A stretch of DNA of 41,241 nt from Desulfocapsa sp. (GTDB lineage: Bacteria > Desulfobacterota > Desulfobulbia > Desulfobulbales > Desulfocapsaceae): contig JAQYVF010000042.1 in NCBI GenBank assembly GCA_030145625.1, positions 1 to 41,241 of the forward strand, written 5' to 3'. The position numbers and the translations under genes were made by a program. The notes under the pieces are model-generated. The model had not been told where the DNA came from and did not search any database. It saw nothing but the letters and a program-made list of their open reading frames with translations. Shown piece by piece: positions 1 to 41,241 of this stretch. Each line of letters opens with the position of its first letter. Position 1 is the stretch's first letter.

Positions 1-1271
1 AGAGAGACCACCATCTCCGCCTGCTTTCGAGCAGCGCCCTGCTGGGCCCGGGCAAGATCCCCGGCCCGTCTGCAGGCCAAACGGTACTCCTGCTGATGTT
101 CTCTGAAAAACTCTATCTTTTCTTTCAAGGCAAAACCATCACGGACCATAAATCCGGCGCCCGCTTCTTCCAGCATCCTGGTCGCATCCCTGAAATCATT
201 CATATGAGGCCCGTAAAAAACAGGCCTGCTCCAGATGGCGATCTCCATCACGTTATGCCCTCCCCGAGGAACGAGACTGCCACCACAGAAGACATAGTCG
301 GCCACGGAATAGAGCATGGCCAATTCGCCCATGCAATCCACGAGAACCAGATCCGCCTGCCTGACTCGCCCCTTTTCCAGATCGCTGAACAACTCAAAGG
401 AGTGTCCCTTTTGTTCAAGCATCTGCCGGAGCTGAGGAAGGCGCTCTAAATGGCGAGGGGCAAAGATGAGGAGTTGCTTTCCTTTCTCTATGCCATCGTC
501 CAAAAGAGGCAGCAGCTGCTCTTCTTCATTCCCATGGGTAGAACCGGCAATCAGAACCTCACATCCGGCTTCAATACCGAGCAGTGATCGATACCGGACC
601 TGTACTGCACTCTGGTCAGGGGGCAGGGCCAAATCATATTTCACATTTCCCAGGACCTGAATCCTTCCGGTATCCATGCCAAGGGCCGCATAGCGTTCAC
701 TGTCGGCTGAGCTGATCACCGCCATTTGTTCAAACTGTGACAGGATTTGCGCCATGAAGCCTCGAACCTTTCGATAGCCCCCAAAGGAACTCTCGGACAT
801 ACGTCCATTGACCAGTGCCAGCCGCCGTCCTCTCTGAGAAATTTTTTTCAAGATAAGCGGCCAGATTTCGGTCTCGATACAGACATACAGATCCGGATCG
901 ATGGCTGTAATACTTCTCTCAACAATCAGGGGGACATCCAGTGGAGCCAAGATACAACTCACTTCCTCCCCCAGAAATTTTTCCGCCACCCGTCGGCCAT
1001 GGGCTGTCATGGTGGAAAGGACAAAACCAGCTCCGGGAAGCAATCGACGAATTTCGGGAATAATGGCTCGAGCTGCCTGTACCTCGCCAACAGATGAGGC
1101 ATGAAGCCATATCCTGACCTCCCCCTCACCTTTTTTGTCAAGCTCCGGGTAGACACCCAACCTCTGCCCAAGCCTGTCCCGATGTCGACCGGTAACAAGT
1201 GTAAAAAGCAGAAAAAAGGGAAAAACGAGAAGGAAAAGCGTACAGGTAATCACCTGATATAAATTGTACAA
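1..1271 (-). CDS. waaA: 3-deoxy-D-manno-octulosonic acid (Kdo) transferase, C-terminal end cut by the window
   Basis: Adds Kdo from CMP-Kdo to lipid A at the inner face of the cytoplasmic membrane, in the lipid A-core step of LPS synthesis. I translated the minus strand directly: one frame stays open from about 1271 to base 1. It shows an N-terminal hydrophobic anchor (about residues 5-24), then the family block IWLHASSVGEV, then ETEIWP, LVNGRMSESSFGGY, GNVKYDL, a GSTH(G)NEEE block, APRH and the GGSLVPRGGHNVMEIA block near the end. These are the hallmarks of WaaA/KdtA (GT30). I place the start at a TTG (1271-1269), because a GGAGGAGAGG stretch lies just upstream and the hydrophobic anchor follows; a GTG further upstream is possible. 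About 423 codons are visible against a usual ~425, so only a few C-terminal residues are missing. It is divergent from the PPIase gene. Confidence 0.93.
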   Translation of the reverse strand, partial: MYNLYQVITCTLFLLVFPFFLLFTLVTGRHRDRLGQRLGVYPELDKKGEGEVRIWLHASSVGEVQAARAIIPEIRRLLPGAGFVLSTMTAHGRRVAEKFLGEEVSCILAPLDVPLIVERSITAIDPDLYVCIETEIWPLILKKISQRGRRLALVNGRMSESSFGGYRKVRGFMAQILSQFEQMAVISSADSERYAALGMDTGRIQVLGNVKYDLALPPDQSAVQVRYRSLLGIEAGCEVLIAGSTHGNEEEQLLPLLDDGIEKGKQLLIFAPRHLERLPQLRQMLEQKGHSFELFSDLEKGRVRQADLVLVDCMGELAMLYSVADYVFCGGSLVPRGGHNVMEIAIWSRPVFYGPHMNDFRDATRMLEEAGAGFMVRDGFALKEKIEFFREHQQEYRLACRRAGDLARAQQGAARKQAEMVVS

Positions 1272-1508
1272 TCTCAGCCTCTCCTCCGTACAAGACCTCT
1301 TAAGGACTTCCTCCCACACAAGACAAACAGCGCAGACAAAATCAGAACATTAAACTCAGAAAAAAGAGATGAGTCAACAGGAATCGGGCCTGACTCCCCA
1401 AAACCCCGTTAAATGACAGCGAAGAAGCTACTATCTCTCCACTCCTCTGATTTTTCCCCTTGGATTTTCCTTCTAATTTGGTATTCATAGACGCTACATT
1501 GTAAAGAC

Positions 1509-1523
1509 TTAAGGGTACCTTAA
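1509..1523. promoter_or_regulatory. Short palindrome TTAAGG-GTA-CCTTAA upstream of the PPIase gene
   Basis: A 6-bp arm palindrome with a 3-nt centre, followed by an A/T run, about 40 bases before the PPIase start. Nearly the same word recurs at 24161-24174 (other strand) and at 33128-33143, both intergenic. It could be an operator or a short hairpin; function is unknown. Confidence 0.35.
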
Positions 1524-1561
1524 ATTTTTTCTTCCCTCCCCCCTTTCCATAAGGAGCATTC

Positions 1562-2593
<1,032 letters not shown>

Positions 2594-2625
2594 CAAGAAC
2601 TCCAAGCTGAAGACTCGAAAAACTT

Positions 2626-2666
2626 AAGGCCTGGTTGGAGCAATTTCCGACCGGGCCTTTGTTTTA
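2626..2666 (+). terminator. Rho-independent terminator of the PPIase gene
   Basis: The arms AAGGCC and GGCCTT, continued inward by GGTTGGA against TCCGACC with one mismatch and a wobble, form a long stem. A T-rich tract (TGTTTTATT) follows. It lies 33 bases after the stop codon. Confidence 0.8.
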
Positions 2667-2695
2667 TTCTGCAGAAACAAAACGAGAGGAGAAAA

Positions 2696-3907
2696 ATGCT
2701 GGTTATCTTTTGCGAAGAATGCGGCGGCAAAAATATTATTGACCAGAAGACACTTGCACAACTGGAAGAGGGTGCCATTGATTGTCAGATCTGCAGCAGT
2801 CACATCTCACAGGAGACTCTTATTTCCTACTCCGGGTCTATAAATAGAGTTGATACCAAAAATATCCAGCTCCTCTTCATTGATGACGAATCTCTCTTTC
2901 TGGAAACCATGCGGGCTTCCATGAAAAATGATTACTCGGTACACGTCGCCCTGTCTGGATCTGAAGGAATCCTGCTGGCTGAACAGATAGATCCTGATCT
3001 CATCTTTCTTGATATCAATATGCCCGGTATGAGTGGCTACGAGGTCTGCAGCAAAATAAAAAAGAATAAAAAACTCCGCCACATACCGATCATCTTTGTC
3101 TCTGCAAGCATAGAAAGTGACGGCGAACGTAAAGGGCTGAGTCTTGGAGCCGTTGATTTCATAGCTAAACCTATTGATCTCCCGATCTTTCACGCTCGGG
3201 TGGCAATGCATATACGATTTAAAAAAATTCTGGATGCCCATCAGAACGAGGTACAGCAATATCAAGATATCATCACCTCCATGAAAAAGAATCGCCTGCA
3301 ACTCGAAAAAGCACGGGAGACAAGTGACAGAGACGTCTTATCACTCAAAAACGGGCTGAACACCCTTGATCAGTTGGTCATTTTACAGGGCCGGGAAGGA
3401 AAAATCAGATGGGCAAATGAGGTAACCTTGAAAACATTCGGTCTCTCAATGGAGGAGATCACAGGTGTTTCCTGTTCTCAACTCTTTTGTGACACCGAAG
3501 AGGAATGTCTTCCCTGTTCCTTATCTCAGCAGGACAAGAGCAATAATAGCTGGCAAACACGTACCCAATTCAGCAGCAAACTGCAGACCCAGGTCATTCA
3601 CAAACACCTGCCTGTCTTCAACGATGAAGGAGAGCTTTTATCACAGATTCATCTGGCAGAAATAGAGAGCAGTACCGACAGCAAGAAGAACCGGGAAAGC
3701 GATGCTGCCGACAACTACATTGCAGCAAATCTCCCTGAAATCAGAAAACTTGTAACACTGCTCACCATCAGTGTTGACTCAATCACAACCATTTATAAAG
3801 ACGACAAACGGCTCAGCGAGTTCAACAGCTACATAACCGACTCCGCGCACAAATTAAAGACTATGCTGGATGAACTACAAAAGATAAAAAACGACAAGCT
3901 CCCCTAG
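2696..3907 (+). CDS. Response regulator with N-terminal zinc-ribbon-like segment, REC and PAS domains
   Basis: A 403-residue cytoplasmic signalling protein. Residues 1-40 carry two CxxC pairs (CEECGG and CQICSS) spaced like a zinc ribbon. A receiver domain follows (about 58-180), with the acidic pair in LFIDDES, the phospho-acceptor Asp in FLDINMPGMSG, and the conserved FVSA and Lys in FIAKPID. A short coiled stretch leads to a PAS-like domain (about 220-320), which contains a cysteine-rich loop (GVSCSQLFC, then EECLPCS). The last ~60 residues are helical and might form a dimerisation or phosphotransfer-like bundle, but I see no catalytic output domain. The start is supported by GAGGAG before the ATG. 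It converges with the hybrid kinase gene, a plausible but unproven partner. The DNA target or effector is unknown. Confidence 0.85.
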   Translation: MLVIFCEECGGKNIIDQKTLAQLEEGAIDCQICSSHISQETLISYSGSINRVDTKNIQLLFIDDESLFLETMRASMKNDYSVHVALSGSEGILLAEQIDPDLIFLDINMPGMSGYEVCSKIKKNKKLRHIPIIFVSASIESDGERKGLSLGAVDFIAKPIDLPIFHARVAMHIRFKKILDAHQNEVQQYQDIITSMKKNRLQLEKARETSDRDVLSLKNGLNTLDQLVILQGREGKIRWANEVTLKTFGLSMEEITGVSCSQLFCDTEEECLPCSLSQQDKSNNSWQTRTQFSSKLQTQVIHKHLPVFNDEGELLSQIHLAEIESSTDSKKNRESDAADNYIAANLPEIRKLVTLLTISVDSITTIYKDDKRLSEFNSYITDSAHKLKTMLDELQKIKNDKLP

Positions 3908-3959
3908 GCCTCGCAGCTGCTCACCTGACAACCGTTGTCCTTACCATAAATTCCAGCCA

Positions 3960-6900
3960 TCACCAACTCGTCTCCTCCTGATCATCCAGGACTTCCCGTA
4001 CGGCATTCACAAGTTCCGGACCCAGGATCGGCTTAAAGACATAGCGACATATTCCCATGGCCAGTGCTTCCTTTTCCGAAATCAAACGGGAATAGCCGGT
4101 ACAGATAATCACCGGCATCTCCGGAGCCACCTTCATCACTTCAGCTGCCAATTCAGCCCCGGTCAGGTCAGGCATGGTTTGATCCGTAATCATAAGATCA
4201 AAACGCTGGGACGTATCCTGCACCTTTTCCAATGCCTTCCGGCTGGATGTCATTTCTGTTACCTTGTACCCGAAATCACTCAAAATACGGCCATAAACCC
4301 GAACCAGCAATGGATCATCGTCAACAATAAGAATTTCTTCATTGCCGCTGAGCGCTTCTCGATCAGGAATGTTCCCTGCGAGCACTGAACTCATTTCAAA
4401 ATCCTTAATGACCGGGAGGTAGACCCGGAAAGTACTGCCTGCCCCAAGTGTACTCTCAACTTCAACAAAGCCTTTAAAGTCCTGTACTATTCCATGAAGG
4501 ACTGCCAGGCCCAGGCCCGTTCCCTCACCAACTTCCTTGGTACTGAAGAAGGGATCAAAAATCCGCTCACGCGTTTCTTTAGACATTCCATGCCCAGTAT
4601 CACTTACCTGGAGGACAATGTAGCTTCCGGATAACAATTCTCCTTCGGCTATCTTTCTCTCCTTGAGATCCAGACTTTGTAGGCTGATCCGTAACACACC
4701 TTTTTCTCCTTCCATAGCCTGGAAGGCATTGGTGCAGAGATTTGTCAGGACCTGGTGAATCTTAATCGGGTCAGCCACGATCAGACCGGCCTTTTTGTCA
4801 AAGTCCTCTTCTATGGTCACCGTACTCGGCAGAGTGGCATGAAACATCTTCGCCACCTCCTTGACAATGTAGTACGGCTCCACAGGCTGCAGTTCGTGTT
4901 CACTTTTACGACTAAAACTCAGAATTTGTCTCACCAGATCCTTAGCCCTGTCTGCTGCCTGTAACACCTGATCAATGTCTCCTCTGGAGGGACAGTCCTC
5001 CTCTAAATCGTCTCGTGCCAACTCGGAAAATCCGATAATTGCGGCGAGAATATTATTAAAGTCATGGGCAATTCCTCCAGCCAGAGTACCGATGGCCTCC
5101 ATCTTGTGAACCTGAAAAAGATCTTCTTCAAGTTGCTTCTGAGCAGTAATGTCCCTGGCAATATGTACCAGATATTCCACTTTCCCATCTGCGGCCTGCA
5201 GCGGAGAGGAAGAGACATGAAAAATCTTTTTCAGGTTATCATGCCTGATTATAGGTGGATACTCTCCACCATTACCGGGAATGGCCAGCATGGGGCATCC
5301 ATGGCATGGAGTAGCCTGGCCCCGAAAGACTTCATGACAACGTTTCCCAGCCAGCCCCCCTCGCTCAACTTGAAAAAATTCCTCCGCTGCCTTGTTGGCG
5401 CGGACTATGCGCATATCAAAATCCTGAATGGTTATCAAATCGGAGATAGCGTCAAAGGTTCGCTCCCACTCCTCCTTACTCTGGCGCAGTTTGTTTTCCA
5501 CCTCTCTCTGTTCACTCAAGTCGTGAAGGCGCATAAAAATACTGAAAGGTTTCTCCTCACTGTCCCTGACTACGGTAACGGTAATTTCCAATGGCACACC
5601 ACTGGGATTGTCCGGATGGCTGGCTTCAAGGACAATGTGGGCATCCTGCATCTTCTCCTGGACCTGACAGAACAGACAGGGGCCATCTTCACCCTCTGGG
5701 TGGAAGATATCTGTAATATCGCACCCCAGAGCAGTATCGGCATCCATCCCTACCATCTTGTAAAAGGCTTTGTTTGCCTGAATAAGGTGTCGTTTAAGAT
5801 CCAGGTTGTATACAACATCCGCATCCGCATCCATAGCAGCCGTCCATTCCCAGGCGGCCTGCTCCAGAGCCTCTGTTGCCTGTTTATAGATGGTAAGATT
5901 ACGACTAATGCCAATGACTCCGATCAAGCTCTGATCCGGACCCTGATAAGGTGTTTTGTGGGTATGCATATAGAAAGAGGAGTCTTCAAATTCAAGCCAG
6001 CTCTCATGGGTGTATGACCTTCCGTTATCAATGGTTTCTTGATCATGGACAGTAAAGAACTCTGCAAGACCTGATTGAAAAAGCTCGGAGTCGGTATAAC
6101 CGACAATGGCATCCTGAGCATACCCTGTCAGCTCGGCAAAGGACTTGTTGCAGCCCATATAGACTCCTGACCTGTCCTTATAATAGATAAGATCCGGTAT
6201 GGAATCGATCATACACTCAAGGATTGTTTTAGCCTCTTTATATAAATTCTCCGCCTCCTTGCGCTTTGTCATTTCCCTGCTCATAGCGCCCAGTAGCCTA
6301 TTAAAGCTGAGATGGAGGGCAGTAAATCCTAAAAAGAGAAGACAGATGGTAAAGAGAATGGTTTTAAACAAAAAATTTCGTTTGTTTTCTATGAGTTGTG
6401 AAATGTCCTGGAGAATGAGCAGGCCACCGACGAACCTGCCGTCAAAATCCTTAAAACCCTGATGTGTATGAACAATATAATGTTTTCCATCTATTTCAAC
6501 CGGAAGATGCGTCTCCGCAGCCATAGGCAGATCTCGCGGTATCCTCTCATAAATGGGATCGCCATGACTGTTAATAACAAATTGATCACGATAAACCAGG
6601 GGATGCTTGTCAAAAGCATACGCCTTCTTCCATTCTTCCTCTGCAACATAGGTGGTCGCCTGCAGAAGCAGCCCCTCCTGCACGACATCAACGGCTTGAT
6701 GCATATCCAGACCGAACTCCATAACCCCCGCATAGCGTCCCTGAAAAAAAACAGGGCCGAGAATACGGAAGGATCCCCCTTGGGGAGAGACCACAAATCC
6801 GGAAAGCATTTCCTTCTCTTCATGAATTTTTTGTAGTGACGATCCGATTTCTACCTGTTCATTTTCCAGCTCCTCCGGATCATGCATACGGAGAAAAGAA

Positions 6901-7268
6901 TGTCCATCAGGAAGGTAAAAATTCAGGTTACGAAAAAATCTGTTTTCCCTTTTCAAGATATTGAACCTGACAAGGGTCAACTCATAGAGACGCGCACGAT
7001 CACGCTCAGCAAAGGCCTTAACGATATCCGTATTGAGCTGAGAAAAGGCCTGCAATCTCTTTTCATAATAGGTGTAGGAACGGCTATGGATCTGGCTTAT
7101 GGCGATATTAATATCCTCTTCCGCCTTGCTGATCATCAGATCAATGGTCTGATTGTGCTGACTAACCCCGTAATAGAAAAATGCGAGAGAGAGGAGAGAA
7201 ATGATAAGAGAGACAATTGCCAGGGCCTTGGTCCTGTATCCCATTGTCAGGGCCCACTTGAATTTCAT
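3960..7268 (-). CDS. Membrane hybrid histidine kinase with dCache-like sensor, three PAS domains and REC
   Basis: A 1102-residue sensor kinase. The order is TM1 (about 12-32), an extracytoplasmic sensor to about 295 with [14 protein letters not shown] and a following [16 protein letters not shown] block that resembles dCache_3 sensors, and TM2 (about 300-322). PAS domains follow at about 345-460, 470-590 and 605-720. Next come HisKA with the phospho-His in [12 protein letters not shown], HATPase_c with NAFQAM, DTGHGM and GTGLGLAV, and a C-terminal REC (about 977-1095) with Asp in [15 protein letters not shown]2 and PAS3 carry cysteine clusters (GPCLFCQ; GKRCHEV...TPCHGCPM). Its ATG overlaps the stop of the HD-GYP gene (ATGA), so the two are translationally coupled. 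It probably phosphorylates that regulator, though the internal REC also allows a phosphorelay. Confidence 0.92.
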
Positions 7269-8512
7269 TTTTCCAACCCTGCAAGGACTCCTGTCTTGAA
7301 TCCCTTTAAATCGTCACCAAAAAACAGACTGCCGTCCGGCAGGAGGTTCTTGATTTGTTCCCCCTTCTCCTTGAGCTTATACCGAGCGCAGGCCTTGAAA
7401 TTGATACGACAATATTGCATTTCATAGGCCTTGGAGACATTATTCTCTTCAATTCCGGAAAAAATATCACAGGCAGCAAGTAAGGGACAAGGTGCTCCAT
7501 CATGACATCCCTCCATCAACTCAACAAATTTTTCAACCAATACAGGATCAAACTGCTTACCAGCATTTTCTTCGAGTTGGGCAAGGGCATCACTGAGATT
7601 CAAACTCTTCCGATAGGGTCGATCGGAAGTCATGGCATCATAACTATCGGCAACGGCGATAATCCGCGAATAGAGAGGAATAGTCTCATCAGCCAGTCCG
7701 TCCGGATACCCTTTCCCATCAAAACGTTCATGGTGATGCCGGATAATCTGGACAATATCGTGCATCCGCTCATCAAATCCCATGGGGCGCAAGATACGAG
7801 CCCCCTGGTCGGGATGCTTTTTAATGATGGCCATTTCTTCATCTGTGAGCTGTTCAACCTTGAGCAAAATAGAATCAGGGACACCTATCTTTCCGATATC
7901 ATGAAGCATACCACTCAAGCGAAGGAGTTCCAGATCCATAGTCTTATCATTAAGTCGTTCTGCCAACTGGAGAGAAAGGTTTGTCACCCTCCTGGCATGA
8001 CCATGCGTATAATGATCCTTTTCATTGAGGGACATGGCCAGCGATTCAACAAGACGGAGAAAAAACAATTTTTCTTTCTCTTTGCTTTGACTGAGTTCAA
8101 TAAGTAATGAGCGCTCTCGGAAGATACGTTGAATTTTTGCCTGCAGTTCATCGGTCTCAAATGGCTTACCGATAAAATCGCTGGCACCGGAGGCAATAAG
8201 ATCAGAAAAACTGTACTGACTGCCATAGGCAGAAATGATAAGGACATCGGTCTCAAAATAGTGCTGCTTGATATGACGCAAGAGTTTCATCCCATCCATC
8301 ACCGGCATTATGATATCGCTGATAACCAGGGCATAGGAATGTTTTTTTAACAATTCCACAGCCTCCTTACCATTTTCCGCCTGGTCGACGCCAAACCCTA
8401 AACGACTTGTATGCCGATAGAGCAAGGTGAGGATAGTTTTGTCGTCATCAACCAAAAGAATTCTTTCGGGGGATTCCTGATTATCGATTGTATTTTGATT
8501 AAAATCTTGCAT
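7265..8512 (-). CDS. Response regulator with HD-GYP cyclic-di-GMP phosphodiesterase domain
   Basis: Likely hydrolyses c-di-GMP under control of a phosphorylated receiver. The REC domain spans about 15-135, with Asp in LVISDIIMPVMDG and Lys in FIGKPFE. The HD-GYP domain spans about 165-345, with HDIGKIGVPDSILLK, the HH of IRHHHERFDGKGYPDGL and DSYDAMTSDRPYR, so the metal and GYP residues are intact. A C-terminal extension of about 75 residues has five spaced cysteines (CHDGAPCPLLAACDIF, then YCRINFKACARY), which is not part of the usual family. The longest frame begins at a TTG at 8521, but I chose the ATG at 8512 because AGGA lies 9 bases upstream of it. It is the first gene of a two-gene operon with the hybrid kinase. 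Confidence 0.92.
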   Translation of the reverse strand: MQDFNQNTIDNQESPERILLVDDDKTILTLLYRHTSRLGFGVDQAENGKEAVELLKKHSYALVISDIIMPVMDGMKLLRHIKQHYFETDVLIISAYGSQYSFSDLIASGASDFIGKPFETDELQAKIQRIFRERSLLIELSQSKEKEKLFFLRLVESLAMSLNEKDHYTHGHARRVTNLSLQLAERLNDKTMDLELLRLSGMLHDIGKIGVPDSILLKVEQLTDEEMAIIKKHPDQGARILRPMGFDERMHDIVQIIRHHHERFDGKGYPDGLADETIPLYSRIIAVADSYDAMTSDRPYRKSLNLSDALAQLEENAGKQFDPVLVEKFVELMEGCHDGAPCPLLAACDIFSGIEENNVSKAYEMQYCRINFKACARYKLKEKGEQIKNLLPDGSLFFGDDLKGFKTGVLAGLEK

Positions 8513-8773
8513 CGTTAACAATCCTGCGGTCTCTGGTTAATGAAACAAATGCACACTTCGCAATTAAACCATATCACACTCTCTTTGTACTTGTCCTCAA
8601 ATATTGCATTAATAATGGAGAGACCTAGCCATTTGACCCCGCCCTTACCCTTTAGACAACCTTTGTAATATCAGTACATTCAGATGATTTTCCTAAAATA
8701 CGGAATGACCGGATAAAAACTAACAAGACTCATTGTCAGCAAAAGGCAATTGTCAACTTTCTACTCCCGGTAG

Positions 8774-9079
8774 GGTGCTGACGGGACAAAAAGGCGACAG
8801 AAATGTAGCCAGGAAAGCAATGTATTGGTTGCAGAGGAAGTCACAATCTTCGTCTTTGAGACGAACTCCATTTTGCAGCCATCCGTACTTGGAGAGAATG
8901 TGGTTTGAGAGGAAGAGTAAAAAAGTTCTGCTTTTCCGAGATGCACGGAATTACCCGTGAACAGGACCTGCGGTGCGACTCGTCTGCCTGTTTTGCAGGT
9001 GGGTGGAGGGGGGGGGCTGCTCGCGCAGTTGAAGCAACCCCTGAAAGCAGTGTTTATCGCTCGTCGGTGAGTCGGCACC
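8774..9079 (-). ncRNA. Candidate structured non-coding RNA (or MITE-like element), identity unknown
   Basis: This 306-bp segment between trpS and the HD-GYP gene is bounded by GGTGCTGAC (8774-8782) and GTCGGCACC (9071-9079), which pair over 9 positions with one wobble. Inside are several nested hairpins: TTCGTCT/AGACGAA with a TTG loop (8849-8865) enclosed by TGGTTGCA/TGCAGCCA (8826-8833 with 8874-8881); CACGG/CCGTG (8942-8957) enclosed by GTTCTG/CAGGAC; CTGC/GCAG around TCGC (near 9018); and an alternative pairing of GGTGCGACTC near 8972 with the 3' boundary. On the minus strand a TATACT (9088-9083) sits just before the boundary, placing a start near the GGTGCC end. A run of nine G lies at 9008-9016. 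ORFs across it have low-complexity, unlikely products. I could not match it to tmRNA, RNase P RNA, 6S, SRP or known intron motifs. Confidence 0.35.
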
Positions 9080-9218
9080 AATAGTATAAGAATTAAAAAA
9101 CTAAACAGATAGGTTGGCGCAGACTCCGATCGTAGACTTTGAAAATTCTACATGTCAGACTTGCAATAATCGAATGTGAGATCAGACAAGAGAGTTGTTT
9201 GTTACAAAAAAGAAACCT

Positions 9219-10184
9219 TCAGTATTTTAACCCTACTCGCTCACGAACCAGATCCAGAGTTACCACCGCCTTTTCCCGCGCCCTGTCTGCACCTCTGTGC
9301 AAAATAGCACGAAGCATTTCCGGATCAGCCAGATATTCAGCTTTTTTCAGGCGAGCCTCGGCAAAATAGTCACTGATCAGATCGAGCAGCTCCAACTTGA
9401 TATACCCATAAGCTGCGCCTCCATTCACATACAAATCCCGCACTTCCTGCAGGCGCTCAGGGCTGGCAAAGAGTTTGAAGGTAGCAAAAAGATTACATTT
9501 ATCCGGATCCTTGGGGTCGTCCACCGGAGTTGCATCAGTTGCGATAGCCATGACTTTTTTCTTCAAGGGCTTACCTTCGAGAAAAATAGGAATGGTATTG
9601 CCGTAGGACTTGGACATCTTCTGTCCATCGAGCCCAGGGACTGTGGCAGTGACCTCACTGATGGCAGGCTCAGGAATGACAAAGGTTTCACCATATGTAC
9701 TATTAAATTTCTGGGCAATATCCCTTGCTACCTCCAAATGCTGTTTCTGATCCTTCCCGACCGGTACCCGGTCTGCCTGATAGAGGAGAATATCGGCAGC
9801 CATGAGTACAGGATAGGAAAAGAGACCATGGCTGGCATCTATTCCCTTGGCCACCTTATCCTTATAGGAATGGCAACGTTCCATGAGCCCCATGGGAGTC
9901 ACAGTGGACAAAATCCAGGTCAATTCACACACCTCGGGGACATCAGACTGCACCCAAAAGATACATTTATCCGGGTCTAAGCCCAGAGCCAGGAAATCGG
10001 CAGCTGCCTCCAGAGTACCTGTGGCCAGTCTTTGTTGATCATGAACCGAAGTGAGGGCATGAAGGTCAACGATGAAGACATAAAGTTCTGAATTTTCCAT
10101 ATTGGAAATCATAGTCTTCATCATTCCAAAATAGTTGCCGATGTGAAGCTGACCAGAGGGCTGGATACCTGATAGAATTTTCAT
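9219..10184 (-). CDS. trpS: Tryptophan-tRNA ligase
   Basis: Charges tRNA-Trp with tryptophan in the cytoplasm. At 321 residues it is a standard short bacterial class I enzyme. The N-terminal SGIQPSGQLHIGNYFG contains the HIGH-type signature (HIGN, residues 14-17) and LDGQKMSKSYGN contains KMSKS (189-193). The adjacent conserved DLHALTS and DILLYQADRVPVGKDQ blocks are present. No convincing Shine-Dalgarno precedes the ATG. It lies downstream of dnaK in the same orientation, but a strong terminator (10328-10365) separates them, so it probably has its own promoter, near or inside the 17-bp tandem repeat at 10218-10268. Confidence 0.97.
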   Translation of the reverse strand: MKILSGIQPSGQLHIGNYFGMMKTMISNMENSELYVFIVDLHALTSVHDQQRLATGTLEAAADFLALGLDPDKCIFWVQSDVPEVCELTWILSTVTPMGLMERCHSYKDKVAKGIDASHGLFSYPVLMAADILLYQADRVPVGKDQKQHLEVARDIAQKFNSTYGETFVIPEPAISEVTATVPGLDGQKMSKSYGNTIPIFLEGKPLKKKVMAIATDATPVDDPKDPDKCNLFATFKLFASPERLQEVRDLYVNGGAAYGYIKLELLDLISDYFAEARLKKAEYLADPEMLRAILHRGADRAREKAVVTLDLVRERVGLKY

Positions 10185-10217
10185 AATTGCATGACGTAAA
10201 TTTTTAAGGTTTCAGTT

Positions 10218-10268
10218 ATACCCTACGGGCATAAATACCCTACGGGCATAAATACCCCACGGGCATAA
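10218..10268 (-). repeat. Three exact-length tandem copies of a 17-bp unit upstream of trpS
   Basis: On the minus strand the unit is TTATGCCCGTAGGGTAT, present at 10268-10252 (one substitution), 10251-10235 and 10234-10218. Each unit contains the near-palindrome CCCGTAGGG and ends in GGGTAT, which could act as a weak -10. A TTGAAA lies 17 bases before the first GGGTAT. The position, about 34-84 bases before the trpS start, suggests a promoter or operator array. Confidence 0.7.
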
Positions 10269-10327
10269 ATCAGTTTTCAATATGGTGGCGCATACTACTC
10301 CACTTACGAACCTGATCAAACCGAAAA

Positions 10328-10365
10328 AAAAAGGGGAATCCGAAATAATTCGGATTCCCCTTTTT
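10328..10365 (-). terminator. Perfect 17-bp stem terminator after dnaK
   Basis: The arms at 10328-10344 and 10349-10365 pair perfectly over 17 bases around an ATAA loop. The stem has A-tracts and T-tracts on both sides, so it could stop transcription in both directions. It ends the grpE-dnaK unit before trpS. Confidence 0.92.
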
Positions 10366-10410
10366 CATTGCCTGTTCGTCTGTCAATGACAGCCGATTAC
10401 ACGAGTAGAA

Positions 10411-12333
10411 TTACTTTTTGTCGTCTTTGACTTCTTCAAAGTCGGCGTCAACGACATCGTCATCCTGCTTTGCACCAGCATCACCGGCAGCACCGCCTGC
10501 AGCCCCATCAGCACCAGGGGTTTCCTGAGAAGCCTGAGCATACATGAGTTCGGCCAGCTTGTGTGAAGCCTTGGTCAGCTCTTCCACAGCGGCATTGATA
10601 GCAGCGGTATCGTCACCTTCAATGGCCTTTTTCACATTTTCAATCTCACGATCCACATTCCCTTTTGTCTCTTCATCCACCTTATCACCGAGGTCTTTCA
10701 GTGACTTCCCGGAGGCATGCATCAGACCGTCAGCGTTGTTACGGGCATCGACCAGCTCTTTACGTTTCTTATCTTCATCGGCATGAAGTTCAGCATCCTG
10801 CTTCATCTTCTCAATCTCCTCCTCAGTAAGTCCTGAAGAAGCGGTGATACGGATAGACTGTTCCTTGTTGGTGCCGAGATCCTTGGCTGAAACATGGAGA
10901 ATACCGTTGGCATCCAGGTCAAAGGAGACCTCGATCTGCGGTACTCCACGTGGTGAAGGTGGAATATCAGAAAGCTCGAAACGACCGATGGTCTTGTTAT
11001 CCTGCGCCATTTCACGTTCACCCTGAAGCACATGGATAGAAACCGCCGGCTGATTATCTGCCGCAGTGGAGAAGACCTGACTCTTTTTAGTTGGAACCGT
11101 GGTATTCCTCTCGATCAGCTTGGTAGTCACACCACCCAGAGTCTCGATTCCCAGAGAAAGAGGAGTTACATCGAGGAGAAGAACGTCTTTCACATCACCC
11201 TGCAGAACACCGCCTTGAATAGCAGCACCGATGGCTACGACCTCATCCGGGTTCACGCCCTTATGCGGGGCCTTACCAAAGATCTCCTGTACCTTCTCCT
11301 GAACCTTGGGCATCCGGCTCATACCACCCACCAGAATCACCTCATCGATATCAGAGGCGGTAATTCCGGCATCTTTAAGGGCGATTTCACATGGGCCCAC
11401 GGTACGTTCCACCAGATCTTCTACCAGGCTCTCATACTTGGCCCGGGTCAATTTTATATTCAGATGCTTAGGGCCGGTGGCGTCAGCAGTAATAAAAGGA
11501 AGGTTGATATCGGTTTCAAGGGTGGTGGAAAGCTCCATCTTGGCCTTTTCGCCCTCTTCTTTAAGACGCTGCAATGCCATTTTATCAGTACGCAGATCAA
11601 TTCCCTGATCGCGATTAAACTCGTCTGCCAGCCAGTTGACAATACGCATATCAAAGTCTTCACCACCGAGGAACGTATCACCGTGGGTAGACTTCACTTC
11701 AAAAACACCATCACCTATCTCGAGAATAGAAACATCAAATGTTCCACCACCGAGATCAAAAACTGCTATCTTCTCTTCACCTTTCTTATCCAGGCCATAG
11801 GCAAGGGAGGCCGCTGTGGGCTCGTTGATAATGCGCTGCACATTGAGACCGGCAATCTTTCCGGCATCTTTAGTGGCCTGACGCTGGGCATCGTTAAAAT
11901 AGGCGGGAACAGTAACCACCGCATCGGTCACTTCTTCTCCCAGGTATTCTTCAGCAGTCTGCTTCATCTTGCCAAGTATCATGGCTGAGACCTCTGCCGG
12001 GGTGTAGGATTTTCCTTCCACCTCAATGGCAGCACTGCCACCTTTTCCTTCGGTGATCTTGAACGGGCTGATCTCAACAGATTTCTGCACCTCTGCATCA
12101 CTGAACTTACGACCAATGAGGCGCTTGATGGCGTATAAGGTCCGCTCCGGATTGGTAACGGCCTGCCGTTTTGCAACCTGACCGACCATTCGCTCGTTGT
12201 TATCTGCAAATGCGACAATGGAAGGTGTGGTTCGGTTACCCTCCACGTTGGCAATAACCGTAGGATCGCCGCCTTCCATTATTGCCACGCATGAGTTTGT
12301 TGTTCCCAGGTCTATTCCAATTATCTTTCCCAT
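10411..12333 (-). CDS. dnaK: Molecular chaperone DnaK (Hsp70)
   Basis: ATP-driven chaperone that works with DnaJ and GrpE on unfolded proteins. Full length at 640 residues. The nucleotide-binding domain starts [17 protein letters not shown] and contains [43 protein letters not shown] and [14 protein letters not shown]. The substrate domain has [14 protein letters not shown] and VLQGERE. The helical lid ends in a Gly/Ala-rich stretch and the acidic [15 protein letters not shown] tail typical of bacterial DnaK. AAGGAG precedes the ATG. It follows grpE by about 200 bases; no dnaJ or hrcA is in the window. Confidence 0.99.
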
Positions 12334-12508
12334 GGCTATCTCCTTATATCGATGTACAAAATCGCTTCCGCTTCACGGAATGCGTTATATTCTAGTTAGT
12401 TTTGAGTGTCACCGGACAGGGTAACGGACAGAATGCGCTTTCTCCCTGTAACGCCCGGTTAATTGTTCATAACAACACTTGCTACAGTGCGCATCATCTT
12501 TGATTTGT

Positions 12509-12534
12509 CAAGCAGTTGAAACCAAGCAGTTGAA
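12509..12534. repeat. Direct repeat of CAAGCAGTTGAA between dnaK and grpE
   Basis: Two perfect 12-bp copies (12509-12520 and 12523-12534) separated by two bases, starting five bases past the grpE stop. Function is unknown; it may be a small local duplication. Confidence 0.5.
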
Positions 12535-12539
12535 CTTTT

Positions 12540-13127
12540 TCATTCAGAAGCCTGATCCCCGGCAGAAACAATGACTTTAGCTGCACGAAGAAGGCGATCT
12601 TTATAGTGATACCCCTTTTCAAACTCGTTTAACACATGGTTGGCTGGAACCGTATCACTGGCCTCCATGGTCAGAGCTTCCTGGACAGTGGGATCAAAAG
12701 GAAGACCAACGCTATCAACGGATCGGACTTCAAACTTTTCCAGGGTAGAGAGAAGACTCTTCAGAGTCAGCTGTACACCTTCGAGCAGAGATGCCAGGCC
12801 CTGGTCCGCATCAACATCCCCTGTCTCTCCCTGATGGCTGACAGCACGTTCAAGGTTATCGACCACCGGAAGGATCTCACGAAAGATCGGTTCTCCTGCA
12901 TACTTCATGGCAGCTGTCCGCTCCCTTGTCATTCGCTTCTTGTAATTTTCAAATTCAGCGGCAATGCGTAGCATCTGGTCTTTCTGTTCCGCTACCTCCG
13001 CCTTGGTATCGGCAAGTTCTTTTGCCAGATCCTGCACGGGATCTGCCTCTTCTTCTACAAGAAGTTCTTCTTCCTGCAAGACAGCCTCTTCTTCCAGAAT
13101 CTCCCCTTGCTTCTTTTCTTCGCTCAC
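12540..13127 (-). CDS. grpE: Nucleotide exchange factor GrpE
   Basis: Releases ADP from DnaK. 195 residues: an acidic, coiled-coil N-terminus (about 1-60, rich in Glu) precedes the conserved FENYKKRMTRER block. The C-terminal wing has LLSTLEKFEVRSVDSVGLPFDPTVQEALTM and KGYHYKDRLLRAAKVIVS. The in-frame start is GTG with a GGGG stretch upstream; the ATG five bases earlier is out of frame. It is first in the grpE-dnaK transcript, about 115 bases after a sigma70-like promoter (13242-13270). Confidence 0.97.
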   Translation of the reverse strand: MSEEKKQGEILEEEAVLQEEELLVEEEADPVQDLAKELADTKAEVAEQKDQMLRIAAEFENYKKRMTRERTAAMKYAGEPIFREILPVVDNLERAVSHQGETGDVDADQGLASLLEGVQLTLKSLLSTLEKFEVRSVDSVGLPFDPTVQEALTMEASDTVPANHVLNEFEKGYHYKDRLLRAAKVIVSAGDQASE

Positions 13128-13241
13128 CCATTCCCCCTATAATCTTTATTACGATGTAAGTATTTTATTAGCCAGCTGACCTGCGTCCTTCTCTTTGCTG
13201 TCATTTCCTGACTATTATTCGGATGTCACACACCTGGCGGA

Positions 13242-13270
13242 ACAATAAGTAGCGCTATTTTCCTTGTCAA
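13242..13270 (-). promoter_or_regulatory. Sigma70-type promoter for grpE-dnaK
   Basis: On the minus strand TTGACA (13270-13265) and TATTGT (13247-13242) are separated by 17 bases. The spacer includes the palindrome AGCGCT. No CIRCE element (TTAGCACTC inverted repeat) and no clear sigma32 promoter is visible in the 130 bases before grpE, so heat-shock control is not evident here. Confidence 0.7.
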
Positions 13271-13345
13271 GCCGGAGGGGCGAAGAATTCAATGAGATTA
13301 TAACCCTCTCTGCCTGCTGGAAAGGTACACGCTTCAGATTAGAGA

Positions 13346-13389
13346 GCTGTAAAAGAAAAATAAAAAAACTGAGGATAGACTTTTACAGC
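13346..13389. other. 10-bp perfect inverted repeat in the grpE-moxR intergenic gap
   Basis: GCTGTAAAAG (13346-13355) and CTTTTACAGC (13380-13389) are perfect complements around an A-rich 24-base centre. The 13271-13660 stretch holds no credible gene; the short frames across it have no coding features. It lies between divergent transcription units and could be a regulator site. Confidence 0.45.
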
Positions 13390-13660
13390 GAATATAGTGC
13401 CCTGCTTTACCCATACCCTCTATTGACGCTTCTTCATGCCAGTTAACAGGCTTCCCGGTTTTTAGGATATTTTCTCCATTTGATGCCGCTACCTTGCCAA
13501 GGGCCACTGCACTACTTAATTTGTCCCTTATCGTTATCACAACAGGATCGACTTCCTGATTTTAGTCTGATTTATTTTGCATTAGCCAAAAATTACGCTG
13601 CAAACGAAATCCTGCAAAATGCCCCCATCTATTCTATCCATTCCTTGAGAGAAAGCAGTT

Positions 13661-14632
13661 ATGAGTATTACCAGAATGAAACCACCATCCCCCCCCTCAA
13701 AAAACAGGAGCGACCTGCACACCGTTTTCGAACAAATCACAGAACAGGTCGGCCAGGTCATTTTCGGAAAGCAGGAGCAGGTACAACTCGCCCTCTGTTG
13801 CCTCTTTGCCCAAGGCCATCTCCTCATAGAGGATATACCCGGTATCGGCAAAACAACTCTGGCAAAGGTGTTGGCCGAAACCCTGGGCCTGGATTTTCGC
13901 AGAGTCCAGTGTACCAGTGATATGTTACCCGGAGACATCCTCGGCGTTTCTGTTTTCGAACAAAAAAGCGGCAACTTCATATTCCACCAGGGACCAATCT
14001 TCACCCAGGTTTTGCTTTCCGACGAGATTAACCGCACCACGCCCAAGACCCAGAGTGCTCTGCTCGAAGCAATGGAAGAAGTTCAGGTTACCATCGAGGG
14101 AAAAACCCGCCCTCTGCCGACCCCCTTTTTCGTCATTGCAACATTAAATCCTCTGGAACAGGCCGGCACCTTTCCACTGCCGGAGTCACAACTTGACCGC
14201 TTTCTTTTCCGTATCAAACTCGGGTATCCGGACCGTTCATCAGAACTCAAACTCCTGCGTAGCGGTGGTACCCAAAAGAAGAGCAAAACGATACACCCCA
14301 TACTCTCTGCGGAAAAAGTTATTCAGTGCCAACAGATGGCTGCCAGGGTCCATGTTTCCGACCCCCTTGTGGAATATGTCCAGGATATCCTTGATCACAC
14401 CCGGAACTCCCCGGACTTTCATACGGGATTGTCCCCCCGCGCCGGCCTCTCACTGGTTCGAGCTTCTCAGGCCTGGGCATTCATAAACGGCAGAGACTAC
14501 TGTCTCCCCGAGGACGTCCAGAAACTGCTCCCCTTTGTCGCCAGCCACCGTCTGCACCGGCTCGACAGCCAGGCTGAAATGAGCCATGACGAACTCATGG
14601 GTCTGCTGCTCACCGTTCCTGTCCCTGCATGA
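13661..14632 (+). CDS. MoxR-family AAA+ ATPase
   Basis: MoxR ATPases act as chaperone-like partners of the proteins encoded with them, usually a DUF58 protein. Walker A is in EDIPGIGKTTLAK (about 57-69), Walker B in LLSDEINRTTPKTQSALLEAMEE (D121, E122), followed by sensor 1 (VIATLNPLEQAGTFPLPESQLDRF) and the arginine-finger region. The C-terminal lid has the usual SPRAGLSLVRASQAWA and LPEDVQKLLPFVASHRL. 323 residues is normal. Its stop overlaps the next start (ATGA), so it is coupled to the DUF58 gene. Confidence 0.95.
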   Translation: MSITRMKPPSPPSKNRSDLHTVFEQITEQVGQVIFGKQEQVQLALCCLFAQGHLLIEDIPGIGKTTLAKVLAETLGLDFRRVQCTSDMLPGDILGVSVFEQKSGNFIFHQGPIFTQVLLSDEINRTTPKTQSALLEAMEEVQVTIEGKTRPLPTPFFVIATLNPLEQAGTFPLPESQLDRFLFRIKLGYPDRSSELKLLRSGGTQKKSKTIHPILSAEKVIQCQQMAARVHVSDPLVEYVQDILDHTRNSPDFHTGLSPRAGLSLVRASQAWAFINGRDYCLPEDVQKLLPFVASHRLHRLDSQAEMSHDELMGLLLTVPVPA

Positions 14633-15594
14633 AAAATCCTGTTGTTTTCATAGCCGCTTCTATCCGGAAACGGTTAAAGATAAAAGAACGGACGATTTTG
14701 CCGATCAAGCTCCGGCACCGCTATCTCTACATTCTTCCCACCCGCCATGGATTGGTCTTTTTTGCCATACTAATGGCAATTCTTGTCGGGTCCATAAACC
14801 ATAACAATAATCTTGGTTTCATCCTCGCCTTTCTCCTGGGAGGCATTTCCTTTATTTCTATTTTCCATACCTTCCGCAACCTGTCCGGCCTCACTCTCCT
14901 CTCAGCACGGGCAACCCCTGTTTTTGCCGGTCAGACAGCCTCCTTCGAGATCAGCATGGTAAATCCGGGATTAGCCAGGTACTCTCTCTCGTTCACTTTT
15001 GACAAAAAAGAAGAGATAAACATTGATCTGGCTGCAGGAGAAAAACAGGCCATCATTATCCCCCATGCCACCGACAAACGTGGAATATTGAAGCCAAACA
15101 TCCTCACCGTCTCCACAACCTATCCCCTTGGCCTCTTCCGCTGCTGGTCTCTCCTTTTTCTCGACACCCAGTGTCTTGTTTATCCCAGGCCTGTCCCGGG
15201 ACCGACAATCACTGCCTCGGGCCTGAAGAAAGACGACAATGAAGGAAAGAGCGGTGGCCCCGGTGTAGATGATTTTGCCGGTCTGAAAAGCTATCAGCCC
15301 GGAGACCCCTTTCAACATCTCTCATGGAAATCTTTTTCACGCGGCCAGGGACTGCAACGAAAAGTCTTTGCAGGGCAAATGGGCAAGACCATCTATTTCG
15401 ATCTTGCTGCCCTGCCCGGACAAGACCTGGAATGGAAACTTTCCCGCATCTGCCACATGATCCTTCGAGCCGACACCCTTCGCATTGGTTACGGACTGCG
15501 GGCAGGCAGTCTTCTTATCGAACCGGCTCTCGGTGGTGAACATAAAAGCAATTGTCTGCGCAGACTCGCCCTTATAGGACAGGGAGAAAACTGA
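14629..15594 (+). CDS. DUF58 membrane protein
   Basis: 321 residues. Two hydrophobic segments (about 40-80) follow a basic N-terminus and place the rest outside the helix pair. The DUF58 signature occurs near residues 205-240 (DFAGLKSYQPGDPFQHLSWKSFSRG). The family resembles a vWA-like fold and is always found beside MoxR; its biochemical role is not settled. Start and stop both overlap neighbours by one to four bases, so this is a tight three-gene operon. Confidence 0.92.
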   Translation: MKNPVVFIAASIRKRLKIKERTILPIKLRHRYLYILPTRHGLVFFAILMAILVGSINHNNNLGFILAFLLGGISFISIFHTFRNLSGLTLLSARATPVFAGQTASFEISMVNPGLARYSLSFTFDKKEEINIDLAAGEKQAIIIPHATDKRGILKPNILTVSTTYPLGLFRCWSLLFLDTQCLVYPRPVPGPTITASGLKKDDNEGKSGGPGVDDFAGLKSYQPGDPFQHLSWKSFSRGQGLQRKVFAGQMGKTIYFDLAALPGQDLEWKLSRICHMILRADTLRIGYGLRAGSLLIEPALGGEHKSNCLRRLALIGQGEN

Positions 15595-17579
15595 TGTTTG
15601 CGGATCGCCATACCATCCCCATACTGACCGCCGTTGTCATATGTACGCTGCCTCATTTTGCCAATGTTGCCCCATGGGTGGTTGTGGTCTGTCTCCTTCT
15701 CTGGACCTATACGGCAATAGCCGTCCGCAACAGCTGGGCAATACCTGGAAAACTCGGCAAAGGAATTCTGGCAGGAATACTGTCCTTTCTCGCCCTGACC
15801 ACCCATGAGGGATTCACCATTGAGGCATTTATAGCTCTCCTGGCGTTGATGATTTCTCTGAAACTCCTTGAAAATCAAGCCACTCGTGATCGGATGATCA
15901 CTGTCATCCTCTGCTACTTTCTTCTTGTTGGCGCATTATTTTTCGACGATTCCATCATTGCCACAGCCTATATGATATTCGCTGTTCTCAGCACCACAGC
16001 GGTCATGATTCATATCAATCGACCAAATGACGGTCTTTTGCCACCCCTCAAGCTGTCCGCAACTCTCATGATCCAGGCAATACCGATTATGCTGATCATG
16101 TTTTTGCTTTTTCCCCGTATCCAGGGAGGGTTGTGGGGGCGCACCCCTGTCAATTCCGGGCGCACAGGCTTTTCCGATGAAATAACCTTTGGCGCAATCG
16201 CCCAGCTTGCCCAAAATCATGAGGTGGCATTCCGTGTAGAATTCGCTGAAGAACCACCAGCCAGAGACAAGCTGTACTGGCGGGGCATCGTTCTCTGGGA
16301 ATTTAACGGCACCACCTGGCTCCGCGGTAGTGAACGATGGAGAACGCCACCGTCGTTGCAGGAGACCACACAACAAATTTCCTATACTCTCACCTTGGAA
16401 CCGCACAATGAACATTGGCTGATCGCTCTCGATCTGCCCATGCGTGTTTCCTACCGACGCGCATGGCTTCTCAATGATCACGCAGTATACAGTTGGAGAC
16501 GGATTTCTCAGCGAATTGCCTACAGCGGAGAATCGTACCTGGAAGCCAAAGCCATCGGCTCGCCAAAGCAGCAGGAAAGTGGGCTCCAACTCCCTGAAGA
16601 GGGTAACCCGCGAAGCCGGGAACTGGCTGCATCCTGGGCGGAACAGGCCCAAGATCCTGAACAGATAGTAGCGCTGGCGCTAAATTATTTCCGGGAACAC
16701 CCCTTTGTCTATAGCCTGAATCCAGGGACCCTGGACACTGACGACGAGACAGCCGACTCCACAAACCTGATGGATCGTTTTCTGTTCGACAGTCGCAAAG
16801 GGTTCTGCGAACATTACGCCTGTTCATTCGCCTTTCTCATGCGTAGTGCCGGAATACCTGCCCGTATCGTGGCAGGATACCAGGGAGGGAGTATTAATCG
16901 CTATGGCGGATACCTGGTGGTAAGACAATCCGATGCCCATGCCTGGTGCGAAGTGTGGCTCCCCACTCAAGGCTGGGTACGTATTGACCCCACAGCTGCC
17001 GTGGCTCCGGAACGGTTACAAAATGATGCCAGCAATGTCCTTCCAGCCGGAGAAATGACTCGCACCTGGGCTTTTTTCCGCACAGGACCTCTGGCAAAAT
17101 GGCTGGAACCGATGGCCAGTGCATGGGATCTGGCAAACAGCCTTTGGAATCGATGGGTTATGGGCTATTCTGCTTCGGAACAGCTTAACATTTTTTCTCG
17201 CCTGGGAATTCACCTGAATGCTCGCAAAGATCTTGCCAAACGACTTGGTATCTTTCTGGCATCAGCACTGCCACTGCTCCTGCTCGCTGGTTTTCTCATC
17301 TCCCGTAGAAGAAATGTTACAGGAGATAAGATTGCCATATACTGGCTGAACTTCTGTCAAAAACTTGGTGATATTGGCCTGGTCAGGTCTCCCGGACAAG
17401 GCCCAAGAGACTACATGCAATATATCCTCGACCATCGCTCCGATCTCGAGGGATCGACACGTGAGATAGTGACCCTCTACATTGCTCTGCGTTATGGCAA
17501 GCATGCAAAAGATGAGGATATCAAAAAACTGGGAAACCTTATCAAACATTTCGCACCACGGAAGCGACAAACTCAATAA
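15594..17579 (+). CDS. TgpA-like membrane transglutaminase
   Basis: About 661 residues from the ATG at 15594, which shares its A with the DUF58 stop and has GGGAG upstream; an earlier in-frame ATG at 15552 lies inside the DUF58 gene. Five to six N-terminal membrane segments (to about residue 180) precede a periplasmic region. The transglutaminase core has the triad Cys405 (RKGFCEHYACSFAFLMR), His449 (SDAHAWCEVW) and Asp465 (WVRIDPTAAV). A further membrane helix near 560-580 and a cytoplasmic C-terminal domain follow, as in TgpA (DUF3488/transglutaminase/DUF4129). It probably crosslinks or cleaves envelope substrates; with moxR and DUF58 it makes the common accessory-envelope operon. Confidence 0.93.
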   Translation: MFADRHTIPILTAVVICTLPHFANVAPWVVVVCLLLWTYTAIAVRNSWAIPGKLGKGILAGILSFLALTTHEGFTIEAFIALLALMISLKLLENQATRDRMITVILCYFLLVGALFFDDSIIATAYMIFAVLSTTAVMIHINRPNDGLLPPLKLSATLMIQAIPIMLIMFLLFPRIQGGLWGRTPVNSGRTGFSDEITFGAIAQLAQNHEVAFRVEFAEEPPARDKLYWRGIVLWEFNGTTWLRGSERWRTPPSLQETTQQISYTLTLEPHNEHWLIALDLPMRVSYRRAWLLNDHAVYSWRRISQRIAYSGESYLEAKAIGSPKQQESGLQLPEEGNPRSRELAASWAEQAQDPEQIVALALNYFREHPFVYSLNPGTLDTDDETADSTNLMDRFLFDSRKGFCEHYACSFAFLMRSAGIPARIVAGYQGGSINRYGGYLVVRQSDAHAWCEVWLPTQGWVRIDPTAAVAPERLQNDASNVLPAGEMTRTWAFFRTGPLAKWLEPMASAWDLANSLWNRWVMGYSASEQLNIFSRLGIHLNARKDLAKRLGIFLASALPLLLLAGFLISRRRNVTGDKIAIYWLNFCQKLGDIGLVRSPGQGPRDYMQYILDHRSDLEGSTREIVTLYIALRYGKHAKDEDIKKLGNLIKHFAPRKRQTQ

Positions 17580-17724
17580 CACTATGTCATTACTTATTTT
17601 TTCACACACAACCTCATCCTCCCCCCTTACCAATTCATCAAGCCGCCCTTTTTGCCTTTCATCTTCCCGAAAAAGACAATATAGTAGCCGGTATCATTTC
17701 CTATTTTATCCTATGGAGACATAA

Positions 17725-18798
17725 ATGGAGTTCGAACCAAAATGGATCGCCTGGGAGATCACCAGGCGCTGTAACCTCAAGTGTGTACACTGCCGTTCCT
17801 CATCTGAGCTCGACATTGCCGGGCATCCGGATTTTTCCTTTGATGAGGCCAAACGCATCATTGATGACATTGCCTCATATGGTTCTCCGGTAATGGTGCT
17901 CTCCGGCGGCGAGCCCCTCCTTCGCGAGGATGTCTTTGATATTGCCAAATATGGCGACTCAAAAGGGCTGCGCATGTGCCTTGCCACCAACGGCACCCTG
18001 GTAACATCTGAGATTTGCGAAAATATAAAAGATGCCGGAATCAAGATGGTCTCCCTCAGCCTCGACGGAGCCAAGGCCGCGACCCACGACAACTTCCGCA
18101 ACCAGGAAGGGGCCTTTGACGGGACCATGAACGCCATCAAGCTCTTCAACGAACATGGCATCCCCTTTCTCATCAATTCCTCCTTCACCGTCCGTAACCG
18201 CGAGGAAATCCCTGATATCTATAAACTGGTGAAGAAACTGGGGGCCACGGCCTGGTACATGTTCATGATCGTGCCCACGGGCCGGGCCGAGGATATCATG
18301 GAAGAGCTGATTCCGGAGAAGGTCTACGACGAGATCCTGGAGTGGCATTACGAGATGGAGAAAAATGAGGATGAACTTCTCATGCGCCCCACCTGCGCCC
18401 CCCATTATTACCGAATCGTACGCCAGAAAGCCAAAGAGGAAAACAGTACCTTTAAACGCCGTAACCTCAAGTTTTCCACCGGTGGCTCCAAGGGCTGCCT
18501 GGCAGGACAACTCATCTGTCTCATTGATGTGGATGAAAACGTCCTTCCCTGCAGTTACTTTCCAAAAGCCGCCGGCAACCTCAAGGAACAGTCCTTCAAA
18601 GAGGTGTGGGAAGACTCATCTCTCTTTCACGAGATGCGCGATTTTAAGGGTTACAAAGACAACTGCGGTTCCTGCGAATATGTTAATGTCTGCGGCGGTT
18701 GTCGGGCCCGTGCCTATGCCATGACCGGCGACTACCTGGCCCAGGAACCCTTCTGCAACTATATACCGAGAAGTATACAGGCAAAAAAAGAGAAGTAA
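17725..18798 (+). CDS. ahbC: Radical SAM/SPASM protein, AhbC-like (12,18-didecarboxysiroheme to Fe-coproporphyrin step)
   Basis: 357 residues. The radical SAM cluster is C16xxxC20xxC23 in [14 protein letters not shown], with the SAM-binding [10 protein letters not shown] next. The C-terminal SPASM-type cysteines lie in [31 protein letters not shown]. The overall pattern, including [39 protein letters not shown] and [11 protein letters not shown], matches the AhbC/AhbD proteins of the alternative heme pathway in sulfate reducers. I favour AhbC over AhbD from recalled motifs, not from an alignment. GGAG precedes the ATG. It is first in a likely operon with hemE, an HD gene and an MBL gene. Confidence 0.8.
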
Positions 18799-18835
18799 AA
18801 AACACAACAACCCTCCACAACCCCAAAAATATCCT

Positions 18836-19855
18836 ATGAACGATACATTCCTGAAAGCCTGTCGAGGCGAAGAGACCGATTACACTCCCATCTGGATCAT
18901 GCGCCAGGCCGGACGCTATCTCCCCGAATATCAGAAAGTCCGGGGCAAAGTGACCTTCCTTGAGCTGTGCAAGACCCCTGAGCTCTGCGTGGAAGTCACC
19001 CTCCAGCCCATCGACATCCTGGGCGTGGATGCGGCCATCCTCTTCTCAGATATCCTCATCCCCCTGGAGGCCATGGGCACCCCCCTGGAATTCCATGAGG
19101 GCAGAGGTCCGGTCTTTCCGGAGCCGATAAAAAGCCAGGCAGACCTTGACCAACTCATTATCCCGGACCCGGATGAGCACACCGGCTTTGTCATGGATAC
19201 CATCCGTCTCCTGCGCAAGGAGCTGCAGGTTCCGCTCATCGGTTTTGCAGGTGCCCCGTTCACCTGTGCCACCTACCTCATCGAAGGCGGCTCTTCCAAG
19301 GTTTTCTGGGAAACCAAGAAGATGATGTTCACCAATCCCGAACTCTTCCACAACATGATGGAAAAGATCACCAAAACCACCACGCTTTACCTGCTGGCCC
19401 AGGCCAAAGCCGGTGCCCAGGCCCTGCAGATCTTTGACTCCTGGGCAGGCGTTCTCGCCCCGGAGGACTTCAAGACCTTTGCCCTGCCCTATGTGCAGCG
19501 GATTATCCGCGACTTGCAGGAAACTGGCCTTCCCATCATCTACTTTGCCAACAACGGTGCCACCCTGCTGGAGATGTCTGAGAGTTCCGGGGCCGATGTC
19601 CTGGGCCTGGACTGGCGGATCAATATTGGTGATGCGGTTAGCCGCATAGGAAAAGTAGCCGTTCAGGGCAACCTGGATCCCTTTTCTCTGCTCCTGCCCA
19701 AGGATAAACTCAAGGCCCGCATAGGACGCATCCTTGACGATGCCAAAGATGCACACGGTCACATCTTCAATCTGGGTCACGGTATTCACCAATTCACCCC
19801 ACCGGATCAGGCAAAGGCAGCAGTGGAGTTCGTCCATGAATTAAGCCAAAGGTAA
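18836..19855 (+). CDS. hemE: Uroporphyrinogen decarboxylase
   Basis: Removes four carboxyls from uroporphyrinogen III to give coproporphyrinogen III. 339 residues, canonical: TPIWIMRQAGRYLPEYQ at the N-terminus, ILFSDILIPLEAMG, FAGAPFTCATYLIEGG, DSWAG, GLDWR, VQGNLDP and a C-terminal FNLGHGIHQFTPP. No good Shine-Dalgarno is seen before the ATG; with only 37 bases after ahbC, coupled expression is likely. A true HemE beside an AhbC-like enzyme is odd, because the siroheme route does not need coproporphyrinogen III. Confidence 0.96.
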   Translation: MNDTFLKACRGEETDYTPIWIMRQAGRYLPEYQKVRGKVTFLELCKTPELCVEVTLQPIDILGVDAAILFSDILIPLEAMGTPLEFHEGRGPVFPEPIKSQADLDQLIIPDPDEHTGFVMDTIRLLRKELQVPLIGFAGAPFTCATYLIEGGSSKVFWETKKMMFTNPELFHNMMEKITKTTTLYLLAQAKAGAQALQIFDSWAGVLAPEDFKTFALPYVQRIIRDLQETGLPIIYFANNGATLLEMSESSGADVLGLDWRINIGDAVSRIGKVAVQGNLDPFSLLLPKDKLKARIGRILDDAKDAHGHIFNLGHGIHQFTPPDQAKAAVEFVHELSQR

Positions 19856-19867
19856 CAGTGTAAGACC

Positions 19868-20464
19868 GTGCCTGTCCCCACCATCCAACAGTGCTACTCT
19901 CTCATGGATGAGTATGAAATGCTTGCCAACATCCGGGCCCATTCCCTGATGGTTACCAGAGTAGCAGCTGTCCTGCTTCAGGAGCTGGCAGATTGCCAGA
20001 AATCGCAAAGGGCGCAACCGGAGGCCAACCTGGTTCTGGCAGGCGCCCTACTCCATGACATCGCCAAGACCCAATGCCTGGATAGTCGCTGCAATCACGC
20101 CCAAGAGGGCGGAGATATCTGCCTGGAACTCGGATTCCCTGAAGTGGCCGAGGTGGTGCTGGAGCATGTTATACTGTCCGAATTTTCACCCAAGCGTTAT
20201 GCGGACGGTTTATTCCTGGCCAAGGAGCTGGTTTATTATGCGGATAAACGGGTGCGCCACGAAGAAATCGTCTCCCTGGAAGAGAGACTGGAATATATTC
20301 TGGAGCGCTACGGCAAGAATAACGCCGTACGCCACAATCTTATCAGAGAAAACTTCAGTCAGTGTCAACAACTGGAGAGTTTTCTCTTCTCCCCTCTGAC
20401 CATGCAACCCGATGACCTGAAAAGAGTTGTGGGCCATCACGATCCCCTCGCCCGGGAATTATGA
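19868..20464 (+). CDS. HD-domain phosphohydrolase
   Basis: 198 residues. Metal ligands are His25 (NIRAHSLMVTRVA) and His63-Asp64 (ALLHDIAKTQC), with further His in CNHAQEGG and LEHVILSEF and an Asp in YYADKRV. This is the pattern of small HD proteins that act on nucleotides or phosphate esters; the substrate cannot be read from sequence. The start is GTG, 12 bases after hemE, and the stop overlaps the MBL gene by 4 bases (ATGA). Confidence 0.82.
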   Translation: MPVPTIQQCYSLMDEYEMLANIRAHSLMVTRVAAVLLQELADCQKSQRAQPEANLVLAGALLHDIAKTQCLDSRCNHAQEGGDICLELGFPEVAEVVLEHVILSEFSPKRYADGLFLAKELVYYADKRVRHEEIVSLEERLEYILERYGKNNAVRHNLIRENFSQCQQLESFLFSPLTMQPDDLKRVVGHHDPLAREL

Positions 20465-21204
20465 AACTCACTTTCCTCGGCACTGGTGAGGCCTGCGACC
20501 CCAATCGCCTCAACACCTCACTCCTTCTGGAGACAGGTTCAGACTACCATCTCCTGGACTGCGGATTCACAGTTCCCCATGCTTTTTTTGGCCACTGCCA
20601 CGATCCCGAACAACTGAAAACCCTGTGGATATCTCACTTCCATGGCGATCACTTCTTTGGAGTACCACTCCTACTCCTCCGCCTCTGGGAGATGGGACGA
20701 CAAGGACCTTTACATATCATCATGGGCGTTCCAGCTGAAGAAAAAATCAGGACAGCCCTGGAACTCGCCTACCCCAATTTCCAGGAACGCCTGCAGTTCC
20801 CTGTCCACTTTACCCAGCTTACCCCTGGAGAAAAATTTAACTACCAGGATCTTCACTACATGAGTGCCGGCACCATTCACTCCCAACCCTCGTTTGCACT
20901 GAAAATCAAGAACGAAAAGAAATCATTTTACTACAGCGGGGATGGTCGGGCCACAAGAGAAGGGGAAGAGTTGATGCAGGGCTGCGATCTTATAGTGCAT
21001 GAGGCCTTTACTCTGGAAGACAGGCTGGAAAGCCACGGTTCCATAGCCAGCTGCCTCTCTCTTCAGATAAAAAGCGCCTGCAACACTATGGCCCTGGTCC
21101 ATCTGGCCCGAGAGACCAGAGAAGAAGAAAAGGAATTGGCGAAAATATTAAGCGAAAACAAAGACATCCTCCTACCTACAGATGGGGAGCAGTTGATACT
21201 CTGA
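20461..21204 (+). CDS. MBL-fold metallo-hydrolase, RNase Z-like
   Basis: 247 residues beginning MKLTFLGTGEA, the usual first strand of the fold. The metal motif is H59xH61xD63H64 (ISHFHGDHFFG). Other ligands are in AGTIHSQPS, YYSGDGR and IVHEAFT. The arrangement resembles RNase Z/arylsulfatase-type members; the substrate is unknown. It is the last gene of the ahbC-hemE-HD-MBL run, coupled to the HD gene. No obvious terminator follows; the REP-like array begins about 50 bases later. Confidence 0.87.
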   Translation: MKLTFLGTGEACDPNRLNTSLLLETGSDYHLLDCGFTVPHAFFGHCHDPEQLKTLWISHFHGDHFFGVPLLLLRLWEMGRQGPLHIIMGVPAEEKIRTALELAYPNFQERLQFPVHFTQLTPGEKFNYQDLHYMSAGTIHSQPSFALKIKNEKKSFYYSGDGRATREGEELMQGCDLIVHEAFTLEDRLESHGSIASCLSLQIKSACNTMALVHLARETREEEKELAKILSENKDILLPTDGEQLIL

Positions 21205-21255
21205 GATGAAGAGAGGTGCTGCATAAATCAATCAACAACAAGTATCACCCTCCAG

Positions 21256-21734
21256 GCAGGAGCGGTTTCAACCGCGAACAAGCCACCTCACTGTGCATAC
21301 AGATCGGCGGGTCATGCCGACTCCGATTTCGCGGATAAATCCGCTCCTACAGGATATAGTGGCCACCTGGAAGACTATGTGACTGCAATACAGTAGAGAA
21401 CCAAGTAGGAGCGGTTTCAACCGCGAACAGGCCACCTCACTGCGCAAACAGATCGGCGGGTCATGCCAACTCAGATTTCGCGGATAAATCCGCTCCTACA
21501 GGATATAGTGGCCAACTGGAAGAATATGTAACTGCAATACATTAGGGAACCAAGTAGGAGCGGTTTCAACCGCGAACAGACCACCTCACTGTGCAAACAG
21601 ATCAGCGGGTCATGCCAACACCGAGTTCGCGGATAAATCCGCTCCTACAGGCCATAGTGGCCACCTGGAAGACTATGTGACTGCAAAAACATTAGAAAAC
21701 CAAGTAGGAGCGGTTTCAACCGCGAACAGGCCAC
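21256..21734. repeat. Tandem array of REP-like doublets (three full units and one half) downstream of icd
   Basis: Units at 21256-21350, 21405-21499 and 21554-21648 each start GTAGGAGCGG-TTTCAACCGCGAA and end in the inverted partner (TTCGCGGATAAATCCGC-TCCTAC). A half unit at 21704-21734 abuts the icd stop. The period is 149-150 bases. Each arm also folds alone: GCGGTT/AACCGC and GCGGAT/ATCCGC, which differ by paired changes. The ~50-base linkers are similar too, so whole units were duplicated. The first copy has C instead of T at position 2. This is a REPIN/BIME-like family; no transposase gene is in the window. Confidence 0.88.
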
Positions 21735-24326
<2,592 letters not shown>

Positions 24327-24712
24327 GTAGGAGCGGTTTCAACCGCGAACAGACAACCCACGCTGCTCAAACAGACCAGCGGCCCGTGCCAACACCGATT
24401 TCGCGGATAAATCCGCTCCTACAGGTTAGCTCAAAGACTACGGTACCTGCAAACGTTGCGGGAGCAGGTAGGAGCGGTTTCAACCGCGAACAGCACCCCA
24501 CACTGCTCAAGTAGACCGACGGCCCGAACCAACACCGATTTCGCGGATAAATCCGCTCCTACAAGAGAGAGTGTTTAACTGGAAGACAAGAGTGACTGGA
24601 AACTCTAGGCAACCTGGTAGGAGCGGTTTCAACCGCGAACAAGCACCCCACTCTGTTCAAACACACCGGCGGCCCGTGCCAACACCGATTTCGCGGATGA
24701 ATCCGCTCCTAC
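24327..24712. repeat. Second array of REP-like doublets (three full units) between icd and the LysE gene
   Basis: Units at 24327-24422, 24468-24562 and 24617-24712 have the same paired arms as the array at 21256-21734, with periods of 141 and 149 bases. The inner spacers are about as similar within this array as to the first, but carry array-specific changes (for example GGCCCGTGCC against GGGTCATGCC), so each array expanded locally. It ends about 50 bases past the LysE stop. Confidence 0.88.
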
Positions 24713-24758
24713 AAGAGAGCACGTTTTTTCTCGTGGGGAAATCAGATTATCCGTTCCT

Positions 24759-25376
24759 TTAATATAAGGTCACTATCCGAATAGCCAGAAACAGCAGGAG
24801 GAGTCCAAATGCCTTATCCAGCAGACCGGCCTTGCACCTCAAAAAAGTGAGCACCCAGGAATGTGATAAGGCGAGGGCAACGAGCAGGTACCAGCCGGCA
24901 TCGATGGTGGCGGCGGTCAGTGCCATAATCATTTTTTCCCCCAACCCGGCCTGGACAGAAACAAACTGACTGAAGAGAGCAGTAAAAAAGATTGCCAGCT
25001 TAGGGTTGAGAAAGGCAGTCAGGAAACCGGAACGCAATCCGTTAACCCGGCAAGAACTATCTACCTCTGTCTGAGCCGACTCTGCCAAGGCAGAGTGTCC
25101 GAACAGGGCACTGAATCCAAGATAGGCCAGAAAGAAGGCTCCCAGCCATTGAATAATCGAAAAGAGCAATGGGCTGCCGGTGATCAGGGCAGCCAGACCG
25201 GCTGCCGTGGCAAAGGCATAGAGTCCGACTCCAAAACCATGGGCCATGGCAGTCTTCACCCCTTCCGCACGCCCGGCAGCAAGGGTATTCTTCAAAACAA
25301 TCGCCAGACTCGGCCCCGGTGACATGGCACCAAGCACACAAATAGTTACCAGAGAAAACCAGGCGGTCAGGGACAT
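24759..25376 (-). CDS. LysE/RhtB-family amino acid exporter
   Basis: About 205 residues with six hydrophobic segments. The N-terminal block LGAMSPGPSLAIVLKNTLAAGRAEGVKTAMAHG is the LysE signature, and AYLGFSALFG plus FLTAFLNPKLAIFF follow the family pattern. A longer frame starts at 25460, but the ATG at 25376 has AGGTGAT upstream and starts the first membrane helix cleanly; the longer N-terminus would be cysteine-rich and overlap the next gene. The substrate is not predictable. Confidence 0.88.
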   Translation of the reverse strand: MSLTAWFSLVTICVLGAMSPGPSLAIVLKNTLAAGRAEGVKTAMAHGFGVGLYAFATAAGLAALITGSPLLFSIIQWLGAFFLAYLGFSALFGHSALAESAQTEVDSSCRVNGLRSGFLTAFLNPKLAIFFTALFSQFVSVQAGLGEKMIMALTAATIDAGWYLLVALALSHSWVLTFLRCKAGLLDKAFGLLLLFLAIRIVTLY

Positions 25377-25428
25377 ATCACCTGTCCCCAATACGTCACA
25401 TCCCACACAACAATCTCCATCACCCTTT

Positions 25429-25818
25429 CTATTTCTCGCAACCGGACACACAGATCTCACGACTGGTGATCAACCCACCGCAGTTCTGGTAACAGATCCG
25501 ATACTCTTCATCACAGTACAAATAGTCAGCAGAGTTGCAATAATATGATCGATCCCAGCAACGGTCATATTTCATGGAAACACAACGCTCATATTCGAGA
25601 CGGGCAATCCTGTTTTCATCTTCACAGGCCCGCACACTAAAATCTTCATTCGTATAACACTGCCTTTTTATATTATCACATTGCATTATGCAATTCAGGG
25701 CCTGGGGCCCCTGAGGCGGCCGATAGGTGTATTCTGTTTTATAGACCGGACCACAGCCGATAAGAAACAAAAGAGGCCACATCCCTAAAAAAAATACACC
25801 CACATTTCTTCTCTTCAT
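25429..25818 (-). CDS. Cysteine-rich lipoprotein, function unknown
   Basis: 129 residues with a type II signal peptide ending in the lipobox LIGC (Cys about 22). The mature part has about 13 cysteines in spaced pairs (CIMQCDNIKRQC, YCNSADYLYCDEEYRICYQNC, REICVSGC), suggesting several disulfides outside the cell membrane. I do not recognise the family. It is followed by the LysE gene and preceded two bases away by the FMN-binding protein gene. Confidence 0.75.
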   Translation of the reverse strand: MKRRNVGVFFLGMWPLLFLIGCGPVYKTEYTYRPPQGPQALNCIMQCDNIKRQCYTNEDFSVRACEDENRIARLEYERCVSMKYDRCWDRSYYCNSADYLYCDEEYRICYQNCGGLITSREICVSGCEK

Positions 25819-25820
25819 AA

Positions 25821-26438
25821 TCAGTTCCCTTCCGCTGAGTTGTCTTTACGTTGATTGGTCTTGATTGCCTCAACTGTCTGCATATCTGTTTCCTGTCCCC
25901 TGTGCAGCAAATACTCAATAACCCCTTTGACTGCCTCGGCATCTTTTCCCTGCAGGAGATCACTCTTGGCAGAAATATGCTCGGGATGAATCTTTACAAC
26001 AGCGCAGGCAGAGAGCATCGGAGTTTTGGCAGTAAGAAACGGAAAATCAGCTTCCGGCTCATGGACCCGCAGCAGAGCGTTAAGAACTTCTGCCTTTTCC
26101 TCCGCATCTGCAATGAGAGTCGCCTCTCCTCGTATGATGACACAGTGATAGAGCTGATGCAAGCGACAAGGGTCAGATTGAGGTGAAGAGCCGAGTCCCA
26201 GGTAAGAAAGCGGGATATCAACTTCGAAACAGACCTTTGCATCCCGCTTCATATTATCCAATTTTTCTCCAGCCAGGGCACTATGAAAATAGACCGCATC
26301 CTGCCACCAGACAAAATTCACGGGAGTAATATAGGGATACCCATCAAGACCAACAGTTGCCAGGCGGCCAATAGTAGAATCAGTCAGCACCCTATATATA
26401 TGTTTAGAATCTGTGATCTCACATTGTTTTCGACGCAT
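25821..26438 (-). CDS. Pyridoxamine 5'-phosphate oxidase-fold FMN-binding protein (NimA-like)
   Basis: 205 residues. The N-terminal part matches the split-barrel flavin family: a short helix, then IGRLATVGLDGYPYITPVNFVWWQDAVYFHSALAGEKLDNMKRDAKVCFEVD, which is the FMN-binding face seen in NimA-type proteins. The C-terminal ~50 residues are helical and polar. Probably a reductase or a heme/flavin-binding protein; the reaction is uncertain. Just two bases separate it from the lipoprotein gene. Confidence 0.85.
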   Translation of the reverse strand: MRRKQCEITDSKHIYRVLTDSTIGRLATVGLDGYPYITPVNFVWWQDAVYFHSALAGEKLDNMKRDAKVCFEVDIPLSYLGLGSSPQSDPCRLHQLYHCVIIRGEATLIADAEEKAEVLNALLRVHEPEADFPFLTAKTPMLSACAVVKIHPEHISAKSDLLQGKDAEAVKGVIEYLLHRGQETDMQTVEAIKTNQRKDNSAEGN

Positions 26439-26481
26439 TCTCCTTAGCTCCTTGGCATTATGATCTTCTCTTGCTTTTCCT

Positions 26482-27702
26482 TCAAGGTCGCAGAACCTTC
26501 AGGAGTTCTTGCGTTGGCTTCCCATCAGGGGTTATCCCCTGTTGATTCTGAAATGCCTTAATCCCCTTTTTGGTATTCGTACCCAGATGGCCGTCAATGT
26601 CACCGGCATAAAACCCCTTTTCCTTAAGCAAACCCTGCAGCTCAAATTTTTCATCAACCGAAAGCGATCCAGCCGGCCTGGGCCATGACTGAACCATTCC
26701 TTTCTTCCCAGCCAACCGATCAGCCAGTAAGCCCACAGAGAGGGCATAAAAATCGGAATTATTATAGCGTTTGAGGATGAAAAAATTTCGCAGCATAAGA
26801 AACCCCGGACCGTTATCGCCGCCGATCATCTTCAAGACAGCCTTTTCCTCAGGCTGTGGAAATCCTGCCCCATTGGCACGAACAAAGCCAAGTTTCTGCC
26901 ACTGGGCCAAAGTCTTGGTTTCCTCCTTGTATTGCACGCCAACGGAGGGCACCCGAACCTCATACCCCCAGCTCTTTCCGGTTCGCCATTTGTTTTTATG
27001 GAGAAGATTAGCAGCCGTTGCCAGGGCATCGGGAATGGAATTCCAGATATCCCGACGCCCGTCACCATCCATATCCACCCCATAGGCCAGATAACTGGTA
27101 GGAATAAACTGAGTATGGCCCATGGCCCCAGCCCAGGAACCGGTCAGCTGATCAAGGGTAATATCTCCGGCCTGAATAATCTCCAGGACCGCAATCAGCT
27201 GTTTTCTGGCAAATTTCTGCCGCCGTTTATCACCATAGGCCAAGGTGGCCAAAGACCGGGGCACATAATAGAGACGATTGGAACGAAGAAGGACGGCCCC
27301 ATAATTGGTCTCCATGGACCAGATGGCAAGCAGCACGCTAGCTTCCACACCAAAACGGGTCTCAACTTCCTGTAGGATCTTGCCATAAACCCCAGCCATG
27401 ATACGTCCATCATCAATGGACCTTGGGTTAACACGACTATCCAGGTAATCCCAGATCTTAGTAGTAAATTCCGGCTGATATTCAGCCTTTTTCAGAATTT
27501 CCTCATTGGGAGCAGTGACTCCTGCAAAAGCTCGTTCATAGGTATCCCGCGCAATGCCATTTTCAGCAGCAACAGAATAAAATTCTTCCAGCCACGCCTG
27601 AAAGGAGTGATCAGCAACCGGTGCGGCAGATACCGATACGGCAACCCCTACCAGAAAAAAACCAACGAGCACTCTTCTCAGCAAATTTTTCAGCCTAATC
27701 AT
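26482..27702 (-). CDS. mltB: Lytic murein transglycosylase B, secreted form
   Basis: Cleaves peptidoglycan between MurNAc and GlcNAc with 1,6-anhydro product. 406 residues from the ATG at 27702, chosen because GGAGGGAGAGG lies directly upstream and a signal peptide follows (VLVGFFLVGVAVSVSA, then AP); the open frame runs further but without RBS. No lipobox Cys, so it is soluble rather than a lipoprotein. The catalytic Glu lies in LLAIWSMETNYGAVLL, and GAMGHTQFIPTSYLAYGVDMDGDGRRD is the MltB hallmark. A peptidoglycan-binding domain closes the protein (about 345-405: LQGLLKEKGFYAGDIDGHLGTNTKKGIKAFQ). Confidence 0.94.
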   Translation of the reverse strand: MIRLKNLLRRVLVGFFLVGVAVSVSAAPVADHSFQAWLEEFYSVAAENGIARDTYERAFAGVTAPNEEILKKAEYQPEFTTKIWDYLDSRVNPRSIDDGRIMAGVYGKILQEVETRFGVEASVLLAIWSMETNYGAVLLRSNRLYYVPRSLATLAYGDKRRQKFARKQLIAVLEIIQAGDITLDQLTGSWAGAMGHTQFIPTSYLAYGVDMDGDGRRDIWNSIPDALATAANLLHKNKWRTGKSWGYEVRVPSVGVQYKEETKTLAQWQKLGFVRANGAGFPQPEEKAVLKMIGGDNGPGFLMLRNFFILKRYNNSDFYALSVGLLADRLAGKKGMVQSWPRPAGSLSVDEKFELQGLLKEKGFYAGDIDGHLGTNTKKGIKAFQNQQGITPDGKPTQELLKVLRP

Positions 27703-28225
27703 AAGCCTCTCCCTCCATTTCCACACAAGACAATAAAACCTACACGCACGGGCAAACTGGAAAAACGTTCCATCCCCCTCCCCTCTTCCCTCTGTGGGAC
27801 ACCATCCGGTCATCATTCCAGCCACAACGGAGGCCAGGAACAGGAAAGACATGAGGCCACCATGAGAAGATGCTGTTACCAGAATACCGGAAAATACAAA
27901 CACAAATCCCCCATCCTCACTACGCCTATAGTGTAACATGGTTTTATTCTTCAAGGCCACCAGTATGTACAGACGACGCGACAGACAACCGGCGGGATCG
28001 TCTCCATTACCAATATAAAACTACTCACGTCCTGTAATGCCTGCAGTTGTCTTTGACCTCCATGAGATGTCCCTTTGGCATGCACCTTTTTCCTTGATAA
28101 TATTGAACACATTGATTTGAGTTGCTCGGAGTGAGCATTTTCTTCTGACGGAATAAATGAGCATCCTCTCTGTGAGAAATCACAGAAACGGAGTCTTCCG
28201 GCATCATCTTTTGGAGTATGAGTGT
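27703..28225. other. Intergenic gap between divergent mltB and pldA
   Basis: About 520 bases with no credible gene. It must hold both promoters, but I find no convincing -35/-10 pair or repeat. The longest frames are extensions of the flanking genes. Confidence 0.5.
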
Positions 28226-29299
28226 ATGAATTGGTTACTGTCTGCCCGGAAGGAATGTTTCCACCGTTTGCTGAAATGTTCGCTGTCGACCTGTGGGGTT
28301 CTGTCGTTTGCAATGATACTCACAGGTGCCCCCGTATGGGCGCAGACTGTGACGGATGAGGAGTCCTGCATTCTGAAGATCATCAAGAATGCACCCGATG
28401 AGATGACCTTCGGTGAGGCAAGAGCTGAGTGTAGTCGGAAGCCTCTTAAGATTACAGACACAAACAATAGTGACAAGGAAAACACGACGACTGGAGTAGT
28501 GGAAGCTCGCCTCCGTGCCGATAAAACAAATATTCTCAAACCATTTGCCCTGATGGCCCACCGCCCTAACTATATTTTAGTGGCAGCGCATAACTTTCAA
28601 GGCTGGAACTCGAAAGAGTTCGAAAAAGTAACCGGCCAGGATTCCATAGAACTTAATTACTCAGAGGTGCAATTCCAAGTCAGTATTAAAACACCTCTGG
28701 CAATCGACCTGTTCGACAAGGGGGTGGACATCTTCGCCGCCTATACCGTCAGATCATTCTGGCAACTCTACAACAATGATATATCCTCGCCTTTCAGGGA
28801 AAGCAATCATGAACCTGACGTCTGGTTGCAGATGAGATCGAATCGTGAGTTTTTTGGATTCAAGAATACAGTGAATATGCTGGGCCTTGTGCATCAATCA
28901 AATGGCCAGGCAGCTTCTCTCTCGCGAAGTTGGAACAGGGTCTATGCAGGTTTTGGATTCGAACGCGGTAATCTTGCCTTGCTGATAAAGCCCTGGCTAC
29001 GCATAGAGGAAGACCTCGAAAATGACGACAACCCCGACATAACGGACTATTTAGGCCATGGTGAGATCAAAATGGCCTACAAGCATAAGGGGCATAACTT
29101 CAGTATAATGTCTCGGAACAATCTAGAGTCCGGATTTTCCAAGGGAGCCATTGAGCTGGGGTGGAGTTTCCCACTCTTTAACTACAATTATCTCAAAGGA
29201 TATATACAATATTTCTCCGGCTACGGTGAGAGCCTGATCGATTATGACCAATATGTAAATCGAATTGGATTCGGTCTGCTACTCACGGATAGTCTCTGA
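28226..29299 (+). CDS. pldA: Outer-membrane phospholipase A
   Basis: An outer-membrane beta-barrel that hydrolyses phospholipids in the outer leaflet. 357 residues from the ATG at 28226 (GGAG upstream); a longer frame begins at 28157. A signal peptide ends around VWAQ. The catalytic residues line up with OMPLA: His223 and Ser225 in LVHQSNGQ and Asn237 in SRSWNR, the same spacing as E. coli His142/Ser144/Asn156. The upstream block RESNHEPDVWLQ and the start of the barrel (RPNYILVAAHN) are also typical. The last residues should form the C-terminal barrel strand. It converges with the MCP gene. Confidence 0.93.
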   Translation: MNWLLSARKECFHRLLKCSLSTCGVLSFAMILTGAPVWAQTVTDEESCILKIIKNAPDEMTFGEARAECSRKPLKITDTNNSDKENTTTGVVEARLRADKTNILKPFALMAHRPNYILVAAHNFQGWNSKEFEKVTGQDSIELNYSEVQFQVSIKTPLAIDLFDKGVDIFAAYTVRSFWQLYNNDISSPFRESNHEPDVWLQMRSNREFFGFKNTVNMLGLVHQSNGQAASLSRSWNRVYAGFGFERGNLALLIKPWLRIEEDLENDDNPDITDYLGHGEIKMAYKHKGHNFSIMSRNNLESGFSKGAIELGWSFPLFNYNYLKGYIQYFSGYGESLIDYDQYVNRIGFGLLLTDSL

Positions 29300-29423
29300 T
29301 ATTGCCATCCAGCATAACGCAAGCCTGCCCCCGGCACTGTTCAAAAATGGTTGGCTGGTTTTAAGCGAACAGATCTTCCGGAAAACCGAAATCCGGCTAC
29401 CCTCAATTTTTCCCTGTCAGCAA

Positions 29424-31523
29424 CTACACCTTAAAGCGCCCCACCATCTCTTTGAGTTGTTCAGCAAGCTGGCTCAAGTCCCTGGCACTCACATTCACCA
29501 TTGAACTGCTGTTGGATATTTCATCAGTAGACTGATTGACTTCGGAGATATCCCTTGTAATCTCGCCTGCAACGGCAGAACTCTGGGCCACAGTCCCTGT
29601 AATCTCCTGGATTCCTTCTGAAACCTGAACCACATTACCGGCGATCTCGCTGGTTGTCACAGACTGCTCCTCCACAGCAGCGGCAATGGTGGATACAATG
29701 TCACTGACATCTTTGGACACCCCTGAAATCTTAGCAATCTGGGTCATCGTCTCTTCAGTTGAACTCTGAATTCCCTGAATCTTAATCTTGACCCCTTCCG
29801 TAGCTTGGGCTGTCTGAGAGGCCAGCGCTTTAATCTCGGATGCCACCACTGCAAATCCCTTTCCGGCTTCACCGGCCCTGGCCGCTTCGATGGTGGCATT
29901 TAAGGCCAACAAATTGGTCTGTGCGGAAATTTCAGCAATGGTCTCAGTGACCTTACCTATTTCCTGAGCAGCTATTCCCAGTTCATCCACTTTTTCAGAG
30001 GCACTTTCAGCATCAGTGACAGCCTCATGGGTAATGGCAATCGCCTTCTCACTATTTTGGGCAATCTCGTTGATTGAGTTCGTCATTTGTTCAGCAGCGG
30101 TAGCTACCATGCTCACATTGGTGGCAGCCTGTTCCATTGTCGCAGCCACCGAGCTTATGGTTGTATTCATCTCCTCAGCGGCACCGGAAACCGCATCGGA
30201 CTTTTGGAACATGGTACCGGCACCTTCGGACATTTTACCGGACAGGTCAGAAAGATGTTCGGATGAGGAACTCAGTGTTTCAGCACTATTTGCAATATCC
30301 TTCAGGATCGTATGAAGTTTTTCTATAAAGGAATTAAAGCAGTGTGTCAGAGCTCCGATTTCATCGTTGCTGGTTATGTCAATTCGTTTGGTAAAATCGC
30401 CACTCTCCTCGATTTCCCTGACCATATCAGACAACCCTTTAATGGGCCGTACAATGCTCACAGCTATGGCCAATGAAACAAGTACTAGAACAAACAGCGA
30501 TATCGCACCAATCCCGAAGAACCAGGTCCGCACACTTTTTTTGGTCTCATTCCCCAAGCGATGCACAGTGTTTTGCAGTTCAACGATTTCATCTTCAGCA
30601 ATTCCAACCCCGACTGCGCCGATTTTTTCGCCGCTTGAAGATATGATAGTTGAAAATGCAGTGACATATTGCTTTCCGGCAAGTGGCAGAAGAATGTTAA
30701 CCGTCTTGTCAGCTTCATATATTGTAGAAAGGGCGCTGGAGCTTAACTGAAGGCTGTTTGGATTGACACTCTCTCCAAGCCCAAAACCTGCATGGGCAAT
30801 GGGAATGGAATCAAGATACAGTATCCCGGCAGAACCGAGTACCTGATATGTCTGCTTGAGGAATTTATCATAGCTGTTAAGCAGTTTCCCCGTAATACAT
30901 GCCCCAACCGCATCACCGAATTCATCGGGAATGACGGTCAGAGAGGCAATGGCAATTCCGCCTTGCCCGGCAATACTTCGCTCTTTCAATCCTAACTTCC
31001 TGAGAAAAGCTGCATCATACCTGGAGACAACATTCAGTCCCGCTGCATCCCCTGAGAGAGTACCATTGACACTCGCCTGAACAATTTTATCCCCGTTCAA
31101 AGAATCAAAATAATCTTCCACCGTTCTTTCATCGATACTTCTTGGAAAGGATGCCTGGAGTTTTCCCTCAACATCATACACCAAGGCAAAGTCCGCCCCT
31201 GCAGATACGCAAGATTTTTGTAACAATCCTGAAAGATTACCCAGCTGCTGACTCTCTATGTTTTTAGCGGTAGCCGGATCCTGGCTTATTTTATTCGAAC
31301 TGCGCCAGACATCTTCTTTGACATCATCGATAAAGGACTGGAGCAATTCATTGTGGCTGGCCAAGGTTCTGCCGGTCCGGGCCATCATATCTTCTGCAAG
31401 TAATTCCGACTGATGTGAAATTCCTTCACCAAGTTCCCAGGATACCAGTCCAATTGTAATACAACCAACAATGGTTACGGCAGCAAGAAAGCTAACGAGT
31501 ATCTTGTATTTTATGCTTTTCAC
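29424..31523 (-). CDS. Methyl-accepting chemotaxis protein with periplasmic Cache-like sensor
   Basis: 699 residues. TM1 is near 10-30, followed by an extracytoplasmic sensor of about 300 residues that looks like a double Cache domain ([50 protein letters not shown]), then TM2 (about 345-365), HAMP and the signalling hairpin with [39 protein letters not shown]. The last residues (KEMVGRFKV) resemble the second MCP. GTG start with AGGAG. The gene follows the PstS-like gene, after a terminator, so it may take signals from that binding protein, but this is inference. Confidence 0.92.
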
Positions 31524-31561
31524 AACAGAACTCCTAATTTCTCGGTTCAGGAAAAAACAGT

Positions 31562-31604
31562 AAAAAAATCAGTGCTTCAGGATGCGGGTTTCGCCTCCTG
31601 AAGC
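31562..31604 (-). terminator. Terminator between the PstS-like gene and the MCP
   Basis: GCTTCAGGA (31574-31582) and TCCTGAAGC (31596-31604) form a perfect 9-bp stem. On the minus strand it is followed by a T7 run (31568-31562). It lies in the 95-base gap, so the MCP would be made by read-through, giving more binding protein than receptor. Confidence 0.8.
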
Positions 31605-31618
31605 AGACAGCCTTGTTC

Positions 31619-32410
31619 CTAAAGTGGTGTTGCGCCGGCTTGCTTGATCGCATCATGGGAAGATGGGGAGCTGGCGAATTCCACAAGATTTTTGATATTG
31701 CCACTCTTATTCTTTTCTTTGAAGATAAGGGCAAGAGTACCGGCATAGGGATAATCTGAATCAGTGGCCAATTTGCCTTCGATGGTCAAGATCTCGACAC
31801 CGAAATTTCTGGCATTGGCATAGGTACCGAAAGCGATGGTGTCCGCTTTCTTCTCGGCCAACTCACAGGTACTTGGATCACTCAATGTTGTTTTTGATTT
31901 TGAGGTCAGGGTAATATCTGCAAATCCGGGGAACGATTCAAGCAACACGCTCAGAGAACTGTCACCATCTTCACGCCTGATCACCCTTATCTTGGCATCT
32001 TTCCCACCGACATCTTTCCAGTTGGTAACCTTGCCACTGTATATGTCACAAATCTGTTGAGTGGTCAGATCTTTTATTCCAACGCTCTTGTTTACAAAAA
32101 AGACGATGGGATTCTTTGCATAGGGGAAATAGGTAAGGCCATAGGGTTTCTCTTTATCTTTAATCCCTCTGGCCACACGACCAATGACATTCTTATCAGT
32201 ACCGACAGCCTTCATGCCGCCGCCTGAGCCAATACTCTTGGGAACAACTACGGTCACTCCAGGATTATTCTGACTAAAAGCCTTTCCAACAGCCTCAATC
32301 ACCGACGAGCCACTGCCTGTACCGACAATGGTGATCTCTTCCGCCTGAACCTGGCCGGAAAAAAACAAACAAAGAACCGATACTGCAAGACCTACCATCG
32401 ACTTTTTCAT
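31619..32410 (-). CDS. PstS-like periplasmic substrate-binding protein without ABC partners
   Basis: 263 residues from the ATG at 32410 (GAGGAG upstream). Signal peptide MKKSMVGLAVSVLCLFFSGQVQA, then a mature protein beginning EEITIVGTGSG. The phosphate-binding family pattern is visible: GSGSSVIEAVGKAF, PKSIGSGGGMKAVG, NPIVFFVNKSVGIKDLTTQQICDIYSGKVTNWKDVGG, and IRVIRREDGDSS. No permease or ATPase gene is nearby; instead two MCP genes flank it. It may bind phosphate or another oxyanion for sensing rather than uptake. Its long leader (32411-32916) is shared with the next MCP gene upstream. Confidence 0.88.
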   Translation of the reverse strand: MKKSMVGLAVSVLCLFFSGQVQAEEITIVGTGSGSSVIEAVGKAFSQNNPGVTVVVPKSIGSGGGMKAVGTDKNVIGRVARGIKDKEKPYGLTYFPYAKNPIVFFVNKSVGIKDLTTQQICDIYSGKVTNWKDVGGKDAKIRVIRREDGDSSLSVLLESFPGFADITLTSKSKTTLSDPSTCELAEKKADTIAFGTYANARNFGVEILTIEGKLATDSDYPYAGTLALIFKEKNKSGNIKNLVEFASSPSSHDAIKQAGATPL

Positions 32411-32752
32411 TCTTTTCTCCTCATGTTTCTTATGGTCATCACATAACCTTTGCCAAAAATGAGACCTCTCAGAAAGCGGCCTCACCCCCTTTTTTATCAA
32501 CCCAACTATCTTTGTCGTATCACCACCTCCAGCGATTTTCAAAACAAAAAAAATGGATGTTTTTTGAGTGTCTTAAATTTACTTACGAGTAAATGCTAAT
32601 TATCTCACTCCTTTTTCTTGTCACCTGTTTATGTCATATGTAGGCAACCTGGTCCAGTAGCAAGAATCAGGTTTACGGCAGTACAAAAAGGAAAAAAACC
32701 TCAGCAGTCAGCGACTATGAAAAGCAGTCCTCAGGACATTGAGGCAGTTCTT

Positions 32753-32784
32753 GAATGAGTAAATGAGTAAATGAGTAAATGAGT
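32753..32784. repeat. Four tandem 8-bp units (AAATGAGT) in the leader
   Basis: GAATGAGT followed by three AAATGAGT. The other leader has just one comparable unit near 36060. The tract is outside any gene, so copy changes would alter spacing, not a reading frame. Confidence 0.75.
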
Positions 32785-32883
32785 GCACCCCGCAAAGAAG
32801 ACAGCGTGTCAATGTCTCTTTACAAAAAAAGAAACCTCAAATGACCAGGAATAATACGGTAAGGAAGAGACAGGCGAAAACCG

Positions 32884-32915
32884 CCATAACTACTACAGAG
32901 TAGTATGGTTTTTTT
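32884..32915 (+). terminator. Plus-strand hairpin with T-run at the far end of the leader
   Basis: CCAT-A-ACTACT, loop ACAG, AGTAGT-ATGG, then seven T. It would stop plus-strand RNA coming from inside the leader region. No plus-strand gene is upstream of it, so an antisense or small RNA is possible. Confidence 0.4.
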
Positions 32916-33127
32916 AAATAAATTAGTTTGAAAATATGAGATTCAGGCAAATCAGATGGAAGAAACAGTGCCTTGATACAGCTCCTGCTTCTTTTACCCG
33001 GAGAAGAAAAAACATCTTTTCATTATCAAACCGGCACCCGTTGACACGAACCAATGGGCAAGTCTGTTTATCTTGGTGTCCACGCAAGATTTCACAAAAG
33101 TGCAACCGTGCATGGCTGCCCCTCTCT

Positions 33128-33143
33128 TTAAGGGTACCTTGAA
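33128..33143. promoter_or_regulatory. TTAAGGGTACCTTGAA motif between the second MCP and the leader
   Basis: Matches the palindrome at 1509-1523 and the minus-strand motif at 24161-24174. The 32917-33428 stretch has no credible gene. Confidence 0.35.
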
Positions 33144-33321
33144 AAATTAGATTTTTCGTTCAAAATTGAGGCATGAGGGAAATTTTACCGCAGGCATATG
33201 CTTGATATTCCGAGGATATAATTTTCTTCATAACGAAGAGTTTGGGCGAAAAGGCAATTTTGCAAGGTGGCCTTAACTCTATATCTCCTAATCTTGAGAA
33301 TGCACTTCGTTCCAACTCAAA

Positions 33322-33352
33322 GGCAAACCTGTTTGCAGGAAACAGGTTTGCC
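33322..33352 (-). terminator. Perfect 13-bp hairpin downstream of the second MCP
   Basis: GGCAAACCTGTTT and AAACAGGTTTGCC around a 5-base loop. It lies about 80 bases past the MCP stop. Only TTTGAG follows on the minus strand, so it is a weak intrinsic terminator or an RNA 3'-end stabiliser. A 7-bp inverted repeat (CAAGGTG/CACCTTG) also overlaps the MCP stop. Confidence 0.5.
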
Positions 33353-33428
33353 AGCCTATCATAGGTATTGCGGAATTACTGATAGTCATTTGTTATTGAT
33401 ACGTTTTCCAACACAAGGTGGCCACAAG

Positions 33429-35666
33429 TCACACCTTGAATTGAGCCACCATGCTTGTTAATTTTTCAGCAAGTTCACTCAACTCTTCAGCACTTACATT
33501 CACCTGCGCACTGCTGGAATTAATTTCAGATGATGCCTGCCCAACTTCAGCTATGTCAACGGCTACTTGTGCGGTCACGGATGATGCCTGATTTACATTC
33601 TCATTGACTTCCTGGATACCTTGTGAAGCCTGGGATACGTTATCAGATATCTCCTGTGTTGCATTTGCCTGCTCTTCAACAGTTACCGCAACGCTAGACA
33701 CCATTTCATTCACTTCCTTTATAATTGCCGTAATTTGGGTAATTTCGGTAACTGACTTACCACTTGCATCTTGAATACTTGAGATTTTATCTTTAATGTC
33801 TTTAGTAGCATCAGAGGTCTGTTTTGCCAGATCTTTAATTTCATTGGCTACAACAGCAAACCCCTTACCAGCTTCTCCAGCTCGTGCCGCTTCAATTGTT
33901 GCGTTCAAAGCTAGCAGGTTTGTTTGCTCGGAAATCTCAGTGATCGTTTCCGTCACTTCACCAATTTCCTGGGCTGAAACACCAAGTTCATTAATTTGTT
34001 CAGAGGCATTCTCAGATTGAGTAACGGCAGTTTTGGTAATAGAACTTGTTTTCTCGGTATTTAATGCAATTTCTGTAATGGTGGTAGACATCTCTTCAGA
34101 TGCAGCTGCAACCATATTTACATTTACCGACGTTTCTTCGGAAGCTGCAGCAACAGAATCCATATTCACACTCATCTCCTCAGCTGCTGTAGCAACAGTA
34201 TTTGCCTTGCCGGTTGTCTGCTCTGCATTGGCTGACATCTGGTTGGAAATTGCTGAAAGCTCGGTTGATGCAGAAGATAATGTTTGCACACCAGTTGCAA
34301 TATCCTTAAACATTGTCCGAAGCCTTGCAGTCATATTGTTTAGGGAATCAATGAGGGAACCTGTCTCATCCTGACTCTTACTCTCCACGCTGAAGGTAAG
34401 GTCACCATCTGCTATTTTTTCAGCTAGTTGGACGCCATCCCGGATGGAGAGGACAATGCTGCGAACGACAAAAACAACCAAGATTGCCAAGCCTAAGAGA
34501 ACGATACATGAGACAACAACGGTAACAAGAAGAGTACGCTCGGCAGCGGTGTTAGTTGCTATCTGTTTTGCATGTCTACTCTTCTCGGCCAGCTCAACAA
34601 TCTGTTCTACCTCAGGTTCAACCTTATGCACGGCCTCTCCCATCTCAGCACTCAACGTTTTGATCAACTTATCGTTGTCCACCAGGGCCAAAAAACAATC
34701 CTTGTACGTATTCAGTTGGTCACTAACGGCCTGTAGGTGCTTTTTTGCCACCTTATTGTTATCAAACCCCTTGCGCAGTTTTTCAATGGCATCCAGAGTC
34801 CCACTTACATACTTAGGATCGCGGCGCAGAAGGTAATCCTTCTCGTTTTTACGGATATCGAGAAGCATGGCCTTGGCGTCCTGAACGTATATGGAACTAA
34901 GCGACTTCTCAATGGTATGTGCAACTTCACGGATGCTCTTATATATATCGGGCTCGTCAAACTGAATAAAAGAGTTGGCATCGTTTTGATACCTGGCGAT
35001 TTCACGAATCAAAGCCTCTTTTTCCTTAGGATCATATTCTTGAGTCGTGATCAGATCGCTGAGAGTTTTGATGGCAGACAACCATTTTTTTTCATATTTT
35101 TCGCTCCTGGCCAGATAGAAATCCTTTTCATACCTACGTATCTGGAGTAAGGCCACATCAAGGTCGGCGACTTGATGATCCTTAAGATCTTCAGCCAATT
35201 TGTGGGCGCTATCACGAAACTTGCCCTGCAGGCCTGACTTATGATCAAGGCCAGTGTTCTCCCAGGCTTTACTAACAGCTAAAAACTTGGCCTTATAGAG
35301 ATCGATATTATGAATGATTGCTGATGCCATTACGCCGATTTCACTCTCCGAACCAGCCAAATCGATAATCTGTTTTGCCTCATTTTCTACCAAGGTCACA
35401 GTATCTGTGACGCGCTTGACATATTTTTTATCCTTTCTGAGAAAAAAATCTTTCTCAGAACGGCGGCACTGGAGCATCTGGATATCAATCTGGTCAGCAT
35501 GCTCGACAATGGCTACATCTTGATCCAGGAGAGATATGTAATTGTTCTCCATATCTTTTACAACAAAGACATTTGTAATGAGGATAGCACAGGATGTGAG
35601 GATCAATGCACCCATAACCCCCCCGAACTTGATGAAAAGATTGGCCCTTTTCCAGAGAGTGATCAT
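33429..35666 (-). CDS. Methyl-accepting chemotaxis protein with helical (HBM-like) sensor
   Basis: 745 residues. TM1 (about 12-32) and TM2 (about 375-400) bracket a long all-helical periplasmic region. That region contains three copies of a similar motif: [32 protein letters not shown] and [16 protein letters not shown]. The motif resembles helical bimodular (HBM) sensors that bind small organic acids, but with three copies. HAMP and a normal signalling domain follow ([39 protein letters not shown]). A perfect AAAGGAGGAAACT lies before the ATG. Its start overlaps the stop of a 23-codon ORF. The ligand is unknown. Confidence 0.92.
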
Positions 35667-35734
35667 AGTTTCCTCCTTTCATGAAACACACCACCAAAAA
35701 CTGCGATTTTTAAATAGTCTATTTGCTTTGGCAT
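35663..35734 (-). CDS. Short 23-residue ORF coupled to the second MCP
   Basis: Starts at an ATG with AGGAGG upstream and reads [17 protein letters not shown] and six more residues; its TGA overlaps the MCP ATG. By alignment of the two leaders, its ATG occupies the same place as the start of the PstS-like gene. It may be a leader peptide, or the relic of a binding-protein gene removed by deletion. Not known from any family I recognise. Confidence 0.5.
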
Positions 35735-36200
35735 TCTTTCCTCCTAGGAATATGTGGTGCCTTTTGTTATTAACAAAATTATTGCCAAAAATGATGCCCC
35801 TCAGGGAACGGCCGCTCCACCTTTTCTATCAACTCAACTATCTTTGTCGTATCACCATCTCCAGCGATTTTCAAAACAAAAAACCGACTCACCGCCTACC
35901 ACATTTTTTGTTAGATTTTAAGTAAATACCCAACAATCCACCCCCTTTAAATTGTCACACTCTCATGTCACAATTCAGTGACCTTATCCATCAGAAAGAT
36001 CAATTCTACAATGGTACAAACAGGTAGAAATAAAAATACTAACGCATTGTTTGAACAAATAAATGAGCAGATAAACGGACCCCACAAAGAAGACAGTGTA
36101 CTATTGTAGATTTATCAAACAAGAGAACTCGAAGGAGCAGAACAGACACTACAAGAACAGGACAGGCATAAAGCACCCCAACTGCCACAAAGTATCATAT
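35735..36200 (-). promoter_or_regulatory. Leader of the second MCP, paralogous to 32411-32916
   Basis: Carries the second copy of the 57-base core (35827-35883) and the terminator-like hairpin (TCCC-TGA-GGGG before ATCATTTTT). The farther part also aligns, for example around CCCCACAAAGAAGACAG at 36080 against CCCCGCAAAGAAGACAG at 32788. There is no gene in it. Confidence 0.5.
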
Positions 36201-36624
36201 ATTCCATCAATAATATTTCTTCTTATTATTACGATCCTGTCAGGCTTTTTGATAACCAATACCCCTTGATTGCCATCCTAATTCGGGGTAAAAAGCAAAA
36301 TTGACCTTTTTCCTGACCCAAAATCCTACTGATGAAATTTTTTCCAAATCCCATGGAAATCCGTCCCCCTCAGCCAGAACAAGTTTTTTATGCGAACAAG
36401 GCTTGTGGCTTTACCACCAATAATGATTACTCTTTCTACTAGCCTTACTGCAGCACCTGAGGCCAATGGTGGCACACTCTGATTTTGTCTTCACAGGTGC
36501 AACCACACACAAAGTGCTCATGCTGACTGACCAATAAAGCATACAAATAGAACTGCCCTCTCATGAGCCTTTGCCTTTATACCTTGACTGCCAGAAACAT
36601 TATTCTCAACGCAGGGAGGCCAAA
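36201..36624. other. Gap upstream of citrate synthase
   Basis: No gene is seen. GCACCTG (36453-36459) and CAGGTGC (36494-36500) form a 7-bp inverted repeat. I could not assign a promoter with confidence. Confidence 0.4.
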
Positions 36625-37815
36625 ATGACAGAATCAGTCAATGTGAAAAACATAGGATTGCGGGGAGTTACTGTTGCCGACACCAAAGTGAGCTTTATTG
36701 ACGGCAAGAAAGGCGTGCTCATTTATCGCGGCTACCGCATCGAGGATCTGGCCCAAAATGCTTCCTTTCCGGAGGTCGCATTTTTACTGCTCCACGGGGT
36801 CCCTCCCGATAACATGCAATTAGCAGACTTTAATGAGCAGTTGCTGGAGGCTAGTGAAATTCCAGCATATGTCTACGATGCACTGAAACACTACCCGGCA
36901 GATGCCAGGCCCATGGATGTGCTCCAGGCCGGAATTCCATTGTTGGCTATGGCCGACCCTGAGTTGTCAGATGATACAAGAGAGGCCAATATCAGAAAAG
37001 GTATAAGGCTCATAGCTCGGCTTCCCATGCTGGTTGCTGCCTGGCATCGTATCAGACAGGGTCTTCCCCCTTTGCCTGCAGAGAGTTCACTCTCCCATAC
37101 GGATAATTTCCTTTACCAACTCCATGGAATAAAACCCTCAGACAAGGCAACACAAGTATTGGATACATGCCTTGTTCTTCATGCCGATCATACCTTTAAT
37201 GCCTCAACATTTTCATGTCGCCAGGTTGTCTCTACCAGGGCTCATATCTATGCCGGAGTTACAGCGGGTATTGGTGCTCTTTCCGGAAGTTTACATGGTG
37301 GAGCCAATGCCCAGGTAATGAAAATGCTTCTTTCTTTACAAGATGAAAAGGATGTTGCCGCCTGGGTAAGTAAACAACTTGATAAGGGTGAACGGATTAT
37401 GGGTATGGGCCATGCCGTCTATAAGACAATGGACCCCAGAGCGACTTTTCTAAAAGAGATGGCCTTGAGTCTGGGCAAAGAAAGCGGTCAACGACAATTG
37501 GTTAGTCTCTCCAGGCAAATTGAAGAGGCGGCATTGATCGAATTTAAGAAACGGGGCAAGACTGAAATCAAACCTAACGTAGATTTTTACAGTGCCTCTG
37601 TCTATCATCTCCTGGGAATCCCCACGGACTTAATGACACCCATTTTTGCCATTTCACGGGTAGCCGGCTGGGCTGCTCATATCATTGAAGAAAAAACTGG
37701 AGAGGCCCAGGAAAAACCGGCACTCTACCGCCCCAAAGCTGAATATATTGGACAATATTGCGGCCTGATGGGTTGCGAATTCAAACCTCTGGAAAAGCAC
37801 TCCAGCAAGGAGTAA
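36625..37815 (+). CDS. Citrate synthase (or 2-methylcitrate synthase)
   Basis: Condenses acetyl-CoA or propionyl-CoA with oxaloacetate. 396 residues from the ATG at 36625, which has GGGAGG upstream; the frame continues 18 codons earlier without RBS. Short type: GLRGVTVADTKVSFIDGKKGVLIYRGYRIEDLA, catalytic His regions SLHGGANAQVMKM and GMGHAVYKTMDPRA, and Asp in NVDFYSASVYHLLGIP. The family covers both citrate and methylcitrate synthases and I cannot separate them here. It is followed 3 bases later by a small CxxC protein gene. With icd at 21735, it supplies two TCA steps. Confidence 0.9.
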   Translation: MTESVNVKNIGLRGVTVADTKVSFIDGKKGVLIYRGYRIEDLAQNASFPEVAFLLLHGVPPDNMQLADFNEQLLEASEIPAYVYDALKHYPADARPMDVLQAGIPLLAMADPELSDDTREANIRKGIRLIARLPMLVAAWHRIRQGLPPLPAESSLSHTDNFLYQLHGIKPSDKATQVLDTCLVLHADHTFNASTFSCRQVVSTRAHIYAGVTAGIGALSGSLHGGANAQVMKMLLSLQDEKDVAAWVSKQLDKGERIMGMGHAVYKTMDPRATFLKEMALSLGKESGQRQLVSLSRQIEEAALIEFKKRGKTEIKPNVDFYSASVYHLLGIPTDLMTPIFAISRVAGWAAHIIEEKTGEAQEKPALYRPKAEYIGQYCGLMGCEFKPLEKHSSKE

Positions 37816-37818
37816 ATT

Positions 37819-38175
37819 ATGAATGATACAATTATTTTTGTTTACAATGCAGATAGCGGATTATTCAACGCCCTTTCCGATAGTGCTCATAAAATATTTT
37901 CGCCTGAAACCTACGGTTGCAACCTATGTGCCATCACCCATTCCGCCCTTGGCATGAAAACGGAATGGAAGGAATTTCTCAATTCCTTAGACATACCCCT
38001 TGAGTTCATACACAGAAATGAACTCAAGGAAAAATATGACCTCAACGTCTCTTTGCCGGCTGTTTTTCGTAAGTCAGGAGGCGAAATGGAACTCATTCTT
38101 GCATCCGACCGAATTAATGAGTGCGAAAACATTGCAGACTTAAAAGAACTCATCAACAAAGAGATTCAGACCTGA
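37819..38175 (+). CDS. Conserved small protein with a CxxC motif, function unknown
   Basis: 118 residues. It starts FVYNADSGLFNALSDSAHKIFSPETYGCNLCAITHSALG; the CNLC pair near residues 34-37 with a nearby His could be redox or metal-binding. The secondary structure pattern looks thioredoxin-like, but this is a guess. AAGGAG before the ATG, and a 3-base gap to citrate synthase, indicate one operon. It converges with the selenoprotein gene with a 2-base gap. Confidence 0.78.
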   Translation: MNDTIIFVYNADSGLFNALSDSAHKIFSPETYGCNLCAITHSALGMKTEWKEFLNSLDIPLEFIHRNELKEKYDLNVSLPAVFRKSGGEMELILASDRINECENIADLKELINKEIQT

Positions 38176-38177
38176 TA

Positions 38178-38822
38178 TTATAGGGAGTTTAATGCTTTTA
38201 TCGTATTTTCCGGCTCCGGTCGTATCGTATAGTCCGTATTAATCTCTGCGGAGCGGATTATTTTCCCCTGGTCGATGACAAAACGGGCAGTGAGCGGCAA
38301 TGTCCACGAATCGTCACTGTTGTACATGGGAAGGTTAAGGTCAAACTGTTTGTAGACCTCTTGTAATTCTTCGGGAAGTTGATAGACCAGGCAATAGCTT
38401 TCTGCAACTCTATTGCCCGGATCACTCAACATCTCAAACTGCAACATTTTTTCCTGCTGCATGGCAAGATTGTATTCAACTTGCTGGGGAGATATGGCCA
38501 CAAGCGTTGCCCCAAGACCATTAATTTCACCTAGGATTCCCTGCAGAGCATCCAGCTCCATGTTACAATACGGTCACCATTTACCCCGAAAAAAACTCAG
38601 CACAAGCGGGCCGTTTGCCAGGAGTGCTTCCAGGCTCACTTCTGATTTAGCTGTACTGAGGAGGGAAAAATCAGGGGCCTTATCACCTACCTGAACTGCT
38701 CGGGTGGCAATTCCAGAATTACGTAAACTCTCTCCAGCACGTTCCATGGTTTTCAATACCTGCTCAGGTGCCTGCTCAACAAAGCTTTTTTTGAACGCAT
38801 CCATCTGTTCCTGCAATGTCAT
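38178..38822 (-). CDS. Selenocysteine peroxiredoxin-like protein (UGA-interrupted frame)
   Basis: The frame has a single in-frame TGA (38576-38574) and then continues to TAA. Before it reads LVLSFFRGKW and after it PYCNMELDALQ, so the stop falls at the catalytic Cys of the AhpC/TSA-like family (usual form WCPYCN). I read this as Sec83, with a resolving Cys86 (U-x-x-C), giving 214 residues. The ATG at 38822 has AAGGAGGGAGCT upstream and is preferred over the longer frame start at 38873. The N-terminal part has the usual VGDKAPDFSLLS block. A SECIS-like hairpin follows the UGA. It likely reduces peroxides with a thiol partner. Whether selA/selB/selC exist cannot be seen in this window. Confidence 0.87.
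38545..38559 (-). promoter_or_regulatory. Candidate bacterial SECIS hairpin
   Basis: GGAGC and GCTCT pair over 5 bases (one G-U) around the loop TGGAT; a further T-G wobble is possible. The loop guanines are 21-22 bases past the UGA, near the 19-21 of the E. coli fdhF element. This fits recognition by SelB. Confidence 0.7.
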
Positions 38823-38881
38823 AGCTCCCTCCTTGTTCAAAGTATGTATCAAGTTAGCCTCAAGTCTATCCACTGTACATA

Positions 38882-38910
38882 TTGTCCCAAAAAGCTGTAC
38901 TCTTTATACT
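38882..38910 (+). promoter_or_regulatory. Sigma70-like promoter for glucokinase
   Basis: TTGTCC (38882-38887), 17 bases, TATACT (38905-38910), about 100 bases before the start of glk. The divergent selenoprotein gene begins nearby at 38822. A 6-bp inverted repeat (GTTGAC/GTCAAC) lies about 25-50 bases downstream. Confidence 0.55.
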
Positions 38911-39014
38911 ATGCGACTTACTTTACAAAAGTCACTGTTGACCATAGCCGCGGGACTGTCAACCGGCCTGCAAGTGAATAATCCCAAAAAAGTGCAAACA
39001 GGAAAACGATTATA

Positions 39015-39974
39015 ATGAAAACCATCCTCGCCGCAGATATTGGCGGCACAAACAGTCGATTTGCCCATTTTGAGAGCAACCAGCACAAAGTTCTTACCCT
39101 GGTGAACACAAAATGGTTGCCCACTACCGGTGCTAAATCGTTTCCGCAGCTTCTAGATCAGCTCAAAACCAGCAATTTCACACTCCAACCTGACAAAGCC
39201 GACATTGCAGTTATCGGGATAGCCGGACCAGTGGAACACAACAGTTACAGTGCTCCGCCCTATATTCCATGGGCTGTTGATCTCAATGGAGATTCATGTA
39301 GCAATACTTTCAAGCATTCCATTTTGATCAATGATTTTGTTGCGCAAGCCTATTCCTGCCGATCTCCCATTGGTAAGAGAGCACTCAAAATCCTTGCCGG
39401 ACAAATGCTTGCCGAGCAGACAGTCGGAGTTTTGGGTGCCGGCACAGCACTTGGCAAGGCTATCCTCACCCCAACAACAAGCGGTGATTTCCTGGCCCTG
39501 CCCTCTGAAGGCGGACACGCCTACTTTCCTTTTATCTCCCCAAGAGAATTCTCTTTTCAGGAGTTCTACCGAGAAAAAAGTGGACTGCAGGAGATTACCG
39601 GCAACCTGGTGGTCTCCGGCAAGGGCTTGCACTACATCCACTGGTTCCTCACCGGTGAAAAACTTGAGCCGGAAGAAGTTAGCGCGCGATTTACTGCAGA
39701 ATCAGACACCCTGGCCTGGGCGGCAAAATTCTTTGGCCGTGTCTGCCGCGACTTTGCTCTGGAAGCAATGACCCGTGGCGGATTATACATAGCAGGCGGT
39801 GTTGCAGCTAAAAACCCTGAGCTTCTCACCCATGAGAATTTTCGGGCCGAGTTTTTACACTCCTCTACCATGGGAGGATTATTAGCAGAAATCCCTGTGT
39901 TCCTCATGGAGAATCAGGACAGCGGCCTCTGGGGAGCTGCATTTCATGGGCAGCAAGTCCTACAGAAAAAGTAA
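39015..39974 (+). CDS. glk: Glucokinase
   Basis: Phosphorylates glucose with ATP. 319 residues, bacterial Glk type: AADIGGTNSRFA phosphate loop, IGIAGPVE, LINDFVAQAYSC, GVLGAGTALGKA, LPSEGGHAYF and IAGGVAAKNPELL. AGGAAAA lies about 10 bases before the ATG. Single gene, convergent with the phosphoesterase gene. Confidence 0.94.
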   Translation: MKTILAADIGGTNSRFAHFESNQHKVLTLVNTKWLPTTGAKSFPQLLDQLKTSNFTLQPDKADIAVIGIAGPVEHNSYSAPPYIPWAVDLNGDSCSNTFKHSILINDFVAQAYSCRSPIGKRALKILAGQMLAEQTVGVLGAGTALGKAILTPTTSGDFLALPSEGGHAYFPFISPREFSFQEFYREKSGLQEITGNLVVSGKGLHYIHWFLTGEKLEPEEVSARFTAESDTLAWAAKFFGRVCRDFALEAMTRGGLYIAGGVAAKNPELLTHENFRAEFLHSSTMGGLLAEIPVFLMENQDSGLWGAAFHGQQVLQKK

Positions 39975-40054
39975 TGTAATTCAGGACGGGATACAGAATC
40001 AACGACTTCAAGTGTCCCAAAATTCGGCTGACCGAAAATTTTTCTGGTTCCCTG

Positions 40055-41241
40055 TCAACCTGTGCCCCTGTGCAGGCGAATAAGGCTGATCTCACCCGGG
40101 CAATTGAAACGCAACGGCACACCCGAGGCCCCGACGCCGCGACTTGTGTAGCCTGTCATCTCCTTATAGTGCCAACACCCCTTGGCGGTAAAACGTGGAG
40201 CCCTGCTATTGGTGAGGATTGGTCCTCTGCCCGGCAGACAGATCTGCCCGGCATGGGTGTGGCCACAGAGATAGAGTTGAGGACGATACTCGGCTGCCGT
40301 CTTATATGCCTCCGGAGAATGGGCCAGAAATATCTTGAATCCATGCTCCGGAACGCCTCGAAAGGCACGTGCGGCGTCATCCACTCTGTAAAAATGTGGG
40401 TCATCCACACCAACCACCCATATGCTCTCACCATTGTGTCTGATTTCCCAGGAATCATTGATGAGCATTATCAAGCCGCTCTCTTCCAGATCGACTGCCA
40501 TTTCAATACAGTCATGATTACCCAATACTCCAAAGATACCATGCCGTGATCGCACATGGGGTAAAAGACGGCGCAGTTGGCGGAGAGATGCGGCCATGGG
40601 ACCGTAGGTCTTCATACGGATATCACCGCCGATAAGGCAGAGATCCACCTCCATGTCCCGAACCTGCTTGACTAGTTCCTCGGTCAGATCCGGCAACCCG
40701 TCCAGATGGAGATCGGTGAGCAGGAGGATACGGAAGCCATCAAAAGAACGCGGCAGGTTTGGGAAAGAAAATGTTTGTTCCACCACCTGTACATCCAGTG
40801 CATTCTGCAAGCCCCTTTCCTGAAGACCGGTCAGTTTAAAAAACCAGGAGTAGAGTACCTCGTACGCCAGGAAACTGCTCAGATTGAGCAAGGTCTGCCA
40901 ACGTGCCTGCGGCATATGGCAGGCACGCCACTCACGCAGACGAACCGTTGAACGGACCAGACGCGGATTATTATCCAGAGAGGGGCGAAACATGAGAAAG
41001 TTCCAAAAACAGGAACCGGGGTAGGCAATCAGTATAAATAAGAGGAGGGTGATGAGGATCTGCAGCCAAGTCAACTGGAAGGCCCCCTTTAACAAGAGGG
41101 CTGGGAACAGAGATTCGAAGATCTGGTCTATGACAATAACATTCCTGCCGCTGAGCGTGTTCAACCGCCGCTTGATAAAACTGGACAGCAGATCCCCTGT
41201 CATCGCCAGCATGGCTGCCGCAGCAGCAAGCGGAAAGCCCA
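40055..41241 (-). CDS. CarS/DUF46-like membrane domain fused to a calcineurin-type metallophosphoesterase, N-terminus beyond the window
   Basis: The frame is open to the window edge. The first ATG in it (41212) is inside the conserved segment LAMTGDLLSSFIKRRL, so the real start is outside. That segment, with VIDQIFESLFPALLL and the next hydrophobic helix, matches the C-terminal part of CDP-archaeol synthase-like (CarS/DUF46) proteins. After a linker (about 60-150) comes the phosphoesterase: LLLTDLHLDG, LIGGDIRM, GVLGNHDC, IFLAHSPEA and LCGHTHAGQICLPGRGP, so all metal motifs are present. It is of the YkuE/LpxG-like type acting on membrane lipid substrates. The fusion is a single uninterrupted frame. 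Confidence 0.82.
   Translation of the reverse strand, partial: GFPLAAAAAMLAMTGDLLSSFIKRRLNTLSGRNVIVIDQIFESLFPALLLKGAFQLTWLQILITLLLFILIAYPGSCFWNFLMFRPSLDNNPRLVRSTVRLREWRACHMPQARWQTLLNLSSFLAYEVLYSWFFKLTGLQERGLQNALDVQVVEQTFSFPNLPRSFDGFRILLLTDLHLDGLPDLTEELVKQVRDMEVDLCLIGGDIRMKTYGPMAASLRQLRRLLPHVRSRHGIFGVLGNHDCIEMAVDLEESGLIMLINDSWEIRHNGESIWVVGVDDPHFYRVDDAARAFRGVPEHGFKIFLAHSPEAYKTAAEYRPQLYLCGHTHAGQICLPGRGPILTNSRAPRFTAKGCWHYKEMTGYTSRGVGASGVPLRFNCPGEISLIRLHRGTG

Follow-up and report, generated by a model that had tools for sequence, protein, structure and literature searches.

The window, i.e. the whole stretch of 41,241 nucleotides of Desulfocapsa sp. that was analysed, carries on its minus strand a gene for a PstS-like binding protein together with two chemoreceptor (MCP) genes:

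29424–31523, minus strand: MCP1 (HAMP and MCPsignal domains), directly 3' of the binding-protein gene
31619–32410, minus strand: binding-protein gene (PBP_like_2, PstS-like), 263 amino acids, PF12849 at 113 bits
33429–35666, minus strand: MCP2 (HAMP and MCPsignal domains), upstream of the binding-protein gene and MCP1

The closest solved structures of the binding protein are phosphate-binding proteins. Its score for the PstS family NCBIfam TIGR02136 was 86.2 bits, under the curated cut-off of 206.6, while the PF12849 threshold was reached. For the sensor part of MCP2 no Pfam match was obtained at its cut-off. The order of binding-protein gene and MCP1 recurs in four loci of other genomes (L035, L036, L037 and L043). 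A binding-protein-dependent chemotaxis unit is formed in Pseudomonas aeruginosa by PstS with CtpL (PMC4926252). Compared with that unit, the window is alike in having a PstS-like binding-protein gene beside a chemoreceptor gene, and unlike in that a second receptor, MCP2, shares the leader but not the sensor domain.

Furthermore, repeats were noticed in and beyond the window. Positions 33131–33273 hold a dispersed repeat of ~143 bases with inverted ends (AGGGTACCTTG... / ...AAGGTGGCCT), which folds into a single long hairpin (166 bases at −54.4 kcal/mol). Among the stretches examined there are 8 distinct near-full-length copies, about 88–93% identical to the window copy, and further partial copies, one of them at 77% in the related genome G007; the repeat is MITE-like and apparently abundant. 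A second repeat, ~187 bases long and likewise bounded by inverted ends (AGGGRCTGTAAGAAAATAACATG / CATGTTATTTCATTACAGGCCCT), occurs at 95–98% identity in L271 (140–329), L278, L279 and L280 (about 1383–1572), and its likeness to the box described below covers at most 14 bases. Two arrays of ~149-base units, at 21238–21734 and 24309–24720 of the window and about 3 kb apart, have AGGAGCGGTTTCAACCGCGAACA in common.

Two copies of a non-coding leader

The intergenic regions before the binding-protein gene (leader 1) and before MCP2 (leader 2) contain related stretches, equally oriented and separated by 3.3 kb:

32440–32551 and 35772–35883, minus strand: leader copies 1 and 2, differing at 17 of 112 positions
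32551–32495 and 35883–35827, minus strand: core, identical at 55 of 57 positions
32552–33000, minus strand: upstream part of leader 1, weakly like leader 2 (35884–36340) and G007, with 0 of 200 shuffles in both comparisons
35663–35734, minus strand: open reading frame of 23 codons closing the MCP2 leader; its stop codon and the start codon of MCP2 overlap

The two leaders are 88% identical over 102 bases (83% over 123 bases in a second alignment), and the identity drops on either side. The initial annotation, which had described two diverged intergenic regions with a nearly identical 57-base core, is thereby borne out. Weak similarity extends further upstream, where ~450 bases 5' of the core gave a global score of 19 between leaders 1 and 2, compared with a shuffle mean of 2.5 (sd 1.7) and 0 of 200 shuffles reaching it.

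The segment 32440–32551 / 35772–35883 is non-coding. Codon positions 1, 2 and 3 hold 8, 6 and 3 of the 17 differences, consistent with the earlier remark that substitutions fall on the first two positions as much as on the third; only one of the 12 changed codons is synonymous, and one of the other 11 becomes a stop. Both the spread over codon positions and the nonsynonymous and stop changes indicate a leader segment without protein selection. The objection that the core might lie inside coding sequence, raised already in the initial annotation, does not apply, and of its proposal that RNA rather than protein is selected, the absence of protein selection holds, and the RNA role is weakly supported. 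A protein-coding core was considered in the form of an in-frame extension 5' of the binding-protein gene (TTG at 32542) and was rejected, as it shows neither protein selection nor a Pfam match.

At the downstream end, AGGAGGAAAGAATG of leader 2 aligns with AGGAGAAAAGAATG of leader 1, where the binding-protein gene has its ribosome-binding site and start codon. The 23-codon reading frame thus corresponds to the binding-protein gene in its ribosome-binding site and first codons, and judged from this alignment it is likely a relic of that gene's start. In the simplest history, a copy of the control region that included these codons would have come to lie before MCP2.

The box as a candidate promoter

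Within the core lies a shorter element, hereafter the box, with the following features:

32514–32544, minus strand: box copy 1, TTTTGAAAATCGCTGGAGGTGGTGATACGAC, of whose first 28 bases 25 are identical in G007
35846–35876, minus strand: box copy 2, one base off copy 1
32542–32537, minus strand: putative −35 (TTGAAA) of box copy 1
32519–32514, minus strand: putative −10 (TACGAC) of box copy 1, with a 17-base spacer and TG before the −10
32411–32507, minus strand: predicted 5' UTR of ~97 nt for the binding-protein gene, its start site placed from the −10 position

A search of 144 genomes with up to three mismatches found the box three times, in two genomes: twice in its own (G000) and once in G007. 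Twenty of the genomes searched are of this genus, and the operon is present in two. G007 belongs to the same genus and carries the same binding-protein/MCP1 pair at locus L035 on JAHIUA010000098.1, its binding-protein gene being 81% identical in protein and 79.8% in DNA. In both genomes citrate synthase is found on one side of the binding-protein gene and MCP1 followed by a phospholipase-like reading frame on the other. At the place of MCP2, G007 has a histidine kinase and a universal-stress-like reading frame, and the MCP2 sensor part has its best match in G007 on a different contig, at 32% identity.

Of the leader, the ~28-base box alone is clearly kept in G007 (25/28). The ~90 bases 3' of the box, hairpin included, show shuffle-level similarity, 214 of 500 shuffles scoring as high. 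Upstream of the box leader 1 resembles G007 (0 of 200 shuffles), while the similarity of leader 2 to G007 is not significant (86 of 200). Consequently, the concern of the initial annotation that the core might not recur elsewhere is answered in part: the box recurs, the sequence 3' of it does not. The box is absent from seven further leaders of binding-protein relatives (L036–L041 and L043; proteins 36 to 47 or more percent identical to the binding protein), the best of which, L037, was reached by 5 of 100 shuffles; reading-frame lists covered L035, L036, L037 and L043, and L038–L041 were compared by leader alone. Among the weak DNA matches that were read, L023 is the orthologue and L025 and L027 are unrelated. 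Short repeats with a period of 8 bases occur in the same leader part of both genomes, TTACTCAT at 32733–32810 of the window (minus strand) and CATTCACN at ~3640–3680 of L035 in G007.

A scan with a sigma-70 matrix, whose frequencies are assumed values, placed the box at the top of all three leaders (TTGAAA, 17 bases, TG-N, then TACGAC or, in G007, TACCAT), first among 2554 scored sites in leader 1 and among 2874 in leader 2. The scores themselves are ordinary in G000, as they were reached by 361 of 500 shuffles for copy 1 and 408 of 500 for copy 2 (14 of 500 for G007). After removal of the extended −10 bonus the box stayed first only in G007, the best site of both G000 leaders lying elsewhere, and its first rank in these leaders is partly owed to a poor neighbourhood. 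It was also unlisted by a simple consensus promoter scan, which returned 4 promoter-like sites compared with 8.5 in shuffles, because its −10 has no final T. The position of the box is a stronger argument for a promoter than its matrix score: it stands at −132 from the start codon in leader 1, at −208 in leader 2 and at −126 in G007, so that 25 of 28 bases are kept at a similar distance (−132 and −126) in the two species while the ~90 bases behind them are unalike. The box is like ordinary sigma-70 extended −10 promoters in its TTGAAA, its 17-base spacer and the TG one base before the −10; it is unlike them in that the −10 of G000 agrees with TATAAT in just three bases (T, A and A) and that the spacer is unusually conserved.

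Promoters of the sigma-28 (FliA) type follow the consensus TAAA-N15-GCCGATAA and those of the sigma-54 type TGGCAC-N5-TTGC. The former gave no match with up to three mismatches at either box copy. The latter matched with 2 mismatches at 35772–35787 and not within 3 mismatches at 32440–32455, and sigma-54-like matches occur at chance rate (194 vs 194.3), so that neither type fits in the consensus scans. In Geobacter, sigma-28 and sigma-54 promoters were predicted for chemotaxis genes (PMC2577667); the present case is alike in concerning the regulation of such genes in related bacteria, and unlike in that the box has no sigma-28 match and sigma-54-like matches stay at chance rate. Given its matrix position and the misfit of sigma-28 and sigma-54, the likeliest reading of the box is that of a promoter, as predicted from its sequence. 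A leader peptide within the box (GGAGG followed by GTG) was rejected as unsupported, the 2-base spacing, judged by eye, being too short.

Some points count against the promoter. Besides the ordinary scores, the missing entry in the consensus scan and the upstream dissimilarity of leader 2 and G007, the box is found in two species only, and the 88% likeness of the copies runs some 50 bases past the predicted start site, beyond what a promoter needs. The last observation calls for a further explanation, which gene conversion between the two neighbours or a 5' UTR function confined to this species would supply. Recent conversion as the source of the whole 102-base like stretch, with a core under no special selection that says little on function, fits the small distance of 3.3 kb, the common orientation, the fall of identity on both sides and the restriction of the ~50 bases after the box to the two window copies. 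Nevertheless we regard it as unlikely, since the box is kept in G007, beyond the reach of conversion with the window copies; selection must accordingly act on at least ~28 bases of the box.

Folding of the leaders and the RNA-switch reading

The initial annotation had likened the leaders to an attenuator or riboswitch. On such a reading a promoter would lie upstream, the core would serve as sensor and the next hairpin as terminator. Two structures bear on this:

32464–32477 (copy 1 equivalent) and 35796–35809 (copy 2), minus strand: hairpin pointed out in the initial annotation
32460–32484, minus strand: stem of seven base pairs in copy 1 ahead of a run of five T, −9.7 kcal/mol alone and −11.6 kcal/mol with the inner hairpin

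Several observations would suit such a switch. The copies stay 88% alike past the box, the stem of copy 1 with its five T reaches −11.6 kcal/mol once the inner hairpin is included, and the first-mentioned hairpin pairs in both copies. Moreover, six pairs can form within the box around a GGAGGN loop, a stem that all three sequences retain with two one-sided changes, and the best 61-nt stretch of copy 1 (z −1.78; 8 of 200 shuffles fold as well) and the G007 leader (z −1.80) fold better than most shuffles. Against this stands the fate of the same structures on comparison. The stability of the hairpin is only −1.2 kcal/mol in copy 1, before the binding-protein gene, compared with −4.7 kcal/mol in copy 2, and a scan for terminator-like pairing listed copy 2 (35809–35796) but not copy 1. 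Its 5 of 5 kept pairs with one double change are matched by 247 of 500 shuffles, a figure that refers to two sequences. Of the earlier description, the T-A to C-G exchange and the T run, five bases long, are real, while a hairpin beyond chance is not supported. Three of the seven pairs of the copy 1 stem are broken in copy 2, and copy 2 folds like its shuffles (z 0.83 for the counterpart of the 61-nt stretch; whole leaders −1.20 for leader 1 and 0.39 for leader 2).

Rfam searches at the gathering score returned no match in the window or in the orthologous locus L035, in agreement with the initial failure to recognise a known riboswitch motif, and at E up to 10 only far sub-threshold matches appeared, e.g. 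Phe_leader with 17.4 bits compared with a cut-off of 55. The covariance model proposed earlier, built from the two copies, recovered in the own genome just these copies and one E 7 match in a coding region. Kept structure with covariation beyond chance was not seen in what is a weak test on only two or three sequences, nor was a transcribed core conserved in the orthologues, the part 3' of the box being unalignable in G007 and the box being absent from all 7 further leaders. Compared with the riboswitches and attenuators of Rfam, the leaders are alike in length, hairpin and T run and unlike in family match and kept structure. An attenuator or riboswitch is therefore unlikely; the earlier idea of a regulatory leader common to chemosensory genes fares better and is supported in its non-coding form.

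A different RNA role would have the box itself transcribed from a promoter further upstream and acting as RNA through the stem AUC-N3/GGUGAU and its exposed GGAGGN loop, which we consider very improbable. On this reading the box would be a lineage-specific site for an RNA-binding regulator, for instance of the CsrA type, or for a small ligand, and its duplication with the leader would have put the second chemoreceptor under the same control. The evidence for a new RNA switch is weak, and the RNA finding does not stand.

Spacer conservation and origin of the MCP2 control region

The spacer of the box is conserved as well as its hexamers, which suggests reading by a regulator or a special holoenzyme. 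An operator within the promoter spacer, bound by a dedicated regulator of a small chemoreceptor regulon, is compatible with a duplicated promoter and a sharper form of that explanation; we regard it as unlikely. Of the 19 MCP domains in the own genome, 18 upstream regions were taken in (the two leaders, C156 and 15 stretches, one of them too short to score and one of 75 bases; C18 was left out). On contig C156 a weak third copy, CTGGAGGGGGCGAAA, stands ahead of another MCP gene, at a distance of 360 bases. Its matrix score of 12.7, reached by 1 of 200 shuffles, compares with 49.1 and 47.6 for the window leaders and with −12.3 to 1.9 for the 14 other scored regions; 1 of 200 over 15 regions is, however, about the chance expectation, and the C156 box has no −35. 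The earlier suggestion to look for the core before other MCP genes thus led to one weak site. The site is partly preserved at a similar place before the C156 orthologue of G002 and before one of the two in G007, but in G002 it is only the second best in its 1500 bases and the second G007 paralogue is without it. The C156 gene itself (L216, G000:C156:17000–21500) encodes an 860-aa MCP-like protein with a C-terminal extension, the box-like site at −360 being partly kept in two related genomes.

A sequence model of the box gave a match (E 0.0076) before a MASE10-HD gene, where GGTGATA is kept in G007. Beyond the three boxes this model yielded 56 weaker matches (E up to 1) in 20 genomes. Among the 13 viewed in context, two are intergenic in the own genome (C122 and C156) and the 11 others are coding or overlap a reading frame, a split that is approximate and depends on the reading-frame lists. 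The match on C104 lies between reading frames, ~490 bases before a DnaA-like gene. Patterns were of little help: the spacer dyad AATCAC-N8-GTGATA is useless with 390 matches in the own genome compared with 230 in the control, and the box pattern YTGGAGGNGGYGAWA, drawn only after C156 had been seen, gave 35 compared with 15, most of the 30 classified matches lying in reading frames and 4 in a separate repeat. The C156 and MASE10-HD sites are leads only towards a wider regulon.

On balance, a duplicated promoter region with a 5' leader that co-expresses two chemoreceptor units is the probable explanation. In its favour are the same neighbourhood in both genomes, the start of the binding-protein gene seen in leader 2 and the homology of the upstream leader parts. 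An ancestor would have acquired, before the chemoreceptor gene MCP2, a second copy of the region controlling the binding-protein/MCP1 operon, reaching from roughly 450 bases 5' of the core to the first codons of the binding-protein gene. The promoter would be the best-kept part, with a TTGAAA-like −35, a weak −10 and, between them, 17 bases of spacer that end in the TG of an extended −10, and the kept spacer may be read by a regulator or special holoenzyme. A common signal would then govern both transcription units, and translation of MCP2 may be partly coupled from the 23-codon relic frame.

If the spacer site is real, it would point to a small chemoreceptor regulon with a new regulator. The duplicated promoter would present a readable case of a chemoreceptor gene brought under the control of another receptor operon, in which promoter and leader were copied together with the first codons of the old gene, now overlapping the start of the new one.
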